The notes under the pieces were generated by a model, which worked only from the letters and a program-made list of their open reading frames with translations, had not been told where the DNA came from and made no database searches. Shown here piece by piece: positions 1 through 64,000 of a stretch of DNA of 64,000 bases (the stretch's first letter is position 1; the number at the start of each line of letters is the position of its first letter). A program made the translations under genes and the position numbers. This DNA is from Psychrobacter sp. NZS113 (GTDB lineage: Bacteria > Pseudomonadota > Gammaproteobacteria > Pseudomonadales > Moraxellaceae), in the NCBI RefSeq assembly GCF_015864825.1, contig NZ_JADYWL010000001.1, positions 372,001 to 436,000 of the forward strand, written 5' to 3'.

Positions 1-777
1 AATGCCCCAATCAAAGCGTGTCTCAATATGATGGGTAAACTCCGGGGTCTTGCCAAAACGCCAATCCCAATTCGCCATCTGCTGATAGTATTTATTCAAA
101 CTAGGCTGCTTGGATAGACTGGCTTCATCTAGCGCTTCTACTGGTGCAGTGTCGCCGTAATACTCACAAAACGCCTCGATAATCGCATCAGACAGCGTGT
201 CATGATTGATGTTTTTATTAAACTCAACCAAGTTAGCGACGCGAGCACGGACGGACTTAATACCTTTGGCTTTTAGCTTAAGTGGATGCGGGTTGAGATA
301 ATCGCCCAGCTTTTGCATGTTGGCATTGACGAGTAATGTCCCGTGATGAAAGCTGCGATCCGCTGAATGCTTAAAGGCACTACCTGAGATTTTTTTATCA
401 CCTACTTGCATATCATTACGCCCAGATAAATCAGCATCTATGCCTAACTTTTTCAGAGCATTAATGATGATGGTAAAGTTTGCTTCTTGGTCGTAGTCGT
501 CTTTAGGTGATAAAAAGGTAAAGTTGGTATTGCCCAAGTCATGAAACACTGCACCGCCGCCACTCTGACGCCGCGCCAAAAACACATCATCGGCTTCCAT
601 CTTATCGATTTTGCATTCTACCCACGGATTCTGCGAGCGTCCGATAACTACGGTCTCAGAGTTACGCCATAGAAACAGCGTGTGCGAGTCGGGATTGAGG
701 GTATTAAATATCCAATCCTCGGTCGCGAGGTTAAACCAAGGGTTGGTCACGGCAGATTTTAAGATACGCAGTTTCAT
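1..777 (-). CDS. lplA: Lipoate-protein ligase A (3' end beyond window)
   Basis: Minus-strand gene starting at an ATG at 775-777 and open to the left edge, so the C-terminus is missing; 259 codons are visible. The family activates free lipoate with ATP and attaches it to lysines of 2-oxoacid dehydrogenase E2 subunits and GcvH. The visible part has the family hallmarks: an N-terminus like MKLRILKS, the RRQSGGGAVFHD motif at residues 69-80 (lipoyl-AMP binding), a GRNDMQVGDKKISGSA block, and a HHGTLLV strand. The E. coli enzyme is about 338 residues, so roughly a quarter is probably outside. Recognition is by motif; the family is secure, and the exact substrate preference (lipoate versus octanoate) cannot be told. 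Confidence 0.93.
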   Translation of the reverse strand, partial: MKLRILKSAVTNPWFNLATEDWIFNTLNPDSHTLFLWRNSETVVIGRSQNPWVECKIDKMEADDVFLARRQSGGGAVFHDLGNTNFTFLSPKDDYDQEANFTIIINALKKLGIDADLSGRNDMQVGDKKISGSAFKHSADRSFHHGTLLVNANMQKLGDYLNPHPLKLKAKGIKSVRARVANLVEFNKNINHDTLSDAIIEAFCEYYGDTAPVEALDEASLSKQPSLNKYYQQMANWDWRFGKTPEFTHHIETRFDWGI

Positions 778-1109
778 TGTTTATCCTTTTGAGTAGAAGG
801 TTATTTATTAGGTTTTATGAATTGGCTTTTATAAATAAGTATTATCATTCTTACCGATGCGAATTTTGAATTCAACGGGTGAGTAAAGAATGTATGGACT
901 TCATTTTAGATAAGGTAAATTTATAAACAAAAGTGAGTGATGAGTATAGAAAAATAATCCCTTTTAAGCGATTAAAAAGTTATCATCGTGGTATTTTTTT
1001 ACGATATAACCTTTTTAACGACTGAGACCTTTTATAACGGTACATTTATCATAAATGACCATTTTTTATAAATAGAAAACAGCCGTCCCATGCTTGATAG
1101 GATTTTTTC
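778..1109. other. Intergenic region with a long imperfect hairpin
   Basis: This 332-bp divergent spacer separates lplA (minus) from the EamA transporter (plus) and must hold both promoters. It is AT-rich and contains no ORF I would believe. The only structure seen is an imperfect inverted repeat, 972-989 against 1001-1018 (arms like TTAAAAAGTTATCATCGT), with a T-rich 11-nt loop. It is not followed by a clean T-run, so I do not call it a terminator. It could be a regulator site or a remnant of a mobile element. Confidence 0.4.
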
Positions 1110-2006
1110 ATGACTAACCGCGACCTCATTATTTTCATCACGCTGTCCTTTATGTGGTCGCTGTCTTTTATATTTTATCGCGTGGGCGTGCCGGAGTTTG
1201 GCTCGTTGACCTTTGCCAGTTTACGGGTCATATTTGCTGGATTGGTCATGCTGATTTTTGTATTAATTAGCAAGAAAAACAGAGAAGGTATCCGCGAAAA
1301 TTGGAAAGTGTTGGCGCTTGTTGGATTATTCTCCGCTGCCGTGCCGTTTATACTGTTTTCTTTTTCTGCACGTTCGGTGAATGCAGGTGTCTTGGCAGTG
1401 CTCAATGCTTCTGTACCGATGCTGAGTGGATTTATCGCCAGTACGTTCTTTAAAGACAGACTGTCAAAAAAGCAAATTTTGGGCCTCATTATTGGTGTTA
1501 TCGGCGTGGTAATTTTGATGAGTGAGAGTTTGTTTGGTGGGCAGGATTCGACGTCGGGTTCGAGTCTGTTGCCGATGGGTTATGGGTTATTGGCCTGTGT
1601 TGGTTATGCGCTAGGGGCGAACATTACTAGGAATTACTTGAATGATGTCTCTCCAGTGGCGATTACCGCCGGGTCACTCATCATTGCCAGTGTGATTATG
1701 CTGCCAGTTGCAATATATGAGTTCCCTTATGGCAAGAGTATCAGTGCTCAGGCTTGGGTTTCTGTTATCTGTATTGGTGTGTTTTCTACCGCCATTGCGC
1801 TGATTTTTATGAATCAATTAATCAAAAGTATCGGCCCTATGAGAGCGACGAGTATTACGCTAGTGATTCCCATTTTTGCGATTATTTTGGGTTATTTATT
1901 ACTGGGTGAAGCGTTGGATACACCAGCCATTATCGGTTCGGTAGTGATATTGTTTGGGACATATTTGTCTTTAGAGTTGTCTGTTACTAGGATGATAAAG
2001 TCGTAA
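1110..2006 (+). CDS. EamA/DMT-family small-molecule exporter
   Basis: 298-residue integral membrane protein of the drug/metabolite transporter superfamily. The hydropathy by eye gives about ten membrane segments arranged as two EamA repeats (roughly residues 5-140 and 150-290), each starting with a pattern like FMWSLSFIFYRVG and ending in an LLGE-type motif (LLLGEALDTPAIIG near the C-terminus). Proteins of this family export amino acids, purines or other metabolites through the inner membrane, but the substrate cannot be read from the sequence. Transcribed away from lplA and convergent with the lipoprotein gene that ends at 2039; no terminator is visible in the 32-bp gap. Confidence 0.88.
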   Translation: MTNRDLIIFITLSFMWSLSFIFYRVGVPEFGSLTFASLRVIFAGLVMLIFVLISKKNREGIRENWKVLALVGLFSAAVPFILFSFSARSVNAGVLAVLNASVPMLSGFIASTFFKDRLSKKQILGLIIGVIGVVILMSESLFGGQDSTSGSSLLPMGYGLLACVGYALGANITRNYLNDVSPVAITAGSLIIASVIMLPVAIYEFPYGKSISAQAWVSVICIGVFSTAIALIFMNQLIKSIGPMRATSITLVIPIFAIILGYLLLGEALDTPAIIGSVVILFGTYLSLELSVTRMIKS

Positions 2007-2038
2007 ATTATGTACGGAATAATGTGTGTATTTTGGCT

Positions 2039-3190
2039 TTATTGAGCATTGTCATCCACACAAATAATGCCATTCAAACAATTTCTATTTTGAGTGACGG
2101 TCCATGGCGATGATAGCTCTAATGCTTTATGCAATTGATAAGGTGTGATATTTCGCTCGTCTATTTTACGACCGTTTTCATCTTTGTCAGGTATAGGGTA
2201 TCGCTTAAGGCGTTCGGTATCGGACTGATCCATAAATATCAAAAACTCTTGCACATTTTTAGCCAGTTTACTATCAGAGCGTTGAGACAGTTGCACCATC
2301 AGTTGCTCGTTATCTGAGTCATAGAATTCGCGCATTTCTTCATCTGTCCACTGAGTATTCTCTGAGCCAAAGAACAGTAGATAACGATATACATTGAATA
2401 ATGATTCGGCATCGTTATAAAAGATACTCTGTGGATACTGGTGCATGAAATCTTCCCAAAAGACAGTACGTTCAACTAAATCCTCAAAAGAAAAGGCAAT
2501 CGCTGCATCAAACCAAAATATTCCTTGGTTGTCTTGAGCCAGTCGTTGGATAAAGGCCGCTTGATCCTCAGGTAAGTATGGAATGAATATATCTGCCATG
2601 GCCGTTAAGTCGTGATGAAACTCATAATCACCTTCACCCAAATAGCGCACGCTAACGTCAGACTTACTCCGTATTAAACTCACCAAATATCGTACATGAG
2701 GGTTCACTGCTTTTAATTGCGCTACAGTGATGGTTTGCCCTTGTTCAATAGTGCGCATTAAGGCATAAAATGCGCTGTCGTCTATAGCGCTATCAACGCT
2801 CAGAAAACGGGTATACATCGCCTGATACTCTGCCAGCCATTGCAATATTTCAGCGTTATTGGCCACTGGCAAGCAAGCGGTTAACTGGTGCTGAACCGCA
2901 TGAATGTCTTCGATTTCATTTTTATTGTTGATAGCATCTATCGTGTCATTCAGCTTGCTACAAATCAGTCGCTCTTTTAATGTTTCTTCCGATAGCTCCA
3001 CCAATGCCTTAGTGAGTTCTTTCGGCGTCTTTGCTTCTGCGACAGGCTGTGTGCTTTGGATGGTCGTTGATTGTGCTTCTGATGAGGTGGCTTTATCAGA
3101 AGGAGGCTGGCACGCCGTCATACCGAACAGTAGACTCGAACTTATAATAAGCGGTAGTTTTTTGTTTTGGATAAGTGATAACGACTTCAT
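2039..3190 (-). CDS. Hypothetical lipoprotein, paralogue A
   Basis: 383-residue secreted lipoprotein of unknown function. The N-terminus is a lipoprotein signal: MKSLSLIQNKK, a hydrophobic stretch, then the lipobox FGMTAC with Cys27, followed by a Ser/Thr/Gln-rich linker to about residue 70. The rest is a soluble, mostly helical-looking domain with conserved blocks shared with the neighbouring gene at 3279-4664: the CLPVANNAEI segment, DLTAMADIFIPYLPEDQAAFIQR, and the C-terminal NRNCLNGIICVD. The shared pairs of cysteines suggest disulphides in the periplasm. The two genes lie head to tail 88 bp apart and are evidently an old tandem duplication. I do not recognise a named domain. Confidence 0.75.
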   Translation of the reverse strand: MKSLSLIQNKKLPLIISSSLLFGMTACQPPSDKATSSEAQSTTIQSTQPVAEAKTPKELTKALVELSEETLKERLICSKLNDTIDAINNKNEIEDIHAVQHQLTACLPVANNAEILQWLAEYQAMYTRFLSVDSAIDDSAFYALMRTIEQGQTITVAQLKAVNPHVRYLVSLIRSKSDVSVRYLGEGDYEFHHDLTAMADIFIPYLPEDQAAFIQRLAQDNQGIFWFDAAIAFSFEDLVERTVFWEDFMHQYPQSIFYNDAESLFNVYRYLLFFGSENTQWTDEEMREFYDSDNEQLMVQLSQRSDSKLAKNVQEFLIFMDQSDTERLKRYPIPDKDENGRKIDERNITPYQLHKALELSSPWTVTQNRNCLNGIICVDDNAQ

Positions 3191-3235
3191 TTTTTATTTC
3201 TATACCTGTAGCAGGAAAGAGTGAGTAGGGCATGC

Positions 3236-3249
3236 CCTAACAGTCTAAC
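3236..3249. promoter_or_regulatory. 14-bp perfect palindrome upstream of lipoprotein A
   Basis: TAGGGCATGCCCTA is a perfect 14-bp dyad, 46 bp upstream of the lipoprotein A start. Its half-site matches the outer ends of the mobile elements at 20978 and 62474 (both begin TAGGGC followed by A/G-T), so it could be two element ends left side by side after excision. It could equally be an operator. The sequence is seen directly; the interpretation is open. Confidence 0.35.
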
Positions 3250-3278
3250 AGACCCTAATAAATCAGCCATCTTGTATT

Positions 3279-4664
3279 TTATTTTAGGGCAAGCTCACAG
3301 TCTTCTAAACTCTCATAGACATTTTTGTATACATCTCTGTTGCTATAAATATCAATATTTGGGTTCTGGTGCCAATCAATGCTGAGGTTACATTCAAACT
3401 GCGAATACGCTTTTAGATTTGAAGGTTTGCAGCTTGACGCTTGCTCGGTAGACTCGGTGTCGAGTTCCCAAACTTGCAAGTCGCCTTCAAGCTGCATCGC
3501 TCCCTGCATAGCAGAAGGGCAGGCATAAGCGAAATCTGATGAGACGTCTAGGCTATCAAGGTCTATCTGGTCAGTGCAAGAAATACCATTTAGGCAATCT
3601 CTATCATGCCGCACATCCCAAGGAGAGGGTATTTGTAATACTTGGTGTAATTGATAACGCACTTTGGACCAATCATGTATTTCATAACCATCTTCATCTG
3701 TGCTAGGTACAGGATATTTAGTCTGTCGTTCGCTATCGGGTAACGCCAAGAAGCCAAGAAAAAGCTGAGCATTTTTGGCTAGTATACTGTTGGGACGCTT
3801 GGCTAAATCAAGCATGATTTTTTTATAATTAGGTTCCATAAACTGATGTATAGCGTCATCTGTCCACTGTGTATTGTCTGCGCCATAGAAAAGCACATAG
3901 CGATATAAGTTTAATAACGACTTGGCATCTTTTACAGCGTAGCCATTTGGATACTGCTGTATATAATGCTCCCAAAATGTTGCACGTTCGACCAACTCTT
4001 GAAAAGTAGTAGTCACCGATGCATCCATCCAAAAACTCTCTTGATTGTCCTGTGCCATACGCTGGATAAATGCTGCTTGGTCATTCCGTAGATAAGGTAT
4101 AAATATGTTTACCATCGCTAGCATATCATGATCAAATGAAAATAGACCTTCTCCCAAGTCACGGAATCTCACATCGGCACCACTTTGTATTAGCCCAATC
4201 AAGTATTGTGCACGTGGGCTTAGGGTCGCTAGCTGCTTTGATGTTACGTTTCCTTCATAATATAAGTCATAGACAATGCTGTTAAAGTTTTCATCGTCTA
4301 TATCAATATCACCTACTAAAAACTGTTTATACATTGACTCATAATTGCTCAATAATTCCATTACTTCAGCATTGCTGGCCGTCGGTAAGCAAGCATCGAG
4401 TTGCTTTTGAATGGCGTAAATATCTTCAATCTTGCTAGTGCCATCCACTGTTTGCATTGTCTGATTCAGCTGTACACAAGTTTTTGCATCTACGCCTAAG
4501 CTCTTTTTACTAGGCTCAAGTTTCTCTACGACCGTTGGTGTGTTTGATTCTTCAACAGCTTGTGTTTGATCTGATGGGATATTCGAGGTTGGCTGGCATG
4601 CAGTAACAGTGATAACGAGCAGTAAGCTTGCAACTATGATGAATGACACTTGATTCTTTTGCAC
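3279..4664 (-). CDS. Hypothetical lipoprotein, paralogue B
   Basis: 461-residue lipoprotein, paralogous over most of its length to the gene at 2039-3190. The signal peptide ends in VITVTAC (lipobox Cys23), followed by a low-complexity linker and then the common domain: ACLPTASNAEVM, DHDMLAMVNIFIPYLRNDQAAFIQR, a WTDD block, and RDCLNGISC. It differs by a C-terminal extension of about 75 residues containing three more cysteines (CPSAMQG, SSCKPS, FECNLSIDW), absent from paralogue A. The 445-bp spacer upstream must carry its promoter. The likely site of action is the periplasmic face of a membrane. Function is unknown. Confidence 0.75.
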   Translation of the reverse strand: MQKNQVSFIIVASLLLVITVTACQPTSNIPSDQTQAVEESNTPTVVEKLEPSKKSLGVDAKTCVQLNQTMQTVDGTSKIEDIYAIQKQLDACLPTASNAEVMELLSNYESMYKQFLVGDIDIDDENFNSIVYDLYYEGNVTSKQLATLSPRAQYLIGLIQSGADVRFRDLGEGLFSFDHDMLAMVNIFIPYLRNDQAAFIQRMAQDNQESFWMDASVTTTFQELVERATFWEHYIQQYPNGYAVKDAKSLLNLYRYVLFYGADNTQWTDDAIHQFMEPNYKKIMLDLAKRPNSILAKNAQLFLGFLALPDSERQTKYPVPSTDEDGYEIHDWSKVRYQLHQVLQIPSPWDVRHDRDCLNGISCTDQIDLDSLDVSSDFAYACPSAMQGAMQLEGDLQVWELDTESTEQASSCKPSNLKAYSQFECNLSIDWHQNPNIDIYSNRDVYKNVYESLEDCELALK

Positions 4665-4993
4665 AGACTACATCCTCTTAACATGCCGTAAAATATAAAT
4701 ATTTATAGTTTAAAATAAGTTCTCATAGACAAATAATAGAACTATTGTTTGCTTATGGTGATTTTACCCTTTAATAGGCTGTCGAGATAGTAGGTATTGT
4801 CCTTTATTAAATAAATATAAAGCAGTGTTTCTGTTTGTAAAGTTTACTTGAATAATAACGGACACTCCCTATAAAGATAACGGTCGTTCAATATGCATCT
4901 TTGCTTAGCGAATAGGCAATAATATATTCTATTGACCCATTACTATTGATTCAATAGCTCGCAATTTTTCACAGTTCTAAGCCAGTTATTTGC

Positions 4994-5053
4994 GAGCACT
5001 TTAACTAATAGTTGAGAACTCTAATGAATAGTCGAGCACTTTAATTAATAGTA
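4994..5053. repeat. Three tandem 20-bp direct repeats upstream of the ene-reductase gene
   Basis: Three adjacent copies of a 20-bp unit, at 4994-5013, 5014-5033 and 5034-5053, with consensus GAGCACTTTAATTAATAGTT; the middle copy differs at several positions. The array ends 56 bp before the ATG at 5110. A period of 20 bp is close to two helical turns, which would put three protein sites on one face of the DNA. The surrounding 4665-5109 spacer is AT-rich and otherwise shows no gene. Confidence 0.8.
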
Positions 5054-5109
5054 ATGAACCTCATAATAAATTACACCAACTTATAACGACAAACATAATA
5101 AGGCATAAC

Positions 5110-6213
5110 ATGGCACACGATAATTTATTTGAACCCGTAAAAATGGGCACGCAAACGCTAAAAAACCGCATCATTATGGCGCCATTGACGCGCCTGCGTT
5201 CAGTAGAGCCTGGTGATGTACCTACTGTACTTGCTAGCGAGTATTATTCACAGCGTGCTAGCTCAGGCCTTGTGATTACTGAAGCGACGCAAGTTTCTTT
5301 TCAAGCGAAAGGCTATGCAGGTGCACCTGGCGTTCATACCCAAGACCAAATCACCGCATGGAAAGCCATCGTTGATAATGTCCATGCCAAGGGTGGCAAG
5401 ATTGTGGTACAGCTATGGCATACCGGTCTGGTCTCGCATGAGAGCGTACAGCCGGATGGCAAAGCACCAATCTCTGCCTCTGATGTCCATGTCGGTATAC
5501 GTACCTCGTTGCGTGATAGCAATAACCAAGCTATCCGTGTTGAAGCAACGACGCCACGCCCAGCCACACTTGATGAAATCAAGCAAGTCATCGCTGACTT
5601 TGCACAAGCGACCAAAAATGCCAAAGAAGCGGGCTTTGATGGGGTTGAGATTCATGGTGCCCATGGTTATCTATTGCATCAATTCTGGGTTGAGCAAACC
5701 AACCAGCGTACTGACGAATATGGAGGTAGCCGTGAGAACCGTGCACGCCTAACACTAGATGTCATCGACGCCTGTGTAGATGCTTGGGATGCAGATCATG
5801 TCGGTATTCGTATTTCACCGCTTGGTACATTTAATAATGTAGAGGCTGGCTATAATGAAGACGAAAATATCTGGTTGATCGAGCAGATTAACAAACGCGG
5901 CATCATGTATTTGCATCTATCAGAGCCTGACTGGGCTGGTGGTACGCCTTATAGCGATGGATTCCGTCAGCGCGTCCGTGCGGCTTTTGATAACTTGATT
6001 ATCGCTGCTGGTGGTTATACTGCCGAAAAAGCAGAGAAAAACGTTAAAGCAGGCTACATCGATGCTGTTGCTTTTGGTCGTGACTATATTGCCAATCCTG
6101 ACTTGGTTGAGCGTATCCGTGAAGGCGCTGCGCTAAATGAGCAGCATCCTGACAGCTTTTATGGCGGCGGTGCTGAAGGTTATACCGACTATCCGTTCTT
6201 AAACCAAGCGTAG
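5110..6213 (+). CDS. nemA: Alkene reductase, Old Yellow Enzyme family (NemA-like)
   Basis: 367-residue FMN-dependent ene-reductase, close in length to E. coli NemA (365). It reduces activated C=C bonds such as N-ethylmaleimide and enones, and often nitro compounds, with NADPH in the cytoplasm. Features seen: the N-terminal MAPLTRLR motif, [11 protein letters not shown], the active-site block [14 protein letters not shown] (about residues 178-191) carrying the substrate-binding histidines, [14 protein letters not shown] after it, and a C-terminal [17 protein letters not shown] phosphate-binding segment typical of the TIM barrel. In E. coli this gene is controlled by the NemR repressor; no regulator gene is adjacent here, but tandem repeats lie just upstream. 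The nemA name is by family resemblance. Confidence 0.9.
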
Positions 6214-6245
6214 TGTTTTATTAGTTAGATAAAAATAAGATCTGC

Positions 6246-6285
6246 AAAAAAGCCACCAGACAATTATTGTTTGGTGGCTTTTTTT
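6246..6285. terminator. Bidirectional terminator between nemA-like gene and pirin gene
   Basis: Strong hairpin with arms AGCCACCAGACAA (6251-6263) and TTGTTTGGTGGCT, flanked by A-run on the left and T-run (6279-6285) on the right, so it can stop transcription from both convergent genes. Confidence 0.9.
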
Positions 6286-6319
6286 GTGAATCGTGATAAA
6301 TGAATTTCGGCTACTTGAG

Positions 6320-7303
6320 CTATTTAATAAAATTACCCGTCTGATAATCTCGAAACGTTTGGCGCAGCTCTTCTTGCGTATTCATGACAAAAGGCCCATA
6401 GCCAGCCACTGGCTCACCAATAGGCTCACCGCTGAATAGCAAAAGCTTGATAGGATTTAATGTCGGTTCTTCAGAGATGGTAATAGAGCAGTGCAGCTCA
6501 ATGGTATCAGTATCAGGCGCTTGCTCATCTTGCATATCAGCACGATGTTGCGTAGGTGCCTCAAACTGAATCAAACTGCCTGCGCTCACAGGCATATTAT
6601 TTACCCGTAGTTCGCCTTCTTGCACTAGCAGCAGTGTATTGTGCGTATTGGGTATTTGTAGCGTCGTTGAACCAGAGGCATACAGCTCGATATTCCAGAC
6701 ATTAATGGGCGTAAAAGTACTGGCTGAACCTGTTACTCCTTGCCATTCGCCAGCGATGATGGCGGCTTTGCCAATAGTAGTTTGATTATCACCATCACTG
6801 TCGTCACTGTTATCTATCAAGTCAACGAGAGGTATCTCCGTCCGTTTGATACTTTGGTATTTTGGTTGGGTTAGTTTGTCTGCGCTCGGAAGATTGACCC
6901 ACATCTGCACCATACTAAAGACGCCGCCACGCTGTCCAAATGCTGCTGAATGAAACTCCTCATGCATGATGCCCCGTCCTGCGGTCATCCATTGCACATC
7001 ACCTTCTAAAATATCACCGCATCCACCGGTCGAGTCTGCATGACTGATTTCGCCTGAGTAGGCGATGGTGACCGTCTCAAAGCCTTTATGTGGATGCTCT
7101 CCAATACCATGTGGCTGTGACTTATAGTCAGGGTTTGGCTCAAAAACGGTGGGCACGCCATAATCGAATAACAAAAACGGGTCGGTATGCGTATAGTTAA
7201 AGTCGGCATTGTCATCGAGGTGGTTAATTAAGGTTTTTACATAGAAGCCATCACCCACCCAATACGGTGCTTTTTTACCATGAACGTTCTCAATCGGACG
7301 CAT
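6320..7303 (-). CDS. Pirin family protein
   Basis: 327-residue bicupin protein of the pirin family. The N-terminal cupin has the metal-binding signature HPHKGFETVTI and, further on, GDVQWMTAGRGIMHEEFH with the remaining His/Glu ligands. The C-terminal half has the Pirin_C pattern ending in PVAGYGPFVMNTQEELRQTFRDYQTG. Bacterial members have been described as quercetin dioxygenases or as modulators of central metabolism, but the physiological role is generally unknown. Starts at the ATG at 7301-7303 and converges on the ene-reductase gene with a shared terminator. Confidence 0.9.
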   Translation of the reverse strand: MRPIENVHGKKAPYWVGDGFYVKTLINHLDDNADFNYTHTDPFLLFDYGVPTVFEPNPDYKSQPHGIGEHPHKGFETVTIAYSGEISHADSTGGCGDILEGDVQWMTAGRGIMHEEFHSAAFGQRGGVFSMVQMWVNLPSADKLTQPKYQSIKRTEIPLVDLIDNSDDSDGDNQTTIGKAAIIAGEWQGVTGSASTFTPINVWNIELYASGSTTLQIPNTHNTLLLVQEGELRVNNMPVSAGSLIQFEAPTQHRADMQDEQAPDTDTIELHCSITISEEPTLNPIKLLLFSGEPIGEPVAGYGPFVMNTQEELRQTFRDYQTGNFIK

Positions 7304-7572
7304 GTATTACCTCGTAAGACGAAATATATTTTTACTACTTGTGAAGCAGTAATACCCAGCGATAGAATTATTACCTATTTTTATTCTAGCAGTTATTGAA
7401 CCTTTATTGAGTTAAAAGGCAACTTAAGTAGAATAAAAAATAAAGTCGTAATAATGCTGGCGTGTTCAGCAGGTTCTAAAAACATGCTCTAATACATGAT
7501 AAAAAATATTGAACACGACTGATTGTTAAACCGATTAATAGTCAAACAAATGAGTTGCTAAAAAATGAATCG

Positions 7573-8874
7573 TTAGACAATCTCGCCACTGACGAAGCCG
7601 CTCGCCCACGCCCATTGGAAATTATAACCACCAAGCCAGCCTGTGACATCGAGCACCTCACCGATGAAATACAGACCATCTTGCAAGTTACTCTGCATAG
7701 TCTTTGAGGATACTTCGTCTGTTTTGACACCGCCGCGCGTGACTTCAGCGGTACGATAGCCCTCGGTACCAGACGGCTTAAGTTGCCAACCATTTAGACT
7801 CGCACCAAGCTCTGCCAAACGCTCATCTTTAATATTAGCAAGCTCGGTATCTTTTATATCTTCCCACAGGTGAGTCTGTAGCGCAGTCAGTAGCTTTTTT
7901 GGTAATGCATTATCTGTATAGTCCGCCAACACCGTACGAATCAGCTGTTTGGGGTGTGATTTTTTATGGGTCAATAGGAGCGCTGTCGTATCTGTCTCTG
8001 GTAGCAGGTTAATGCTGATGGTTTCACCCGTATGCCAATAGTTGGATAGTTGCAGCATAGAAGGACCGGACAGTCCACGATGAGTGAACAGCAACGGTAA
8101 TTTAAAGGAGGTACGCTCGTTGCTAGCAATGACTGGCAAGCTAATACCTGACAATGCTCGAATTAGCTCACCTGTTTTATCAGTGAAGGTGAAAGGCACG
8201 AGACTGGCATCAGTCGGTATGAGTGTATGCCCAAACTGCTGTGCTAACTCGTAGCCCAAGCCGCTAGCGCCCATCGTTGGGATAGATAGTCCGCCAGTAG
8301 CGACGACTAGTGACTCACAGCGGTAGCCTGTCTGTGGCAGCTTGGTTTGATTTGCCGCCTCTTTTCTCTCTTGCTTTTCTTTTTTACTGAGTTGCTTGGT
8401 GGTCAATAATTGAAAACGAGCATTTTTATCGTGTTCGATGGTTTGCACACTTTCAATTTGAGCATTCAGCTTTACTTGCACGCCTGCTGCTGCACACTCA
8501 TCAAGGAGCATGCTCAAGATATCTTGAGCAGAGTCATCGCAAAACAGCTGACCGTGCTCACGCTCATGGTAAGGAATTTTATGCGCCTCAACCATACCGA
8601 TAAACTCCCAACTGGGATAACGGCTGAGGGCTGATTTGCAGAAATGCTGATTAGCACCAAGGAAGTGCTCAGGCTCGACGAAGTAATTGGTAAAGTTACA
8701 GCGGCCACCACCTGACATGAGGATTTTTTTGCCCGCTTTATTGGCATGATCTAATACCAGTACGCGGCGACCACGGCGACCCGCAGTGAGCGCACAGTAT
8801 AACCCTGACGCGCCAGCACCGATAATAATGACATCGTAGTGGGCGTATTGTGATGTATTGCGTTGATTGCTCAT
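7573..8874 (-). CDS. BaiN/HI0933-type NAD(P)/FAD-dependent oxidoreductase
   Basis: 433-residue flavoprotein of the HI0933/YhiN family. It starts with a Rossmann dinucleotide fold, VIIIGAGASGLYCALTAGRRG, followed by the family hallmark GKKILMSGGGRCNFTN near residue 50, and ends in the conserved GWLGGYNFQWAWASG block that closes the FAD site. The role of the family is uncertain; the clostridial BaiN member acts on bile acids, but most proteobacterial ones have no assigned substrate. It stands alone on the minus strand, 480 bp from acs, which is divergent. Confidence 0.88.
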   Translation of the reverse strand: MSNQRNTSQYAHYDVIIIGAGASGLYCALTAGRRGRRVLVLDHANKAGKKILMSGGGRCNFTNYFVEPEHFLGANQHFCKSALSRYPSWEFIGMVEAHKIPYHEREHGQLFCDDSAQDILSMLLDECAAAGVQVKLNAQIESVQTIEHDKNARFQLLTTKQLSKKEKQERKEAANQTKLPQTGYRCESLVVATGGLSIPTMGASGLGYELAQQFGHTLIPTDASLVPFTFTDKTGELIRALSGISLPVIASNERTSFKLPLLFTHRGLSGPSMLQLSNYWHTGETISINLLPETDTTALLLTHKKSHPKQLIRTVLADYTDNALPKKLLTALQTHLWEDIKDTELANIKDERLAELGASLNGWQLKPSGTEGYRTAEVTRGGVKTDEVSSKTMQSNLQDGLYFIGEVLDVTGWLGGYNFQWAWASGFVSGEIV

Positions 8875-9363
8875 TGTGGTCTCATAAAATGATACAGCCT
8901 GTCCACTATAAAATCGCTACAGGTATCAACCTCGCTCACTATCCAACGGTATAGCGGGCACTCAGTTTGTTGTATCGATAATAGGGTGAATTGACTATAG
9001 ATATAAAATAGTAAAAATAAAGCCGATTGCTTGTATTTAATAAAATCGTGCTTTAAAAACTGTGCTTTAAAAGAGTCAGTCGCTCTTAGCGTTCGCTTTA
9101 GAGTAGCTATTGTCCATATTTTATTTAAGGTTACAAGGATTAAATAGCTTATTGCCCTGTCCATAAATTTTATCATGTATGACCAATTATGCAGCTGTAC
9201 AGTGATATTGTTATGAATGGCAGTCGATGCCTTGCAACCATCCGGCTTATTTGTCAAACTAACCTTACGTGTCACGCATTATGGAAGATGGCTCTTATTA
9301 CCTGTACAGGCGGTCTTTATTGACGATTGGTACAGGTTATAATAATTAAAAAGGATGACTATT
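8875..9363. other. Divergent spacer between the BaiN-like gene and acs
   Basis: 489 bp with no convincing gene. Near acs there is a perfect 10-bp palindrome CCTGTACAGG at 9301-9310, with its half TACAGG repeated at 9331-9336, and a TATAAT at 9338-9343. A TTGACG at 9320-9325 is only 12 bp from that TATAAT, too close for a normal sigma-70 pair. The promoter therefore cannot be fixed by eye; the TACAGG elements could be operator half-sites. Confidence 0.4.
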
Positions 9364-11316
9364 ATGACTCAGAAATCATTTCCTCTTGCAGCTGAGTTCA
9401 TCGCTGCTGCCAATACGACAGCTGAACAATATCGCACCGACTACCAGCAGTCTATCGAATCTCATGATGCCTTTTGGGCGAAGCGTGCAGAGCTGATTGA
9501 TTGGATAAAAAAACCCACCAAAATCAGCGACGTTAATTATGATTTAGAGGATTTTCGAATCAAGTGGTTCGAAGATGGCGAGCTGAACATTTCTGTCAAT
9601 TGCCTAGACCGACACCTACAAAATAATCCTTACAAGCCAGCGATTATTTGGGAAGGCGATCATCCTTCCTTACATAAAATCATCTCCTTTAAAGAGCTGC
9701 ACGAATCGGTCTGCCGCTTGGGCAACGCCATGCGTAAGCTTGGGGTCAAAAAAGGCGATCGCGTCACCTTATATATGCCGATGATACCGGAAGCGATGGT
9801 AGCGATGCTGGCATGTACGCGTATCGGTGCCGTGCATTCAGTGGTCTTCGGTGGGTTTTCTGCTGAGAGCTTGGGCAATCGTTTGATAGACAGTCGCTCA
9901 AAACTGGTTATCACTGCTGATGAAGGTTTACGCGGTAACAAACGCACGCCGCTCAAGGCGAATGTCGACCGTGCACTCGATATGGATGGCACTGATAGTG
10001 TGACCAACGTCATCGTCGTCCATCGTACTGGTAACTCTGTACCAATGAGTGGTCGCCGCGACCTTTGGTATCATAGTTTAGTGGATGGTGAATCGCAGTA
10101 TTGCGAGCCTGAAGTGATGAATGCCGAAGACCCGCTGTTTTTACTCTATACATCTGGCTCAACTGGTAAGCCTAAAGGCGTGTTGCATACGACTGGTGGC
10201 TATATCACTTATGCGCTCTCTACGTTTCGAGATGTTTTCGATATCAAGGACGATGATGTCTACTGGTGTACAGCCGATGTAGGCTGGATTACGGGTCATA
10301 CTTATTCAACTTATGCACCGCTCGCCAATGGCACAACGACAGTGATGTTCGAGGGTGTACCAGAATACCCAACGTGGGCACGCATCGGTCATATCATTGA
10401 TAAACACAATGTGACGATCTTATATACCGCGCCGACAGCGATTCGAGCGATGATGAAGGAGGGGGATGCCTTTGTACGTGAGTCTAATCGTTCTAGCTTG
10501 CGCTTGCTCGGAACCGTTGGGGAGCCGATCAATCCAGAAGCATGGGACTGGTACTATCATGTCGTCGGTGATAGCAAATGTCCAATCGTTGATACGTGGT
10601 GGCAGACGGAGACTGGCGGTATCTTAATGGCGCCGATACCAGGGGCGGACGCACTCAAACCGGGTGCAGCGATGAACCCTCTATACGGTATAAAACCAGA
10701 AATCGTCGATAGGGATGACACTATATTAGAAGGCTCTGCTGAAGGTAATTTGTTAATTAATAGTAGCTGGCCAGGACAAATGCGGACGATTTACAATGAC
10801 CATGAACGCTTTTTAGCGACCTATTTTAGCGATTATCCAGGCTATTATTTCACCGGTGATGGTGCGCAGCGCGACGAGGACGGACATTACTGGATTACGG
10901 GGCGTGTCGATGATGTGCTCAATGTTTCAGGGCATCGTCTAGGCACAGCCGAGATTGAAAGCGCCGTGGTCGCACATCCTGCCACGGCTGAGGCTGCGAT
11001 TGTCGGTATGCCACATGAGATTCGAGGCACGGGTATTTGCGCCTTTATCATTCTAAAGTCAGGTGAGAAAGAGACAGAGTCACTGAAGGCTGAATTGAAT
11101 CGACACGTGCGCTCTGAGATTGGCCCCATTGCCAATTTGGATACGATTCATATCGTCAATGTGTTACCAAAAACGCGCTCAGGTAAAATCATGCGCCGTA
11201 TCTTGCGTAATTTAGCCGCAGGACAGTATGTCGGTTTAGGTGATTTATCCACCCTTGCAGACAGTTCTGTAATTAATCAGTTGGTCGAAGTGGTCAAAGC
11301 TGAGCGCGGAGCATAG
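9364..11316 (+). CDS. acs: Acetyl-coenzyme A synthetase
   Basis: 650-residue AMP-forming acetate-CoA ligase, which converts acetate, ATP and CoA to acetyl-CoA by way of acetyl-AMP and allows growth on low acetate. The start is taken at 9364 rather than the in-frame ATG at 9355, because the AAGGA at 9351-9355 would overlap the earlier codon but sits 8 nt from the later one. Motifs: [19 protein letters not shown] near residues 264-282 (ATP-binding P-loop), [27 protein letters not shown], and the C-terminal SGKIMRR with Lys608, the lysine that is acetylated to inactivate the enzyme in well-studied members. Together with ackA-pta at 33-37 kb this gives both acetate routes. Confidence 0.96.
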
Positions 11317-11321
11317 TTACT

Positions 11322-11380
11322 CTACTATAAAAGTGTTACTGCGTTAACCTCGCTTGAAGTATTACATATAGATCTACACT
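11322..11380 (+). repeat. Dispersed intergenic repeat, copy 1
   Basis: About 59 bp that closely match 16466-16524 in the same orientation; the core GTGTTACTGCGTTAAC, then C or T, then TCGCTTGA is nearly identical, with a shared CTACACT at the end. This copy follows the acs stop codon by 6 bp. Copy 2 is upstream of purL. Confidence 0.8.
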
Positions 11381-11403
11381 ATCCTCGTTAGGCAATTAAA
11401 AAG

Positions 11404-11435
11404 AAGCCATGTTATAGAAATAGCATGGCTTTTTT
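11404..11435 (+). terminator. Rho-independent terminator after acs
   Basis: Arms AAGCCATG (11404-11411) and CATGGCTT (11424-11431) with a 12-nt loop and a T-run to 11435. Confidence 0.85.
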
Positions 11436-11565
11436 ACGTAGACGATATTGATATGAATAGATTTTAAAGGTTCAATGCTATTTAGCCGTGCATCGACTAA
11501 TAACAAACTGTTATTTTTATAAATACTATTTTCTGAACACATACCCTATAAGGCTTATTGTCATT

Positions 11566-12747
11566 ATGACTCATCATCCTTTAAACCGTACCGATACTAC
11601 TTCACCTAAAATCGCTATCATCGGCGGTGGTTTGACAGGGCTGTTTACTGCCACATTGTTGGAGCGTGCTTTTAGCCAAGATAATGATAAAACACTAGTC
11701 CCTAATATTACGATTTTTGAAAAGTCGCGAAGCGTTGGACGTTTAGCTACTCGTTATCGTACCGACAGTCAAACGGGTAAAAACTGGCAATGGGCATTTG
11801 GGGCACAGTTTTTTACGGCTAAAACAGCCAGTTTTCAGCAATTCATTGCGCCTTGGCTAGAGACAGATTTACTGCAGCCATGGTGTGCACAAGTAGTCAA
11901 CCTAATGCCCGCCAACAATAGTATTGAGTCATCCGACATCCACAGCAAAGAGCAATGGAATACCACGCAAGCACGCTATATCAGTACGCCAAAAATGACC
12001 AGTTGGGGACGTGAATTAGCTAATGAATTGCAGCACACTACTATAAAGTTTAAAACCCGCGTTGCACCGTTGGCTCAATATGATGGTTCTATAACGGAAA
12101 AAGTTGATAAAAAAACGGAGTTATTTGACGATACTGGCGCGAGTCTCGGTTACTTTGATTGGGTGATTTGTACCGCACCTAATGGTCAGGCAGCCGAGCT
12201 GATGGCAGATAGCAACTTTGCTGCGCAATCAAGAATTACTGAGCCACAGATGCAGGCGTGTTATACGTTGATGTTGGGGTGGAGTGATATTGCTGCCTTA
12301 CCAAAAGCGCTAAGTAAAGATGTTCAACCAGAATGGGATGTCGCTTATTTGAGTAACTCCATTCTCGATAGAATATTCATCGAGCATCAAAAACCTGCTC
12401 ATGATGATCTACTACCCAGTGTTACCATTCATGCCAGCAATCATTGGTCAGAGCAGCATGTCGATGATGATATCGAAACCGTCCAAGCACAATTGCTACA
12501 AGCGGCACAGCAAGCATTAAACTGGAATGAAGCAAATGCACCTAGCCAAATAGACAGTCATCGCTGGCGTTATGCGGCAACGGTGATTAATGACAGCGCT
12601 GATAAAGAGGCACCAAGCATCTTAGTCGATGAGCCACATCAATGGATTATCAGTGGTGACTGGTGTGCACAGGGTAATATTGAAAGCTGTTATCAAATGG
12701 CACAACAGACGGTTGAGGCTATTTATAATCTTCGTAAAGTACTATAA
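11566..12747 (+). CDS. Renalase-like NAD(P)/FAD-dependent oxidoreductase
   Basis: 394-residue protein of the COG3380-type flavoprotein family. The reading frame is open from 11488, but the ATG at 11566 begins the recognisable protein (MTHHPLNRTD) and puts the Rossmann motif IAIIGGGLTGLFTATLLE about 17 residues from the start, as usual. Further family features are RLATRYRTD (the FAD-contacting Arg after strand 2), WQWAFGAQFFTAKT, a WRYA block late in the chain, and GDWCAQGNIESCYQMA at the C-terminus, which closes the FAD site. Relatives include eukaryotic renalase; the bacterial substrate is not known. It stands alone between acs and a small ORF. Confidence 0.8.
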   Translation: MTHHPLNRTDTTSPKIAIIGGGLTGLFTATLLERAFSQDNDKTLVPNITIFEKSRSVGRLATRYRTDSQTGKNWQWAFGAQFFTAKTASFQQFIAPWLETDLLQPWCAQVVNLMPANNSIESSDIHSKEQWNTTQARYISTPKMTSWGRELANELQHTTIKFKTRVAPLAQYDGSITEKVDKKTELFDDTGASLGYFDWVICTAPNGQAAELMADSNFAAQSRITEPQMQACYTLMLGWSDIAALPKALSKDVQPEWDVAYLSNSILDRIFIEHQKPAHDDLLPSVTIHASNHWSEQHVDDDIETVQAQLLQAAQQALNWNEANAPSQIDSHRWRYAATVINDSADKEAPSILVDEPHQWIISGDWCAQGNIESCYQMAQQTVEAIYNLRKVL

Positions 12748-13021
12748 GAGTAAAGGAGTTGCTCATTGACTAGTGAGGTCTCTTGGCAGATTCAAGATAT
12801 TCAATAGGCATTTAAATGATCTAAACGCATTCGATAGAACTAATAGACCAACTCATGACGAGATGGGTAAAGTCATAAGAGATTGATGAGTGTTTCATTA
12901 CTAAAATTATGTATATTAAAATTAATCCTTAAATTAAAAATAATGCTATTAAAACCTCTAATAAACAGATATATTTACCTATGGTAATATATGGAATGGT
13001 ATAAAGCTAGAGGTGAATAAA

Positions 13022-13267
13022 GTGCTGATAGGAAGTGATTTAACCCGCGTGATGCTCGAAAATGGTTGTCAGGATATATGGTGTGCGGTAGATGATAATA
13101 GCGATGAAGATGCTATGAGAGATCAAATCGAGAATGATTTTACAGCGAGAATTGTATCTTATGACAATGAAAAATTCTACTGTACGGCAGGTATGGCATG
13201 GTTATGTGCCGTGCCAATCAAAGTGTTGCCGATGACGTTAAGTGATGTGAAATTCGAAATATCGTAA
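13022..13267 (+). CDS. Small hypothetical protein
   Basis: 81-residue ORF with a probable GTG start at 13022; AGAGG at 13009-13013 lies 8 nt upstream. An in-frame GTG at 13013 would overlap this ribosome site and is less likely. The product is acidic and soluble-looking, beginning MLIGSDLTRVMLENG and containing the pattern WCAVDDNSDEDAM; it has a CTAGMAWLCAVPI segment near residues 61-73. It is followed directly by a terminator, which supports it being a real gene. No domain recognised. Confidence 0.55.
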   Translation: MLIGSDLTRVMLENGCQDIWCAVDDNSDEDAMRDQIENDFTARIVSYDNEKFYCTAGMAWLCAVPIKVLPMTLSDVKFEIS

Positions 13268-13309
13268 TGTATGTTGTATCAGCTCAACAGGTTTATAACC
13301 TGTATTAAG

Positions 13310-13334
13310 AACCCACCGTTAAGTGGGTTTTTTA
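13310..13334 (+). terminator. Terminator after the small hypothetical gene
   Basis: Hairpin AACCCAC (13310-13316) / GTGGGTT (13323-13329) followed by T-run. Confidence 0.85.
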
Positions 13335-13447
13335 ATTTAGGGCAGAGAAGATTCTGATAGGAATTTTATAACCAAAATGCTCAGATGGTTATAAAAGGGC
13401 ACTATATGGATATAAACAATAAAAATTTTATTAATAAATAAATGTAG

Positions 13448-13541
13448 ACAAAAAAGAGCCCACAAAGGAGGAACTGTGGGCTGAGGAAAACTGAGCGTGT
13501 AGTAATAACTATGATGACTACAAGGGCAGTGATTGGGCGTT
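13448..13541 (-). ncRNA. Candidate small RNA with anti-Shine-Dalgarno terminator loop
   Basis: A minus-strand transcription unit with no ORF. The end is a strong Rho-independent terminator: stem AGCCCACA/TGTGGGCT (13482-13475 and 13464-13457), then six U (13455-13450). The 10-nt loop reads GUUCCUCCUU on the RNA, so CCUCC, complementary to the ribosome-binding core GGAGG, is displayed in the loop. A TATAAT on the minus strand at 13553-13548, with a weak TTAGAG 17 bp further up, would start an RNA of about 94 nt near 13541. The 5' part is C-rich and unpaired-looking (CGCCCAAUCACUGCCC, UUUUCCUCAG). C-rich CCUCC-loop RNAs that block ribosome sites are known in other proteobacteria; this one is an inference from the sequence alone. 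Confidence 0.55.
13450..13482 (-). terminator. Minus-strand terminator of the candidate small RNA
   Basis: 8-bp stem AGCCCACA/TGTGGGCT, loop GTTCCTCCTT on the minus strand, followed by CTTTTTT. On the plus strand the hairpin is followed by GAGGAAAA, so it works in the minus direction only. No minus-strand protein gene ends here. Confidence 0.85.
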
Positions 13542-13547
13542 GTTGTT

Positions 13548-13553
13548 ATTATA
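13548..13553 (-). promoter_or_regulatory. Putative -10 box of the candidate small RNA
   Basis: Perfect TATAAT read on the minus strand, about 7 nt before the predicted start of the RNA. The -35 candidate TTAGAG (13576-13571) is 17 bp upstream but a poor match. Confidence 0.4.
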
Positions 13554-13957
13554 AAATTTCTACTATTGCTCTCTAAGATTAGAGTAGTAGTGGTTAATTC
13601 AATAGGCAGATGTAGTTACTTACCTATTTAAGTGTACAAGTGTTTTATTGGAATGACTATCATAGCGTAAACAGTCACAGTTTGGCTGTTTTAGTTACAT
13701 GATATTACGTTTAAAAAGACATTTAGAAGAGGTATTTGATAGAACATATACGTTAGTATAATGCGAATAAACATGAATGATTTTGTGGTTTTATGCGCAT
13801 TACTAATAAATAATGTGAATACTTCATAGTTATATGATGATTACGGATGGATTTTAATATAATTGGTAACTTAGTAGCTAAAGAGATGGCATGACGACTT
13901 GCCCGAAAAATGCTAAGCTATCTGCCATTATTATGTCTATATGAAACTGGGTTTGCC

Positions 13958-14638
13958 ATGACTGAAAATACGCATTTGCATACGCAGGAGCCATCAAGTA
14001 CGCAAAATACCAAGAGTATTTTTAACTTGCCCAATAATCTGACTATTGCGCGAATATTAATGATTCCGCTATTTGTCGCCATTGCTTATTGGCCACCTTC
14101 CATGGGCATCGGTATGCCAGCCATCTCAGATAATGTGATTGCGCGAGTAGGCATGAGTGAGTTTAGCGATAGCTTGGTACGTCATTTATTATTGACGGGC
14201 GTTTTTATTATCGCTGCGATTACCGATTGGTTAGATGGCTATTTTGCGCGTAAGCTCAATGTGATGTCAGCCTTTGGACGGTTTTTGGATCCCGTCGCTG
14301 ATAAACTGATGGTCGCGGTAGCGCTTATCATCTTAGTACAGTGGCATCCCAATATCATAATGGCGATCGCTGCCATCGTGATTATCTCGCGTGAAATCGC
14401 GGTATCTGCGTTGCGTGAGTGGATGGCAGAGTTGGGTAAAAGTACCAGTGTGGCTGTGTCTTATGTGGGTAAGCTTAAGACAACATTCCAGATGGTGGCA
14501 ATTACCGTGCTATTGCTCAATTGGGAATCACTTGAAACCATTGGCTATGTATTGATGGTAGCAGCTGTTGTTCTGACCTTATGGTCGATGATGATTTATC
14601 TAAGAGCTGCTTGGCCATATCTCAAGCAGAGTGGTTAA
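13958..14638 (+). CDS. pgsA: CDP-diacylglycerol-glycerol-3-phosphate 3-phosphatidyltransferase
   Basis: 226-residue membrane enzyme for the first committed step of phosphatidylglycerol synthesis. The CDP-alcohol phosphotransferase signature is intact: DWLDGYFARKLNVMSAFGR followed by FLDPVADK, giving the D-x2-D-G-x2-A-R-x8-G-x3-D-x3-D pattern. Several membrane segments follow. The start is placed at the ATG at 13958 (MTENTHLHTQ); the frame runs open to 13910, but that stretch looks less like protein. The chain is longer than the usual 180-190 residues through an N-terminal tail of about 25 residues and an insert after the first membrane segment (PPSMGIGMPAISDN...). The final residues are also membrane-like. 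Confidence 0.93.
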   Translation: MTENTHLHTQEPSSTQNTKSIFNLPNNLTIARILMIPLFVAIAYWPPSMGIGMPAISDNVIARVGMSEFSDSLVRHLLLTGVFIIAAITDWLDGYFARKLNVMSAFGRFLDPVADKLMVAVALIILVQWHPNIIMAIAAIVIISREIAVSALREWMAELGKSTSVAVSYVGKLKTTFQMVAITVLLLNWESLETIGYVLMVAAVVLTLWSMMIYLRAAWPYLKQSG

Positions 14639-14674
14639 GCCATACTATTGATTGTAGTATCATAAAATTTAGAT

Positions 14675-14709
14675 AAAAACGCCAGTTGCATTAGCCACTG
14701 GCGTTTTTT
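14675..14709 (+). terminator. Terminator after pgsA, near-identical to the one at 15675
   Basis: Hairpin AACGCCAGT/ACTGGCGTT with loop TGCATTAGCC and T-run. The 30 nt at 14677-14706 differ from 15678-15707 by a single base in the loop. Confidence 0.92.
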
Positions 14710-14853
14710 GTTGTCTAGTATTCGCTTATGGGGCGATTGATTTATTTTACTCTTTGATTGTACATACTGTTGATATATACTCAAAATTAGTAAACAAAAT
14801 ACAAGAGAATTGGCCGAAGTATGATGAGAGGTCATTCAAATAAGGAAATAGGC

Positions 14854-15627
14854 ATGACATCACATCAGAAAAAGTCGGGCGCTGCCGTATTACTATTGGC
14901 ATTATTGACAGGGTGCTCTTCGGGCTCAAATATGCAAGAGCAGTCCACTTCAACCATTCAGCAAGAAAAATCCATTCAAACAGACTCTGTTGCAGAACGT
15001 TCTACTCAGGATGCTGCTGAATCAGAACGCTTAGGTACCAAATGGGGCGATGATGTTAACTCAGAGGTCACTACTGTTGATTTGCGCCGTACCAATCCTG
15101 AGCCTATTGAGCAAATGCAGGTTCGTTATGCAGACAAATCCTATACTGGCCGTGCTGTAAATAGCATGTCATTACTGGCTGGTAAGGTGGAGTTTTCGGC
15201 GGCAACCGATGCTGGAAAATTATCGCTCTATCGTAATGCTGGCAACTACTACCTTCAAGGTCAGGCGGGTCAGGCCTATCGTTTGGTATATCATAACAAC
15301 AGTGCCAACACTTATGAAATCGTTGCCAGTGTCGATGGTCTAAATGTACTGGATGGCAGTGCTGCCAGTCGTTATGACAGTGGATATGTATTAGAGCCAA
15401 ATGACGATTTGGTGATTGAGGGCTTCCGTAAGAGTCAGAGTTCAGTGGCATCCTTTATTTTTAGCAAGCCAGAGAGTGCCTATGCTGCCAATACCAGCTC
15501 GGGCTCTATCAGTAATACGGGTGTAATTGGGACGGCCATTTATGAGTTGTATGATCCTACTAAGCCAAAGCCTCAACAGCCACAAGCCTATCCAGCTGAC
15601 AATGGCTATGCAAAACCGCCGCAATAA
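14854..15627 (+). CDS. Hypothetical lipoprotein
   Basis: 257-residue predicted lipoprotein. The start is the ATG at 14854, with TAAGGA at 14841-14846 seven nt upstream; an earlier in-frame ATG at 14821 has no ribosome site. The signal peptide MTSHQKKSGAAVLLLALLTGC ends in a clear lipobox (LLTGC). A Ser/Gln/Thr-rich linker follows, then a soluble beta-rich-looking domain (VRYADKSYTGRAVNSMSLL, YRLVYHNNSANTYEIVASVDGLNVLDG), and a Pro/Gln-rich tail ending in KPPQ. The GLNVLDG pattern is reminiscent of domains seen in other proteobacterial envelope lipoproteins, but I cannot name the family. The gene is bracketed by two almost identical terminators. Confidence 0.75.
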   Translation: MTSHQKKSGAAVLLLALLTGCSSGSNMQEQSTSTIQQEKSIQTDSVAERSTQDAAESERLGTKWGDDVNSEVTTVDLRRTNPEPIEQMQVRYADKSYTGRAVNSMSLLAGKVEFSAATDAGKLSLYRNAGNYYLQGQAGQAYRLVYHNNSANTYEIVASVDGLNVLDGSAASRYDSGYVLEPNDDLVIEGFRKSQSSVASFIFSKPESAYAANTSSGSISNTGVIGTAIYELYDPTKPKPQQPQAYPADNGYAKPPQ

Positions 15628-15674
15628 TTATAGCTTTTATTTTACTGTGAAATAAGAGACAAACTACCAAACAT

Positions 15675-15709
15675 AAAAAACGCCAGTCGCATTAGCCACT
15701 GGCGTTTTT
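15675..15709. terminator. Terminator shared by lipoprotein gene and PPOX gene
   Basis: Hairpin AACGCCAGT/ACTGGCGTT with loop CGCATTAGCC; A-run on the left and T-run on the right, so it can serve both converging genes. A near-copy of the hairpin at 14675. Confidence 0.9.
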
Positions 15710-15761
15710 GTATTCTGCTATTTTGCTTTTAAATAACGGTTTCTTATAACGTTACTAACTT

Positions 15762-16256
15762 TTATAAAGTCACAGAGTTGTTTTCACCCAAATTAGTCGC
15801 TTTTTTACCATCCATTACCGCAGCGGTGGTCATCTTGAACATGTTAACCACTGAGCTACCGCTTAGCCAGTATTCTGCACCATGTGGTACGACTTTAATT
15901 AATTGTATATTTGGATCTTCTTTACCTTGCTCATAAAACGCATTGTAGATCGGTGACCACAGCTCATCTAGCTTTTCTTGGTCTTCGACCAATTCTGCCT
16001 TACCGTTGATAGAGACATAATTTTTGGCATCTTGACTGACGTAGGCCAAGTTGACTTGCGGATTTCTTTCGATATCTTTAACCGTTTCAGTGGTCTTATC
16101 ACCGATGAACCAAATTTCTTTTGCGCCAATACTTGTCTCACTGGTAGTCATTGGGCAAGCATGTAGGTGGTCTTCGTGAGTGCGGGTGGTCATCATGGCA
16201 AATTTAATGTCTTTTACCAGTTCTTGCACTTTATCGATATGGTCTTGTCTACTCAT
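15762..16256 (-). CDS. Pyridoxamine 5'-phosphate oxidase-like general stress protein
   Basis: 164-residue protein of the PPOX/flavin-reductase-like split-barrel fold, of the general stress protein 26 type. The pattern is typical: an N-terminal helix (DHIDKVQELVKDIKFAMMTT), a HLHACPMTT strand, EIWFIGDKTTETVKDIERNPQVNLAYVSQDAKNYVSINGKAEL, and VVPHGAEYWLSGSS near the end. Members bind FMN or F420-like cofactors, and their reactions are mostly unknown. The start ATG at 16254-16256 is followed upstream by AAGGAAA on the coding strand, a good ribosome site. Transcribed alone. Confidence 0.85.
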   Translation of the reverse strand: MSRQDHIDKVQELVKDIKFAMMTTRTHEDHLHACPMTTSETSIGAKEIWFIGDKTTETVKDIERNPQVNLAYVSQDAKNYVSINGKAELVEDQEKLDELWSPIYNAFYEQGKEDPNIQLIKVVPHGAEYWLSGSSVVNMFKMTTAAVMDGKKATNLGENNSVTL

Positions 16257-16465
16257 AGTAAATTTCCTTTTCTTTATAGTATTCAGTTAATAGTTATGAA
16301 GTTTTTGTTAGGTAAATTTTTATTTATTAATTTTTAGCTTTTTGACAATTCGTATTTAGAATACCGACAACCAGTAGTCTATTTATATAGGTTGCCAGTA
16401 ATACGATGTGAGAGTTTGTAAGGAGTATAAGGGTTAAGTAAAAATTGTGACGTTATACTCATTTC

Positions 16466-16524
16466 ACTACAAGAGTGTTACTGCGTTAACTTCGCTTGAG
16501 GTATTTAATGTACAGCTACACTCA
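16466..16524 (+). repeat. Dispersed intergenic repeat, copy 2
   Basis: Matches 11322-11380 over about 59 bp with a few substitutions and small gaps; the core starts GTGTTACTGCGTTAAC. It lies in the 561-bp spacer upstream of purL and overlaps the start of an ORF of 77 codons that I regard as spurious. Confidence 0.8.
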
Positions 16525-16751
16525 GTTGCCTTTCACTACTTTTAAATTGAATCGACTGTATGCGCCCACCCAAGTTTGCTGCTCTGAAAAAACGGTATGC
16601 AATATGATGTCTAAGATAGAAGCTTATAGAGTAGATCAGGGAGAAGGTCAAAGGGAAGAACAAGGCAATTATTTGCTAACCGTTTGTGAGTTCAATAAAT
16701 GTGCTTTTCGGCAATTTATCTTGGTTTAGACCTGCTTATTACAGGGCTTCT

Positions 16752-16760
16752 TGTTATAAT
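16752..16760 (+). promoter_or_regulatory. Extended -10 promoter element of purL
   Basis: TGTTATAAT: a perfect TATAAT at 16755-16760 with the TGN extension. No good -35 hexamer is seen, as is common with extended -10 promoters. It lies about 58 bp before the purL start. No PurR-like operator was recognised. Confidence 0.5.
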
Positions 16761-16817
16761 ACGCAGACCATTTACTTAGCATGGCAGAGATGCCTTGATC
16801 TTACGGATTATGCCTTT

Positions 16818-19800
16818 ATGATGACCATCGCCGGACAACCGTTTCTTACCGATTTTCAGACGCAGCAACTCATCAGTCAGTTTCAGCAAAAAACCGAGCT
16901 CAATGTCAGTCAAATAAGTACCCAGCAAGTGTATGTGCTATCACGCAAGCTCGAAGGTGATGAACATAAAAAGGCGTTAGACCTACTCGCTGTTGACAGT
17001 GCGACAGTGCTCGCCGACCCACAGGACCATCAATTACAAGTCATCGTTGGTCCACGTTTTGGCACGATTTCGCCATGGGCAAGTAAAGCGACTGATATTT
17101 TTAATAACTGTGAAATTGAAATCAATCGTGTTGAGCGTGTGGTTGTTTATACATTAACAATTGATAGTGAAGCAGGCGAAAAACTACCAGTAGACGCTGA
17201 GCAGTTGTTGTTTGACCGTATGACGCAGAGCTTGGTCTATGATTTGAACGATTTGAACAAATTGTTTGATGATGAGCAACCAGCATCATTGAATCATATT
17301 GATGTCATCGGACAAGGTCAGTCAGCATTAGAGTCTGCCAATACCCAGTTTGGCTTTGCGTTATCAAGTGAAGACATTGATTATTTGATGAATGCGTATG
17401 TCAATGAGCTAAAGCGCAATCCAACTGACGTTGAGCTGATGATGTTTGCACAGGCCAACTCAGAGCATTGCCGTCATAAGATTTTTAACGCTGAGTGGAC
17501 AGTTGATGGTGCAGTACAGCCAAAGTCACTGTTCCAAATGATTAAAAATACCTACCAGTCGAACCCACAAGGTATCTTGTCTGCCTATAAAGACAACGCT
17601 GCTGTGATGGCAGGGTCTGACGGTATGCGCTTTTACCCAATTCCAACTGATGCGATGGATGCAAACTCTGCCCATCCTTATGACTTCCATCAAGAAGCAA
17701 TCGACATTCTGATGAAAGTCGAAACGCATAACCATCCAACGGCGATCGCCCCGTATGCGGGTGCAGCGACGGGTGCTGGTGGTGAGATTCGTGATGAAGG
17801 CGCAACAGGTCGTGGCGGTAAGCCAAAAGCAGGTCTAACAGGCTTTCACGTATCACACCTACATATCCCAGAGCTCGCTGAGAAATGGGAGCAGTCAGGT
17901 CAATTGAGTACTCAGGCTTATGGCACGCCAGATCGTATGGCAACCAGTCTTGAGATCATGACTGAAGCACCACTCGGTTCAGCCAACTTCTCAAACGAGT
18001 TTGGTCGTCCTAACCTATGCGGTTATTTCCGTAGTTTCCAGTTGGATACGTCAGCGGCAAAAGACGGCAGCGAGATGCGCGGCTATCACAAGCCAATCAT
18101 GCTGGCAGGTGGTTACGGCAATATCAAACGCAACCTCATTGAAAAAAACGCCATTCAACAAGGTGATTTATTAATCGTCCTTGGTGGCCCTGCCATGCAG
18201 ATTGGTCTGGGCGGTGGAGCGGCATCTTCAGTCGATAGTGGTTCACTCGATGAAGGCTTAGATTTTGCCTCAGTTCAGCGTGACAATGCTGAAATGGAGC
18301 GTCGTTGCCAAGAAGTGATGGATCGCTGCTGGGCACTAGCCGGTAATGATGTCGATGCGAGCAACAATGGCAAAGACGGCAACCCTATCGTGTCATTGCA
18401 TGATGTGGGCGCGGGCGGTATCTCTAATGCAATGCCAGAGTTGGTCAATGACCACGAGATGGGCGCGGTACTAAACCTGCGTAAAATCCCATCGTTAGAA
18501 GCTGGCATGTCACCAATGGCCATCTGGTCAAACGAAGCGCAAGAGCGTTATGTCCTCGCGATTCGCCCAGAAAGCGAAGCCCAATTCAATGCGATCTGTG
18601 CGCGTGAGCGTTGCCCGTATGCCATCTTGGGATCAGCCACGGATGTGCGTCAGCTAGTCGTTGATGATACATTGCTCGCTGAGCAGCCTGTCGATATGCC
18701 GATGCAAGTACTGCTCGGTGGCACACCAAAGATGAAGCGTAGCTTTGAGCGTTCTGAGAGCACGTTGCCAGCACTAGAGCTTGGCGATGTTAATTTAGCC
18801 GAGTCTATTACTGATGTATTACGTCACCCAACGGTCGCTAGCAAGTCATTCTTGATCAGCATTGGTGACCGCTCTATCACTGGTATGGTCGTGCGTGATC
18901 AGTATGTTGGTCGCTATCAAGTGCCTGTATCGGATTGTGCAGTGACGGCATCAGGTTTGATCGCGCTAGATGGTCAGGTGATGAGCGGTGAAGCGATGAG
19001 TATCGGTGAGCGTACACCAGTTGCGCTAATCAGCCCACAAGCGTCAGCACGACTTGCAATTGGCGAAGCGATTACCAACATCGCTGGTGCGCGCATTGCT
19101 CAGTTGTCTGATATCACAATGTCAGCGAACTGGATGGCTGCCTGTGGTGATGATGCGGAAGATGCCGCATTATTCGACGCGGTCTATACAGTCGGTGAAG
19201 AGCTGTGCCCAGCACTCGGTATCGCGATTCCAGTCGGTAAAGATTCGCTATCTATGCGTGCTAACTGGACAGACAGCAGTGACGCAGGTGAGACGGATAA
19301 ATCAGTCGTTTCACCAATGAGCTTGGTGATTACTGCCTTTGCTCCTGTGGTTGATGTGGCAAAAACGCTAACCCCTGAGCTAATCAATGGCGACAGCGCG
19401 TTCTACCGTATTGATTTGTCTAAAGGCAAATTGCGTCTAGGCGGTTCAATCCTTGCGCAAACGCTTAGCCAATTGGGTAACGATTGCCCAGATTTGGCTC
19501 AGCCAAGCGACTTGGTCGACTTCTTTAACTTTGTCCAAGCGGGCAATGCACAAGGCGTCATCAGCGCGTATCACGATATCGGTGATGGCGGTCTACTAGC
19601 GACCATCGCTGAGATGCAGTTCACTAGCCGTCAAGGTATCAAGCTGTCATTGACCGATGATAACTTACTCGGTCAACTGTTCAGTGAAGAGCTGGGCGCA
19701 GTCATCCAAGTATTGCCAGAAAACGTCGCGGCTTTAATGCAATTGGCAGAAGAGTTTAACGTTGCTGATATGCTGAGCCTCGTCGGTCAAAGCTCGGAAG

Positions 19801-20828
19801 AAGATAGTCTGCTTATCCAAACGCCAACGCTCATGGGTGAAGAAACCTTACGCTTTAGCCGTACTGAATTACAGCAAGCGTGGACTCAGGTCAGCTATCA
19901 AATCGCTCGTCGCCGTGATAATCCAGCATGCGTACAGCAAGAGTATGACTTGATTGCTGATGCTAGCCATAAAGGCCTCATCGCTGCGCCGAACTTTGAT
20001 CTAAATCAGAAAGTTGAAGAGCCATATGTAAACAGTCGTGCCGATTCTGATAACAGCAAACCAAGAGTCGCTATCTTGCGCGAGCAAGGCGTCAACGGTC
20101 AGACAGAAATGGCAGCAGGCTTTACCCAAGCAGGCTTTGAAGCGGTTGATGTACACATGAGCGATCTACTCAGTGGTCGTATCAATCTACGTGACTTCGA
20201 CGGTCTGGTTGCTTGTGGTGGCTTTAGTTATGGTGACGTACTCGGCGCTGGCTCTGGCTGGGCGAACTCTATCTTGTTCCATGACGAGCTACGCATGCAG
20301 TTTGTCCGCTTCTTTGCCCGTCCTGATACCTTCTCACTAGGTGTCTGTAACGGTTGTCAGATGATGGCTCAGTTAAAAGACCTTATCCCAGGTGCAGACA
20401 ATTTCCCACGCTTCATCGCTAACAAATCAGCTCGTTTTGAAGCGCGTACGGTCAACGTAAAAGTCGAGCGTACCAAGTCTATCCTGTTCAAAGGCATGCA
20501 AGACAGCATCTTGCCAATCGCTGTGGCGCATGGTGAAGGCTATGCCACACTAGACAATACCCAAATCGACGGTATGGCAAAACACGGTCAGCTTGCGATG
20601 CGTTATGTCGATAGCCAAGGTCATCCAACTGAGACGTATCCGCTCAATCCAAACGGTTCGGTCGGCGGTGTCACAGGTCTGTGTAGCACTGATGGTCGTG
20701 TGACGATTATGATGCCACATCCTGAGCGTAACCTAAAAGCCTACAACCACAGCTGGAAACCAGAAGAGTGGGATGAGGACGGTGCGTGGATGCGTATGTT
20801 CCGTAACGCCCGTGCTTGGTTTAGATAG
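16818..20828 (+). CDS. purL: Phosphoribosylformylglycinamidine synthase (single-chain)
   Basis: 1336-residue large-form PurL, which converts FGAR, glutamine and ATP to FGAM in purine synthesis. The frame is open from 16686, but the first 44 codons overlap the promoter region, so the ATG at 16818 (or 16821) is chosen; the protein then begins MMTIAGQPFLTDFQ like relatives. Order: N-terminal PurS-like domain, linker, two AIR-synthase-type halves (KVETHNHPTAIAPYAGAATGAGGEIRDEGATG near residue 300; PVGKDSLSM later), and a C-terminal glutamine amidotransferase with the nucleophile in SLGVCNGCQMM (Cys near 1177) and the partner HPER. It is longer than E. coli PurL (1295). Monocistronic, with a strong terminator after it. 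Confidence 0.97.
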   Translation: MMTIAGQPFLTDFQTQQLISQFQQKTELNVSQISTQQVYVLSRKLEGDEHKKALDLLAVDSATVLADPQDHQLQVIVGPRFGTISPWASKATDIFNNCEIEINRVERVVVYTLTIDSEAGEKLPVDAEQLLFDRMTQSLVYDLNDLNKLFDDEQPASLNHIDVIGQGQSALESANTQFGFALSSEDIDYLMNAYVNELKRNPTDVELMMFAQANSEHCRHKIFNAEWTVDGAVQPKSLFQMIKNTYQSNPQGILSAYKDNAAVMAGSDGMRFYPIPTDAMDANSAHPYDFHQEAIDILMKVETHNHPTAIAPYAGAATGAGGEIRDEGATGRGGKPKAGLTGFHVSHLHIPELAEKWEQSGQLSTQAYGTPDRMATSLEIMTEAPLGSANFSNEFGRPNLCGYFRSFQLDTSAAKDGSEMRGYHKPIMLAGGYGNIKRNLIEKNAIQQGDLLIVLGGPAMQIGLGGGAASSVDSGSLDEGLDFASVQRDNAEMERRCQEVMDRCWALAGNDVDASNNGKDGNPIVSLHDVGAGGISNAMPELVNDHEMGAVLNLRKIPSLEAGMSPMAIWSNEAQERYVLAIRPESEAQFNAICARERCPYAILGSATDVRQLVVDDTLLAEQPVDMPMQVLLGGTPKMKRSFERSESTLPALELGDVNLAESITDVLRHPTVASKSFLISIGDRSITGMVVRDQYVGRYQVPVSDCAVTASGLIALDGQVMSGEAMSIGERTPVALISPQASARLAIGEAITNIAGARIAQLSDITMSANWMAACGDDAEDAALFDAVYTVGEELCPALGIAIPVGKDSLSMRANWTDSSDAGETDKSVVSPMSLVITAFAPVVDVAKTLTPELINGDSAFYRIDLSKGKLRLGGSILAQTLSQLGNDCPDLAQPSDLVDFFNFVQAGNAQGVISAYHDIGDGGLLATIAEMQFTSRQGIKLSLTDDNLLGQLFSEELGAVIQVLPENVAALMQLAEEFNVADMLSLVGQSSEEDSLLIQTPTLMGEETLRFSRTELQQAWTQVSYQIARRRDNPACVQQEYDLIADASHKGLIAAPNFDLNQKVEEPYVNSRADSDNSKPRVAILREQGVNGQTEMAAGFTQAGFEAVDVHMSDLLSGRINLRDFDGLVACGGFSYGDVLGAGSGWANSILFHDELRMQFVRFFARPDTFSLGVCNGCQMMAQLKDLIPGADNFPRFIANKSARFEARTVNVKVERTKSILFKGMQDSILPIAVAHGEGYATLDNTQIDGMAKHGQLAMRYVDSQGHPTETYPLNPNGSVGGVTGLCSTDGRVTIMMPHPERNLKAYNHSWKPEEWDEDGAWMRMFRNARAWFR

Positions 20829-20861
20829 GCTAAGTTGGTTTAGAGTATTGTTGCAAATATA

Positions 20862-20893
20862 AAAAAGGTGAGCGTAATGCTCACCTTTTTTGT
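20862..20893 (+). terminator. Terminator after purL
   Basis: Hairpin AAAAAAGGTGAGC / GCTCACCTTTTTT with loop GTAAT. Confidence 0.93.
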
Positions 20894-20977
20894 GTCTGGA
20901 ATTTCTGATATTTTTAAAGATAAAAATTTTGACCTGATATATGAATGTTATCTGTTAATCTAAGCCATTAATCACTA

Positions 20978-21270
20978 GGGCGTGTCTTCAATTCAGCTGA
21001 CAATGAACGATAGTACACGCCAGATAAAGCATTGACTTAAAGTTACGAGCTAACTTTTCATAGCGAGTGGCGATACTACGAAAGTGTTTGAGCCTTGCAA
21101 ACATACTCTCTACCAAATGGCGCAGTTTGTATAAGTAGCTATCGAATTCTGGATTAGGCGCTTTAGCATTGCTCCTTTTGGGAATTATAGGAATCATGTC
21201 ATGCATACAAGCTTTAATAGACGCGGTATTGTAACTATTATTTATGGCTTATCCAATTGAAGATATGCCC
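20978..21270 (-). mobile_element. Internally deleted IS5-type element with both terminal repeats
   Basis: Both ends are still present: the left end reads GGGCGTGTCTTCAATT (20978-20993), and the right end read outward from 21270 is GGGCATATCTTCAATT, so the 16-bp terminal inverted repeats match at 14 positions. TA dinucleotides flank both ends (20976-20977 and 21271-21272), as expected for a TA target duplication. Inside is only the C-terminal part of a transposase gene. The element is about 290 bp, against roughly 800-900 bp for complete members, so it cannot move on its own but may be mobilised in trans. Confidence 0.85.
20988..21206 (-). pseudogene. IS5-family transposase, C-terminal fragment
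   Basis: 72 codons encode the end of an IS5-type (IS427/IS1031-like) DDE transposase. The pattern IPKRSNAKAPNPEFDSYLYK is followed by LRHLVESMFARLKHFRSIATRYEKLARNF; the Glu in LVESMFARLK corresponds to the last acid of the catalytic triad. The two catalytic aspartates and the N-terminal DNA-binding part are absent, and the first codons come from the far end of the element, so this is a remnant. Confidence 0.88.
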
Positions 21271-21390
21271 TAATCAGGGAGTTGTTATAGGTTTAACAAT
21301 TGATGTACAGTAAGTTTTAGTTGCAAACTTATCCATCTGATAATCATATTTATAAATAAGCCATTATTAATATATTTTTGCAACAAAGCT

Positions 21391-21404
21391 GGTTATAGAT
21401 AACC
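21391..21404. promoter_or_regulatory. 14-bp dyad upstream of the DUF4365-like gene
   Basis: GGTTATAGATAACC is a perfect inverted repeat (GGTTAT, two bases, ATAACC), 29 bp before the start codon at 21434. Its position overlaps where a promoter would be expected, which fits an operator. A TTGCAA at 21378-21383 could be a -35 but has no well-spaced -10. The dyad is seen; the function is inferred. Confidence 0.35.
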
Positions 21405-21433
21405 TTTATTCTACAAATATTTAGGATGTGAAT

Positions 21434-24400
21434 ATGACAAATTTGCCTGAAGAAGGTGATAGCCAAAGAATTGGACGACTAGCGAAAAAAGCTTTGACTA
21501 ATCATATGCCACTTGATTGGATAGAGAAAGAACAAGATGGTGATTCAGACTATGGAATTGACTACTTGATACAGTTGAAAAATGACAGTAGTCAAGTCGA
21601 GTTTAGCTTCTATCTACAGCTCAAAGGTACTATGTCGCCAACATATAATAAAACTCATACATCCATCTCTTACGATTTCAAAACCACTACATTAGCATAT
21701 TATCACCGACAAGAACCTCTTGTAATGGTAGCGGTTGTAGATATTCGAGATGAGAAAAAGTTTTATGAGTGTCCTATTTATTATTTTTGGCTTGATGAGA
21801 AATGGTTTGATGAAAATGCTAAAAAGTTGGATAGTCAAAAAACTATTTCGATAAACATTCCTACTACAAACCTGCTAAATCAGGATTTAGATATATATAG
21901 TTTTTATGCGAATAGATTTCAAGAAAAGCTAGCATTCTCCGAGATTAGAAAAGGTATTAACGGATTAGAAAGATCTGTATTGGATACTTTGAGTCTAATC
22001 GCAAAAAATATCGATGAAAAGCCTATTTTTTTAAAATCGATTGAACTGAAAAATGAAGCCCCTTGGATTGATAATCCTAAGGATGAATTTTCAACTGATT
22101 TAAAGGTGTGTTCAGATTATTTATCAAATAATCGCATACAGGCTGCAAAAGTAGTATTAGACAAACTAAATACTAAAAAAGATAACTTTAATACCCATGA
22201 AATGGCAGAGTTTTACTATCAAAAAGGTAATATTCTGTCTCATGAAGGATTTCGTGATGATGCGGAAAAATACTTTAAGTTAGCACAAGAGAAGAGTTGC
22301 AAAGATCGATATCGTTTGGCGTACTTAGAGTCAAAATTTAAACTACACTCAACACTTTCACCAGATGAGCTCGAAGAATCACTTGACACACTAGGGAGTA
22401 GTAGTCTTCCAGAATGTGCACTAAAAGCTAAAATTTTAGCAATGCTTAAGAGACCTACAGAGGCTCTTCAACTGCTAAAACAACATTACCCCACTGAAAC
22501 TACGATACAAATGGTTATATGTACTATAGGATATCTTCATGAAGAACTAGATTTCATCATTGAAGAAAATTTAGGTCATGAATTTGAGGATGATAGAAAA
22601 ACCTATATTTTTAATGCACTAGCTGCTAGAAGATTCTTCCAGAAATCTTCAAATGATGTGGGAATATCTGGAGAGATTCTTCCTATTGAGGGGAGACCTG
22701 ATTACGATCTAGAAGGCATGAAGCAAGCATTTAGTTCATTACAGAAAGCATGGGTTGCAGCTAAAAAGCTAGGATATCCAAATGATATCACTGTGCTTAT
22801 AGATATCAGTGCATTAATTTACGGATATTTTAACAAATTAGAAGAGCTTACCTGTTATTTTGATGAAATTTTAAGTGAAAGAACCTCACATTCAGAATTT
22901 ATACGATCATATGTTCGTATATTATTTAATTGTGGGCAATATACAAAAGTGATCGAATTACTTGAAAAGCTAGAATTACTAGATAGTGATGAATGTGGTA
23001 TACATATCCTCTCATATTATAACTTAAATAAATCTAAATTATGTTTATCGTTAATTCAAAAATATGAAAGTATTTTATTGAGTTCTTCTAGAGAAAATAT
23101 TCCTGCTATCTTTTGTATTGGGGCTGAAATCGCTGACTCAATGTTCGACAAAATATTATCTGATCGATATGAGGAAATTGTAAAGTCGCTCCCAGACGGT
23201 GAAGCATTCATTGCGATTCAAGATTTTGTCAATAAGTCTAACCAAGATAAAAGTAGACATAAGGAGTTTACCCAAAACTTATATCAAAAGTATATAGATT
23301 TAGATAAGCCTTTAGTTATTGCTGTACAACTGATTAAATATTTAAATCCTCGGGACAGTATGACTGCTAATCAATTAATTGAGTTAGCAGAGAGTATATT
23401 AGAAACAAGAGAGTTGAGTAAAAATAGATATTTAGACCTAGCCCAAGCTTTTATCACTACAGAGCGCTGGGCTGATGCAGAAAGATTAGCAGAAAAAAAT
23501 ATTGCTAAAGGCGTAGCTGCTTCAAAATGGAAACTGGTACAAGCGGCAGCTTTACAAAATCAAGGTAAGGTTGGAGTTGCCTATCAGATTATTGCAGATG
23601 TAATTAAGTTAGAAGACATAGGAAAGCAAGAAAAAGATTTTTTTATCAATCTCTCTCTTTCATTAGGCTTAATTGATAATGTAGTCGAACTGCTTGAAGA
23701 GAATTTAGCAAATTCGTCTAATATAGAAGATAAAATCTTTATTATTAGACAACTTATTAGTATTTATCCGAATAGAGCTGAACATGCGGAAAAAACAAAG
23801 ACTGCGGTTTTAAGATATGGAACACTTGTAGATCAAAATAACTGTGATCAGGAAGGTGATTATTTACAGTTGTGCATGCTTCTATGCCCATTTGAAAATG
23901 ACAAACAGTTTACAGATTATACAGAAAGACAAAATGAATATACCAAAAAATTTCCTAACTCTAAAGTTTTTAAGGTAGGGAATATCAATATAGATGAAGG
24001 TGCTGAAGGATTATTAGAATCTTTGAGAGATATGGCAGGCATTACTCCAGAACAGATTGAATTATGGGAAAGTAACAAGCAAAAGCTTAGGAGTGGTGAA
24101 TTACCTATACCTTTTTTTATGAGAGGATTATGTTTACAGGATACTAGAGATATTTTTACTACTTGGTTTTTATCGAAATTTTCTACAGATCAAGAGTTAG
24201 AATTTAAAATTATACATTCTCCTCAGTTAAATAAAAATGATTTTAAAGACCTTATAGATACGTCTGATGTTTTGTTAATAGAGGAAACTTCAATACTGGT
24301 TCTTAATGAATTAGAGGTTCTTGATAGCTTTTTGGAGTCCTTACCAAGATTTTCTATATTGGAAACGTTCTTTAAAAAAATTAACCTTACAGCTCATACT

Positions 24401-25258
24401 CTACTTTCCCCTTATAATAATATTGCAGAAGAAATTTTAAAAGCTATACAGGATAATCTGACTAAGTTGGATTTGATACACATAGATGAGGAAGGTTTAT
24501 TACAGTATGACCAGCCGTTAAAGAATAAAAAAGGACTTTTAATTACTGACGATTTATACCTAAAGAGATGGATTTCTGTAGAAAATCATAATACTCAGCA
24601 GACTGGTAATATATTTAATGTCTTAGAGTATTTATATGATAAAGGTGTGTTAGACAAGAGTGTTTTACAAGAAAAAATAGTTAGTGCCAGTAAATTAGGT
24701 ATTGTAGATTTAAATATGAGATTAGATTTTTTAGGTGATTCAATAGATTACTTTTTGGCAAGACCGGAAATTCTAGATTATAAAGATACAGATTTTCAAT
24801 ATATTTTTGACAAGATAATGCTGTTTCATACAGATTTCAAAATAAAATATAAGTTATTTTTAGATATTTTCCTTTATGTTGATGTGCAGAAAATTAGTCC
24901 ACAGACTTTACTAACTCTAGTCTATAAACTCATTGAGAGTGAAGATAGTTACGAACCGCAGGCAGTTATTACGACGTGGTTAATCCACTCTGGGCTTGGA
25001 AGGAAATGTGAGAAAGGCATGGAAAATAACTTTAGTACTGAACATTTAATCTTGTGGAATAAATATACATCAGTTATGGGAATATTAGATTCTGAAAGTT
25101 CTTCAATTATATCTTTATTAGAGAAGGTGGTATCTGTAATACTGAAATTAGAACCAGAAATTAAAAGTATAGCGTTTAACAACTTAAAAAGTGGATTTTC
25201 TTCAGATTCAATAGAATATAGTAACTTAAAAAGATTAGATCGTTTTTTCAATCTATAA
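21434..25258 (+). CDS. Large DUF4365-like nuclease / TPR / PIN-like protein, candidate defence effector
   Basis: 1274-residue protein. ATG at 21434 is preferred over the in-frame GTG at 21428 because AGGA at 21423-21426 is 7 nt upstream. Residues 1-150 look like a DUF4365 domain, a PD-(D/E)xK-type nuclease fold: GDSQRIGRLAKKAL, DSDYGIDYLIQL with Asp39 and Asp43, then FYLQLKGT with Gln62-x-Lys64. From about 230 to 900 the chain is a long array of paired helices of TPR type (for example EMAEFYYQKGNILSHEGFRDDAEKYFKLAQE). Residues from about 945 (DVLLIEETSILVLNELEVLD) to ITDDLYLKRW near 1037-1046 resemble a PIN RNase domain with spaced acids; this call is weaker. It is visibly more AT-rich than its neighbours and lies between a dead IS and a broken dinB gene, so it was probably acquired. 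Anti-phage or anti-plasmid function is an inference. Confidence 0.7.
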   Translation: MTNLPEEGDSQRIGRLAKKALTNHMPLDWIEKEQDGDSDYGIDYLIQLKNDSSQVEFSFYLQLKGTMSPTYNKTHTSISYDFKTTTLAYYHRQEPLVMVAVVDIRDEKKFYECPIYYFWLDEKWFDENAKKLDSQKTISINIPTTNLLNQDLDIYSFYANRFQEKLAFSEIRKGINGLERSVLDTLSLIAKNIDEKPIFLKSIELKNEAPWIDNPKDEFSTDLKVCSDYLSNNRIQAAKVVLDKLNTKKDNFNTHEMAEFYYQKGNILSHEGFRDDAEKYFKLAQEKSCKDRYRLAYLESKFKLHSTLSPDELEESLDTLGSSSLPECALKAKILAMLKRPTEALQLLKQHYPTETTIQMVICTIGYLHEELDFIIEENLGHEFEDDRKTYIFNALAARRFFQKSSNDVGISGEILPIEGRPDYDLEGMKQAFSSLQKAWVAAKKLGYPNDITVLIDISALIYGYFNKLEELTCYFDEILSERTSHSEFIRSYVRILFNCGQYTKVIELLEKLELLDSDECGIHILSYYNLNKSKLCLSLIQKYESILLSSSRENIPAIFCIGAEIADSMFDKILSDRYEEIVKSLPDGEAFIAIQDFVNKSNQDKSRHKEFTQNLYQKYIDLDKPLVIAVQLIKYLNPRDSMTANQLIELAESILETRELSKNRYLDLAQAFITTERWADAERLAEKNIAKGVAASKWKLVQAAALQNQGKVGVAYQIIADVIKLEDIGKQEKDFFINLSLSLGLIDNVVELLEENLANSSNIEDKIFIIRQLISIYPNRAEHAEKTKTAVLRYGTLVDQNNCDQEGDYLQLCMLLCPFENDKQFTDYTERQNEYTKKFPNSKVFKVGNINIDEGAEGLLESLRDMAGITPEQIELWESNKQKLRSGELPIPFFMRGLCLQDTRDIFTTWFLSKFSTDQELEFKIIHSPQLNKNDFKDLIDTSDVLLIEETSILVLNELEVLDSFLESLPRFSILETFFKKINLTAHTLLSPYNNIAEEILKAIQDNLTKLDLIHIDEEGLLQYDQPLKNKKGLLITDDLYLKRWISVENHNTQQTGNIFNVLEYLYDKGVLDKSVLQEKIVSASKLGIVDLNMRLDFLGDSIDYFLARPEILDYKDTDFQYIFDKIMLFHTDFKIKYKLFLDIFLYVDVQKISPQTLLTLVYKLIESEDSYEPQAVITTWLIHSGLGRKCEKGMENNFSTEHLILWNKYTSVMGILDSESSSIISLLEKVVSVILKLEPEIKSIAFNNLKSGFSSDSIEYSNLKRLDRFFNL

Positions 25259-25571
25259 AGGTTGTGACTTGACCACGATGATGGGTTTGATGATTAAAAA
25301 AATGCTGTGGAAGCATCCAAAAGGATTTACTAAATATCTTATTTTTGGTGTTTCGGTAGCTTAGATTCTTTAAATAGTCGCTTTCGTCTGATTCCTCAAT
25401 AAACCTGATGATCATCTGATCTAGGTTTTGTCTATTTGCGCTAAAGTCCTGCTTATCATCATATAAAATTTGATTGAGCGTGGCAGGTGCTGGGAAGTCT
25501 TTGAGTGATGTCAACGCCTCAAATCCTGATGGGTAACTGGGGTGTTGGTTGAGGTGACTTACCCAAAACAA
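25248..25571 (-). pseudogene. DinB-family protein remnant, truncated at both ends
   Basis: The minus-strand frame encodes the middle of a DinB-like four-helix protein: LFWVSHL, then ALTSLKDFPAP, and the diagnostic HFFNHQTHHRGQVTT near the end. There is no ATG or ribosome site; the frame begins with TTG next to a hairpin at 25571-25594, so the first helix and metal-binding His are missing. At the other end homology stops at about 25262, exactly where the DUF4365-like gene ends, losing the last 30 or so residues. It therefore marks the right junction of the inserted segment. Confidence 0.75.
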
Positions 25572-25598
25572 ACGGCACTGAAATCAGTGCCGTTTTAT
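25566..25598. terminator. Hairpin downstream of tdh
   Basis: Arms AACGGCACTGA (25571-25581) and TCAGTGCCGTT (25584-25594) with only a two-base loop; in the minus direction it is followed by TGTTTT and in the plus direction by TTAT. It probably ends the kbl-tdh transcript. Confidence 0.65.
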
Positions 25599-25653
25599 AA
25601 GTCATGTGAGGGTAAAAGCTAGCTACGATTCCTCAAATGCTGAATCGCTAAAA

Positions 25654-26679
25654 TCAATCCCAGCTTAAAATCACCTTACCGCATTGTCCACTTTCCATGA
25701 TATCAAAGCCTTCTTGAAAGTCATCAATGTGCATGCGATGGGTAATGATAGGCGACAGATCAATACCGCTAATCAGCATTTGCTCCATCTGATACCACGT
25801 CTCCCACATCTCACGGCCATAGATACCTTTTAGGGTTAACGCCTTAAAAATAATCTTGCTCCAATCCACCGTAGTAGTGTTAGGCAAAATGCCCAAGAGC
25901 GCAATTTTAGAGCCGTTATACATATTACTAATCATCGAATCAAAGGCCTGAGGCGAGCCTGACATCTCAAGCCCAATATCAAAGCCGTGCATTTTTAACT
26001 CAGCGATGGCGCCTTCGATGGTTTCACCTTTGGCTGGGTTGATGGTCATCGTCGCGCCCATTTTTTTGGCAAGCGCCAAGCGATAATCACTGATATCGCT
26101 GACCACAATATTACGTGCCCCTGCGAAGCGGCAAATCGCTGTCGCCATGGAACCAATCAGCCCCGCACCCGTAATCAGTACATCTTCACCGAGGACAGGA
26201 AATGAAAGGGCGGTATGAGTGGCATTGCCAAAGGGATCCATGATGGCTGCCATCTCATCGCTGATACGCTCATCGAGTTTGATGACATTATCAGCAGGTA
26301 TCACCAAATATTCGGCAAATGCGCCATCGCGGTCGACGCCCACGCCGATGGTGTTTTCACACACATGCAGCTTACCACGGCGGCAGTTACGGCAATGCCC
26401 GCAAGCGATATGTCCTTCGCCTGTGACTCGGTCACCCACTTCAAAATGCTTCACACCATCGCCCATTTCGCTAATGATACCGACGTATTCGTGTCCGATG
26501 ATCATCGGCGTCTTGATGGTTCTTTCTGACCACTCATCCCACTTATAAATGTGCAAATCTGTCCCGCAAATGGCGGTTTTTTTAATTTTAATTTTAACGT
26601 CATTGATGCCAACAGTAGGTTCTGGCATGTCTTGCATCCAGATGCCTTTTTTGGCATGGGCTTTAACCAGTGCTTTCAT
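25654..26679 (-). CDS. tdh: L-threonine 3-dehydrogenase
   Basis: 341 residues, the same length as E. coli Tdh. Zinc-dependent medium-chain dehydrogenase that oxidises threonine to 2-amino-3-ketobutyrate with NAD. Catalytic-zinc Cys38 is in [16 protein letters not shown], with the GHEYVG motif after it; the structural-zinc cluster [15 protein letters not shown] follows near residue 95. The nucleotide site is [11 protein letters not shown]. It is downstream of kbl on the same strand, so the two enzymes form the threonine-to-glycine pathway in one operon. Confidence 0.97.
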
Positions 26680-26756
26680 ACTTTTCTCTTATTTAACGGT
26701 GTTGTACTTAATGGTTGAATCTAGCGAGTGAATACCGAACAAATACCGAACGACGC

Positions 26757-27947
26757 TTAATCAATCACTTTCATTTGCTTAGCAACTTTGATAAAAGCGG
26801 CGATACACTGGTCGAGCTGCTCGCGGGTATGGGCGGCAGAGAGCTGGACACGGATGCGAGCCTCGTCTTTGGGTACGACAGGGTAGAAGAAGCCAATCAC
26901 ATAAATGCCTTCTTTTAACAGCTCATCCGCCATTTGCTGAGAGACATTGGCGTCATAAAGCATCACTGCACAAATGGCTGATGCGGTGGGCTTGATATCG
27001 AAGCCCGCATCTTGCATTTTCTTCACAAAATAGGCGGTATTTTCATGCAATTTATCTTGTAGGGTATTGTCTTGCGATAGCATTTCAAACGCTTTTACCC
27101 CAGCGGCAGCTACCATAGGAGGAATAGAGTTTGAAAACAGATACGGGCGTGAGCGTTGACGCAGCATCTCAACGATTTCTTTTTTACCCGTGGTAAAGCC
27201 GCCAATAGCACCGCCAAATGCCTTGCCCAAGGTACCAGTGATCAGCTCAATATCACCACGTAGATCAAACAATTCAGTCACGCCGCCACCAGTGTGACCG
27301 ACCACGCCTGCTGAATGCGACTCGTCAATCATCACCATGGCATCATATTTTTGTGCCAACGCATAAATCTCATCCATTGGCGCGACATTACCATCCATTG
27401 AAAACACACCATCGGTGACAATCAAACGAAAACGCTGTGCTTGCGCCGCTTGCAATTGAGTTTCTAAATCTTGCATATCTGCATTGGCATAGCGATAACG
27501 CGCGGCTTTACATAGGCGCACACCATCAATGATTGAGGCATGATTTAACGAATCAGAAATAATGGCATCGTCAGCGGTCAGTAGTGGCTCAAAAGCACCA
27601 CCATTGGCATCGAAACAGGCCGCATAAAGAATCGTATCTTCAGTATTAAAAAACTTAGAAATTGCCGCTTCTAATTGCTTATGCAAATCTTGCGTCCCAC
27701 AGATAAAACGCACAGATGACATGCCATAACCTGAGTCTTCGATGGCTTTGATCGCCGCCTTTTTAATCTCAGGATGGTCAGACAGTCCAAGGTAGTTATT
27801 GGCACAGAAGTTAAGCATCTCACGACCATCGGCGATCTTGATTAGCGCATCTTGCGGAGAGGTGATAACGCGCTCGTTTTTATACAGGCCTGCTGCGCGT
27901 ATGTCACTGATTTCTTGTTGTAGGTGCTTCTGAAAGTCTTGATACAT
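26757..27947 (-). CDS. kbl: Glycine C-acetyltransferase (2-amino-3-ketobutyrate CoA ligase)
   Basis: 396-residue PLP enzyme of the alpha-oxoamine synthase family that splits 2-amino-3-ketobutyrate with CoA to glycine and acetyl-CoA. Evidence: the CANNYLGLSDHPEI motif, SSVRFICGTQDLHKQLE, MIDESHSAGVVGHTGGGVTE, and the PLP-lysine block ITGTLGKAFGGAIGG. Length matches E. coli Kbl (398). The coding-strand AAAGGAA just upstream of the ATG at 27945-27947 is a good ribosome site. First gene of kbl-tdh, with a 77-bp gap. Confidence 0.97.
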   Translation of the reverse strand: MYQDFQKHLQQEISDIRAAGLYKNERVITSPQDALIKIADGREMLNFCANNYLGLSDHPEIKKAAIKAIEDSGYGMSSVRFICGTQDLHKQLEAAISKFFNTEDTILYAACFDANGGAFEPLLTADDAIISDSLNHASIIDGVRLCKAARYRYANADMQDLETQLQAAQAQRFRLIVTDGVFSMDGNVAPMDEIYALAQKYDAMVMIDESHSAGVVGHTGGGVTELFDLRGDIELITGTLGKAFGGAIGGFTTGKKEIVEMLRQRSRPYLFSNSIPPMVAAAGVKAFEMLSQDNTLQDKLHENTAYFVKKMQDAGFDIKPTASAICAVMLYDANVSQQMADELLKEGIYVIGFFYPVVPKDEARIRVQLSAAHTREQLDQCIAAFIKVAKQMKVID

Positions 27948-28182
27948 AAAGATTCCTTTTTTTAATATTATTAGCGTTTGTATTGATAATGCAGATATTA
28001 GGACTGCTGATAGAACCGAACTGTAGTCATTTTAAAATAAAATTGATACGCCAATATTGCCGTGCTACTGGTATAAATTTTACTTGCTTGCTGTGTCTAC
28101 GCTGACAGAGGCTGCATAAAATATATCCCAGCATCACCGCATCGAGTGTAAAGTGAATAAACTATTTGCTTATCAATACGGG

Positions 28183-28929
28183 TTAAGCACAGATGTCTAA
28201 ATACTGACGCACCACATTATCCATGCCTTGCTCTAGCGACTCAATCGTAAAGGCATGACCAATCGACACCTCAGCGATATCACTAAGGGCGAGTAGATCA
28301 GCTAAATTATCCAAATTCAAATCATGACCCGCATTGACGCGGATACCGTTTTGATTGGCTAGGGTGATACAATCGCTAAAGCGTTGCTTGACCTCATCGA
28401 ATTCAATATTGTCATCGCTCTTACTATTACTGTAAGCACGCGCCCATTCTTCGGTATACATCTCTATCGTTTGTACATCACTCTCGATGACCGCTTTGAT
28501 TTGTTCGATATCAGGGTCGATGAATACCGCACAGCGCGTACCGAATGCTTGCAGCTCTTTGCTTAACGTTGATAAAAACTCATGATGAGTGATGATATCA
28601 AAGCCATGATCAGAGGTAAGCTGATCGTCACTGTCTGGCACGAGCGTGCATTGATGCGGCTTTACTTCACGGATAATCTTTAAAAACTGCTCGTTTGGAT
28701 TGCCTTCGATATTGAACTCAATCTCTGGATAATCCTTTAAGAATGCACTGATATCATAGACATCTTGGTATCTGATATGACGCTCATCAGGTCGCGGATG
28801 CACGGTAAAGCCTTTGACGCCCAGATCAATCAGCTTCTTCACAAAATACAACAGGTTAGGGTAGTCAGTACCGCGAGAGTTACGGATCAAAGCCAATTTA
28901 TTCAAATTTACGCTAAACAATGTGCTCAT
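28183..28929 (-). CDS. pdxJ: Pyridoxine 5'-phosphate synthase
   Basis: 248-residue TIM-barrel enzyme that condenses 1-deoxy-D-xylulose 5-phosphate with 3-amino-2-oxopropyl phosphate to make pyridoxine 5'-phosphate. The family blocks are clear: SVNLNKLALIRNSRG at the start, GVKGFTVHPRPDERHIRYQDV, EFNIEGNP, CTLVPDSDDQLTSDHGFD, and RVNAGHDLNLDNLADL. The coding-strand AAAGGAAA before the ATG supports the start. It is not next to recO or acpS as in E. coli; it follows amiD on the same strand by 50 bp. Confidence 0.94.
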   Translation of the reverse strand: MSTLFSVNLNKLALIRNSRGTDYPNLLYFVKKLIDLGVKGFTVHPRPDERHIRYQDVYDISAFLKDYPEIEFNIEGNPNEQFLKIIREVKPHQCTLVPDSDDQLTSDHGFDIITHHEFLSTLSKELQAFGTRCAVFIDPDIEQIKAVIESDVQTIEMYTEEWARAYSNSKSDDNIEFDEVKQRFSDCITLANQNGIRVNAGHDLNLDNLADLLALSDIAEVSIGHAFTIESLEQGMDNVVRQYLDICA

Positions 28930-28979
28930 AGTATTTCCTTTTTCATTGTTGTTATGGATAGATTTTTGGTTGTTAATGG

Positions 28980-29861
28980 CTAATAAAAATCGTTGGTATC
29001 AGCATACTTCTTATTCAATGCCTTTAAAATAGCATAAGTTTCTAAATCTACTTCGCCTGTTGGATTCAGAGGTCGGAAGTGCAGCTGAAAGGCATAGATG
29101 ACATCGCGACTGGCTTTGTCCCACTCGTCGCTACTGTTAATCTGATAGCCATAATCACGAAACTGCTGCTTAATCTCAGGTATCGTGGCCGCTGCAAATG
29201 TGTCTGCATCCATGAAAGCAAGCTTATCAGCGTCATCATACCAAGCGCCGATGCCATATTGCTTATACAGCTGCTGCCAAGGGAACTTTGCACCGGGATC
29301 TATCTTACGAGAGGGTGCCATATCAGAATGACCGATGATATTCTTTGGTGAGATGTCATATCTGGCGGTGATATCTTGCACCAGCTCCGCGACTTTTTTA
29401 ATCTGTAACTCGTCAAAAGCCACATAATGCTCATAAGGATGATACGCCAGCTGGCCGTCTTTTAGGGCATTTTGATACTCAGGCGCAATGCCTATATTGA
29501 CGATTTCTATGCCGATAGAGGTATCGTTTAAGATGGTTCTACCTGCAAAACCGCCATCACCCGCATGCCAAGCGCGCTCGTTTTCTGGTACGAGGTTATA
29601 AATTTTATCATCGTCATTATCTAACACTAGATAGTGGGCACTGACCTTGCCTGTGGTCAGTGTGTTGATAGATCGGTCATCGTCTGAAACCGTATAGTGC
29701 AGCACAATGGTTTTGATACGTTCGCTTTTGCCAGTAGCTTGATAGGTTTTACTATCTACGATGTAGCTTTCGGTGGTCGCTACTGGGGAGGTCGTGGTCA
29801 CGCAGCCTGATAAAAATATCATGCCAAGAACAGTAGTAAGAAAGACGGTATTTTTTATCAT
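28980..29861 (-). CDS. amiD: N-acetylmuramoyl-L-alanine amidase, lipoprotein (AmiD-type)
   Basis: 293-residue zinc amidase that cleaves the lactyl-peptide bond of muropeptides, anchored to a membrane by an N-terminal lipid. The signal MIKNTVFLTTVLGMIFLSGC has a clear lipobox. The Amidase_2 domain spans roughly residues 40-200: IKTIVLHYTVSDD (first zinc His), SAHYLVLDND, WHAGDGGFAGR, NIGIEIVN-type strand and NIIGHSDMAPSRKIDPGAKFPW (second His and catalytic lysine region). A C-terminal peptidoglycan-binding domain (about 220-290) follows, as in AmiD. The name is by domain order. Confidence 0.9.
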   Translation of the reverse strand: MIKNTVFLTTVLGMIFLSGCVTTTSPVATTESYIVDSKTYQATGKSERIKTIVLHYTVSDDDRSINTLTTGKVSAHYLVLDNDDDKIYNLVPENERAWHAGDGGFAGRTILNDTSIGIEIVNIGIAPEYQNALKDGQLAYHPYEHYVAFDELQIKKVAELVQDITARYDISPKNIIGHSDMAPSRKIDPGAKFPWQQLYKQYGIGAWYDDADKLAFMDADTFAAATIPEIKQQFRDYGYQINSSDEWDKASRDVIYAFQLHFRPLNPTGEVDLETYAILKALNKKYADTNDFY

Positions 29862-30074
29862 ATAATGTTTTGCTTAGAATAAATGACTTCATACATTTTA
29901 ATATCAGCCATCATGATGACTAAGGTGTGGTATTAAATCATAGTAGATTTTTGAATCGACAATATCTGCTACAAAAAATCCGCTAGGACTATAATCCGAG
30001 CGGAAACCATGATAAATCATTTTAAGTAGTTTGAGTGATGCGATAAATGAAAAAAGTGCTCGATACACGTAGGC

Positions 30075-30515
30075 TTATCTTCTTCTAAGAGTACCATCTG
30101 CACCTTTCGATCCATCTCTATCATACCAAGCAAAGCTTACCGTGTTGGTACCAGTCTTAGTAATGACTGTATCGCCATTGTCTACACATGGGCCATAGGT
30201 TATCTTTTCTTTAAACTCCATTTTATTGGCAGTTGTATTCAACAGCGTCAATACTCCGCCACATTGCAATGATGGATAGTCAATTTTATATTCACCTCCG
30301 ACTATTGCAAGCTTGATAGTCCAACTTTCCTCAATGTCGTATTGGTAACCTTGACCTTCCCATATACCTTGAAAGCTATTGGTAGCTGATGAAGCCTGTA
30401 GATTTGAGTTCGCCTTAACCTTAGCAGTGTCGGACATCGCGAATTGGCTACAAGCGCTTAATGCCAAGATGGGGATGGTCAGTAATAGTTTTCTATTAAA
30501 CACTGATGGCTCCAT
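30075..30515 (-). CDS. Small hypothetical lipoprotein
   Basis: 146 residues from the ATG at 30513-30515; an upstream in-frame codon at 30554 would add 13 residues and spoil the signal peptide. No strong ribosome site is seen. The signal NRKLLLTIPILALSAC ends in a lipobox (LSAC). The mature part is a compact beta-rich domain beginning FQGIWEGQGYQYD, with two cysteines (SLQCGG and YGPCVD) spaced to form a disulphide, and ends in RDGSKGADGTLRRR. Similar small domains occur in envelope proteins, but I cannot name this one. Confidence 0.65.
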   Translation of the reverse strand: MEPSVFNRKLLLTIPILALSACSQFAMSDTAKVKANSNLQASSATNSFQGIWEGQGYQYDIEESWTIKLAIVGGEYKIDYPSLQCGGVLTLLNTTANKMEFKEKITYGPCVDNGDTVITKTGTNTVSFAWYDRDGSKGADGTLRRR

Positions 30516-30632
30516 AATAATGTTGACGTTATATACAAATAATAATGAAACCACTAGCAGTTGTATATCAATAATATTTTGTCATCATTTATAAAATGAA
30601 AGCGTGGTCGCATTCTTTGGGGTCAAGTTTTA

Positions 30633-31415
30633 CTACTTCTGGATCTTCTTAGCCAATACCTTTTTCCAACTCTCTTCCAAACACTCAATCGCGAGCCACG
30701 GCTCGATCACACCAGCATCGTATTTCTCTTTAGAGTTAGACAGTTGCCATAACTTTTCAAGTGTCGCAAACGGATAGGGGCGTTCTATCAAGTAAACTGG
30801 TAAATCCGCATTAATCAGACCATCACGTACGACTTGAAAGTACCAGCCAAAGATGCCTTGCTTGCTGACCCATGCAGCAATATTCGGCACTTTGGTAAAC
30901 TGTCCGATTTGATCATTGATCTTGTAGCAGGGGCGTCGTGGTTGAACGATGCGTAGCTGGACACTATCATCATTACTATTGTCTTGACCGTTCTCAAAAT
31001 GTCCACCATATTGAAAAACGTCACCAATGCAAACCGTAGATTCAGTCATTTCAGGTAGACCGTTGACGGCTTCGGTCGTGAGATTTTCGCCCAATGTACC
31101 GACGCGTACCTTTAGACTGAACGCTGCATTGATTTTTTCATAAGTCGCAGGTGCTAGTTGATGCACCGCTTTTAGCGGGCCACCATGATGTTTGCGATCG
31201 GCTTGCTCATCAGTGGTCAATCCCATGAAGTTGACCGCAACAGGCGCTTTGATGGGTGCTTTATCAATGGCGCTCATTTCTTCGCGCGCAAATGGCATAG
31301 CTTTACCAGCGCGGACGCAGGTTAAGTTGGCGATATGTAGTGGCAAGTCTTGGTTAAAGTCTGGCTTGCTTTGTGCCGTTGCTGGTAGCGTAGATATCAT
31401 CGGTTCTGTGCTCAT
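30633..31415 (-). CDS. MOSC domain-containing protein (YiiM-like)
   Basis: 260 residues. The MOSC domain carries the segments HHGGPLKAVHQLAPATYEKIN, LGENLTTEAVNGLPEM, and LRIVQPRRPCYKIN with the conserved Cys of MOSC domains that binds sulphur or molybdenum cofactor in characterised relatives. A C-terminal helical extension (about 190-260) matches the YiiM subgroup. In E. coli YiiM has been linked to reduction of N-hydroxylated bases, but the role here is inferred. It lies alone between a lipoprotein gene and rsfS on the same strand. Confidence 0.87.
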   Translation of the reverse strand: MSTEPMISTLPATAQSKPDFNQDLPLHIANLTCVRAGKAMPFAREEMSAIDKAPIKAPVAVNFMGLTTDEQADRKHHGGPLKAVHQLAPATYEKINAAFSLKVRVGTLGENLTTEAVNGLPEMTESTVCIGDVFQYGGHFENGQDNSNDDSVQLRIVQPRRPCYKINDQIGQFTKVPNIAAWVSKQGIFGWYFQVVRDGLINADLPVYLIERPYPFATLEKLWQLSNSKEKYDAGVIEPWLAIECLEESWKKVLAKKIQK

Positions 31416-31550
31416 AAGCCGCTCTGATGGTTGGTTGTTTTTTGAGGCAGTAATGCTGACTGGTTGCTGATATCTTAGCGTAATCTTGAACCATTTTCAG
31501 AATATTTATCAGTGCGTGTACTAGGCACAGAACCGCTTATTTTTACATAA

Positions 31551-31581
31551 AAAAAGACCAGAATAAGCATCTGGTCTTTTT
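31551..31581. terminator. Terminator after rsfS
   Basis: Hairpin AAAAAGACCAGA/TCTGGTCTTTTT with loop ATAAGCA; symmetrical A- and T-runs, so bidirectional. It ends the nadD-rsfS transcript. Confidence 0.88.
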
Positions 31582-31626
31582 GGTAGTGCATGTTTCAATG
31601 TTAAACGGATATCGTAATCAACAATC

Positions 31627-32040
31627 TTATTTGTTTTTGTTACGACGACCGGCAGTTTTCTTCTCACGTGGCACAGCGACCAGCTCAGCCAATTGCTCAG
31701 GTGATGACCATAGGCCTTCTAAGTCATAGAACTCACGTGCTTGTGGTGTCATCATATGGACAACAACAGCACCCAAATCGATCAACGTCCAATCAGAGTC
31801 GATACCGCCTTCACGGCCAAGTGGCATAAAGCCAGCTTGCTTAGCTTCAGCGCCGACACTGTCAGCCATCGCGCGTACATGACGCTTAGACGTACCATCA
31901 GCGATGATGATGCGCTCTGTTACGTCAGTCAACTCTTCTACATTCATTACAGTGATGTTCTTTGCTTTCATATCATCTAGAGCGCTTTGTACAATGGTCA
32001 AACATTCTGTTAGGCGTTCTTCAGTCATGGTGTTGGTCAT
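31627..32040 (-). CDS. rsfS: Ribosomal silencing factor RsfS
   Basis: 137-residue member of the Iojap/RsfS family, which binds L14 (uL14) on the 50S subunit and blocks joining with 30S in starvation. Seen: ALDDMKAKNITVMNVEELTD, IIIADGTSKRHVRAMADSV, GREGGIDSDWTLIDLGAVVVHMMTPQAREFYDLEGLW. A basic C-terminal tail (KKTAGRRNKNK) follows. It is directly downstream of nadD, the usual partner in proteobacteria. Confidence 0.95.
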   Translation of the reverse strand: MTNTMTEERLTECLTIVQSALDDMKAKNITVMNVEELTDVTERIIIADGTSKRHVRAMADSVGAEAKQAGFMPLGREGGIDSDWTLIDLGAVVVHMMTPQAREFYDLEGLWSSPEQLAELVAVPREKKTAGRRNKNK

Positions 32041-32181
32041 AAATTTTAATCTCTTGAATCGTAAATATTTAAAATAAAAGGGTCAATCATCAATTTGCAT
32101 TGGTTGTCATTGTCCAACGGAGCATATGTAGCCAGTCACGTATACAGACATGGTGGGCAAAATGACAAAGATAAGGCGATT

Positions 32182-33114
32182 TTAACGGAATTGAGCAGCA
32201 GAATATAGCTGATGGGCGATAATATATTGATAAACAGCAGGATTTAGCCATTTAGCTAATGGATTAAGTTCAGTATTGCACATGATATCATTTATTGGTT
32301 GCAAAGATGTGATTTGCGTTTCGGCAGTGTGCTTTATATTTAATACGTGAGGAATTTTCTGAAGTTTTTGACGTACTTGTGTGCTTGATACGGCTGTCAC
32401 AGGGCGCGGGTCTATATAAATGTGGCCTTGATAGTTGTTTTTTAGAGCGCTGTTATTTATCTGTGTTTGAACGTTGGGCATTATCAATTCAGTCGGTGAA
32501 CCGATTACAAGACATTGTAGCGCCGTGGGTAGTTGTGACTGCAATTCAGTCACATTTTGCGTTATGTGATTTTCGTCCACGAGATTTGGCGTATTTTCAG
32601 AGAGATTATGATCATTAATATTGGTTTTAGTATCAACATTAATATCAGGCAGGCTATCACGATTAAAAATCCACAGATTAACATAGTCAGTCAGCCCAAG
32701 CCCTTCTTTCCATTTGGTCAAACTCAGTGCACTGTCCATGCCAATGATGAATATCAAACGGTCATGCGGATAGCGCTGTCGTAACGTACGCACGCTATCG
32801 ATGGTATAGACAGGTGGCGCTTGCCACAGTTCAAGTTCATCTATCTGTATCGGTGTATTGGTTGTTGCCAGTTTTAACATAGCCAAACGATGCTTGGGAT
32901 CGGTGCTTTGTTTTTTAAAAGGTGAGCGAGCATTGGGCAACAATGACACATGTAACTCATGGTTTAGCTGTTTCGCCATCGGCAATAAATGTTGATAAAC
33001 GTACATCGCTATTTGCAAATGACCTTTATGCACAGGATCAAACGAGCCACCAAGATAAGCACGGATGGCAGGCGCAGGATATTGAGTCTGTTTATGGTTA
33101 GTCATATTAAGCAT
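32182..33114 (-). CDS. nadD: Nicotinate-nucleotide adenylyltransferase, with insertions
   Basis: 310-residue NadD, which makes deamido-NAD from nicotinate mononucleotide and ATP. The nucleotidyltransferase core is intact: YLGGSFDPVHKGHLQIA near the start, IIGMDSALSLTKWKEG, and the late SSTQVRQKL (ISSTxIR motif). It is about 90 residues longer than the E. coli enzyme (213): an Asn/Asp/Thr-rich low-complexity insert of about 60-80 residues follows LWIFNRDSLPD, and a smaller insert follows SSTQVRQKL (IKHTAETQITSLQP). An in-frame second Met (residue 4) is an equally good start. Downstream is rsfS. Confidence 0.93.
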   Translation of the reverse strand: MLNMTNHKQTQYPAPAIRAYLGGSFDPVHKGHLQIAMYVYQHLLPMAKQLNHELHVSLLPNARSPFKKQSTDPKHRLAMLKLATTNTPIQIDELELWQAPPVYTIDSVRTLRQRYPHDRLIFIIGMDSALSLTKWKEGLGLTDYVNLWIFNRDSLPDINVDTKTNINDHNLSENTPNLVDENHITQNVTELQSQLPTALQCLVIGSPTELIMPNVQTQINNSALKNNYQGHIYIDPRPVTAVSSTQVRQKLQKIPHVLNIKHTAETQITSLQPINDIMCNTELNPLAKWLNPAVYQYIIAHQLYSAAQFR

Positions 33115-33290
33115 AAATTATCGGTCATATTAGGTATAAATAACGAGGTCAAATGGCTGGCAAGAAAAACGTGATGGTGGATTCAAAAGAAACGATAGCG
33201 CTATTGTAGTGGGCAAGCAGGTATATGTCACTACAAGCGCTCAAAGACCAGAAAATTATAAGTTCTAAAAATTCATAAAATAGGCTTAAT

Positions 33291-33320
33291 AAAAAACCGA
33301 CTATCACGAGGATAATCGGC
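33291..33320 (-). terminator. Terminator after pta
   Basis: Read on the minus strand: CCGATTATC, loop CTCGT, GATAGTCGG, then six T. It ends the ackA-pta transcript. Confidence 0.8.
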
Positions 33321-33356
33321 TCTATAAAATATGTCTTACCTAATTTGCTTAAACAA

Positions 33357-35504
33357 TTAGATCAAATCGCTATGTGCCTGAATAGCAGTCAGTGCAATGG
33401 TGTAGACAATATCGTCAACCAATGCACCACGTGACAAATCGTTTACTGGTTTATTCAAGCCCTGTAGCATCGGCCCAACACTGATGACGTTGGCACTACG
33501 TTGTACCGCTTTATACGTGGTGTTACCCGTATTAAGATCTGGGAAGATAAAGACGTTGGCTTGTCCGGCAACGGGTGAGTCAGGCGCTTTTTGTTTACCC
33601 ACACTCATGACCGATGCGGCGTCATACTGTAATGGTCCATCAACGGCAAGCGTTGGCTCACGTTCGCGCACGATTTGGGTCGCTCGGATGACTTTTTCGA
33701 CATCCGCGCCTGTACCTGATGAGCCAGTAGAGTAGCTGATCATTGCTACTTTTGGTTCGATACCAAACGCTGCCGCCGACTGGGCAGATTGGATAGCGAT
33801 TTCAGCCAGCTCTTCAGCTGTTGGATCAGGGTTGATGGCGCAATCACCATACACTACGACTTGCTCAGGTAGCAGCATAAAGAAGATAGAAGATACCAAT
33901 GAGTACTGCGGTGCCGTCTTAATTAACTGGAATGCTGGGCGTACGGTGTTGGCAGTGGTATGTATGGCGCCAGAGACCAATCCATCCACTTCACCCATCT
34001 GTAGCATGATAGTACCTAAGAACACGGTATCTTCAAGCTGTTCAGCAGCGACCAATTCGGTCGTTTTGCCTTTACGACGTTCAACCACAGCAGCGATATA
34101 TTTGCTCATATCAAGCGTGTCAGGATCCATAATCTCAATGCCTTCTGGCAAGATTAAATCGCGATTTTTGACAACTTGTTCCACTTCGCTGCGTTTTGCG
34201 AGCAGTACGCAATCAGCGATGCCGCGGCTTTGACAGATACAGGCAGCTTCTACCGTACGTGGCTCAGCACCTTCTGGCAATACGATGCGTTTTTTGGCGG
34301 CTTGTGCTTTTTTGACCACTTGATGACGGAAAGCAGCAGGCGATAGGCGCGGCTGATGGTCATTACTAAAGTATTCTTTAATCCAGCTTAGATTTAAGTG
34401 CGCTGCCACATAACGTGTGACTTCTTGTGCACGTTCGATATCATCGTTTGGAATCTCAGCACTCATGTGCATCAAGCTCTGTACGGTCTCAAAGCTATCT
34501 GTTTCGACACTCATGACAGGAATACCTGTTTTGAGCGCAGATTGCCATAGCTCAGCGACGGTTGAATTGGGCGAGACACCACCAGTCAGCACTAGGCCTG
34601 CTAGCGGAATACCATTGATACAGGCCAATGCTGCGGCGAGTAATAAGTCATCACGATCGCCAGGTACGACAATGAGTGTACCACGTTTGAATACTTCATC
34701 AACGCGCGCGACTGAACGAGCTGTCAAACTAATATGATTGATACGGCGTGTCTTTGCTTCACCGACATTTAACCAAGTGGCATCTAGCTCTGCGGCGATA
34801 TCCCACGTACGCGGTACTGATAGTGAATCGCTAAAAGGTACCACGCCGATTAGACGGAATCGATCGGTATCAAAATGCGGTGACAGACGTTGCACTTCTT
34901 GCATGAAGCCAGCGTCCAAGCTGACCATGGCCTCGCCTGGTGCTACTGGCTGAGTATCAAAGGTATTTGGCACATCATGCACACGCATCAAGATGCAGCC
35001 TAAAGTACGCTCATGCGCGATACCACCAAATTCACGAGCATGCACATCCAGCTTATCGGCTAAATGGGCTGGGTTTTTGGTATCGACCGTACTCACAAAG
35101 ATGATTTTGGCATCTAAAGCATGGGCAATAGCACGGTTGATTTGTGAGGCATAAGAGGCTTCGGTGGTAGGTACCAAACCTTCACAAATAACGACGTCTT
35201 GATCGCCACCGATGCTATGGAAGTTTTCGATCACTTCTTCCATTAATTCATCAAGATTGCCATCACCAATCATACGCTCAACGCGCTGACGGTTGATAGA
35301 TTTAGGCGGTGTTAGACCGAATGCGTGCATGGTTAATGCGCTTGAGCTGTCTAGGCTGTTTTGTTTATCGAGCGTATCATCTTGCAGAAACGGCTTCATA
35401 AAACCGGCTTTTACGCCGTTATAATCGAGCGCACGAATGAGACCGAGCGCTGCTGATGTCAGGCCGATACCGCGACTAATGGGCACAAGTAAAATGGTTT
35501 GCAT
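33357..35504 (-). CDS. pta: Phosphate acetyltransferase (long form)
   Basis: 715 residues, the long Pta type (E. coli 714). It interconverts acetyl-CoA and acetyl phosphate. The N-terminal part (MQTILLVPISRGIGLTSAALGL) is a BioD-like P-loop-type domain, the middle is a DRTGG domain, and the C-terminal catalytic PTA domain begins near residue 390: KKAQAAKKRIVLPEGAEPRTVEAA, then GTIMLQMGEVDGLVSGAIHTTANTVRPAFQLI and SYSTGSSGTGADVEKV, then AGQANVFIFPDLNTGNTTYK. It lies 186 bp downstream of ackA on the same strand. Confidence 0.97.
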   Translation of the reverse strand: MQTILLVPISRGIGLTSAALGLIRALDYNGVKAGFMKPFLQDDTLDKQNSLDSSSALTMHAFGLTPPKSINRQRVERMIGDGNLDELMEEVIENFHSIGGDQDVVICEGLVPTTEASYASQINRAIAHALDAKIIFVSTVDTKNPAHLADKLDVHAREFGGIAHERTLGCILMRVHDVPNTFDTQPVAPGEAMVSLDAGFMQEVQRLSPHFDTDRFRLIGVVPFSDSLSVPRTWDIAAELDATWLNVGEAKTRRINHISLTARSVARVDEVFKRGTLIVVPGDRDDLLLAAALACINGIPLAGLVLTGGVSPNSTVAELWQSALKTGIPVMSVETDSFETVQSLMHMSAEIPNDDIERAQEVTRYVAAHLNLSWIKEYFSNDHQPRLSPAAFRHQVVKKAQAAKKRIVLPEGAEPRTVEAACICQSRGIADCVLLAKRSEVEQVVKNRDLILPEGIEIMDPDTLDMSKYIAAVVERRKGKTTELVAAEQLEDTVFLGTIMLQMGEVDGLVSGAIHTTANTVRPAFQLIKTAPQYSLVSSIFFMLLPEQVVVYGDCAINPDPTAEELAEIAIQSAQSAAAFGIEPKVAMISYSTGSSGTGADVEKVIRATQIVREREPTLAVDGPLQYDAASVMSVGKQKAPDSPVAGQANVFIFPDLNTGNTTYKAVQRSANVISVGPMLQGLNKPVNDLSRGALVDDIVYTIALTAIQAHSDLI

Positions 35505-35690
35505 AGTATATCCTACTATTTATTTTATTATATCCGTGAGAGAGGTGTTGCTGACTGGCTAAAATGATGGCTGCTGCTTTCGCTTGTAGTGATTGGTCAG
35601 TAGCGCCGTTACTTAAAGACTTATGTCATATAAAATCTTTATACGACATAAGCCCTCAAATAAGCATCACTGTCATAGCCGAGCTATTTT

Positions 35691-36920
35691 CTATTTTAGA
35701 CCTAATGCTTGGCAGGTTTCTTTAGCGATTTGGCATTCTTCATCAGTTGGGATAACCCACAGCTCGATGCTACTACCTTCGTCTTGGAAGCTGCCTTCTG
35801 CGCCGCCGACCAAATCATCATTCTTTTCAGCATTAAACTTGATACCGAAATGACGCATGACGTCTAAGATGCGAGCACGTGTGGTGGCTGAGTTTTCACC
35901 AATACCACCAGTAAAGACGATGCCAGTAAAGTCAGGTAGGGCACAGCTTAGGCTGGCTAGGTATTTACCGACACGATAGCAGAACATCTCGATTGCGAGT
36001 TGAGCGTCTTTATGGCCTTCATTCGCTGCTTGTTCGATCGTACGCAAGTCATTAGATAGACCTGAGATACCCAATAAGCCACTTTCACTATTAAGCATAG
36101 TATCGATTTCTTCTAGGCTCATACCCAGTTTACGCTTGAGATGGATGTGCAAGCTAGGATCGACGTCACCACTACGCGTACCCATCATCAAGCCTTCAAG
36201 CGGTGTCAGACCCATACTGGTATCCAAGCTCTCACCGTTATAGACGGCAGTCGCTGAGCAACCATTACCTAGATGAGCGGTCAGCCAACCATGTGGACCT
36301 TTAGCGTCTGTAATTTCGCTGGCACGCTCTGATACATAGGCATGTGAGGTGCCATGGAAGCCATAACGGCGGATTTTTTCTTCTTCGTATAGGGCTTTTG
36401 GAATGGGATAGCGATAGGCAACTGGTGGCATGGTTTGGTGAAATGCAGTATCGAAAACGACCACTTGTGGAATATCAGGATAAATGGCTTCAACTGCTTC
36501 AATACCCAAAGCATTGGCAGGGTTGTGTAGAGGCGCTAGGATTTTTAAGCGTTTTACTTCATCAAGTACATGTTGGTCTACACGGACAGCTTTCGAATAT
36601 TCACGGCCACCATGAACCACACGATGTCCTACAGCGACAAAATGATATTGCTCAAGTAGCGCTAGGATTTTTTGAAGAGCCAATTCATGACGACCACCAG
36701 GGATGGTAATCTCAAGTTTTTCGCCGTTTAAAGTAGTATGTTTGATACGAGCGGTATCAAGCCCCAAGTTTTCGGCAAGACCGGTAATACGAGTGGATTC
36801 GTCTTCGCTGATTAGTGCATATTTGATGGAAGATGAACCGCAGTTGAGAACCAACGTAGGGTTGATAAGTTTTGATTTGCCGGTATTACGATCATTAAAG
36901 ACGGGGGTGCTATCGCTCAT
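35691..36920 (-). CDS. ackA: Acetate kinase
   Basis: 409-residue ASKHA-fold kinase that interconverts acetyl phosphate and acetate with ADP/ATP. Seen: VLNCGSSSIKYALI near residue 25, GHRVVHGGREYSKAV, VVFDTAFHQTMPP, YGFHGTSHAYVSERA, HLGNGCSATAVYNGESLDTSMG, and GIVFTGGIGENSATTR. E. coli AckA has 400 residues; the extra is an N-terminal tail. First gene of ackA-pta; together with acs it lets the cell both excrete and re-use acetate. Confidence 0.97.
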   Translation of the reverse strand: MSDSTPVFNDRNTGKSKLINPTLVLNCGSSSIKYALISEDESTRITGLAENLGLDTARIKHTTLNGEKLEITIPGGRHELALQKILALLEQYHFVAVGHRVVHGGREYSKAVRVDQHVLDEVKRLKILAPLHNPANALGIEAVEAIYPDIPQVVVFDTAFHQTMPPVAYRYPIPKALYEEEKIRRYGFHGTSHAYVSERASEITDAKGPHGWLTAHLGNGCSATAVYNGESLDTSMGLTPLEGLMMGTRSGDVDPSLHIHLKRKLGMSLEEIDTMLNSESGLLGISGLSNDLRTIEQAANEGHKDAQLAIEMFCYRVGKYLASLSCALPDFTGIVFTGGIGENSATTRARILDVMRHFGIKFNAEKNDDLVGGAEGSFQDEGSSIELWVIPTDEECQIAKETCQALGLK

Positions 36921-37563
36921 GCTCTATCCTTAGATTATGTTTTTTGATAAGTGGTGAATCATAGCGGATTAATTTCCGCCGAACAAACAAAAATCAGCAG
37001 ACCTTTCATAAAAATGAAATAAGCGATATCACGCCTACAAGTCTACCAATAAATCCCTACTCGTCACTTTGTTTGGTTGCTTCTAGCAGTCCATCAAAGC
37101 GATATTTTCGGAGTATAATGTAACACAATTAATATCTTATACCACAGTAACTATAAGGTTTAAGATTGAACATCGTCAAGCGTTGTTACACCTGTACACC
37201 GAATATGGCTATCAAATCGTAAGTGCTATAAAGGCAAGATTGCCCGCAATAAAAATTGTAAGAAAGTTTTTCAAAATGTGTTTAGCGGTGTTTTGCACCA
37301 TAAAACAGCATTCCACAAACCATAATTGTCCCATAAAATGCGTAAATTTCTCAGAATTCGTCAAGTAATATGCACCAATCATTATCGTCATAAGCTGTAT
37401 TTACACATGATAAAGTTAGCAAAATTATTGGTCAATCGCCCTCAAGAGGCTTACCGCCTGACTGATACAATGCTATGCTTACATAGATTATAATATTTTG
37501 AATATTTCAGTCGTAAACGTCCTGTTTTCAATCATATTCACACTGCTGCAAGGTTATTGCCCT
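36921..37563. other. Long divergent spacer between ackA and lptM
   Basis: 643 bp without a convincing gene. On the plus strand there are two perfect TATAAT boxes, at 37114-37119 and 37489-37494; neither has a clear -35. The second is well placed to serve lptM-lysA. Transcription from the first would give a leader of over 400 nt. A 61-codon TTG-started frame at 37183-37368 lacks a ribosome site and I do not call it. Confidence 0.4.
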
Positions 37564-37863
37564 ATGCTTACTATACGCCGCGTTTCAAACACTGAGTGCA
37601 ATTCTCATTTATCTATTAACACCAGTCGCCGTGCTGTCTCCGCATTGATTATCGGTAGTGCGCTCATGTTAGGGTTAACTGGCTGCGGGCAAAAGGGCGA
37701 CCTCTATCTAGCCAATTCCAACAGCTCAAAGGCGGCAGGGTCAGAGATGTTGTCTAATGCTGGCGAGTCACAAAGTACAGTATCAGCGAGTAATGATGAA
37801 CAGAACGCTCGCTATTTAGAGCAAGTGCTATCAGATGTGAACGAAGACCCTAACGATTATTAA
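37564..37863 (+). CDS. lptM: LptM (YifL) family lipoprotein
   Basis: 99 residues from the ATG at 37564; the frame is open from 37498 but would add a second hydrophobic stretch. The signal ends in LTGCGQKGDLYL, the hallmark of the YifL/LptM family (LTGCGQKGPLYLP consensus). In E. coli LptM assists disulphide rearrangement and maturation of the LptD/LptE translocon in the outer membrane. The mature part after the hallmark is an acidic, low-complexity tail (SSKAAGSEMLSNAGESQ ... SDVNEDPNDY), longer than in E. coli. The position just before lysA is classic for the family. Confidence 0.88.
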   Translation: MLTIRRVSNTECNSHLSINTSRRAVSALIIGSALMLGLTGCGQKGDLYLANSNSSKAAGSEMLSNAGESQSTVSASNDEQNARYLEQVLSDVNEDPNDY

Positions 37864-37925
37864 TCGTTTAAGAGCATCAATGATTCCGAATAAATTTACC
37901 TGATTTAATGAGAGACATAACCACA

Positions 37926-39257
37926 ATGACTACAGTAACGACCCAAACAGAACAAGGGTTATATATTAACCCTGAAGCCTTGACCGCTCATTTGCCTGCG
38001 CTGAATTATCGCAACGACGCTCTACATATGGAGCAGGTCAGTATGACTGAGTTGGTCGATTGCTATGATACGCCATGTTATGTCTACTCAAAGCAGGCGA
38101 TACTGGACGTTTATCAGGCTTACACCGATAGCTTTGCTAGTCTAAAGCATCAGGTCTGCTATGCTGTTAAAGCCAACTCTAATCTTGCTGTGCTTGGCGT
38201 GTTGGCTCAGGCGGGTGCAGGGTTCGATATTGTCTCACGTGGTGAGTTGATGCGAGTATTGGCGGCAGGCGGCGATGCTGCTCGCGTTGTATTCTCAGGC
38301 GTTGGTAAAACTTATAGCGATATCGAGTATGCACTCACCCAAGGCATCGGTTGCTTTAACGTCGAGTCTATTAGCGAGCTGGCTTTAATCAATGAAGTGG
38401 CACAGCAACTCGATAAGTCAGCACCGATATCTTTACGAGTTAACCCTAATGTCGATGCCAAGACTCATCCTTATATCTCTACTGGCTTAAAAGACAATAA
38501 GTTCGGTATCACTCACGAAGACGCTATCGCTGTCTACGAGCAAGCCGCTGCGTTGTCGCATATCGATATCGTTGGTATCGACTGCCATATTGGCTCGCAG
38601 TTGACGGAAGTAGAGCCATTCGTTGCTGCATTAGACAAAGTAATTGAGTTGATACACGCCCTTCGTGAAAAAGGTATTGAGCTGCGTCATATAGATTTAG
38701 GTGGTGGCTTAGGGGTGCGCTATATCGATGAGACGCCTGTGTCTATGGACGAGTTTGCTGCTGCGTTATTACCAAAACTAAGCGAGCTTGGACTGACGGT
38801 ATTCTTTGAGCCGGGCCGCAGTATCGTTGCCAATGCTGGCGTATTATTAACGCGTGTTGACGTATTAAAGCCTACTGAACACAAAAACTTCGCTATCGTC
38901 GATGCGGCCATGAACGACTTGATTCGTCCTGCACTGTATCAAGCAGAAATGGCAGTGATTCCAAGCGTGTTACCTAGCGAGGGTATCGATACGGAGGGTA
39001 CGCAACCGTGGGATATCGTTGGAGCGATTTGTGAGACGGGAGATTTCTTAGCAAAAGGTCGCTTGTTAGCGTTGGAAACGGGAGATACATTGGCCATCAC
39101 TGGTGCTGGCGCTTATGGCTTTACCATGAGTAGCAATTATAATTCGCGTCCACGTGCTAGCGAAGTCATGGTGTCTGATAACCATCATCAGTTGATTCGT
39201 CCGCGTGAAACGATTGAATCATTATATGAAAATGAAAAATTGTGGCAGGCGCAGTAA
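37926..39257 (+). CDS. lysA: Diaminopimelate decarboxylase
   Basis: 443-residue PLP enzyme for the last step of lysine synthesis. Two in-frame ATGs, at 37908 and 37926; the latter is preferred because GAGAG lies upstream of it at a usable distance. Seen: CYVYSKQAILDVYQAY, YAVKANSNLAVLGVLAQAGAGFDIVSRGEL (PLP lysine in YAVKAN), HIGSQLTEVEPF, HIDLGGGLGV, EPGRSIVANAG, and GAICETGDFLAKGR followed by GAYGFTMSSNYNSRPRASEV. It is in the lptM-lysA-dapF-xerC neighbourhood common in gammaproteobacteria, although a terminator separates it from dapF here. Confidence 0.96.
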   Translation: MTTVTTQTEQGLYINPEALTAHLPALNYRNDALHMEQVSMTELVDCYDTPCYVYSKQAILDVYQAYTDSFASLKHQVCYAVKANSNLAVLGVLAQAGAGFDIVSRGELMRVLAAGGDAARVVFSGVGKTYSDIEYALTQGIGCFNVESISELALINEVAQQLDKSAPISLRVNPNVDAKTHPYISTGLKDNKFGITHEDAIAVYEQAAALSHIDIVGIDCHIGSQLTEVEPFVAALDKVIELIHALREKGIELRHIDLGGGLGVRYIDETPVSMDEFAAALLPKLSELGLTVFFEPGRSIVANAGVLLTRVDVLKPTEHKNFAIVDAAMNDLIRPALYQAEMAVIPSVLPSEGIDTEGTQPWDIVGAICETGDFLAKGRLLALETGDTLAITGAGAYGFTMSSNYNSRPRASEVMVSDNHHQLIRPRETIESLYENEKLWQAQ

Positions 39258-39306
39258 GGTTATTAAAGACGAGCCAAAACTGTTGTAGCATTTAATGATT
39301 GAAGAG

Positions 39307-39338
39307 AACCCATTGTGATAATGACAATGGGTTTTTTT
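39307..39338 (+). terminator. Terminator after lysA
   Basis: Hairpin AACCCATTGT/ACAATGGGTT with loop GATAATG and T-run. The remaining spacer to 39586 contains the dapF promoter region, including TTGACA at 39483-39488 without a matching -10. Confidence 0.88.
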
Positions 39339-39586
39339 ATGACTCGATTTTGAGGAAGGTATTTTTTAATTAAAGCTGTCTCTTAATTGAAGGCATGCCT
39401 GTAGTTGAAAGTAACACCATTCACAAAAATTAGAGTAACAAGGAAAAAGAGTGCAAGTACTACTCACTGTAGACTAAACAAGTTTGACACTGCTAATCGT
39501 ACTTTTTGGGATTGGTATTATTATGATTGTATCTGACAGCGTGCTAAGATAAGCCATACATAAAAATAGGATAGGATATCAAGGAT

Positions 39587-40474
39587 ATGCTAATAGAATT
39601 TACTAAGATGCATGGTCTGGGCAATGATTTTATGGTCATCGATTTGGTGACTCAGCGCTTAGAATTAACCAAGGATTTGGTACAGTTATTGGGTGATCGT
39701 CATTTGGGTATTGGTTTTGATCAATTGCTAGTGGTTGAGCCACCGATGCGTCCGGATGTTGATTTTAGCTATCGTATTTTTAATACCGATGGCACAGAGG
39801 TCGAGCAGTGCGGTAACGGCGCACGCTGTTTCGCCCGTTTCGTACAGGCACGCAAACTGTCATTTAAACAGCGCCTACGTGTTGAGACTGGGAGTGGGAT
39901 TATCACGCTGACCACAGACCGCTATGGCTGGGTAGAAGTCGATATGGGCAAACCTAAGTTTGAGCCAGACGAGATCCCGTTTAGCCCAAGAGCCACTACC
40001 AAAATCCAAAACGCCTACCATTTAGATGTTAATGGAACACCTGTACAGCTCTATGTCGCCAATATGGGCAATCCACATGCGGTCATCAAAGTTGATGATG
40101 TGCTCGATGCTGAAGTCGAAACGTTAGGTAAAGCCATTGAATCACATCCTGCGTTTCCAGATCGCGTCAATGTCGGCTTTATGCAGGTGATGAATCAACG
40201 TCATATTCGTCTACGGGTATTCGAGCGCGGTGTCGGTGAGACGCAAGCCTGTGGTACGGGTGCATGTGCTGCAGTGGCGGTTGGCATACGTGAAGGCTGG
40301 TTGGATGAAGGCGAAGAAGTGCGCGCGCAGCTATATGGCGGTAGTATGATTATCAAATGGCAGCCGGGTTATTCAGTCATGATGACCGGTCCAACGGCCT
40401 TTGTTTATGAAGGCGTGTTTAGCCCAGACGGACTAATGGCACAAGCGGGTATCAAGCCTAATTCTGAGGGCTAA
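39587..40474 (+). CDS. dapF: Diaminopimelate epimerase
   Basis: 295-residue cofactor-free racemase that converts LL- to meso-diaminopimelate for lysine and peptidoglycan. The two catalytic cysteines are seen: EQCGNGARCFARF near residue 75 and ETQACGTGACAAVAV near residue 222. The N-terminus MLIEFTKMHGLGNDFMVID and HLGIGFDQLLVVEPP are typical. A C-terminal tail of about 20 residues exceeds E. coli DapF (274). AGGATAT precedes the ATG by a normal distance. xerC follows after 26 bp. Confidence 0.96.
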   Translation: MLIEFTKMHGLGNDFMVIDLVTQRLELTKDLVQLLGDRHLGIGFDQLLVVEPPMRPDVDFSYRIFNTDGTEVEQCGNGARCFARFVQARKLSFKQRLRVETGSGIITLTTDRYGWVEVDMGKPKFEPDEIPFSPRATTKIQNAYHLDVNGTPVQLYVANMGNPHAVIKVDDVLDAEVETLGKAIESHPAFPDRVNVGFMQVMNQRHIRLRVFERGVGETQACGTGACAAVAVGIREGWLDEGEEVRAQLYGGSMIIKWQPGYSVMMTGPTAFVYEGVFSPDGLMAQAGIKPNSEG

Positions 40475-40500
40475 ACTCGGATGGCGAATGGGTAAAAACT

Positions 40501-41565
40501 ATGGTCATCTCTAATAGGGCTATGTCCAATAACAACAGTCAGGTAGTGGCAACGTCGGGTTCAGAAGTACAATCAGCAGCTTGGCTGTCAGACACACTGG
40601 CAGCCACGATAGAGTCGGACACAGCATTACGTGAGCTGTTAGCACCAGTGCATCGTTGGTTAAATACTTTATCGGTACGTAACCACTCGCCGCATACCCT
40701 AACGGCTTATTTTGCTGGCTTGAACCAACTGGCGCTATTTTTACGTGGCAAACGGCTAACATGGACGCGTTGTGACAAGCGTCAGTTAGCGCAGCATATC
40801 GGTCAGCGTATCGATGAAGACAAGCTTGCACTTGCTAGCGTCCAGCAGGAGCTGTCGGCGATTCGTCATTTTTATGGATGGCTGATTGAAGAAGGGCTAG
40901 CACGCATTAATCCTACTACTGGCTACCAGCTTAAGCGTAGTCCTAGGCCATTACCGTCTATCGCGGATGTAGATTTACTCACTCAATTGCTTGACCAAGA
41001 AATTCCTGATATTCCAGAGCAAGCGCGCCTATGGTTACGGGATAAAGCCATGTTTGAGTTGCTCTACAGTAGTGGTTTGCGTGTGGGTGAGCTGGTCGCG
41101 TTAGATATGGCGGACGTAGATTTATCTGACTTACGCGTACGTGTGACGGGTAAAGGCAATAAAACACGATTAATACCATTAGGGATAAAAGCAGCAGAGG
41201 CGATTACGCGCTATCTACCGCATCGTAATCTATGGGTAGAGCAAATGGACACGGCATTATTTATCAGTGAAAAGTTGGGTACGCGCTTATCAACACGGGC
41301 AGTGCAGCAACGTCTAAAAGTTGCTGCTACTCGGGCTGGTATTTCACAAAATATGTATCCACATTTATTGCGGCATTGCTTTGCGTCACACATGCTGTCA
41401 GGTAGTGGTGACTTGCGCGCTGTACAAGAAATGCTGGGTCATAGTGACATCAGTACCACGCAAATTTATACCCATGTTGATTTTGCCAAATTGACTCAAG
41501 TCTATGATCGTGCCCACCCGCGAGCCACTCATGCTCAACGCGACGATGACTCAAATCAAAAATAG
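40501..41565 (+). CDS. xerC: Tyrosine recombinase XerC
   Basis: 354-residue site-specific recombinase that resolves chromosome dimers at dif together with XerD. The N-terminal SAM-like DNA-binding domain runs to about residue 145 (RNHSPHTLTAYFAGLNQLALFLRG); the catalytic domain has Arg in SSGLRVGELVALDMADVD, HLLRHCFASHML (His-x-x-Arg), LGHSDISTTQIYTHVD with the second His and the nucleophilic Tyr. A 40-residue N-terminal extension is longer than in E. coli XerC (298); an alternative start at 40519 is possible. Placed directly after dapF as in many gammaproteobacteria, where DUF484 often lies in between but is absent here. Confidence 0.94.
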   Translation: MVISNRAMSNNNSQVVATSGSEVQSAAWLSDTLAATIESDTALRELLAPVHRWLNTLSVRNHSPHTLTAYFAGLNQLALFLRGKRLTWTRCDKRQLAQHIGQRIDEDKLALASVQQELSAIRHFYGWLIEEGLARINPTTGYQLKRSPRPLPSIADVDLLTQLLDQEIPDIPEQARLWLRDKAMFELLYSSGLRVGELVALDMADVDLSDLRVRVTGKGNKTRLIPLGIKAAEAITRYLPHRNLWVEQMDTALFISEKLGTRLSTRAVQQRLKVAATRAGISQNMYPHLLRHCFASHMLSGSGDLRAVQEMLGHSDISTTQIYTHVDFAKLTQVYDRAHPRATHAQRDDDSNQK

Positions 41566-41566
41566 T

Positions 41567-41590
41567 GTGTGTTGAATGTTCAACACACAC
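41567..41590. terminator. Hairpin between xerC and the Nit-type gene
   Basis: Perfect dyad with arms TGTGTGTTGAA and TTCAACACACA around a two-base centre, beginning just after the xerC stop. There is no T-run on either side, so it may be a transcription-stalling hairpin or protein site. Its TGTTGAA/TTCAACA arms resemble the inner part of the mobile-element ends at 62474-62743. Confidence 0.45.
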
Positions 41591-41600
41591 TAATCATCAT

Positions 41601-42497
41601 TTATGCTAAACGATGACAGTCAAAGATAGGCATTTTTTGGCGTCCTTGCTGTTGGGCGTGCTGATCTAATGATGCTAATACCATGGCATAGTGCTTGCTG
41701 TCTTCCTGATTAGTAGCTTCATTCAATACACTATCATCGTAATGGCTGATAACTGTACCATCATAAGCGGTAATCGCTGTATGTCCCCACGTCTGACGTA
41801 TATCACCATTCTTGTAAGTATGGTCGCCACCTTGTGCCGCCCCAATGACCATACACTGGCTGTCCAACGCACGTGCCCGTAATAAAAGTGACCAATGGGC
41901 TTGCCCCGTTAGATAGGTAAATGCTGACGGTGCGCTCAGTATGTCTGCACCTGCTTGACGTAGACGCTGTGCCAATGCAGGAAAACGCAAATCAAAGCAA
42001 ACCATCATGCCCAATTGATAGACTGTATCATTTGCTTCGATTGGTGTAATCACGGTTTGCGTTCCTGGCTCGAAAGTGGCTGCTTCATTATAGCTGCCGT
42101 GCTTATCCGCTACAGTGGCTGTGAACAGATGAATCTTGTCATAACGTGCCACTCGCGTGCCATTAGGCGCAAACAACTGACAGACTTGGCGTAGTCTGCC
42201 ATCAGGGACGACAATACCATCAGGTCGATAAGGGCAGGGTAGCGAGCCTGCTAGTACGTAGACACCATAAGTGCTGGCATAGTCTGCTATCGTCGCTGAT
42301 AGGTCATCAAAGCGCTCTGCAGTAGCAAACTGCTCGCCCATGCTACAGCAGTTCTCTGGTAGTACGACCAGCTGAGCTCCTTGCGCACTTGCATTAATAA
42401 TGGCAGCTTTTATAGTAGCTAAGTTTTGCTCAATATTTTGTTGGCTGTTCATTTGAATGGCGGCAGTGGTCAATTGATTATTCTGTTTACTATTCAT
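41601..42497 (-). CDS. Carbon-nitrogen hydrolase (Nit1-type, deaminated glutathione amidase-like)
   Basis: 298-residue nitrilase-superfamily amidase. The Glu-Lys-Cys triad is visible: VVLPENCCSMGEQ, RYDKIHLFTATVADKHGSYNEAATFEPG, and LGMMVCFDLRFPALAQRL. SLLLRARALDSQCMVIGAAQGG and GHTAITAYDG further fit the Nit1/YbeM subgroup, which repairs deaminated glutathione. The specific substrate is inferred from that subgroup. It converges with xerC; no clear terminator is visible in the 35-bp gap except a GTGTGTTGAATGTTCAACACAC dyad overlapping 41566-41590. Confidence 0.85.
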   Translation of the reverse strand: MNSKQNNQLTTAAIQMNSQQNIEQNLATIKAAIINASAQGAQLVVLPENCCSMGEQFATAERFDDLSATIADYASTYGVYVLAGSLPCPYRPDGIVVPDGRLRQVCQLFAPNGTRVARYDKIHLFTATVADKHGSYNEAATFEPGTQTVITPIEANDTVYQLGMMVCFDLRFPALAQRLRQAGADILSAPSAFTYLTGQAHWSLLLRARALDSQCMVIGAAQGGDHTYKNGDIRQTWGHTAITAYDGTVISHYDDSVLNEATNQEDSKHYAMVLASLDQHAQQQGRQKMPIFDCHRLA

Positions 42498-42812
42498 GGT
42501 TGCAGTCTCAGTTAATTTTTAAGTTAGTTCAGTTTAACTATCTTTCAGTCGTGTATTTCATAACTTTTCTTATAAAATTCATATGATGATAAACCGATTT
42601 TTGATATTAATTATTTAGCAGTTAATGCTGAAATGCTAATATTTATAGGCTTTAATAAGAAAAGCGTAACAATTGTATCTGGCCAGAGTGTAAATTATCA
42701 TAGCAAAATTGCGTCAAAAAATGCTATCGTCATGTCCTAATAACGTTAAACCACTGGTTTGACCAAAAATATTTGTAGAATATTATCACTACCGGAGTGT
42801 AATAAGCCGCCC
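42498..42812. other. Divergent spacer before rpoN
   Basis: 315 bp between the Nit-type gene and rpoN; AT-rich, with no ORF, repeat or clear promoter pair that I can support. Confidence 0.4.
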
Positions 42813-44477
42813 ATGAGTATGTCGTTCGGATTGGCGACCACGCTAAGCACCTCACAGAAACTGACACCGCAGATGCAGCAAGCCATTAAATTGCTGCAGC
42901 TCTCTAGTCTTGAGCTCGCGCAAGAGGTTCAGATCAAGCTGGATAGTAATCCACTGCTTGAACGTATCGAAGATGATGACGATGAATACGAGCATAGCGG
43001 TGACGATATCATAGACGAGCTGAGTGATTCGCTGACATTGGATAGCTGGAATCAAAGTGCTGGCACTGAGTCATTTACTGCCAAATCTGACAGCAATACG
43101 ACTACCTCTGACTATGATAATGAACTTAGTGATAGCTTTGATAAGTTACAGCAAGCAAATATCGATGATGGTGCCATAGATAGTTATACGATGGATAGTG
43201 ACGATTATAGTAGCTTTGATAATAGTGCTGATAGCAGTAACTATGCATCTGCGGCTACCAGTTCAGGAAGCAAAGGTGACGATGACTTCGATAGCTATCA
43301 AGGTGGCACGTCTGCCACTATCCAAGATCATGTACGTTGGCAGCTAAACTTTAAACATCTATCAGAAGCAGATATGTTGATTGCCACTTATCTGATGGAC
43401 TCTATGGATGATATGGGTTTTGTTCGGCTTGATATCGATGAGTTGTTGCAGAGCTTTGAGACCATGGCGAGCTTTTATCAATGGGATGAGTCTGTTGAGC
43501 AAGATGAAGTACTGGCCGTATTGCGTATTATTCAATCTTGCGATCCACTCGGTGTTGGGGCACGGAATCTTAGTGAATGTCTAGCGATTCAGCTGTCCAA
43601 GCTCGATACGAATACTGAATCTTTAAAAGAAGCACAAGCACTTCTATCTGCTAGTGAATACTTAGTCAGTAATAATATTAAAGCACTGACCGAGCAGACT
43701 GGACTTGCAGCTGAGAAGATCACACCTGCACTAAACCTACTACGAAGCTTAAATCCTTCACCAGGCTTATTATTCCATAGTAGTCAACCGGATTACGCAC
43801 GGGAGCCAGACAGCTACGACATTCCTGATGTGCTGGTCACGCCTGTCCGTCGCCAAAGTGGTAATACCACTGCAGGGACTGATACGCAAGAGGATGGCTG
43901 GCAGGTACGGCTCAATCCTGATACCTTGCCGAAGCTACGAGTCAACCAAGAGTATGCCAACTTAGTCAAACGGGGTGATGATAGCCCTGACAATCAGTAT
44001 CTGCGTGAAAACCTTACGGATGCTCGCTTGTTTATTCGTAGTATCGAAGAGCGCAATCAGAACCTACTAAAAGTCGCCACCAGTATTGTGCGCTATCAGC
44101 AAGAGTTCTTACAACATGGTGCGACTGCCATGCAACCACTTATCTTAAAGGTCATTGCAGAAGAAGTTGATTTGCATGAATCCACTGTGTCACGTCTGAC
44201 CACTAGCAAAACCATCCTGACACCCCAAGGGTTGTTTTCGCTAAAGCATTTCTTCTCATCACATGTTAGTAGTACAGATGGTGATGTCTCGTCAACCGCT
44301 ATCAGTGCCATGATTAAGCAACTTATCGCCGATGAAAATCCGAAAAAGCCATTATCAGACAGTCGTATAAAAGACAGTTTATTAGTTGAAGGCATCGATA
44401 TTGCCAGAAGAACCGTCGCCAAATATCGCGAAGCAATGAATATCGGATCATCTACCCAGCGCAAACAAAAATATTAA
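42813..44477 (+). CDS. rpoN: RNA polymerase sigma-54 factor
   Basis: 554-residue RpoN, started at ATG 42813 (an ATG at 42819 is as good); the open frame from 42759 is not needed. Region I is the Gln/Leu-rich MSFGLATTLSTSQKLTPQMQQAIKLLQLS that contacts enhancer-binding activators. Region II (about 50-190) is very acidic and Ser/Asp-rich and longer than usual. The core-binding and DNA-binding region III ends in the RpoN box ARRTVAKYREAMNIGSS near the C-terminus, with the helix-turn-helix around DLHESTVSRLTTSK. It governs nitrogen, pilus and other regulons with activator ATPases. It is followed by hpf. Confidence 0.96.
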   Translation: MSMSFGLATTLSTSQKLTPQMQQAIKLLQLSSLELAQEVQIKLDSNPLLERIEDDDDEYEHSGDDIIDELSDSLTLDSWNQSAGTESFTAKSDSNTTTSDYDNELSDSFDKLQQANIDDGAIDSYTMDSDDYSSFDNSADSSNYASAATSSGSKGDDDFDSYQGGTSATIQDHVRWQLNFKHLSEADMLIATYLMDSMDDMGFVRLDIDELLQSFETMASFYQWDESVEQDEVLAVLRIIQSCDPLGVGARNLSECLAIQLSKLDTNTESLKEAQALLSASEYLVSNNIKALTEQTGLAAEKITPALNLLRSLNPSPGLLFHSSQPDYAREPDSYDIPDVLVTPVRRQSGNTTAGTDTQEDGWQVRLNPDTLPKLRVNQEYANLVKRGDDSPDNQYLRENLTDARLFIRSIEERNQNLLKVATSIVRYQQEFLQHGATAMQPLILKVIAEEVDLHESTVSRLTTSKTILTPQGLFSLKHFFSSHVSSTDGDVSSTAISAMIKQLIADENPKKPLSDSRIKDSLLVEGIDIARRTVAKYREAMNIGSSTQRKQKY

Positions 44478-44849
44478 ACGATGGAATTCAATAAGTTATA
44501 AGTACGCTCATATATTGACGACTATATTTCAGATGGAATATAAAAAATAAAATTTTTTGATTATATAGAAACATGATGGAAACAACAGGTATTGTTACAC
44601 TTAATTACAATTTAATGGCTTGCTACTATCCTAATTTCATGACAAATTAGAGTCATACCAACAACGAAATCTAAGTGTCGATTTAGCGCATTTATAGTAG
44701 CAATCAGAAGATAATGAAAGGATATATCGGCATTTTACTGGGTGTACTGGCTATAAAAGATAGTAGAGCGATTGTTGGTAAAGCAGGGTGATAAGAGCAG
44801 GAATGCTACTTCATCTGTTGACTGTAAGTACAATCAAAAGGACAATAAT
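44478..44849. other. Spacer between rpoN and hpf
   Basis: 372 bp, AT-rich. A 25-codon frame starting at ATG 44714 (MKGYIGILLGVLAIKDSR) is preceded only by a closely spaced AGAAG and is not called. No terminator after rpoN is visible, so hpf may be co-transcribed with rpoN as well as having its own promoter. Confidence 0.35.
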
Positions 44850-45230
44850 ATGAATGTTTCTATCAGTGGTCACCATATCAGCGTTACTGAAGCTATGGAC
44901 ATGGCAGTTCGTGAAAAGCTTGAGAAAGTAGAGCGTCACTTTGATCAGATACAAAGCATTAAGGTGATATTATCGTTAGACAACAGCGGTGCTAGTGATG
45001 GCGGTAAAAAAAGCCATAAAGCTGAAGCGATACTGCGAGTCTCAGGTCAAGAAATGTTTGTTCAAGCGTGTGAAGATGATATGTACAAAGCCATCAACGA
45101 AATGGCAGACAAACTTGATAGACAAGTGCGTAAATATAAAACTCGTCAAGAGCGTAAAAAGACTCAGGGTGCTGGACGTGATGAACGCTATGAAGACTTC
45201 ATGGTCGATGATGTAGCACCAGCCGTTTAA
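44850..45230 (+). CDS. hpf: Ribosome hibernation promoting factor (short type)
   Basis: 126-residue HPF/YfiA family protein, started at ATG 44850 with AAAGGA at 44837-44842; an in-frame ATG at 44772 has no ribosome site. It binds the 30S A/P-site region and promotes 100S dimers in stationary phase. The pattern MNVSISGHHISVTEAMDMAVREKLEKVERHFDQI, KVILSLD, HKAEAILRVSGQEMFVQACEDDMYKAINEMADKLDRQVRKYK is the family core; a 25-residue tail (KTQGAGRDERYEDFM) follows. It lacks the long-form C-terminal dimerisation domain. Location next to rpoN is conserved in proteobacteria. Confidence 0.95.
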   Translation: MNVSISGHHISVTEAMDMAVREKLEKVERHFDQIQSIKVILSLDNSGASDGGKKSHKAEAILRVSGQEMFVQACEDDMYKAINEMADKLDRQVRKYKTRQERKKTQGAGRDERYEDFMVDDVAPAV

Positions 45231-45371
45231 TTCGATGAGGTTTGGTAGATATCGTATTTAATAAGTATTGGCTGACCAAATAATAATAAATAGTATAGAT
45301 AGCCAATAGTATAGACAGTCATATGAGTTACATTTGATTCTACTAAACTGAAGTCAGAATACACAAAAAGG

Positions 45372-45410
45372 AAAAAGGCCTCAAACGTATCATGCGTTGA
45401 GGCCTTTTTT
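45372..45410. terminator. Terminator after hpf
   Basis: Hairpin built on AAAAAGGCCTCAA and TTGAGGCCTTTTTT; symmetrical, so also able to stop minus-strand transcription coming from thiS. Confidence 0.92.
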
Positions 45411-45578
45411 AGTACTAATATCAAGAAATAAGAGTATCAGTAAGTCTATTCATTAATCAAAACTACTGATAGTCTTTTTGAAAGTTTGGTTATAAGCCAA
45501 ATGAAACCAGTATTTTATTCAACAAACTAAGCGAATTACACTCAGTCTATTTAATCTACGATAAGTAAACTGCAGTGA

Positions 45579-45779
45579 CTAGCCGCCACCAACTGCTTGT
45601 ACTACTTCAATGTTCATGCCCTCAACGATACGTAGCTGACTCAGTTCGCTCTTTGGAATAAGCTCACCCTCTACTTCTACAGCATAGCGACCTTGGCTAA
45701 GTCCAAGCTCATTGATGACCAGTTGTACGGTCTGATGAGTGGTCTGTAGTTTTTTGCCATTGACACTAATGTTGCTCAT
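45579..45779 (-). CDS. thiS: Sulfur carrier protein ThiS
   Basis: 66 residues, the same length as E. coli ThiS. The ubiquitin-like fold ends in the required Gly-Gly (VQAVGGG), where ThiF adenylates and sulphur is loaded as thiocarboxylate for thiazole synthesis by ThiG. Seen: MSNISVNGKKLQ, VQLVINELGLSQGRYAVEVEGELIPKSE. The usual partner thiG is not adjacent in the window. AGGAGCAT precedes the ATG on the coding strand. Confidence 0.92.
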   Translation of the reverse strand: MSNISVNGKKLQTTHQTVQLVINELGLSQGRYAVEVEGELIPKSELSQLRIVEGMNIEVVQAVGGG

Positions 45780-45851
45780 TATATGCTCCTAAATGATGTA
45801 AAATTATTTTGGACAGCATAAGTACCAACCGCATTACATTTGCTGTTTATA

Positions 45852-46223
45852 TTATTTTTGAGTGTTTGTTTTGAATGCTGATAGCGCCAGACACAACCAT
45901 CCTGCGATCATTAGCACACCACCGATAGGCGTAATCGCTCCAAACCAAAGTGGTGCGCCAAGTGTCATAGCATACAGACTACCGGAAAATATTATAATGC
46001 CAATCTGTAATAGCCATGCAGTCGTTTGAGTGACGTATTTGAGGCGTATTAACAGACCCACCAGTAACAAGCCGAGCGCATGTACTAACAAATACAATGT
46101 TGCCGTATGCCACCACTCGAGTTGCTGAGGACTAGCTATGTTTTTCAGACCATGCGCCCCAAATGCACCTAACGCAACGGCGATAGCCATATTAATCGCC
46201 GCAATACCTACCCAATTTAACAT
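45852..46223 (-). CDS. DUF423 family membrane protein
   Basis: 123-residue inner-membrane protein with four predicted helices. The family pattern is clear: N-terminal AINMAIAVALGAFGAHGLK, WWHTATLYLLVHALGLLLVG, GIIIFSGSLYAMTLGAPLWFGAITPIGGVLMIAGWLCLAL. Function unknown (YgdD-like). It lies between thiS and rpoH on the same strand. Confidence 0.9.
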   Translation of the reverse strand: MLNWVGIAAINMAIAVALGAFGAHGLKNIASPQQLEWWHTATLYLLVHALGLLLVGLLIRLKYVTQTTAWLLQIGIIIFSGSLYAMTLGAPLWFGAITPIGGVLMIAGWLCLALSAFKTNTQK

Positions 46224-46269
46224 GGCATACTCATATTATTTAAAAACGGTCGCTACTACAAAATAACGG

Positions 46270-47295
46270 CTATTGAATATCATCCGGCAAGATAACGCTA
46301 TCGATAGTCATTGCATCACGAATTTTATCCATGGCGTTCTTCTCAATCTGGCGAACGCGTTCTGCCGAGATAGAGTAGACGGCTGCTAACTCATGCAAGG
46401 TTGATTTTTGCTCAGAGAGCCAGCGTTGCTCAACGATATCACGTGATCGATCGTCTAAGGTTCCCATTGCCGCTATTAATGCTGAAGAATTGTTTTCTTC
46501 CCAGTCAGCTTCTTCCAATTGTTCAGCAGGATCAATACCATCTTCTAAGAACAACTGCGGTGCATAGCGCCCGTCGTCATCATCGCTCGATTGCGCTTCA
46601 AACGAGGCATCATAGGAGGTAAGTCGTGATTCCATCTCTAACACTTGCTTACGCGTGACATTCAAGTCATTTGCAATCGCATCTGCTTCTTCTAGCGTTA
46701 GCTGATTGTTTGTCTTTTTGAGACTACGTAAATTAAAGAATAGTTTACGGTGTGCTTTAGTAGTCGCTACCTTCACGATACGCCAGTTGCGAATGACAAA
46801 CTCGTGAATTTCCGCTTTAATCCAATGCACCGCAAACGATACCAAGCGAACGCCTTTATTGGGATCAAAGCGTTTTACTGCTTTCATTAGTCCCAAATTA
46901 CCTTCTTGAATTAAATCGGCTTGTGGCAGACCATAGCCTGAGTAACTGCGGGCAATGTGAATCACAAAACGCAGATGTGACATGACGAGCAGACGTGCCG
47001 CCTCCACATCACCTTCGTCATAATAACGATGCGCCAGCTCTTGCTCTTGTACTGGCGTCAAAATTGGAATTTGATGGACGGTATTGATGTACGCACCTAG
47101 ATTAACCCCAGGCGCTGAAAGATGCGTTGGCATTGCCGGTACCAAATCACGAGTACTGGTATCAACTAGCGCTTCCGCGTCATAAGGTGGTCGCTGTGCC
47201 GCAGCTTTTAATGCTGCATCACGTGCTTCGTTTTTTACAGGTGCTGCATCGTCTTTTTTACTCGTTTTTGCAGCATCATTAGCAGTGTTAGCCAT
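46270..47295 (-). CDS. rpoH: RNA polymerase sigma-32 (heat shock) factor
   Basis: 341-residue sigma factor from the ATG at 47293-47295 (MANTANDAAK), preceded by AAGGTCAAG on the coding strand; the open frame to 47325 is not preferred. The RpoH signature HRKLFFNLRSLKK is intact, as are region 2 (GYGLPQADLIQEGNLGLMKAVKRFDPNKGVRLVSFAVHWIKAEIHEFVIRNWRIVKVAT) and region 4 (DRSRDIVEQRWLSEQKSTLHELAAVYSISAERVRQIEKNAMDKIR). It controls chaperone and protease genes. An Ala/Lys-rich N-terminal tail of about 50 residues exceeds E. coli RpoH (284). Its usual neighbours ftsEX are not present. Confidence 0.96.
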   Translation of the reverse strand: MANTANDAAKTSKKDDAAPVKNEARDAALKAAAQRPPYDAEALVDTSTRDLVPAMPTHLSAPGVNLGAYINTVHQIPILTPVQEQELAHRYYDEGDVEAARLLVMSHLRFVIHIARSYSGYGLPQADLIQEGNLGLMKAVKRFDPNKGVRLVSFAVHWIKAEIHEFVIRNWRIVKVATTKAHRKLFFNLRSLKKTNNQLTLEEADAIANDLNVTRKQVLEMESRLTSYDASFEAQSSDDDDGRYAPQLFLEDGIDPAEQLEEADWEENNSSALIAAMGTLDDRSRDIVEQRWLSEQKSTLHELAAVYSISAERVRQIEKNAMDKIRDAMTIDSVILPDDIQ

Positions 47296-47374
47296 ATTCT
47301 TGACCTTGATTAAATAGTGACGCAAATAGTAAGATAAAAATATTTATAGTTGTAATTGTAAAGGATAGCGACGC

Positions 47375-47833
47375 TTAGTTGCTATCAGTTTTGGTAATGA
47401 TGAAGTGATATATTGTATCGAAACGCTGTGATGGTGTGCTATCAGTTGCCTGTTGACTGGTAACGCTATTGATGGTCAGTAGCAGTCGATTGGTCGTGTC
47501 TGTTTGCTTACTTTGTCGACAGAAAGCAGCGATATCTGCTTGTGAGTTGGCATCAGTTGCGACCACATATAACGATTCACCAGTTGCGACATCTCGTAAT
47601 GCTACTTTGGTTTTTAAAAGCGGCATTGGACAAGCAAGCCCACGTCCATCGACGAAACGTACAATGTTAATAGAAGATTGCTTAGCATCTGCTTCGTTAT
47701 TTGAATCAATATCGTTCGCCGATAGCAATGCTAGTAGGTTATTAATATTTTGTTGCTCAGCACCAGAGAGTTTTTCTGATAAGTTTATGAAATCAGGCGC
47801 ATGGGTGATGGTGGACTGGCTATCAACAGACAT
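47375..47833 (-). CDS. TusA/SirA-family sulfur-transfer protein
   Basis: 152 residues with the TusA signature VDGRGLACPMPLLKTKVAL (Cys in the CPMPL motif carries persulphide in the family), then SLYVVATDANSQADIAAFCRQSKQ. It differs from E. coli TusA (81 residues) by an N-terminal helical tail of about 55 residues and a C-terminal tail. Family members move sulphur to tRNA thiolation, molybdopterin or selenium pathways; the partner here is unknown. It is 79 bp upstream of rpoH. Confidence 0.82.
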   Translation of the reverse strand: MSVDSQSTITHAPDFINLSEKLSGAEQQNINNLLALLSANDIDSNNEADAKQSSINIVRFVDGRGLACPMPLLKTKVALRDVATGESLYVVATDANSQADIAAFCRQSKQTDTTNRLLLTINSVTSQQATDSTPSQRFDTIYHFIITKTDSN

Positions 47834-48180
47834 AAAACAACCCTTATAAATACCAATACTTTGGTTTGTAATACTATTTGTATTCTCAATAGTTGGCTTT
47901 CAAGCATTGTTGATTTTAAGACTTTTTTATTGAATACCTTATGCTTGATAGCGACGTAAACCTATTGTTGTAACTGCCATTATAGCAAAAAGCTGGGGTG
48001 CAATTGAGTTGAATATAGTCAACTCAACATTCGGTTCATTAGAATTACACAGTCATGTTGCGCAATAGTGACACGCCGCTTAGTTATTGGTAGTCATATA
48101 TATACTAGAATTGACCTTATATGTACAAGCTCGTATAGTCGAGAAGATGTTGTCATCACTTAACTGCATAGGATAAGCAT
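47834..48180. other. Divergent spacer before the M48 protease gene
   Basis: 347 bp between the TusA-like gene and the M48 protease gene; contains a TTGAGTTGAATATAGTCAACTCAA imperfect dyad (48005-48028), otherwise no gene or promoter I can support. Confidence 0.4.
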
Positions 48181-49899
48181 TTGTATCACTCTAATAGACA
48201 ATCGATGCTTGATAGCGCAGCCATGAATCACTCAAATAAGCATGTGGTCGCCGCACCTTCGTTTGGGCGGGTGTCGTTGTTGTGCGAGCGAAAAAAGAGC
48301 GCTCTGTCTATAGCGGTATCGAGCATGTTTATATTAGGGATTTCAACAGCCTTATTGATGGCCACAACGGTTGCCAATAGTAGTGAATGGAACAGTAGTA
48401 ATAATAGTAGTGGCCAAACGTCACAATACAATTATAACTCATGGCAATCCACGGACTCCAAAGATTTAGACTTGCCTAACTTGCGAGGTCAGGGCTTGAG
48501 CTTCGCTGAGCAGTATCAAAATAAGCTACTAGGCGAATGGTCACTACGAAATATCAATGGTGGCGTTAAGATGGAGCACGATCCTTGGATTCAGGAAACG
48601 CTCAAAGACATGACTTGGCGTCTGAATGCTCAAGCACGGCAGCAAGCATTAATGGGCTTGGTAATTATCGATAATCCGAGTATCAACGCTTTTGCAGCTC
48701 CAGGTGGTGTTATCGGTCTAAATACAGGCACAATATTAGCCGCCAGTAGTATGGACGAGCTTGCTAGTGTGGTAGCGCATGAAGTGGCACACATTAGCCA
48801 GCATCATTATGAGAGCGGCACTGATGAGCGCAGCAAAGCATTGCTCATGCAAGTAGGTGGCATGCTAGCAGCAATTGCTGCATCAGCAATCGATGGTGAT
48901 GCAGCGACAGCTGTTTTGATGGGTAGTCAAACCGCTACGATGAACAGTAGCATGGCATTTAGCCGCAGTAATGAGCGCGAGGCTGATCGAATAGGGATGC
49001 AAATCATGACCCAAGCCGGTTATGACCCAAGAGCGATGCCACGGTTTTTTGCCACCATGAATCAACGAAGTCAGCTCAATAAAGTTGAAAACCAGTTTTT
49101 GCCAAGTTTTGTTATGTCCCATCCACTGAGTAATGAGCGTTTGAGTGATTCACAAAGTCGCGCGCAGAGTTATCCTTCACTATCGCTAAACCAGCAGCAA
49201 CGACATCAAGCATTGTTTGATTTGCTCTATTGGCGTGTGCAGATTACTGGTAAGCATGCTTCTGAGACCGTATTGACGACTGCTGCAAAGAATAGTGTCG
49301 GTGCCAAATTGGCTTTGATGCACTGGTATAGTGAACAGCAACGTTTTACAGATGCTAACAAGCTACTGGCTGAAATCGATGCATTATCAGCGACACAGCG
49401 TCAAACACTAGAGCCTTTATTGTCAATTACCCACAGCTATATGCTAACGGAACAAGGTAAGTGGTCAGAAGCTGCACAAATTTTAGAAAGCCAGCAGCTA
49501 CTTTATCCTGAGCGTCGCGACTTACGACTCTACTTAGCGGAAGCACTCACCAATAGTAACCAGCCGACACAAGCACAAGCATTGCTCAAACCACTAACCG
49601 AGCAGCAGCCAAGCGATCGTTATGCTTGGCAAAGTCTACAACTGGCCAACGAAAAGTTGGCTAAAACCACGACTTCACCGCAGTTGGCCAATATTGCCAC
49701 TATCAATGCATTACGTTACCGCAGTCAAGATCAGCTATGGAGTAATCGCTACGAAAGTGCGCTCATATCGCTGACACAAGCCAAGCAACTGACGGAACAA
49801 TTGCAGAATACACCGCAAGCCAATAGTGCTCGGCCGCTTTTAGCTAATATTAATGCAGAACTCAAAGCAGTAAAAACCGCCAAAGACTTTAAGCCTTAG
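48181..49899 (+). CDS. bepA: M48-family metalloprotease with TPR tail (BepA-like)
   Basis: 572 residues if the TTG at 48181 is used; AGGA at 48170-48173 lies 7 nt upstream and supports it, while the ATGs at 48205 and 48223 have no ribosome site. A hydrophobic export signal at about 45-65 precedes the mature part. The peptidase has VVAHEVAHISQHHYESG (HExxH zinc motif), and SNEREADRIGMQIM provides the third ligand Glu. After residue 330 come TPR-like helices (ALMHWYSEQQRFTDANKLLAEID). This is the BepA/YfgC layout, a periplasmic protease and chaperone for outer-membrane proteins such as LptD. The gene name is by layout. Confidence 0.88.
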   Translation: MYHSNRQSMLDSAAMNHSNKHVVAAPSFGRVSLLCERKKSALSIAVSSMFILGISTALLMATTVANSSEWNSSNNSSGQTSQYNYNSWQSTDSKDLDLPNLRGQGLSFAEQYQNKLLGEWSLRNINGGVKMEHDPWIQETLKDMTWRLNAQARQQALMGLVIIDNPSINAFAAPGGVIGLNTGTILAASSMDELASVVAHEVAHISQHHYESGTDERSKALLMQVGGMLAAIAASAIDGDAATAVLMGSQTATMNSSMAFSRSNEREADRIGMQIMTQAGYDPRAMPRFFATMNQRSQLNKVENQFLPSFVMSHPLSNERLSDSQSRAQSYPSLSLNQQQRHQALFDLLYWRVQITGKHASETVLTTAAKNSVGAKLALMHWYSEQQRFTDANKLLAEIDALSATQRQTLEPLLSITHSYMLTEQGKWSEAAQILESQQLLYPERRDLRLYLAEALTNSNQPTQAQALLKPLTEQQPSDRYAWQSLQLANEKLAKTTTSPQLANIATINALRYRSQDQLWSNRYESALISLTQAKQLTEQLQNTPQANSARPLLANINAELKAVKTAKDFKP

Positions 49900-49955
49900 G
49901 CGGTTATTTTTACTTTTACAGACAGACAGACAAACCTACCAATCAACAGCAGATG

Positions 49956-50405
49956 CTAACCTTGTAGGGCGTCTTTTACCAGTTTAGAGATGAGAGCTGG
50001 ATCTGCACGGCCTGCAGTTTTGTTCTTTAGTACACCCATTACGCTACCCATATCACGCATAGATGTTGCACCTTGCTCAGCGATTTCAGCGTTGACTAAA
50101 GCAGCCACTTCATCATCGTTCATTTGTTTGGGCATAAACCCATTGATAATATCAATCTCAAACTGCTCTTTGGTCGCTAAGTCATCACGGTTGTTTTCTG
50201 TAAAGATAGTGAGTGACTCTTGACGCTGTTTCAATTGCTTTTGTAATACCTCTAATACTTGTGCGTCATCTAGCTCTATCCGGCGGTCAATCTCAATTTG
50301 CTTGATGACTGCTTGTACGTTACGCAATACTTTAACGCGCTCAAGCTCACGCGCTTTCATAGATACTTTGATGCTGTCTGATAAAGTTTGTTTGAGTTGA
50401 CTCAT
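49956..50405 (-). CDS. yqeY: GatB/YqeY domain-containing protein
   Basis: 149-residue YqeY-family protein: LKQTLSDSIKVSMKARELERVKVLRNVQAVIKQIEIDRR, then a helical C-terminal domain related to the tail of GatB (FMPKQMNDDEVAALVNAEIAEQGATSMRDMGSVMGVLKNKTAGRADPALISKLVK). It may act on tRNA, but the role is not established. It lies downstream of rpsU, the usual neighbour in proteobacteria. Confidence 0.93.
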   Translation of the reverse strand: MSQLKQTLSDSIKVSMKARELERVKVLRNVQAVIKQIEIDRRIELDDAQVLEVLQKQLKQRQESLTIFTENNRDDLATKEQFEIDIINGFMPKQMNDDEVAALVNAEIAEQGATSMRDMGSVMGVLKNKTAGRADPALISKLVKDALQG

Positions 50406-50471
50406 TGTTATTATCCTTATTCGTTAAGAGTTATTTATTCAAATTTTGAGCAATAATAAAAATTGTAGCAT

Positions 50472-50509
50472 AAAAAACGCCACTGATATCAATGGATAAC
50501 AGTGGCGTT
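50472..50509 (-). terminator. Terminator after rpsU
   Basis: Hairpin AACGCCACTG/CAGTGGCGTT (10-bp stem) followed on the minus strand by six T. Confidence 0.85.
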
Positions 50510-50545
50510 AATGTAGCACTTGTACTTAACTAATCTTATTATGGA

Positions 50546-50761
50546 TTAGTACATACGAGTAGTACGAATAGTTTCGCGTTGTAATTTCTTTTTATAACGC
50601 TTTACGGCAGCAGCTTTCTTACGCTTGCGTACTTGCGTTGGTTTTTCATAAAACTCACGCTTACGTACGTCTGACAATACACCAGCTTTTTCACATGAAC
50701 GTTTGAAACGACGGATAGCGATATCTACTGGTTCGTTTTCTTTAACCTTAACTGCAGGCAT
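50546..50761 (-). CDS. rpsU: 30S ribosomal protein S21
   Basis: 71 residues, the same as E. coli S21: [27 protein letters not shown], then a long basic helix ([18 protein letters not shown]) near the C-terminus. It is needed for initiation at 30S. GAGT before the ATG on the coding strand reads AAGGAGTC, a strong ribosome site. In this genome tsaD lies on the other side, reached by a divergent stretch with two inserted secreted-protein genes. Confidence 0.97.
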
Positions 50762-51170
50762 GAAGACTCCTTGATTAGGATGAGATATAAAGGCATTAGT
50801 TTGGCTGTGTATTAGTATTTAGTCGTAATATCTCAAGATTACAGACATCAGCTCAAACTAGGATAATCTTGTACATGAGCACAAGGGCAGGTATTTTAAT
50901 AAAAAATAGCAAGTAAGTCAATGAATTTGTTGTATTAATCCATATTTATCATTAAGTTGCAGGGTTTTTTGTTGATATAGAGTCAGTTTATTAGACAGCA
51001 TTAATGGTTTTAGTTAAATAAGAGTGACTATATAAGTTTGCTACAGAACATCATTATAAATAAAAAACCCTACTGTCTATAACGGTTTAGGTGGAGTTTA
51101 TGCTATGATAATTCCCATATTATAGTAAGCCTATGAACCGTTTTGTGTGTATTTTATTGAGGATGTTTGA
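50762..51170. other. Divergent spacer between rpsU and the acidic lipoprotein gene
   Basis: 409 bp; AT-rich, no ORF or repeat. AAAAAACCCTAC at 51064-51075 and TAGGTGGAGTTT at 51089-51100 do not pair into a clean hairpin. The promoters of rpsU and the lipoprotein gene must lie here but cannot be assigned by eye. Confidence 0.4.
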
Positions 51171-51539
51171 ATGAAAAAGACAGTATTAAATACAGCGTTA
51201 AGCAGCGCATTTATCGTCGCTTTTAGCTTTGGTGTTAGTGCTTGTGGTGGCGAAGAGCATGAAGAAGTAATGGCAGTAGATCGCGTTGATGAAGCGGCTG
51301 CACTTGCGATTGAAAATGCACCGGAAGCTGAAGACATGAAGTTTCCAGAAACAGCAGCGATGCCTGCGGCTGATGCAACTGCTACGGAAGCTGATGGCAC
51401 GGCCACTGCTGAAGAAGGAACGGATGCTACTGCTATGGTAGAAACAGCGATGGCAGACACAGCGACTGCAGCGGATAGCGCCGATGCTGACGCAGCAGCT
51501 ACTGACAGTGCCGAACCTGAAGCTGCCACCGCTGAATAA
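51171..51539 (+). CDS. Acidic low-complexity lipoprotein
   Basis: 122 residues: a signal MKKTVLNTALSSAFIVAFSFGVSAC with lipobox Cys25, then about 95 residues made almost only of Ala, Asp, Glu, Thr and a few Met, with runs like ATEADGTATAEEGTDATAM. The charge is strongly negative and there is no sign of a folded domain. The signal and linker resemble those of the cytochrome gene directly downstream, as if the two shared an origin or the protein were a spacer that lost its domain. Function unknown. Confidence 0.6.
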   Translation: MKKTVLNTALSSAFIVAFSFGVSACGGEEHEEVMAVDRVDEAAALAIENAPEAEDMKFPETAAMPAADATATEADGTATAEEGTDATAMVETAMADTATAADSADADAAATDSAEPEAATAE

Positions 51540-51630
51540 GTATTGATTCAATGATCATTTGGGCTGCCAAAAGTGATAAATAAGCTTTATCAGCAGCCAC
51601 CAATATAAAATATAGTATAGAGGTGTGATC

Positions 51631-52164
51631 ATGATGAATAAACGTCAGCGTATAAGCAAGCTTATGGCCTCTGTTATAGGTATTAGCGCATTATTAGCAC
51701 TGAGTGCTTGTAGTGGTGAGAATACGAGTACAGAAGAGGCATCTACTGCCAATGAACCTGCTGATACCACTGTAGCGGTCGCTGACACACCAGTTGCTGA
51801 ATCTGAAGTGACTAAGTCTGAAATTGCTGCGCCTGCACCAGAGACTAAATTAGAACCTGTCGAAGGGCCTGTTACTTCAGAAGAGTCGGTAGCAGAAGTT
51901 ACTGCTGAGCCTGAAGTATTGGCTGCTGATGCAGGCGCTAAGTTGTACGAGACAAACTGCAAAGCTTGTCATGAGGCTGGTTTACTCGATGCGCCAAAGT
52001 ATGGTGATAAAGCCGCATGGGCAGCGCGCCTTACCAAAGGCAAAGATACGCTACACTTGCACTCTGCTAAAGGCTTTAATAAAATGCCAGCGCAAGTCAC
52101 TGATAAGGTAAGTGAAGCACAGGTTTATGCGGCTGTAGATTACATGATTGCAGCGGTTAGCTGA
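51631..52164 (+). CDS. Lipid-anchored cytochrome c5-like protein
   Basis: 177 residues from ATG 51631; AGAGG at 51619-51623 is 7 nt upstream. The signal ends in LALSAC (lipobox), then a Thr/Glu/Pro-rich acidic linker of about 75 residues, then a c-type haem domain: LYETNCKACHEAGLLDAP with CxxCH at its start, and FNKMPAQ providing the axial Met. The pattern fits cytochrome c5/class I monohaem c in the periplasm, tethered on a long flexible arm. It may pass electrons to a terminal oxidase or peroxidase. Located between the acidic lipoprotein and tsaD. Confidence 0.88.
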   Translation: MMNKRQRISKLMASVIGISALLALSACSGENTSTEEASTANEPADTTVAVADTPVAESEVTKSEIAAPAPETKLEPVEGPVTSEESVAEVTAEPEVLAADAGAKLYETNCKACHEAGLLDAPKYGDKAAWAARLTKGKDTLHLHSAKGFNKMPAQVTDKVSEAQVYAAVDYMIAAVS

Positions 52165-52191
52165 TATTGACCATTGAAATTTGCTAAACTG

Positions 52192-52224
52192 ACCGTCATT
52201 GTGACTGACAATGGCGGTTTTTTT
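52192..52224 (+). terminator. Terminator after the cytochrome gene
   Basis: Hairpin ACCGTCATTGT/ACAATGGCGGT with loop GACTG and T-run. Confidence 0.85.
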
Positions 52225-52304
52225 GTGCATGTTTTTTCGCACATAAGCTCAGGCGAAAAACGCTGCAAAAGATGACACGCAGACAAAAGTATAAAGGCAA
52301 ACAT

Positions 52305-53363
52305 ATGAAAGTGTTGGGTTTAGAGACCTCTTGTGATGAGACTGGTCTAGCGATTTTTGATAGTGAGCAGATTTCAAGTGACAATCAAGGTTTAGTTGGT
52401 CAAGTGCTGTATTCACAAATAGAGCTACATGCCCTATATGGTGGTGTGGTGCCTGAGCTCGCTAGTCGCGATCATATTCGCAAACTGGTGCCTTTGCTTA
52501 ATGAGCTGTTAGATCAGTGTGACATGGAAAAAAGCGAGATTGACGCGATTGCCTATACCAAAGGGCCAGGGCTTATTGGCGCATTGATGACGGGTGCATT
52601 ATTTGGGCGTAGCTTGGCTTATGGCTTAGATATCCCTGCGATTGGCATCCACCATATGGAAGGCCATTTGTTGGCACCGCTGATGGGTGCAAACCCTCCG
52701 GCATTTCCTTTTGTGTCATTGCTCGTCTCTGGTGGACATACTTTGCTTATTGCTGCACGTGGGGTTGGGCAGTATGAGATATTGGGTGAGTCGATAGACG
52801 ATGCTGCGGGTGAGTGCTTTGATAAAGCAGCTAAAATGCTGGGCTTGCCATATCCTGGTGGTCCCAATATCGCTAAATTGGCTGAGACAGGCAATCAAAA
52901 CGCGTATAGCTTGCCCAGACCTATGCTACATCGTGGTTTGGACTTTTCCTTTAGCGGTATGAAAACAGCCGTGCATAACCTTATCAAGGATACCCCACAC
53001 TCAGGAGGCTCAGGAAATAGTGCCGAGAGTAATCCACAAGTACGCGCTGATATTGCCGCTAGCTTTCAACATGCAGTGGTCGATACACTAGTAAAAAAAT
53101 GCGTCAAAGCACTCAAGCGAGTAGATATGAGCCGCTTAGTCATTGCTGGCGGCGTCAGTGCCAATACTCATCTACGTGAAACGTTAGAAGCTGAGCTGGC
53201 CAAAATAAATGCAACGGTGCACTATGCACCGCCTGCATTATGTACCGATAATGGGGCAATGATTGCTTATGCCGGTTACGAGCGCTTGCAAGCAGGGCAG
53301 TCAGATGATTTGGCTGTTAGCTGTGTGCCACGTTGGCCGATGACAGAGTTGCCTGCGGTATAA
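52305..53363 (+). CDS. tsaD: tRNA N6-adenosine threonylcarbamoyltransferase
   Basis: 352 residues from ATG 52305; the frame is open from 52272 but the 11 extra residues are not conserved, and [14 protein letters not shown] is the standard start. It transfers the threonylcarbamoyl group to A37 of ANN-decoding tRNAs with TsaB and TsaE. Metal-binding His pair in [50 protein letters not shown], and [13 protein letters not shown] also fit. E. coli TsaD has 337 residues. It lies near rpsU as in most gammaproteobacteria. Confidence 0.97.
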
Positions 53364-53444
53364 AGATGCTATTGATTGGGGCTTATGCCCATGTTTGTGC
53401 CCATGTTCATGCTCATGAAATCTATCTGAAGTAAGGATACCGCT

Positions 53445-53816
53445 ATGCAGTGGATTGCGATTGGTTTGGGCGCCGCATTTGGCGCGTGTTTGCGAGGGTG
53501 GCTTGCGCGCTTTAATCCGTTGCACCATTGGATACCGCTCGGTACATTGGGCGCGAATGTCTTGGGTGGGTTACTGATAGGGCTAGCGCTAGTATGGTTC
53601 GGACGAATGGGTACTGGCTTATCTGACAATGTGAGACTATTCGTCATCACTGGATTTTTAGGCGGATTGACGACGTTTAGCACTTTTAGCGCGGAGGTCT
53701 TTACCTTCGTCAATGACGGCCGTTTGCTGGCAGGATTGGCGCTTATCGGTTTACATGTGGGACTCACATTGCTAGCAACCGCGCTGGGATTTTACTTCTT
53801 TAAGTTGGTTTTGTAG
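53445..53816 (+). CDS. crcB: Fluoride ion channel CrcB/Fluc
   Basis: 123-residue inner-membrane protein with four helices. The pattern [30 protein letters not shown], and the [15 protein letters not shown] motif (the TTFSTFS pore stretch and the Na+ site) are those of the Fluc family, which exports fluoride. No fluoride riboswitch consensus was recognised in the 81 bp before it; the spacer instead has CCCATGTT repeats (53387-53417). The coding-strand AAGTAAGGA-like ribosome site precedes the ATG. Confidence 0.92.
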
Positions 53817-53946
53817 CCGTTGATAGATATTAATCGTTTGATGGTCTGTTATAGGTGGTTCCATGATAGCAGTCTAGTTTAAGTGGTCTGTTAATACGTT
53901 TGAGGGGTGAAATAGCTGGTTCCGCTAGGGTATACCTTTTTATTAA

Positions 53947-54483
53947 CTAACGTCGTATTTGCTGATCAGTTTCAATCAACTGTGGACTATCTGGATCCAC
54001 TACAAAAAGTGTATAAAAGGAATATATAGGGTTAGTAGTACTGTTTATAGTCACACTGTTTTTGTCAGGATGTTCTATAGATTCTTGTGCGAAACTTTCA
54101 ATGTACAAGCTACTTTCGAGGTTATCTGTCAACTCGATTTGAAAACGTAAGCTACCATCCGCATTATAAACAGCTGCATTATTAGGATATTTAAAAAACC
54201 ACGGATAACTGGTAGCTTCACTAAACTTACTTGGATGTTCCTTATAAATAACTACAACTCCTGTTCGATCAGGTAATAGCTCTATGATGTTGGAAACTGG
54301 AATAAAAATTTCTTGATCATCTCCTAGCTTAATAAAATATTTAGATGAAATTACTTTATGACCTTTACTTAAGTGCGTATACAATTCGGAGCCTTCATTC
54401 TGATCTGCACTACTCTCTATAAATAATCGTCCATCATCGCATGTGCTTTTAATTAAAATTTCTTTAATCAATGTTTTTTTCAT
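53947..54483 (-). CDS. Hypothetical protein in a small AT-rich patch
   Basis: 178 residues from the ATG at 54481-54483; AAAGGTATTG precedes it on the coding strand, so it is preferred over the open frame to 54546. The product looks soluble and beta-rich: KTLIKEILIKSTCDDGRLF, KYFIKLGDDQEIFIPVSNIIELLPDRTGVVVIYKE, and a proline/aromatic segment YPWFFKYPNNAAVYN. No signal peptide. The base composition is clearly more AT-rich than crcB on one side and the pot genes on the other. I recognise no domain; small proteins of this kind in such places are often immunity or orphan genes, but that is a guess. Confidence 0.6.
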   Translation of the reverse strand: MKKTLIKEILIKSTCDDGRLFIESSADQNEGSELYTHLSKGHKVISSKYFIKLGDDQEIFIPVSNIIELLPDRTGVVVIYKEHPSKFSEATSYPWFFKYPNNAAVYNADGSLRFQIELTDNLESSLYIESFAQESIEHPDKNSVTINSTTNPIYSFYTLFVVDPDSPQLIETDQQIRR

Positions 54484-54624
54484 TTCAATACCTTTTACCA
54501 TAACGTCCGTTGTGGGAAAACGTTCGACTCCTGTATAGCGCACCAAACTAGAGTTAGTGCAAAATCAGTCCAATCGTCAGAAAATCTTAGGCATTGAAAC
54601 TGCCTGTCTGATTAAGGTGTGTAA

Positions 54625-55173
54625 TTAATCCCAGCTAATCCCATATTTCTTTTGCTGTTCCGAGTGCATCATTACGTAAAACAGTTCAATAACCTGATTT
54701 GGTTCATATGAATAATCAACTAAGTAATCAGTACCAATCTCCACAGGTACACACTCATCATTGTCTTTGTAAACTAAATAATGACTATCAGCATAGAAAT
54801 CTAAGTCATACTTATCAGATAATTTATCTAGCCTATCGCTGATTCTAAGCTCATTAAATAATGCACCTGTATAAGCTCCTGAAACTATAATTCCGTATAA
54901 TACTTTTTTAGGGCATCCATCAAATTGTAAGGTAACATCGTTATTCCAACGGCAAGAGTAAGAATCATAATGTTTACCTAAGATATTAACCCCTTTTAAA
55001 TGCACTACATACCACAAATTGTCAGTATTTGAGAGACTACTGAACTCCTGTTCACTGACCATTTTATGAGATGAGTATTTGATGAAGTCATCAAAAATTA
55101 AGCCAATCTCAATACCTGCAGCACTCTGTAAAGGCACAATATCAGCTTTTAAATCAGGTATAAATTTTTTCAC
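54625..55173 (-). CDS. Hypothetical protein in a small AT-rich patch
   Basis: 182-residue soluble protein with acidic surface, beginning MKKFIPDLKADIVPLQSAAG and with GIEIGLIFDDF, VVHLKGVNILGKHYDSYSC, and a C-terminal FYADSHYLVYKDNDECVPVEIG. No signal or membrane segment. It lies 142 bp upstream of the 53947-54483 gene on the same strand and shares its AT-rich composition. Not related to that gene by eye. The layout (pair of small orphan genes next to a tRNA remnant) is like the small cargo of a genomic island. Function unknown. Confidence 0.6.
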   Translation of the reverse strand: MKKFIPDLKADIVPLQSAAGIEIGLIFDDFIKYSSHKMVSEQEFSSLSNTDNLWYVVHLKGVNILGKHYDSYSCRWNNDVTLQFDGCPKKVLYGIIVSGAYTGALFNELRISDRLDKLSDKYDLDFYADSHYLVYKDNDECVPVEIGTDYLVDYSYEPNQVIELFYVMMHSEQQKKYGISWD

Positions 55174-55320
55174 ATCCTAAGCCTTTCGCTATTTCGATTA
55201 ATCAATTACCTATTTTAGAGTGAGATAATCAAATCACATTAAGTATCTCAATATGTACACTGTGAAGTAAACTACAATGAAATAAATAATCAAAACTATT
55301 GATACTATTAGCCCACAGCC

Positions 55321-55348
55321 AAAGGTTCAAGTCCTCACTAGGGAACCA
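55321..55348 (+). pseudogene. tRNA 3'-end remnant
   Basis: AAAGG (55321-55325), TTCAAGT (T-loop), CCTCA, CTAGGGA (7 nt of acceptor), A, CCA ends at 55348: exactly the 5+7+5+7+1+3 layout of a tRNA 3' end. Only two or three of the T-stem pairs hold and no D or anticodon arm precedes it. It may be an attachment-site scar of a past integration next to the two orphan genes. Confidence 0.5.
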
Positions 55349-55426
55349 TTATTTACCATAACATTCGTTACGATATGAAAAAGTGACTAATATTTTATAA
55401 CTATAAGAAAGTAATTAGTAATGAAA

Positions 55427-56317
55427 CTACAACGGCTTCACTATCCCTTCCAATAAATTCGCAAACCCTTGCATATAAGCCATGTCTTGGCTTGAGGTAC
55501 GCGTTGCTGCATACAGCTGACAATGCACACCTGCACCTAACTTCCGCGACACGACCCAACCTTTTTTCTCATATTCCGCCACAACCCAATCAGGCAATGC
55601 AGCAACTCCGCGCTCACTAGCGACTAGCTGAATAAGCATCGCTGTCAGCTCTGTAGTACGCACATTCTCAAAACTTACCTGCGCAGGCGTCATAAAGTTG
55701 GCGATAATATCGAGACGCTTGGCCTCTACTGGATAAGCAATCAAGGTTTCTTCAGTCAAATCATTGGGTTCAATAAATTCTTGTGCTGCCAAATCATGCG
55801 TGGGCGATAGTACCAAGCGACTCTCGTACTCAAACAGCGGCTGATAGCTGATACCGTCTATCGGTAAATCACTGGTGGTAATCAACAAGTCAATGTCACC
55901 TTCCATGAGCAGGTGATGCGGCTCAGGTTCAAACCCTGTGGCAAAGTCTAGCTCGACATCTGACCACTCACGGCGATAATGATTGAGTATCGGCATCAGC
56001 CAATCAAAGCAACTATGACACTCGGATGCTAGGCGTAATCTGCCCGCTTGACCATGTGCTAGGCGCTTCAGGTTGGACTTGGTGCGGGTAACTTGTGGCA
56101 TTATGTTATCTGCCAACGCCAGTACTGTCTTGCCAGCAGGAGTAAAGGTGAGCGGGCGTGTACGACGATTGACCAAACTGATATCGTAGTAATTCTCTAG
56201 CTCTTTCAACTGATGCGAGACCGCAGAAGCTGTGACATGCAGCTCATCGGCAGCAGCAGCGAGTGAACCATGCGCCCGTAGCGCGGTTAGGGTATTGAGG
56301 TGACGGAGCTCTAACAT
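55427..56317 (-). CDS. metR: LysR-type regulator, MetR-like
   Basis: 296 residues from the ATG at 56315-56317 (MLELRHLNTLTALRAHGSLAAAADELHVTASAVSHQLKELE), which places the helix-turn-helix at the usual position; the open frame to 56383 is not needed. The effector domain follows E. coli MetR closely: LRLASECHSCFDWLMPIL, FEYESRLVLSPTHDL, LTEETLIAYPVEAKRLDIIANFMTPA, ALPDWVVAEYEKKGWVV. MetR controls metE/metH and related genes with homocysteine as co-activator. It lies downstream of potC rather than beside a met gene, so the target is to be inferred. Confidence 0.85.
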   Translation of the reverse strand: MLELRHLNTLTALRAHGSLAAAADELHVTASAVSHQLKELENYYDISLVNRRTRPLTFTPAGKTVLALADNIMPQVTRTKSNLKRLAHGQAGRLRLASECHSCFDWLMPILNHYRREWSDVELDFATGFEPEPHHLLMEGDIDLLITTSDLPIDGISYQPLFEYESRLVLSPTHDLAAQEFIEPNDLTEETLIAYPVEAKRLDIIANFMTPAQVSFENVRTTELTAMLIQLVASERGVAALPDWVVAEYEKKGWVVSRKLGAGVHCQLYAATRTSSQDMAYMQGFANLLEGIVKPL

Positions 56318-56454
56318 AAGGTAACCTAACCGCTCAGATGAGAAAAATTCATTATAATAGATATAGCGCTGACTTTCATTCAAAGCTTACTATTAATAAG
56401 CAGTGTCAATAATAAGCAGTGCCAAACTAGCGATGTCAGATTGGCAACGGCAAA

Positions 56455-57261
56455 CTAGCGTCGACGTAGTAGCAGCTGCGAGATGATAACCAAGATTAAA
56501 GAAGCAGCCAGTAGCAATGTACCGATAGCGTTGACTTCTGGTTTGAGTCCTACTCGTACCATAGAATAAATCCGTAACGGTAAAATCTCATAGCTTGGAC
56601 CGGTGACAAAGGTTGAAACCACCACATCATCCAATGACAACGTAAAGGCGAGTAACCAACCTGCCATTACTGCTGGTAAAATAACAGGAATAAGCACTGT
56701 GCGTACCATCGTTGACTCGTTAGCACCCAAGTCGCGTGCCGCTTCCATCAATTTCTCATCTAGACTGCTTAATCGTGCAAATACAGTGATGACCACAAAC
56801 GGTAGACAAAAGGTAATGTGTGCTAATAACAGCGAGACAAATCCTAATTGCAGACCAATTAATAAGAATAGCGCTAATAATGAGATGGCCAATACAATTT
56901 CGGGCGACATCATCAATACGAACAGCAGCCCATTTAGCAAGCCTTTACCACGGAAATTATAACGGTGTAGTGCCAAAGCGGTGAGCGTACCTATCAATGT
57001 TGAGACGGTCGCAGCGACCAATCCTAATACAATGGAGTGCCAAAACGCATCTAGCATGGCTTGGTTATTAAATAGCGATTCGTACCACTTTAGGCTAAAG
57101 CCGCCCCAGTTGTAGCCAATTTTTGATTTGTTAAATGACATTACTACCAAAACAATAATAGGCAGATATAACAAGGCATAAATCAGCCCAAGATATCCCT
57201 TGGCGGCGATACTGCCAATCTTGAGCGGACGAGTTTTTTTGGTTGGTGAGCTGTAAGACAT
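56455..57261 (-). CDS. potC: Spermidine/putrescine ABC transporter permease PotC
   Basis: 268-residue inner-membrane permease with six helices: YLGLIYALLYLPIIVLVVMSFN at the start and the EAA loop ARDLGANESTMVRTVLIPVILPAVMAG near residue 175, which docks with the ATPase. It has the VVSTFVTGPSYEILPLRIYSMVR tail of the PotC/PotI group. The last part of the potCBA run. The start ATG overlaps the potB stop by one base (TAATG). Between this gene and metR are direct repeats (AATAAGCAGTG twice and CAAACTAGCG twice, 56394-56460). Confidence 0.92.
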   Translation of the reverse strand: MSYSSPTKKTRPLKIGSIAAKGYLGLIYALLYLPIIVLVVMSFNKSKIGYNWGGFSLKWYESLFNNQAMLDAFWHSIVLGLVAATVSTLIGTLTALALHRYNFRGKGLLNGLLFVLMMSPEIVLAISLLALFLLIGLQLGFVSLLLAHITFCLPFVVITVFARLSSLDEKLMEAARDLGANESTMVRTVLIPVILPAVMAGWLLAFTLSLDDVVVSTFVTGPSYEILPLRIYSMVRVGLKPEVNAIGTLLLAASLILVIISQLLLRRR

Positions 57262-58139
57262 TAGGCCACCTCACTGAAATCGGTCTTGCCAATGCGGCGA
57301 CTACTGGCGCGATAGGCCAGTAACAGCACGGCCATAGCGAGGGTTAATAACACGCTAGCTGCGGCACCAAATGGCCAATCGCGCGCATCCAAAAACTGGT
57401 TTTTGATTATATTTCCCACCAGTAAGTTGCGTGAGCCACCCAAGATATCAGCAACGTAAAACATCCCCATTGCTGGCAGCAAGACTAAGAGCACTCCTGA
57501 GATAATACCCGGCGTCGTCAATGGTAGTACGATATGCCAAAAAGTCTGCGTCTTGGATGCGCCCAAATCTTGTGATGCCAGTAGCATGTCCTGACGCAAG
57601 TCAGTAAACACGGCATATAACGGCAATACCATAAATGGGAATAGTAAATACGTCAGACCAGCTATCACTGCACCTTGCGTATATAGGATATCGATAGGGG
57701 TATCGATGACGCCTATCGCAAGCAGTGATTTATTAATCAAACCATTATTGGCAAACAGCAACTTGAGTGCATAAGTACGCACCAGAGAGTTGGTCCAAAA
57801 CGGTAGTATTAACAGCATCATCAGCAGTGGCTGCCAACGGGGTTTGGCCCTAGATATCAGCCATGCAAAAGGGTAGCCAAGTAACAAGCAGATGATGGTC
57901 GTGATGCCTGCCATCCATAACGAATGGATAAATACGCCAAAATAGAGCGGATCAATCATGCGTGCATAGCTGTCGATACTGACCGGAAAACTAATAAAAG
58001 CACTACTATCGCGGGTCAAGAAGCTGACAGCGATGACCAAAATATTTGGCAGTAGCGCGAATATCAGTAACCAACCCCAAATGAGCCATAGCGTTGCGGT
58101 ACGAAAAGGACTTTTGCTGCCTAAGCTGTGACCTGCCAT
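57261..58139 (-). CDS. potB: Spermidine/putrescine ABC transporter permease PotB
   Basis: 292-residue permease with the cytoplasmic EAA motif (SQDLGASKTQTFWHIVLPLTTPGI) and six membrane spans; the periplasmic block DSYARMIDPLYFGVFIHS and LLVGNIIKNQFLDARDWPFGAA fit PotB/PotH. It pairs with PotC to form the polyamine channel. Its ATG overlaps the potA stop by one base, and its stop overlaps the potC ATG in the same way, so the three are translationally coupled. Confidence 0.92.
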   Translation of the reverse strand: MAGHSLGSKSPFRTATLWLIWGWLLIFALLPNILVIAVSFLTRDSSAFISFPVSIDSYARMIDPLYFGVFIHSLWMAGITTIICLLLGYPFAWLISRAKPRWQPLLMMLLILPFWTNSLVRTYALKLLFANNGLINKSLLAIGVIDTPIDILYTQGAVIAGLTYLLFPFMVLPLYAVFTDLRQDMLLASQDLGASKTQTFWHIVLPLTTPGIISGVLLVLLPAMGMFYVADILGGSRNLLVGNIIKNQFLDARDWPFGAAASVLLTLAMAVLLLAYRASSRRIGKTDFSEVA

Positions 58140-59392
58140 TAGCTGGCATCCTTTTGCACGGTTGTATGGTCTTCACCTTTATTTGGCTCAGTAGAGTCTT
58201 CTGGCAATACCCACTCCCAGCCGTCTACCCATGAGACTTTAACAGCTTCATTCAGCTTATAGTCAAAGCTTGGATCGTCTTCGTCAAAGAATTCTGAGGC
58301 TTTAATAATATGGCCGTTTGCTAGCTCAATAATCGAGTCGAGCGTGCTACCTTTATAGTTACTTTCAATCACGCGGCCAAACAGTCCAGCATGCTCGTCA
58401 TCTTTTGGGTCGTAAATTCTTAAGTCTTCTGGGCGCAGGAGTAAGTTTACGATGTCGCCGACTTGCACATCATTGGCAAAATTAGGCCGACGTAAATTAC
58501 GCAAACTGGTTGGGCCATCTTGAGCTTGTGCCTCGCAAACTTCTACCTCAATACGTCCGTTGGTGACTTTACCATCACGATCTGGCTGATTGGGATAGAC
58601 ACCTTTTACTTCTGCTTTAAATAGATTGGTCTCACCGATGAATTTAGCTGTGAACAAGTTCGCAGGCGTTTCATAAATCTCGATAGGCGTACCGATTTGC
58701 TGAAACGTGCCGTCTTTCATCACTGCGATACGGTCCGACATCGAGAGTGCTTCTTCTTGATCGTGGGTGACAAAGACAAAAGTGATGCCCAGCTCACGTT
58801 GTAGACGCTTAAGCTCAGATTGCATTTGCAAACGCAGTTTGTGATCGAGCGCAGATAATGGCTCATCGAGTAACAGCAGTTTAGGACGATTAATCACGGC
58901 GCGTGCAATCGCAACACGCTGCTGCTGACCACCCGACAAATCTTGCGGTTTACGATTGGCCAAATGTTCTAGCTGCACCATCGCGAGCATCTCGCGTACT
59001 CGTGTCTGAATCTCATCTTTCGGTATTTTTTTAAGCTTTAGGCCATAAGCTACGTTTTGGGCGACGGTCATATGAGGAAACAACGCATACTGTTGAAACA
59101 CTGTATTGACCGGACGCTTATCCGCAGGTAACCCTGCCATCTGTACGCCATCTAAATGAATAGCACCAGCATTTGGCTGCTCAAAGCCCGCAATCAAGCG
59201 TAGTAGGGTTGTCTTACCGCAGCCTGAAGGACCAAGCAGTGTCAAAAACTCACCATGCTGAATATCGAGGTTGATGTCTTTTAATACTTCAGTTTGATCG
59301 TAGGTTTTTTTTAGACCAGTCAGTTGCAGCAGCACCTGATCATCATGAGGTGATGCAGAAGTTTTGTGCGTATTGGGTGGTGGGGTGGTCAT
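58139..59392 (-). CDS. potA: Spermidine/putrescine ABC transporter ATPase PotA
   Basis: 417 residues from ATG at 59390-59392: the coding strand reads AGGAAAAATATT before it, while the in-frame ATG at 59410 overlaps that ribosome site. Walker [17 protein letters not shown], signature [15 protein letters not shown], Walker [17 protein letters not shown], and H-loop [14 protein letters not shown]-terminal TOBE-type regulatory domain follows (residues 250-400) with an insert rich in Asp/Glu. It drives polyamine uptake with PotB/PotC. No substrate-binding potD/potF gene lies next to it here; it may be elsewhere. Confidence 0.94.
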
Positions 59393-59962
59393 AATATTTT
59401 TCCTAAGCATCTAACATTTCAGTATGGCCAGTCATTTAGGATACTGTGGTCAAAGACATTTGATATGGGTATAAGCTATGGGGATGAAAGTAGTCTGGTT
59501 GCCACCTATTATAACAAACCCTTGATATAAATTAGTGCAAGTTCGTCATAAGTTACGTGAGTGACACGGTGGTGATATCGAAAAACTTTTATTTTTAGCT
59601 TTTCAGTTCTATTTGCTGGCGAGCCTATTTAGGACATTTGGTAAGGGTTTCTACTTCTATGGTTTAGGGCAGTTAGCAATAATTGCGTCATATAGCGACA
59701 TTAAAACAAAGTTTTTTATCATTTTTTAGGCGGTATTCCTATACAATCACTCTGTGTCAGATCAATATAATTGGCTTGTCAGTACTTAATAATGACTAGT
59801 CAGTTATTTAGTCGATTTGTGTTTGAATATAGCCAGTTAAATACGATTTGGATACTAGAGAAGCGAGCAAAAGTGCGACAGATAGTAGACTGAGTGAGCC
59901 TAACTCTAGATCCGATTTAAACAGCTTATAACTCTAATATTATTGATGATAAAGGATATCTT
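59393..59962. other. Divergent spacer between potA and the carbonic anhydrase gene
   Basis: 570 bp. No ORF, repeat or riboswitch that I can support. AT-rich towards the carbonic anhydrase start, where AAAGGATATCTT serves as its ribosome site. Promoters for both genes must lie here. Confidence 0.4.
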
Positions 59963-60601
59963 ATGCCGAATAATACGCGCCCAAAAACAGGTCAAGAAGC
60001 CCTTGAGCTTTTGAAAGAAGGAAATGCACGCTACATTGATAGCTTGAGTAATACTGATCCGATGATGCAAAGGCGTCCGGAGTTGGTTAAAGACCAAGAC
60101 CCTTTGGCTATTATTTTGGGTTGTTCGGACGCACGGGTACCGGTTGAGATTGTATTTGATCAAGGCTTGGGTGATTTGTTCGTGATTCGAGTCGCTGGAA
60201 ACGTGGTCGCACCATCACAGATTGGCTCGATTGAATTTGCGGCCGAAAAATTCGGTACCAAGTTGGTGGTCGTACTCGGACATTCCCATTGCGGTGCGGT
60301 TACGGCCTGCGTAGAAACACTCATCAATCCTGAAACAAACTACTCGCCCAATTTGCAGTCCATCGTAGATCGCATCCGTCCAAGTGTTTATAACCTGCAT
60401 GAATTGGCAACTGCCAATGGTCAAGACGTCGATGCCGACGAGCTAGTTGATCGCTCAATCCGTGCCAACGTGCGCATGTCGGTTAGCCAGCTTAAGCATG
60501 GATCGCGCGCACTGGAAGACTTGACCAATAGCGGTCAGTTACTAGTTGTTGGTGCAGAGTATGATTTAGAGACAGGAAAGGTACGGTTCTTAGACAGCTA
60601 A
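59963..60601 (+). CDS. can: Beta-class carbonic anhydrase
   Basis: 212-residue zinc enzyme that interconverts CO2 and bicarbonate. Ligands and catalytic residues are visible: Cys54, Asp56 and Arg58 in LGCSDARVPVEIVFDQG, His107 and Cys110 in VVLGHSHCGAV. GDLFVIRVAGNVV is the conserved second block. The length is usual for the family (E. coli Can 220). AAAGGA at 59951-59956 precedes the ATG. It is monocistronic, with a hairpin terminator downstream. Confidence 0.95.
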   Translation: MPNNTRPKTGQEALELLKEGNARYIDSLSNTDPMMQRRPELVKDQDPLAIILGCSDARVPVEIVFDQGLGDLFVIRVAGNVVAPSQIGSIEFAAEKFGTKLVVVLGHSHCGAVTACVETLINPETNYSPNLQSIVDRIRPSVYNLHELATANGQDVDADELVDRSIRANVRMSVSQLKHGSRALEDLTNSGQLLVVGAEYDLETGKVRFLDS

Positions 60602-60687
60602 TAAATCGTCTAAATCGGCCGTATCATATAAGCACTATTACAAAATCCTCTCAATCCTTTCGTGATTTTTTATTATGATAAGAGAGT

Positions 60688-60723
60688 CAAGCGCGTGAAA
60701 AGCCTTTACGCGCTTGTTTTTTT
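60688..60723 (+). terminator. Terminator after the carbonic anhydrase gene
   Basis: Hairpin CAAGCGCGT/ACGCGCTTG with an 10-nt loop and a T-run of eight; lies 30-65 bp before the glyoxalase start. Confidence 0.88.
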
Positions 60724-60754
60724 AACTCTATATTTTGTCAATATTAGGATAATT

Positions 60755-61336
60755 ATGTCTATATCAAATAATGGCTCAGCCACCAATAATAATAACGAAT
60801 CACTTATAGCCCAGCCGACTAGTAGCGTAAATACCGATGGTGTTCAGCCTATTTCGGCTCAGACGACTGGCTTTACATTCAACCATACGATGCTACGGGT
60901 AAAAGATCCTGCCAAGTCGCTAGCGTTCTACACAGGTGTCCTTGGTATGACGTTGCTGGCGGTAAAGAAATTCCCTGATATGGGTTTTGATCTATACTTT
61001 TTAGCCAAGCTTACTGAGAGCGAACGAGAGAACCTACCTGCTGGTGATGATTTAGAAATCTTTGCATTTCGTCAGCGCGGTATCTTAGAGTTGACTCATA
61101 ACTACGGTACCGAAACCAAAGCTGATTTTAGCTATCATGATGGTAACCAAGATCCACAGGGTTTTGGTCATATTTGCTTTAGCGTGCCGAGTCTGGATGA
61201 AGCGGTGGCGTGGTTTGATAAAAATAACGTCGAATTTAAGAAACGTCCAGAAGATGGTAGCATGAAAAATATTGCCTTTATTAAAGATGTCGATGGCTAC
61301 TGGATTGAGATTGTACAAGCTGACTTGATGCGCTAG
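60755..61336 (+). CDS. gloA: Lactoylglutathione lyase (glyoxalase I)
   Basis: 193 residues from ATG 60755, with TAGGAT 5-9 nt before it; the open frame from 60662 crosses the terminator and is rejected. The enzyme converts the hemithioacetal of methylglyoxal and glutathione to lactoylglutathione. Metal ligands fit the pattern: FNHTMLRVKDPAKSLAFYTGVLGM (His), ILELTHNYGTE (Glu), GFGHICFSVPSLDEAVAWF (His), and GYWIEIVQ (Glu). The N-terminal 40 residues are Asn/Ser/Thr-rich and unlike other bacterial GloA. The chain has the long insertions of the zinc-type, eukaryote-like group. Confidence 0.93.
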   Translation: MSISNNGSATNNNNESLIAQPTSSVNTDGVQPISAQTTGFTFNHTMLRVKDPAKSLAFYTGVLGMTLLAVKKFPDMGFDLYFLAKLTESERENLPAGDDLEIFAFRQRGILELTHNYGTETKADFSYHDGNQDPQGFGHICFSVPSLDEAVAWFDKNNVEFKKRPEDGSMKNIAFIKDVDGYWIEIVQADLMR

Positions 61337-61440
61337 GTTTTGATTCTTTGCATAAACGATCGTTGCTTATGTAAAGAAGTGATGGCTATTAAAAAAATGA
61401 GTAAATCAGCGAACCCATTGATCAAAGGAGTGACACCTAG

Positions 61441-62379
61441 ATGCCGACCTCTGAGGCAGCAACACCTGATGCACTGACCTACCAAAGTATTATTGATTCA
61501 GCAAATGGAATATTGGTTGGTTTTCTTGAGCGTATTCCGTATTTTGTGGCATCAATCATCGTTATTCTTATTTTTTGGTTTTTATCAATTGCTTTTAAAA
61601 AAGTAGTCTATAAAATTTTAGGCAGTCGTAGACGGCACCAAAATTTGGTTAAGGTCTTTCAGCGAGTGGGCGGTGCACTCATTATATTTATTGGCATCAT
61701 GATAGCCATGGTGATTACGGTACCAGGCTTTACGCCTGCGAAGTTGATCGGCGCCCTTGGTATCGGTTCAGTGGCTATTGGTTTTGCCTTTAAAGATATT
61801 TTTCAAAACTTATTATCTGGTATTTTATTACTCATCTCAGAGCCATTTCGTATCGGAGATCAGATTGTTTCAGGTGAATATGAAGGCACAGTAGAAGATA
61901 TTAAAATTCGTGCAACCACTATCAAAACTTATGATGGTCGGCAAGTCGTTATTCCCAATTCTGATTTGTATACCTCAGCATTGACGGTTAATACAGCCTA
62001 CAAGCAGCGCCGGTTACAACTGGCGGTGGGTATTGGTTATGAAGATGATATCGAAGCGGCAAAAGTTGAAATCTTGCGAGCATTAGATAGGGCAGATAGC
62101 GTGTCAAAGAAAGCTGAGCCGAGCGTGATTGCGACAGGTTTTGGAGACTCAACGATTGATTTGATGGTGCGTTGGTTTATTGAGGATGGTACGCAAGCTC
62201 ACAAAGTCGCCTCTATTCATCAAGTATTTGTAGAGATTAAACTCGCGCTAGATGCAGCAGGTGTAAATATTCCATTCCCGATTAGAACGATAGACTTGAG
62301 TGACTCATCAGTGATGACGATTGTCGATAAACTTAATGAGCAAAAAACCATCAATGTGGAAAAGACAGCAGTAGAATAA
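61441..62379 (+). CDS. mscS: Small-conductance mechanosensitive channel MscS
   Basis: 312 residues: three membrane helices (about 22-50, 65-90, 95-120), of which the last, FTPAKLIGALGIGSVAIGFAFKDIFQNLLSG, is the glycine/alanine-striped pore helix of MscS. The beta domain (GDQIVSGEYEGTVEDIKIRATTIKTYDGRQVVIPNSDLYTSALTVNTA) and the C-terminal alpha/beta domain follow. It opens when the membrane is stretched at hypo-osmotic shock. AAAGGAGTGACACCTAG gives a good ribosome site before ATG 61441. E. coli MscS has 286 residues. Confidence 0.95.
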   Translation: MPTSEAATPDALTYQSIIDSANGILVGFLERIPYFVASIIVILIFWFLSIAFKKVVYKILGSRRRHQNLVKVFQRVGGALIIFIGIMIAMVITVPGFTPAKLIGALGIGSVAIGFAFKDIFQNLLSGILLLISEPFRIGDQIVSGEYEGTVEDIKIRATTIKTYDGRQVVIPNSDLYTSALTVNTAYKQRRLQLAVGIGYEDDIEAAKVEILRALDRADSVSKKAEPSVIATGFGDSTIDLMVRWFIEDGTQAHKVASIHQVFVEIKLALDAAGVNIPFPIRTIDLSDSSVMTIVDKLNEQKTINVEKTAVE

Positions 62380-62418
62380 TCAAGCCATTATTCATATTGT
62401 CTCTTAATTTCAACCATA

Positions 62419-62455
62419 AAAAACCGCCACATCAAACAACGTGGCGGTTTTTTTA
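62419..62455 (+). terminator. Terminator after mscS
   Basis: Hairpin AAACCGCCAC/GTGGCGGTTT with loop ATCAAACAAC and T-run. Confidence 0.93.
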
Positions 62456-62473
62456 TGCTTATCTACTGGCTAT

Positions 62474-62743
62474 TAGGGCATGTTGAACATTCACAAATAG
62501 GCACTGCTGATGACTAAAACTGTTCCAGACAAGGCGTAAAATGATGGTAATGCTCATGCCTTAACAAAGTTTACAACACAGTATGGGGCGGTTTTAGCAT
62601 CAGCTCGCAGAGACAGCACTATTTTTTGCTATTTCATGGTTAAAAGTAGACGCTTAGAATGACTAAACTTACTATTTTTAACAGTCGAACTGTCTAAAAA
62701 ATAGTCGCTGTCAGTGCCATGGTCGAATATTCAACACGGCCTA
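62474..62743. mobile_element. 270-bp MITE-like element with terminal inverted repeats
   Basis: The left end TAGGGCATGTTGAACATTC (62474-62492) and the right end read outward from 62743, TAGGCCGTGTTGAATATTC, match at 16 of 19 positions, and the match continues inward with GGCACTG in both arms (about 33 bp with small gaps). The ends are flanked by T/TA-rich sequence. A second inverted pair around ACTATTTTTT lies inside. There is no ORF. The ends share GGGCATGT with the IS5-type remnant at 20978, so the element was probably moved by a related transposase. Confidence 0.75.
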
Positions 62744-62753
62744 GTATAAAGAT

Positions 62754-63236
62754 TTATTCATCTTTTGCTCTAAAGTCTGTATGGCATGACTTACAGCTAG
62801 CACCAACTTGACCGAAGGCAGGTTTGATGTCATCCATGCTAGTAGCTGTTTGAGCAGCAGCATTTAGTTCAGCGGTAACTTTTTGGAAGTTATCAGCTTC
62901 TGCACGGAAACCATCAGCATTAGACCAAACTGCTTCAGTGGCATTACCCATCTCTTCTTGGTTTTCAAAATGACTCCAAGGAGTTGTAGAGTCTTCTGCT
63001 AAGAATGCAGCTTGCTCTTTAACGACATCAGCGTCAAAGGTATCTGGTGCTTTGGCCATATCACCCATGACGCCCATTGCATCACCCCAGTTTTTCATGC
63101 TGTCTTGACGGGCTTGTATATCAGGGCTAGAGTCAGACTCGGTTGCAGTACTACAGGCTGTTAGACCTAAGGCGGCTGCCATTAATGTGATACCGAAGAT
63201 AGATTTCAATGATTTGTTAGAATGAACCTGTGCCAT
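62754..63236 (-). CDS. Lipid-anchored cytochrome c' family protein
   Basis: 160 residues from the ATG at 63234-63236 (MAQVHSNKSLKS), with AAAGGAGTAATCTAT upstream; the open frame to 63281 is not used. The signal ends in AALGLTAC (lipobox), followed by a Ser/Asp linker and a four-helix domain of the class II cytochrome c type: QDSMKNWGDAMGVMGDMA, and haem-binding CKSCHTDFRA near the C-terminus. The N-terminal axial ligand position typical of cytochrome c556 (Met) can be supplied by the MKNW block. Members handle gas or electron transfer in the periplasm; role here unknown. Confidence 0.85.
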   Translation of the reverse strand: MAQVHSNKSLKSIFGITLMAAALGLTACSTATESDSSPDIQARQDSMKNWGDAMGVMGDMAKAPDTFDADVVKEQAAFLAEDSTTPWSHFENQEEMGNATEAVWSNADGFRAEADNFQKVTAELNAAAQTATSMDDIKPAFGQVGASCKSCHTDFRAKDE

Positions 63237-63637
63237 ATAGATTACTCCTTTAAATTTGGCTAATAGTATGCGTATTTGCAAACGATGGCTTTGATACTGT
63301 TGTAAAAATCAACTCATAATTACTTAAAAGTATGTCTGCTTATCAGTGATTTTTTGGAAATTTAATCTGTATTGTAACCATTATTTGAGTAGCTATGGTT
63401 AAAATAGTTGTTATAGCATCGTAATATTCACAGTGACGATAATTATCTAAACCATATCATTGGGTTGGCTTATGTACGATTAATCAATGACACTACCTTT
63501 AAATAAATGGCAGTCTATATCTCTGTGAAGGTGATAAGCCCCATATGATAAAGGTCAGCTGTTATAGCTGACCTTTATTTGAATCTACTAGATTGTTGTC
63601 TAGTATATATTCCTAATCTTTATTGTATTCACATCGG
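63237..63637. other. Spacer upstream of the cytochrome c' gene and downstream of hemF
   Basis: 401 bp. It holds the cytochrome c' promoter (minus direction) and, at 63550-63576, a hairpin that may end the hemF transcript. Otherwise nothing seen. Confidence 0.45.
63550..63576 (-). terminator. Hairpin downstream of hemF
   Basis: Perfect arms AAAGGTCAGCT/AGCTGACCTTT around loop GTTAT, 62 bp past the hemF stop. The T-run is weak on both sides, so termination strength is uncertain. Confidence 0.55.
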
Positions 63638-64000
63638 CTATAGAGTCAACCACTCACGCGGCTTTAGATAAACGTCAGTTAACTCAAACTCCGGTGAGCC
63701 TTCAGTAGGCTCGAAGCGATAGTGCCAACTGGCCAGTGGCGGCATACTTACTAAGATAGACTCAATACGGCCATTACTCTGTAGTCCAAATAGCGTGCCG
63801 CGATCGTAGACCAAGTTGTATTCAACGTAGCGGCCACGGCGATACAGTTGGAATTCACGCTGCTGTTCGGTATAAGGCGTGTCTTTACGCTGCTCGAAGA
63901 TAGGTGTGATACCGTCAAGATAACCATTACCCACTGCTTTCATAAAATCAAAGCAAGTCTCAAAATCCCAGCCGCGGCTTTCAGTATTGACATCATCATA
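63638..64000 (-). CDS. hemF: Oxygen-dependent coproporphyrinogen-III oxidase, C-terminal part
   Basis: Minus-strand gene whose start lies beyond the right edge; 120 codons are visible. The enzyme oxidatively decarboxylates coproporphyrinogen III to protoporphyrinogen IX in haem synthesis. The visible tail has the HemF pattern: [24 protein letters not shown], then [30 protein letters not shown], then [19 protein letters not shown]. The stop at 63638-63640 is followed by a short spacer. The internal ATG at 63941-63943 is not the start. Confidence 0.95.

Follow-up and report, generated by a model that had tools for sequence, protein, structure and literature searches.

Organization of the locus

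The locus described here lies in a 64,000-nucleotide stretch of the genome of Psychrobacter sp. NZS113 (the window), in a spacer of ~640-690 bp that extends from the end of a plus-strand open reading frame (ORF) at position 13267 to the start of the pgsA gene at 13958 (alternative start 13910). An earlier interpretation made from the letters alone (the sequence-only reading) had placed a C-rich small RNA (sRNA) on the minus strand of this spacer, without a minus-strand protein gene before it. Of minus-strand ORFs of at least 40 aa, the only one listed in the spacer is a 42-aa frame with a TTG start (13465-13337). The features that we assign to the locus are the following, with the evidence for each in brackets:

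13450-13570, minus strand: candidate sRNA gene, both ends predicted (conservation across the genus, alignment and promoter elements)
13457-13482, minus strand: intrinsic terminator hairpin with a 9-bp stem and an 8-nt loop, then U6 (sequence, fold and alignment)
13467-13471, minus strand: CCUCC of the terminator loop, proposed seed (conservation against background hairpins)
13483-13490, minus strand: linker UUUUCCUC, second proposed pairing site (alignment and 85 loci)
13490-13530, minus strand: 5' hairpin, with ACUG (13530-13527) facing CAGU (13493-13490) and UGUAG (13522-13518) facing CUACA (13502-13498) (covariation and permutation)
13539-13550, minus strand: AAN repeat AAUAACAACAAC, proposed Hfq distal-face site if transcription starts upstream of it (enrichment)
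13576-13602, minus strand: candidate promoter P2, TTGAAT (13602-13597), 15 bp, TAATCT (13581-13576) (like elements elsewhere, by eye)
13610-13623, minus strand: box B, GTAAGTAACTACAT here with a degenerate second half, GTAAGCAGATGTAAG in other species (comparison across species)
13659-13664, minus strand: TATGAT, -10 element of candidate promoter P1, 30 bp past box A (conserved across the 45 distinct segments that make up the box A profile)
13695-13708, minus strand: box A, GTAATATCATGTAA, a direct repeat with 10-bp pitch (comparison across species)
13958-14638, plus strand: pgsA, the divergent neighbour (TIGR00560 above cut-off)

A DNA search with 161 minus-strand bases of the locus returned one match each in 85 of 100 sampled Psychrobacter genomes, the source genome included, and in 79 of the 93 genomes of good quality. 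The pgsA gene is present in the fetched flank of 81 of the 85 loci, a gene for an NAD(P)-binding oxidoreductase in that of 50, and the 84-aa ORF in that of 17, all three counts being lower bounds because the flanks span only 0.75-1.5 kb and are shorter at contig ends. In the window the 84-aa ORF (13013-13267, plus strand) has no match in Pfam or NCBIfam; a plus-strand terminator-like stretch at ~13311-13335 was spotted by eye and is absent from the computed terminator list. A search of the whole window against Rfam at curated cut-offs matched no family, and the four sub-threshold matches at the candidate locus (E up to 5), namely, three snoRNA families and a Nitrosomonas sRNA (8.7 bits), all fall far below the cut-offs. 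No paper on a Psychrobacter sRNA was among the open-access literature matches listed.

A hairpin and a terminator in a long spacer are also what a leader or an attenuator ahead of a minus-strand gene would show, and a same-strand ATG ORF of 60 aa does start within 300 nt past the terminator in 12 of the 85 loci. However, the other 73 loci have none, and in the window the candidate gene points away from pgsA and toward the 3' ends of plus-strand genes; the genes beyond the terminator, the 84-aa ORF and the oxidoreductase gene, lie on the opposite strand. We consider a leader extremely unlikely.

Conserved hairpins and C-rich sites

The minus strand from 13560 to 13440 folds at -22.1 kcal/mol, compared with a mean of -12.15 kcal/mol for shuffled sequences (z = -3.8, none of 200 shuffles as good). 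The terminator stem is formed by AGCCCACAG and TTGTGGGCT around the loop TTCCTCCT, followed by CTTTTTT (minus strand, 13482-13457); the loop of the window's species reads UUCCUCCU, and the U tract occupies 13455-13450. Hairpin, CCUCC loop and U tract are thus found where the sequence-only reading had put a strong terminator. CUCC is present in the terminator loop of 83 of the 85 loci and CCUCC in 74, whereas among 333 terminator-like hairpins from 860 kb of the same genome only three carry CUCC and one carries CCUCC in the loop, with loops of up to 12 nt allowed for the 85 loci and up to 10 nt for the background. The single CCUCC-loop hairpin of the background, which is also one of its three CUCC hairpins, is the terminator of the sRNA locus itself. 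Loss of the stem and loop in close relatives, which would have spoken against an sRNA, is not seen; the closest match (G017) is 94% identical over all 161 bases.

To count base pairs we used an alignment (A2) of 33 of the 85 loci, from which we had removed duplicates, near-duplicates and any row whose 5' end was unclear. In these 33 sequences all eight counted pairs of the terminator are formed in 100% of the cells, with three of the eight changed on both sides, and CUCCU in the loop is invariant or nearly so. The UUUCCUC of the linker is invariant across the same diverse rows, and UUUCCUCRG occurs in all 85 loci. In the predicted folds the linker is mostly unpaired, with two pairs extending into it in L032 and L062, and the folds and the 85 loci together place CUCC at an unpaired, conserved position. 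These results support the C-rich sRNA gene of the sequence-only reading, with a CUCC loop that is conserved, but the loop is only one of two C-rich sites.

The 5' hairpin shows changes on both sides at seven of its nine pairs, and the whole structure at 10 of 17, giving 35 such cells, compared with 9.8 on average in shuffles; these counts are inflated by kinship among the rows, and shared ancestry is not removed by the permutation and shuffle tests. Four of five covariation measures were reached by none of 500 shuffles and the fifth (pair types) by 15. A perfect partner to the 4-mer preceding UUUCC exists in 27 of the 33 rows (10.3 rows on average in permutations, none of 5000 reaching 27), with interchangeable outer stems: ACUG/CAGU in 14 of 15 rows of its own class, ACGG/CCGU in six of six, and ACUU/AAGU in five of seven. 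Chance partners of another class are rare, the largest case being two of six CCGU rows for AAGU, as well as an overlapping TAAG for AAGU rows. Of the rare outer-stem classes, four in number, three have no perfect partner, namely, CAGC (one of two rows), TAGU and CUGU. When the partner is shifted by one to three columns, so that the ancestry of the rows is retained, paired cells fall from 92.5% to 31-50%. Covariation among related genomes had been named in the sequence-only reading as a check on the RNA, and it is present: the 5' hairpin covaries, and changes in the terminator stem are compensated.

The pairs also bear on the strand. Read on the minus strand, they contain 36 G-U cells and 13 A-C cells, and this excess, together with the U tract past the hairpin, argues for a minus-strand RNA. 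CsrA recognizes GGA in a hairpin loop, and on the plus strand the hairpin would indeed present AGGAGGA in its loop, as expected of a functional RNA acting as a CsrA sponge. We regard such a sponge as very unlikely, since the plus strand has no U tract after the hairpin and the ratio of 36 to 13 favours the minus strand.

A strong terminator with no regulatory role, for instance for transcription arriving from the pgsA side, would account for the complete terminator and for its position downstream of conserved promoter-like elements. However, only five of the 85 loci have an open frame longer than 80 codons whose end falls within the 250 nt upstream, leaving 80 without a long open frame close upstream on the minus strand; the loop and the linker are kept beyond the need of a terminator while the stem letters are swapped by compensation; and there is a second, covarying hairpin. 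We therefore think this explanation unlikely. Judging from conservation and structure, the locus is very probably a real, non-coding sRNA gene of ~92-120 nt, present as one copy in most of the sampled Psychrobacter species.

Distribution in Psychrobacter and other Moraxellaceae

The source genome has one copy according to a covariance model built from the 33 sequences. A degenerate exact pattern searched in the contigs of 84,980 species genomes hit 55 stretches, all 55 labelled Psychrobacter, and a plasmid collection gave no match to the locus. We ran the covariance model on the 15 genus genomes without a DNA match, and found a divergent copy beside pgsA in five of them (G078, G088, G055, G014 and G021), all of which retain UUUCCUCA ahead of the hairpin; in G088 and G055 this copy has the linker, but CUCC is gone from the loop. 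The remaining ten of the 100 genomes gave no sRNA, either genome-wide with the covariance model (E 0.01) or around pgsA, where 1.5 kb upstream was searched for nine of them and 191 bases for G084, at a contig end. A weak covariance match elsewhere in G023 (E 0.03) is a terminator that directly follows a 328-aa ORF; its linker is UUUUCCUUAG, and its long loop contains CCCUCC. The weak matches in G005 (two), G035 and G084 and the second one in G014 were rejected as homologues, as they lack the linker and none is beside pgsA. In six loci (L045, L065, L070, L075, L080 and L084) the linker and terminator are retained while the 5' part is different.

The two species whose pgsA-side copy lost CUCC, G088 and G055, are also those that share a second element away from pgsA (L097 1501-1587 and L099 1501-1585, respectively, both on the minus strand; covariance E 2.4e-4 and 0.05), consisting of UUUCCUCCU followed by the hairpin CCCAGAU...AUCUGGGUA and then U7. 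The G088 element has the loop UUCCUCCU and lies near a 311-aa ORF. This element may be a second, related sRNA.

In a sample of the family, the covariance model matched at E 0.01 in 71 of 199 genomes and three of 16 genera, with 11 matches outside Psychrobacter. Four of these are beside pgsA with the UUUCCUC linker, two having the loop ACCUCCU (G105 and G130) and two lacking CUCC (G166 and G187). Five others are not near pgsA: G168, G173 and G108 have the linker, the AAN repeat and the loop CCCCUCCUU; G179 has the linker and a CCCCUCCUU stem-loop; and G164 has the linker and the loop ACUCCUU. For the first three (L120, L121 and L122) there is no pgsA within 1.5 kb of the element, which in L120 lies ~260 nt past a same-strand 394-aa ORF, and the element seems to have moved in the genus of these genomes. 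In other genera of the family the stem letters differ around a CUCCU that is unchanged in several cases, e.g., CCCACUG-CCCCUCCUU-CAGUGGG and CCAUUGC-UCACCUCCU-GCAAUGG. Across genera, then, the linker is retained most widely, followed by CUCC, while stem letters are swapped by compensation. The last two matches, in G145 (E 1.5e-4) and G150 (E 3.1e-5), were rejected as homologues because they are away from pgsA, lack the linker and represent the terminator of a 122-aa ORF. In these two genomes, which belong to another genus of the family, this minus-strand ORF (L124 in G150, L125 in G145) is followed by a hairpin very similar to that of the sRNA, CCCACAG-UACCUCCUU-CUGUGGG, which could be a relative derived from a 3' UTR or a product of chance.

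Candidate promoters and regulator

Two boxes of the form GTAA-N6-GTAA lie upstream of the candidate gene, and this pattern recurs in 79 of the 85 upstream regions (up to 330 nt). Box A (ACGTAAtgtcaTGTAAC) is followed after 30 bp by TATGAT. Box B, which is GTAAGCAGATGTAAG in many species, precedes a hexamer like TATCTT or TATATT by 28-29 bp. Box A is intact and box B degenerate in the window's species. A 10-bp direct repeat at such a distance from the -10 element is a usual geometry of OmpR-family activators, and the Escherichia coli CpxR box GTAAA-N5-GTAAA resembles the boxes seen here. The locus thus has an OmpR-family-type promoter layout, a direct repeat with 10-bp pitch upstream of a -10-like hexamer. 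The bare GTAA-N6-GTAA box is not enriched in the window (five against 2.35 expected, with 9 of 100 shuffles reaching five); GTAA-N5-TGTAA with a -10-like hexamer occurs at three places in 860 kb of the genome, the sRNA locus included. A block ACACTTGTACACT is conserved between the two candidate promoters (~13630-13645 in the window) and lies at similar places in other species, and 69 of the 85 loci have TGTA[CA]AC upstream.

The genome encodes eight proteins with an OmpR-type DNA-binding domain. Three exceed an NCBIfam cut-off, namely, PhoB, OmpR and a heavy-metal regulator (CzcR/SilR/CopR type), and the others, CpxR and RstA among them, are named by nearest family only. None of the eight regulator genes has an exact GTAA-N6-GTAA box near its start, and a looser GTAA pattern turned up near them at one place, in L208. 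Looser GTAA repeats number 13 in 860 kb, six of them intergenic, which is too few for a regulon to be defined. The words motif, binding site and consensus do not occur in a paper on BfmRS (PMC11784087). On balance, the conserved boxes incline us toward response-regulator control of the sRNA. Elsewhere in the window, at 44560-44608 on the minus strand, GTAA-N5-TGTAA occurs a second time, again with TATAAT at this distance, between plus-strand ORFs of 572 and 152 aa, which we take to be rpoN- and hpf-like. No minus-strand gene or listed terminator follows this box, and it may instead serve a plus-strand gene.

The weakest part of the sequence-only reading is the start at 13541, which it derived from TATAAT at 13553-13548. 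The hexamer is present, but TAGAGA, its -35 partner at 16 bp, is weak, TATAAT lies 40-85 nt ahead of the UUUCC linker in only 11 of the 85 loci, and it overlaps the AAN repeat AAUAACAACAAC, which is what is conserved at this place. Promoter-like matches in the region number six, fewer than in shuffles (mean 10.5). In L065 box A lies ~108 nt ahead of the linker, so the TATAAT past box A could start the RNA directly. As judged from sequence, the 5' end is either at ~13569 (from P2, giving an RNA of ~120 nt) or at ~13541 (from TATAAT, ~92 nt). For the window's species, an RNA starting from P2 is predicted to refold with loss of the 5' hairpin, which the short form retains, and this favours the shorter form in that species.

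Hfq and the search for targets

Hfq is encoded in the genome (PF17209, 102.7 bits, above cut-off). Both the AAN run and the U-rich tail of the candidate RNA are conserved. AANAANAA occurs in 48 of 73 distinct upstream segments, where shuffles give 5.9 on average and 13 at most; the AAN run would be part of the RNA only if the start lies upstream of it. The strong enrichment of AANAANAA and the presence of hfq would also fit an RNA that acts on a protein, with the AAN repeat and U tail titrating Hfq (or Hfq-Crc, in the manner of CrcZ) and the C-rich parts being structural. CrcZ-type RNAs, however, carry several AAN runs and the sRNA locus only one, the invariant letters are chiefly those of the C-rich linker, the loop and the 3' stem, and the AAN run may lie in the promoter if the start is at 13541. 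Titration therefore appears unlikely, and we favour an RNA whose C-rich sites pair with mRNAs.

For such pairing we scanned 667 start regions from 860 kb, i.e., about a quarter of the genome, with crude gene calls and a control taken 200 nt downstream. Linker pairing at or below -14 kcal/mol was found for 64 start regions and 133 control regions, and loop pairing for three and six, respectively, so that neither site shows an excess over the control and no target is named. GGAGG occurs 20 to 5 bases ahead of the start in 12 of the 667 sampled genes (crude calls), suggesting that the loop could address a small set of mRNAs at most. Ten-letter complements were also tried: TGAGGAAAAC occurs at four places in the genome (3 and 1 for the reversed-pattern control) and AAAGGAGGAA at two (control 0), one of them in each case being the sRNA locus. 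Throughout the genome, no match of either complement outside the locus directly precedes an ORF start, and they were discarded as a target finder.

Proposed mode of action

We propose, with a probability of roughly 0.65, that the locus encodes an Hfq-type trans-acting sRNA that is perhaps switched on by an OmpR-family regulator and pairs through two C-rich sites with ribosome-binding sites. As the conserved boxes suggest, an OmpR-family response regulator, perhaps one sensing envelope stress, would bind GTAA-N6-GTAA and switch on transcription away from pgsA. The RNA would end at the CCUCC-loop terminator, in line with the sequence and the conserved structure, and Hfq, whose gene is present, would bind the U tail, as well as the AAN repeat if the start lies upstream of it. 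The linker UUUUCCUC and the CUCC of the loop would then pair with GAGG or GGAG in the ribosome-binding sites of a limited number of mRNAs, thereby blocking their translation, an assumption based on conservation and two analogues. The main reason for a pairing role is that the two C-rich sites are the most conserved parts of the RNA and are complementary to Shine-Dalgarno-like sequence. Pairing of CUCC with mRNA start regions is, on conservation and analogy, probable. As the target search gave no signal, the mechanism is argued from conservation and from the two experimentally worked-out analogues, Aar and LhrC (see below). The locus is conserved enough to serve as a firmly anchored sRNA in this genus of cold-adapted bacteria. 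The terminator loop is seemingly kept tighter than the stem; if so, termination, Hfq loading and target pairing would be linked in a single element.

Comparison with known small RNAs

The Neisseria sibling sRNAs NgncR_162/163 are reportedly C-rich anti-Shine-Dalgarno sRNAs. As described (PMC9973317), they are two sibling copies with metabolic targets, unlike the one-copy Psychrobacter RNA. The AbcR sRNAs of alphaproteobacteria are alike in that a short regulatory motif controls several mRNAs, a likeness of description, and they belong to a different bacterial group from Psychrobacter (PMC5461406 and PMC8844928).

The closest in design to the Psychrobacter RNA are LhrC1-5 of Listeria monocytogenes, a likeness that is again one of description with no homology claimed. 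According to PMC4132741, these RNAs carry CUCCC and a U run in loop A, in a single-stranded stretch and in the terminator loop, bind lapB mRNA at the Shine-Dalgarno sequence, and require the response regulator LisR for expression under envelope stress. On the other hand, Listeria has five copies, whereas Psychrobacter has one copy with two C-rich sites and a regulator that is only predicted. Tentatively, an LhrC-like design, i.e., an envelope-stress regulator, tandem boxes and promoters, a redundant anti-Shine-Dalgarno pair and a terminator-loop seed, might have arisen independently in Moraxellaceae, in which case the loop letters might be maintained by selection as those of the stem are replaced.

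Acinetobacter belongs to the same family as Psychrobacter, Moraxellaceae, and PMC11472050 describes in Acinetobacter baumannii the stress-responsive Aar, an RNA of ~100 nt with two hairpins in its 3' part ahead of a poly(U) tail, in which a CUCC seed pairs with the ribosome-binding sites of carO, bfnH and other mRNAs. That account reports Aar from Acinetobacter only. The sequence-only reading had held an RNA of the CCUCC type to be new for Moraxellaceae, which does not stand because Aar, with its proven CUCC seed, was already known. Compared by description only, the two RNAs are alike in size, in having two hairpins and a U tail, and in CUCC, but the CUCC of Aar (nt 29-32) lies in its single-stranded 5' part (up to nt 38) and that of the Psychrobacter RNA in the terminator loop. 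The Psychrobacter RNA is thus of an already known kind, with CUCC seeds as in Aar and similar ones as in LhrC, and stands outside Rfam.
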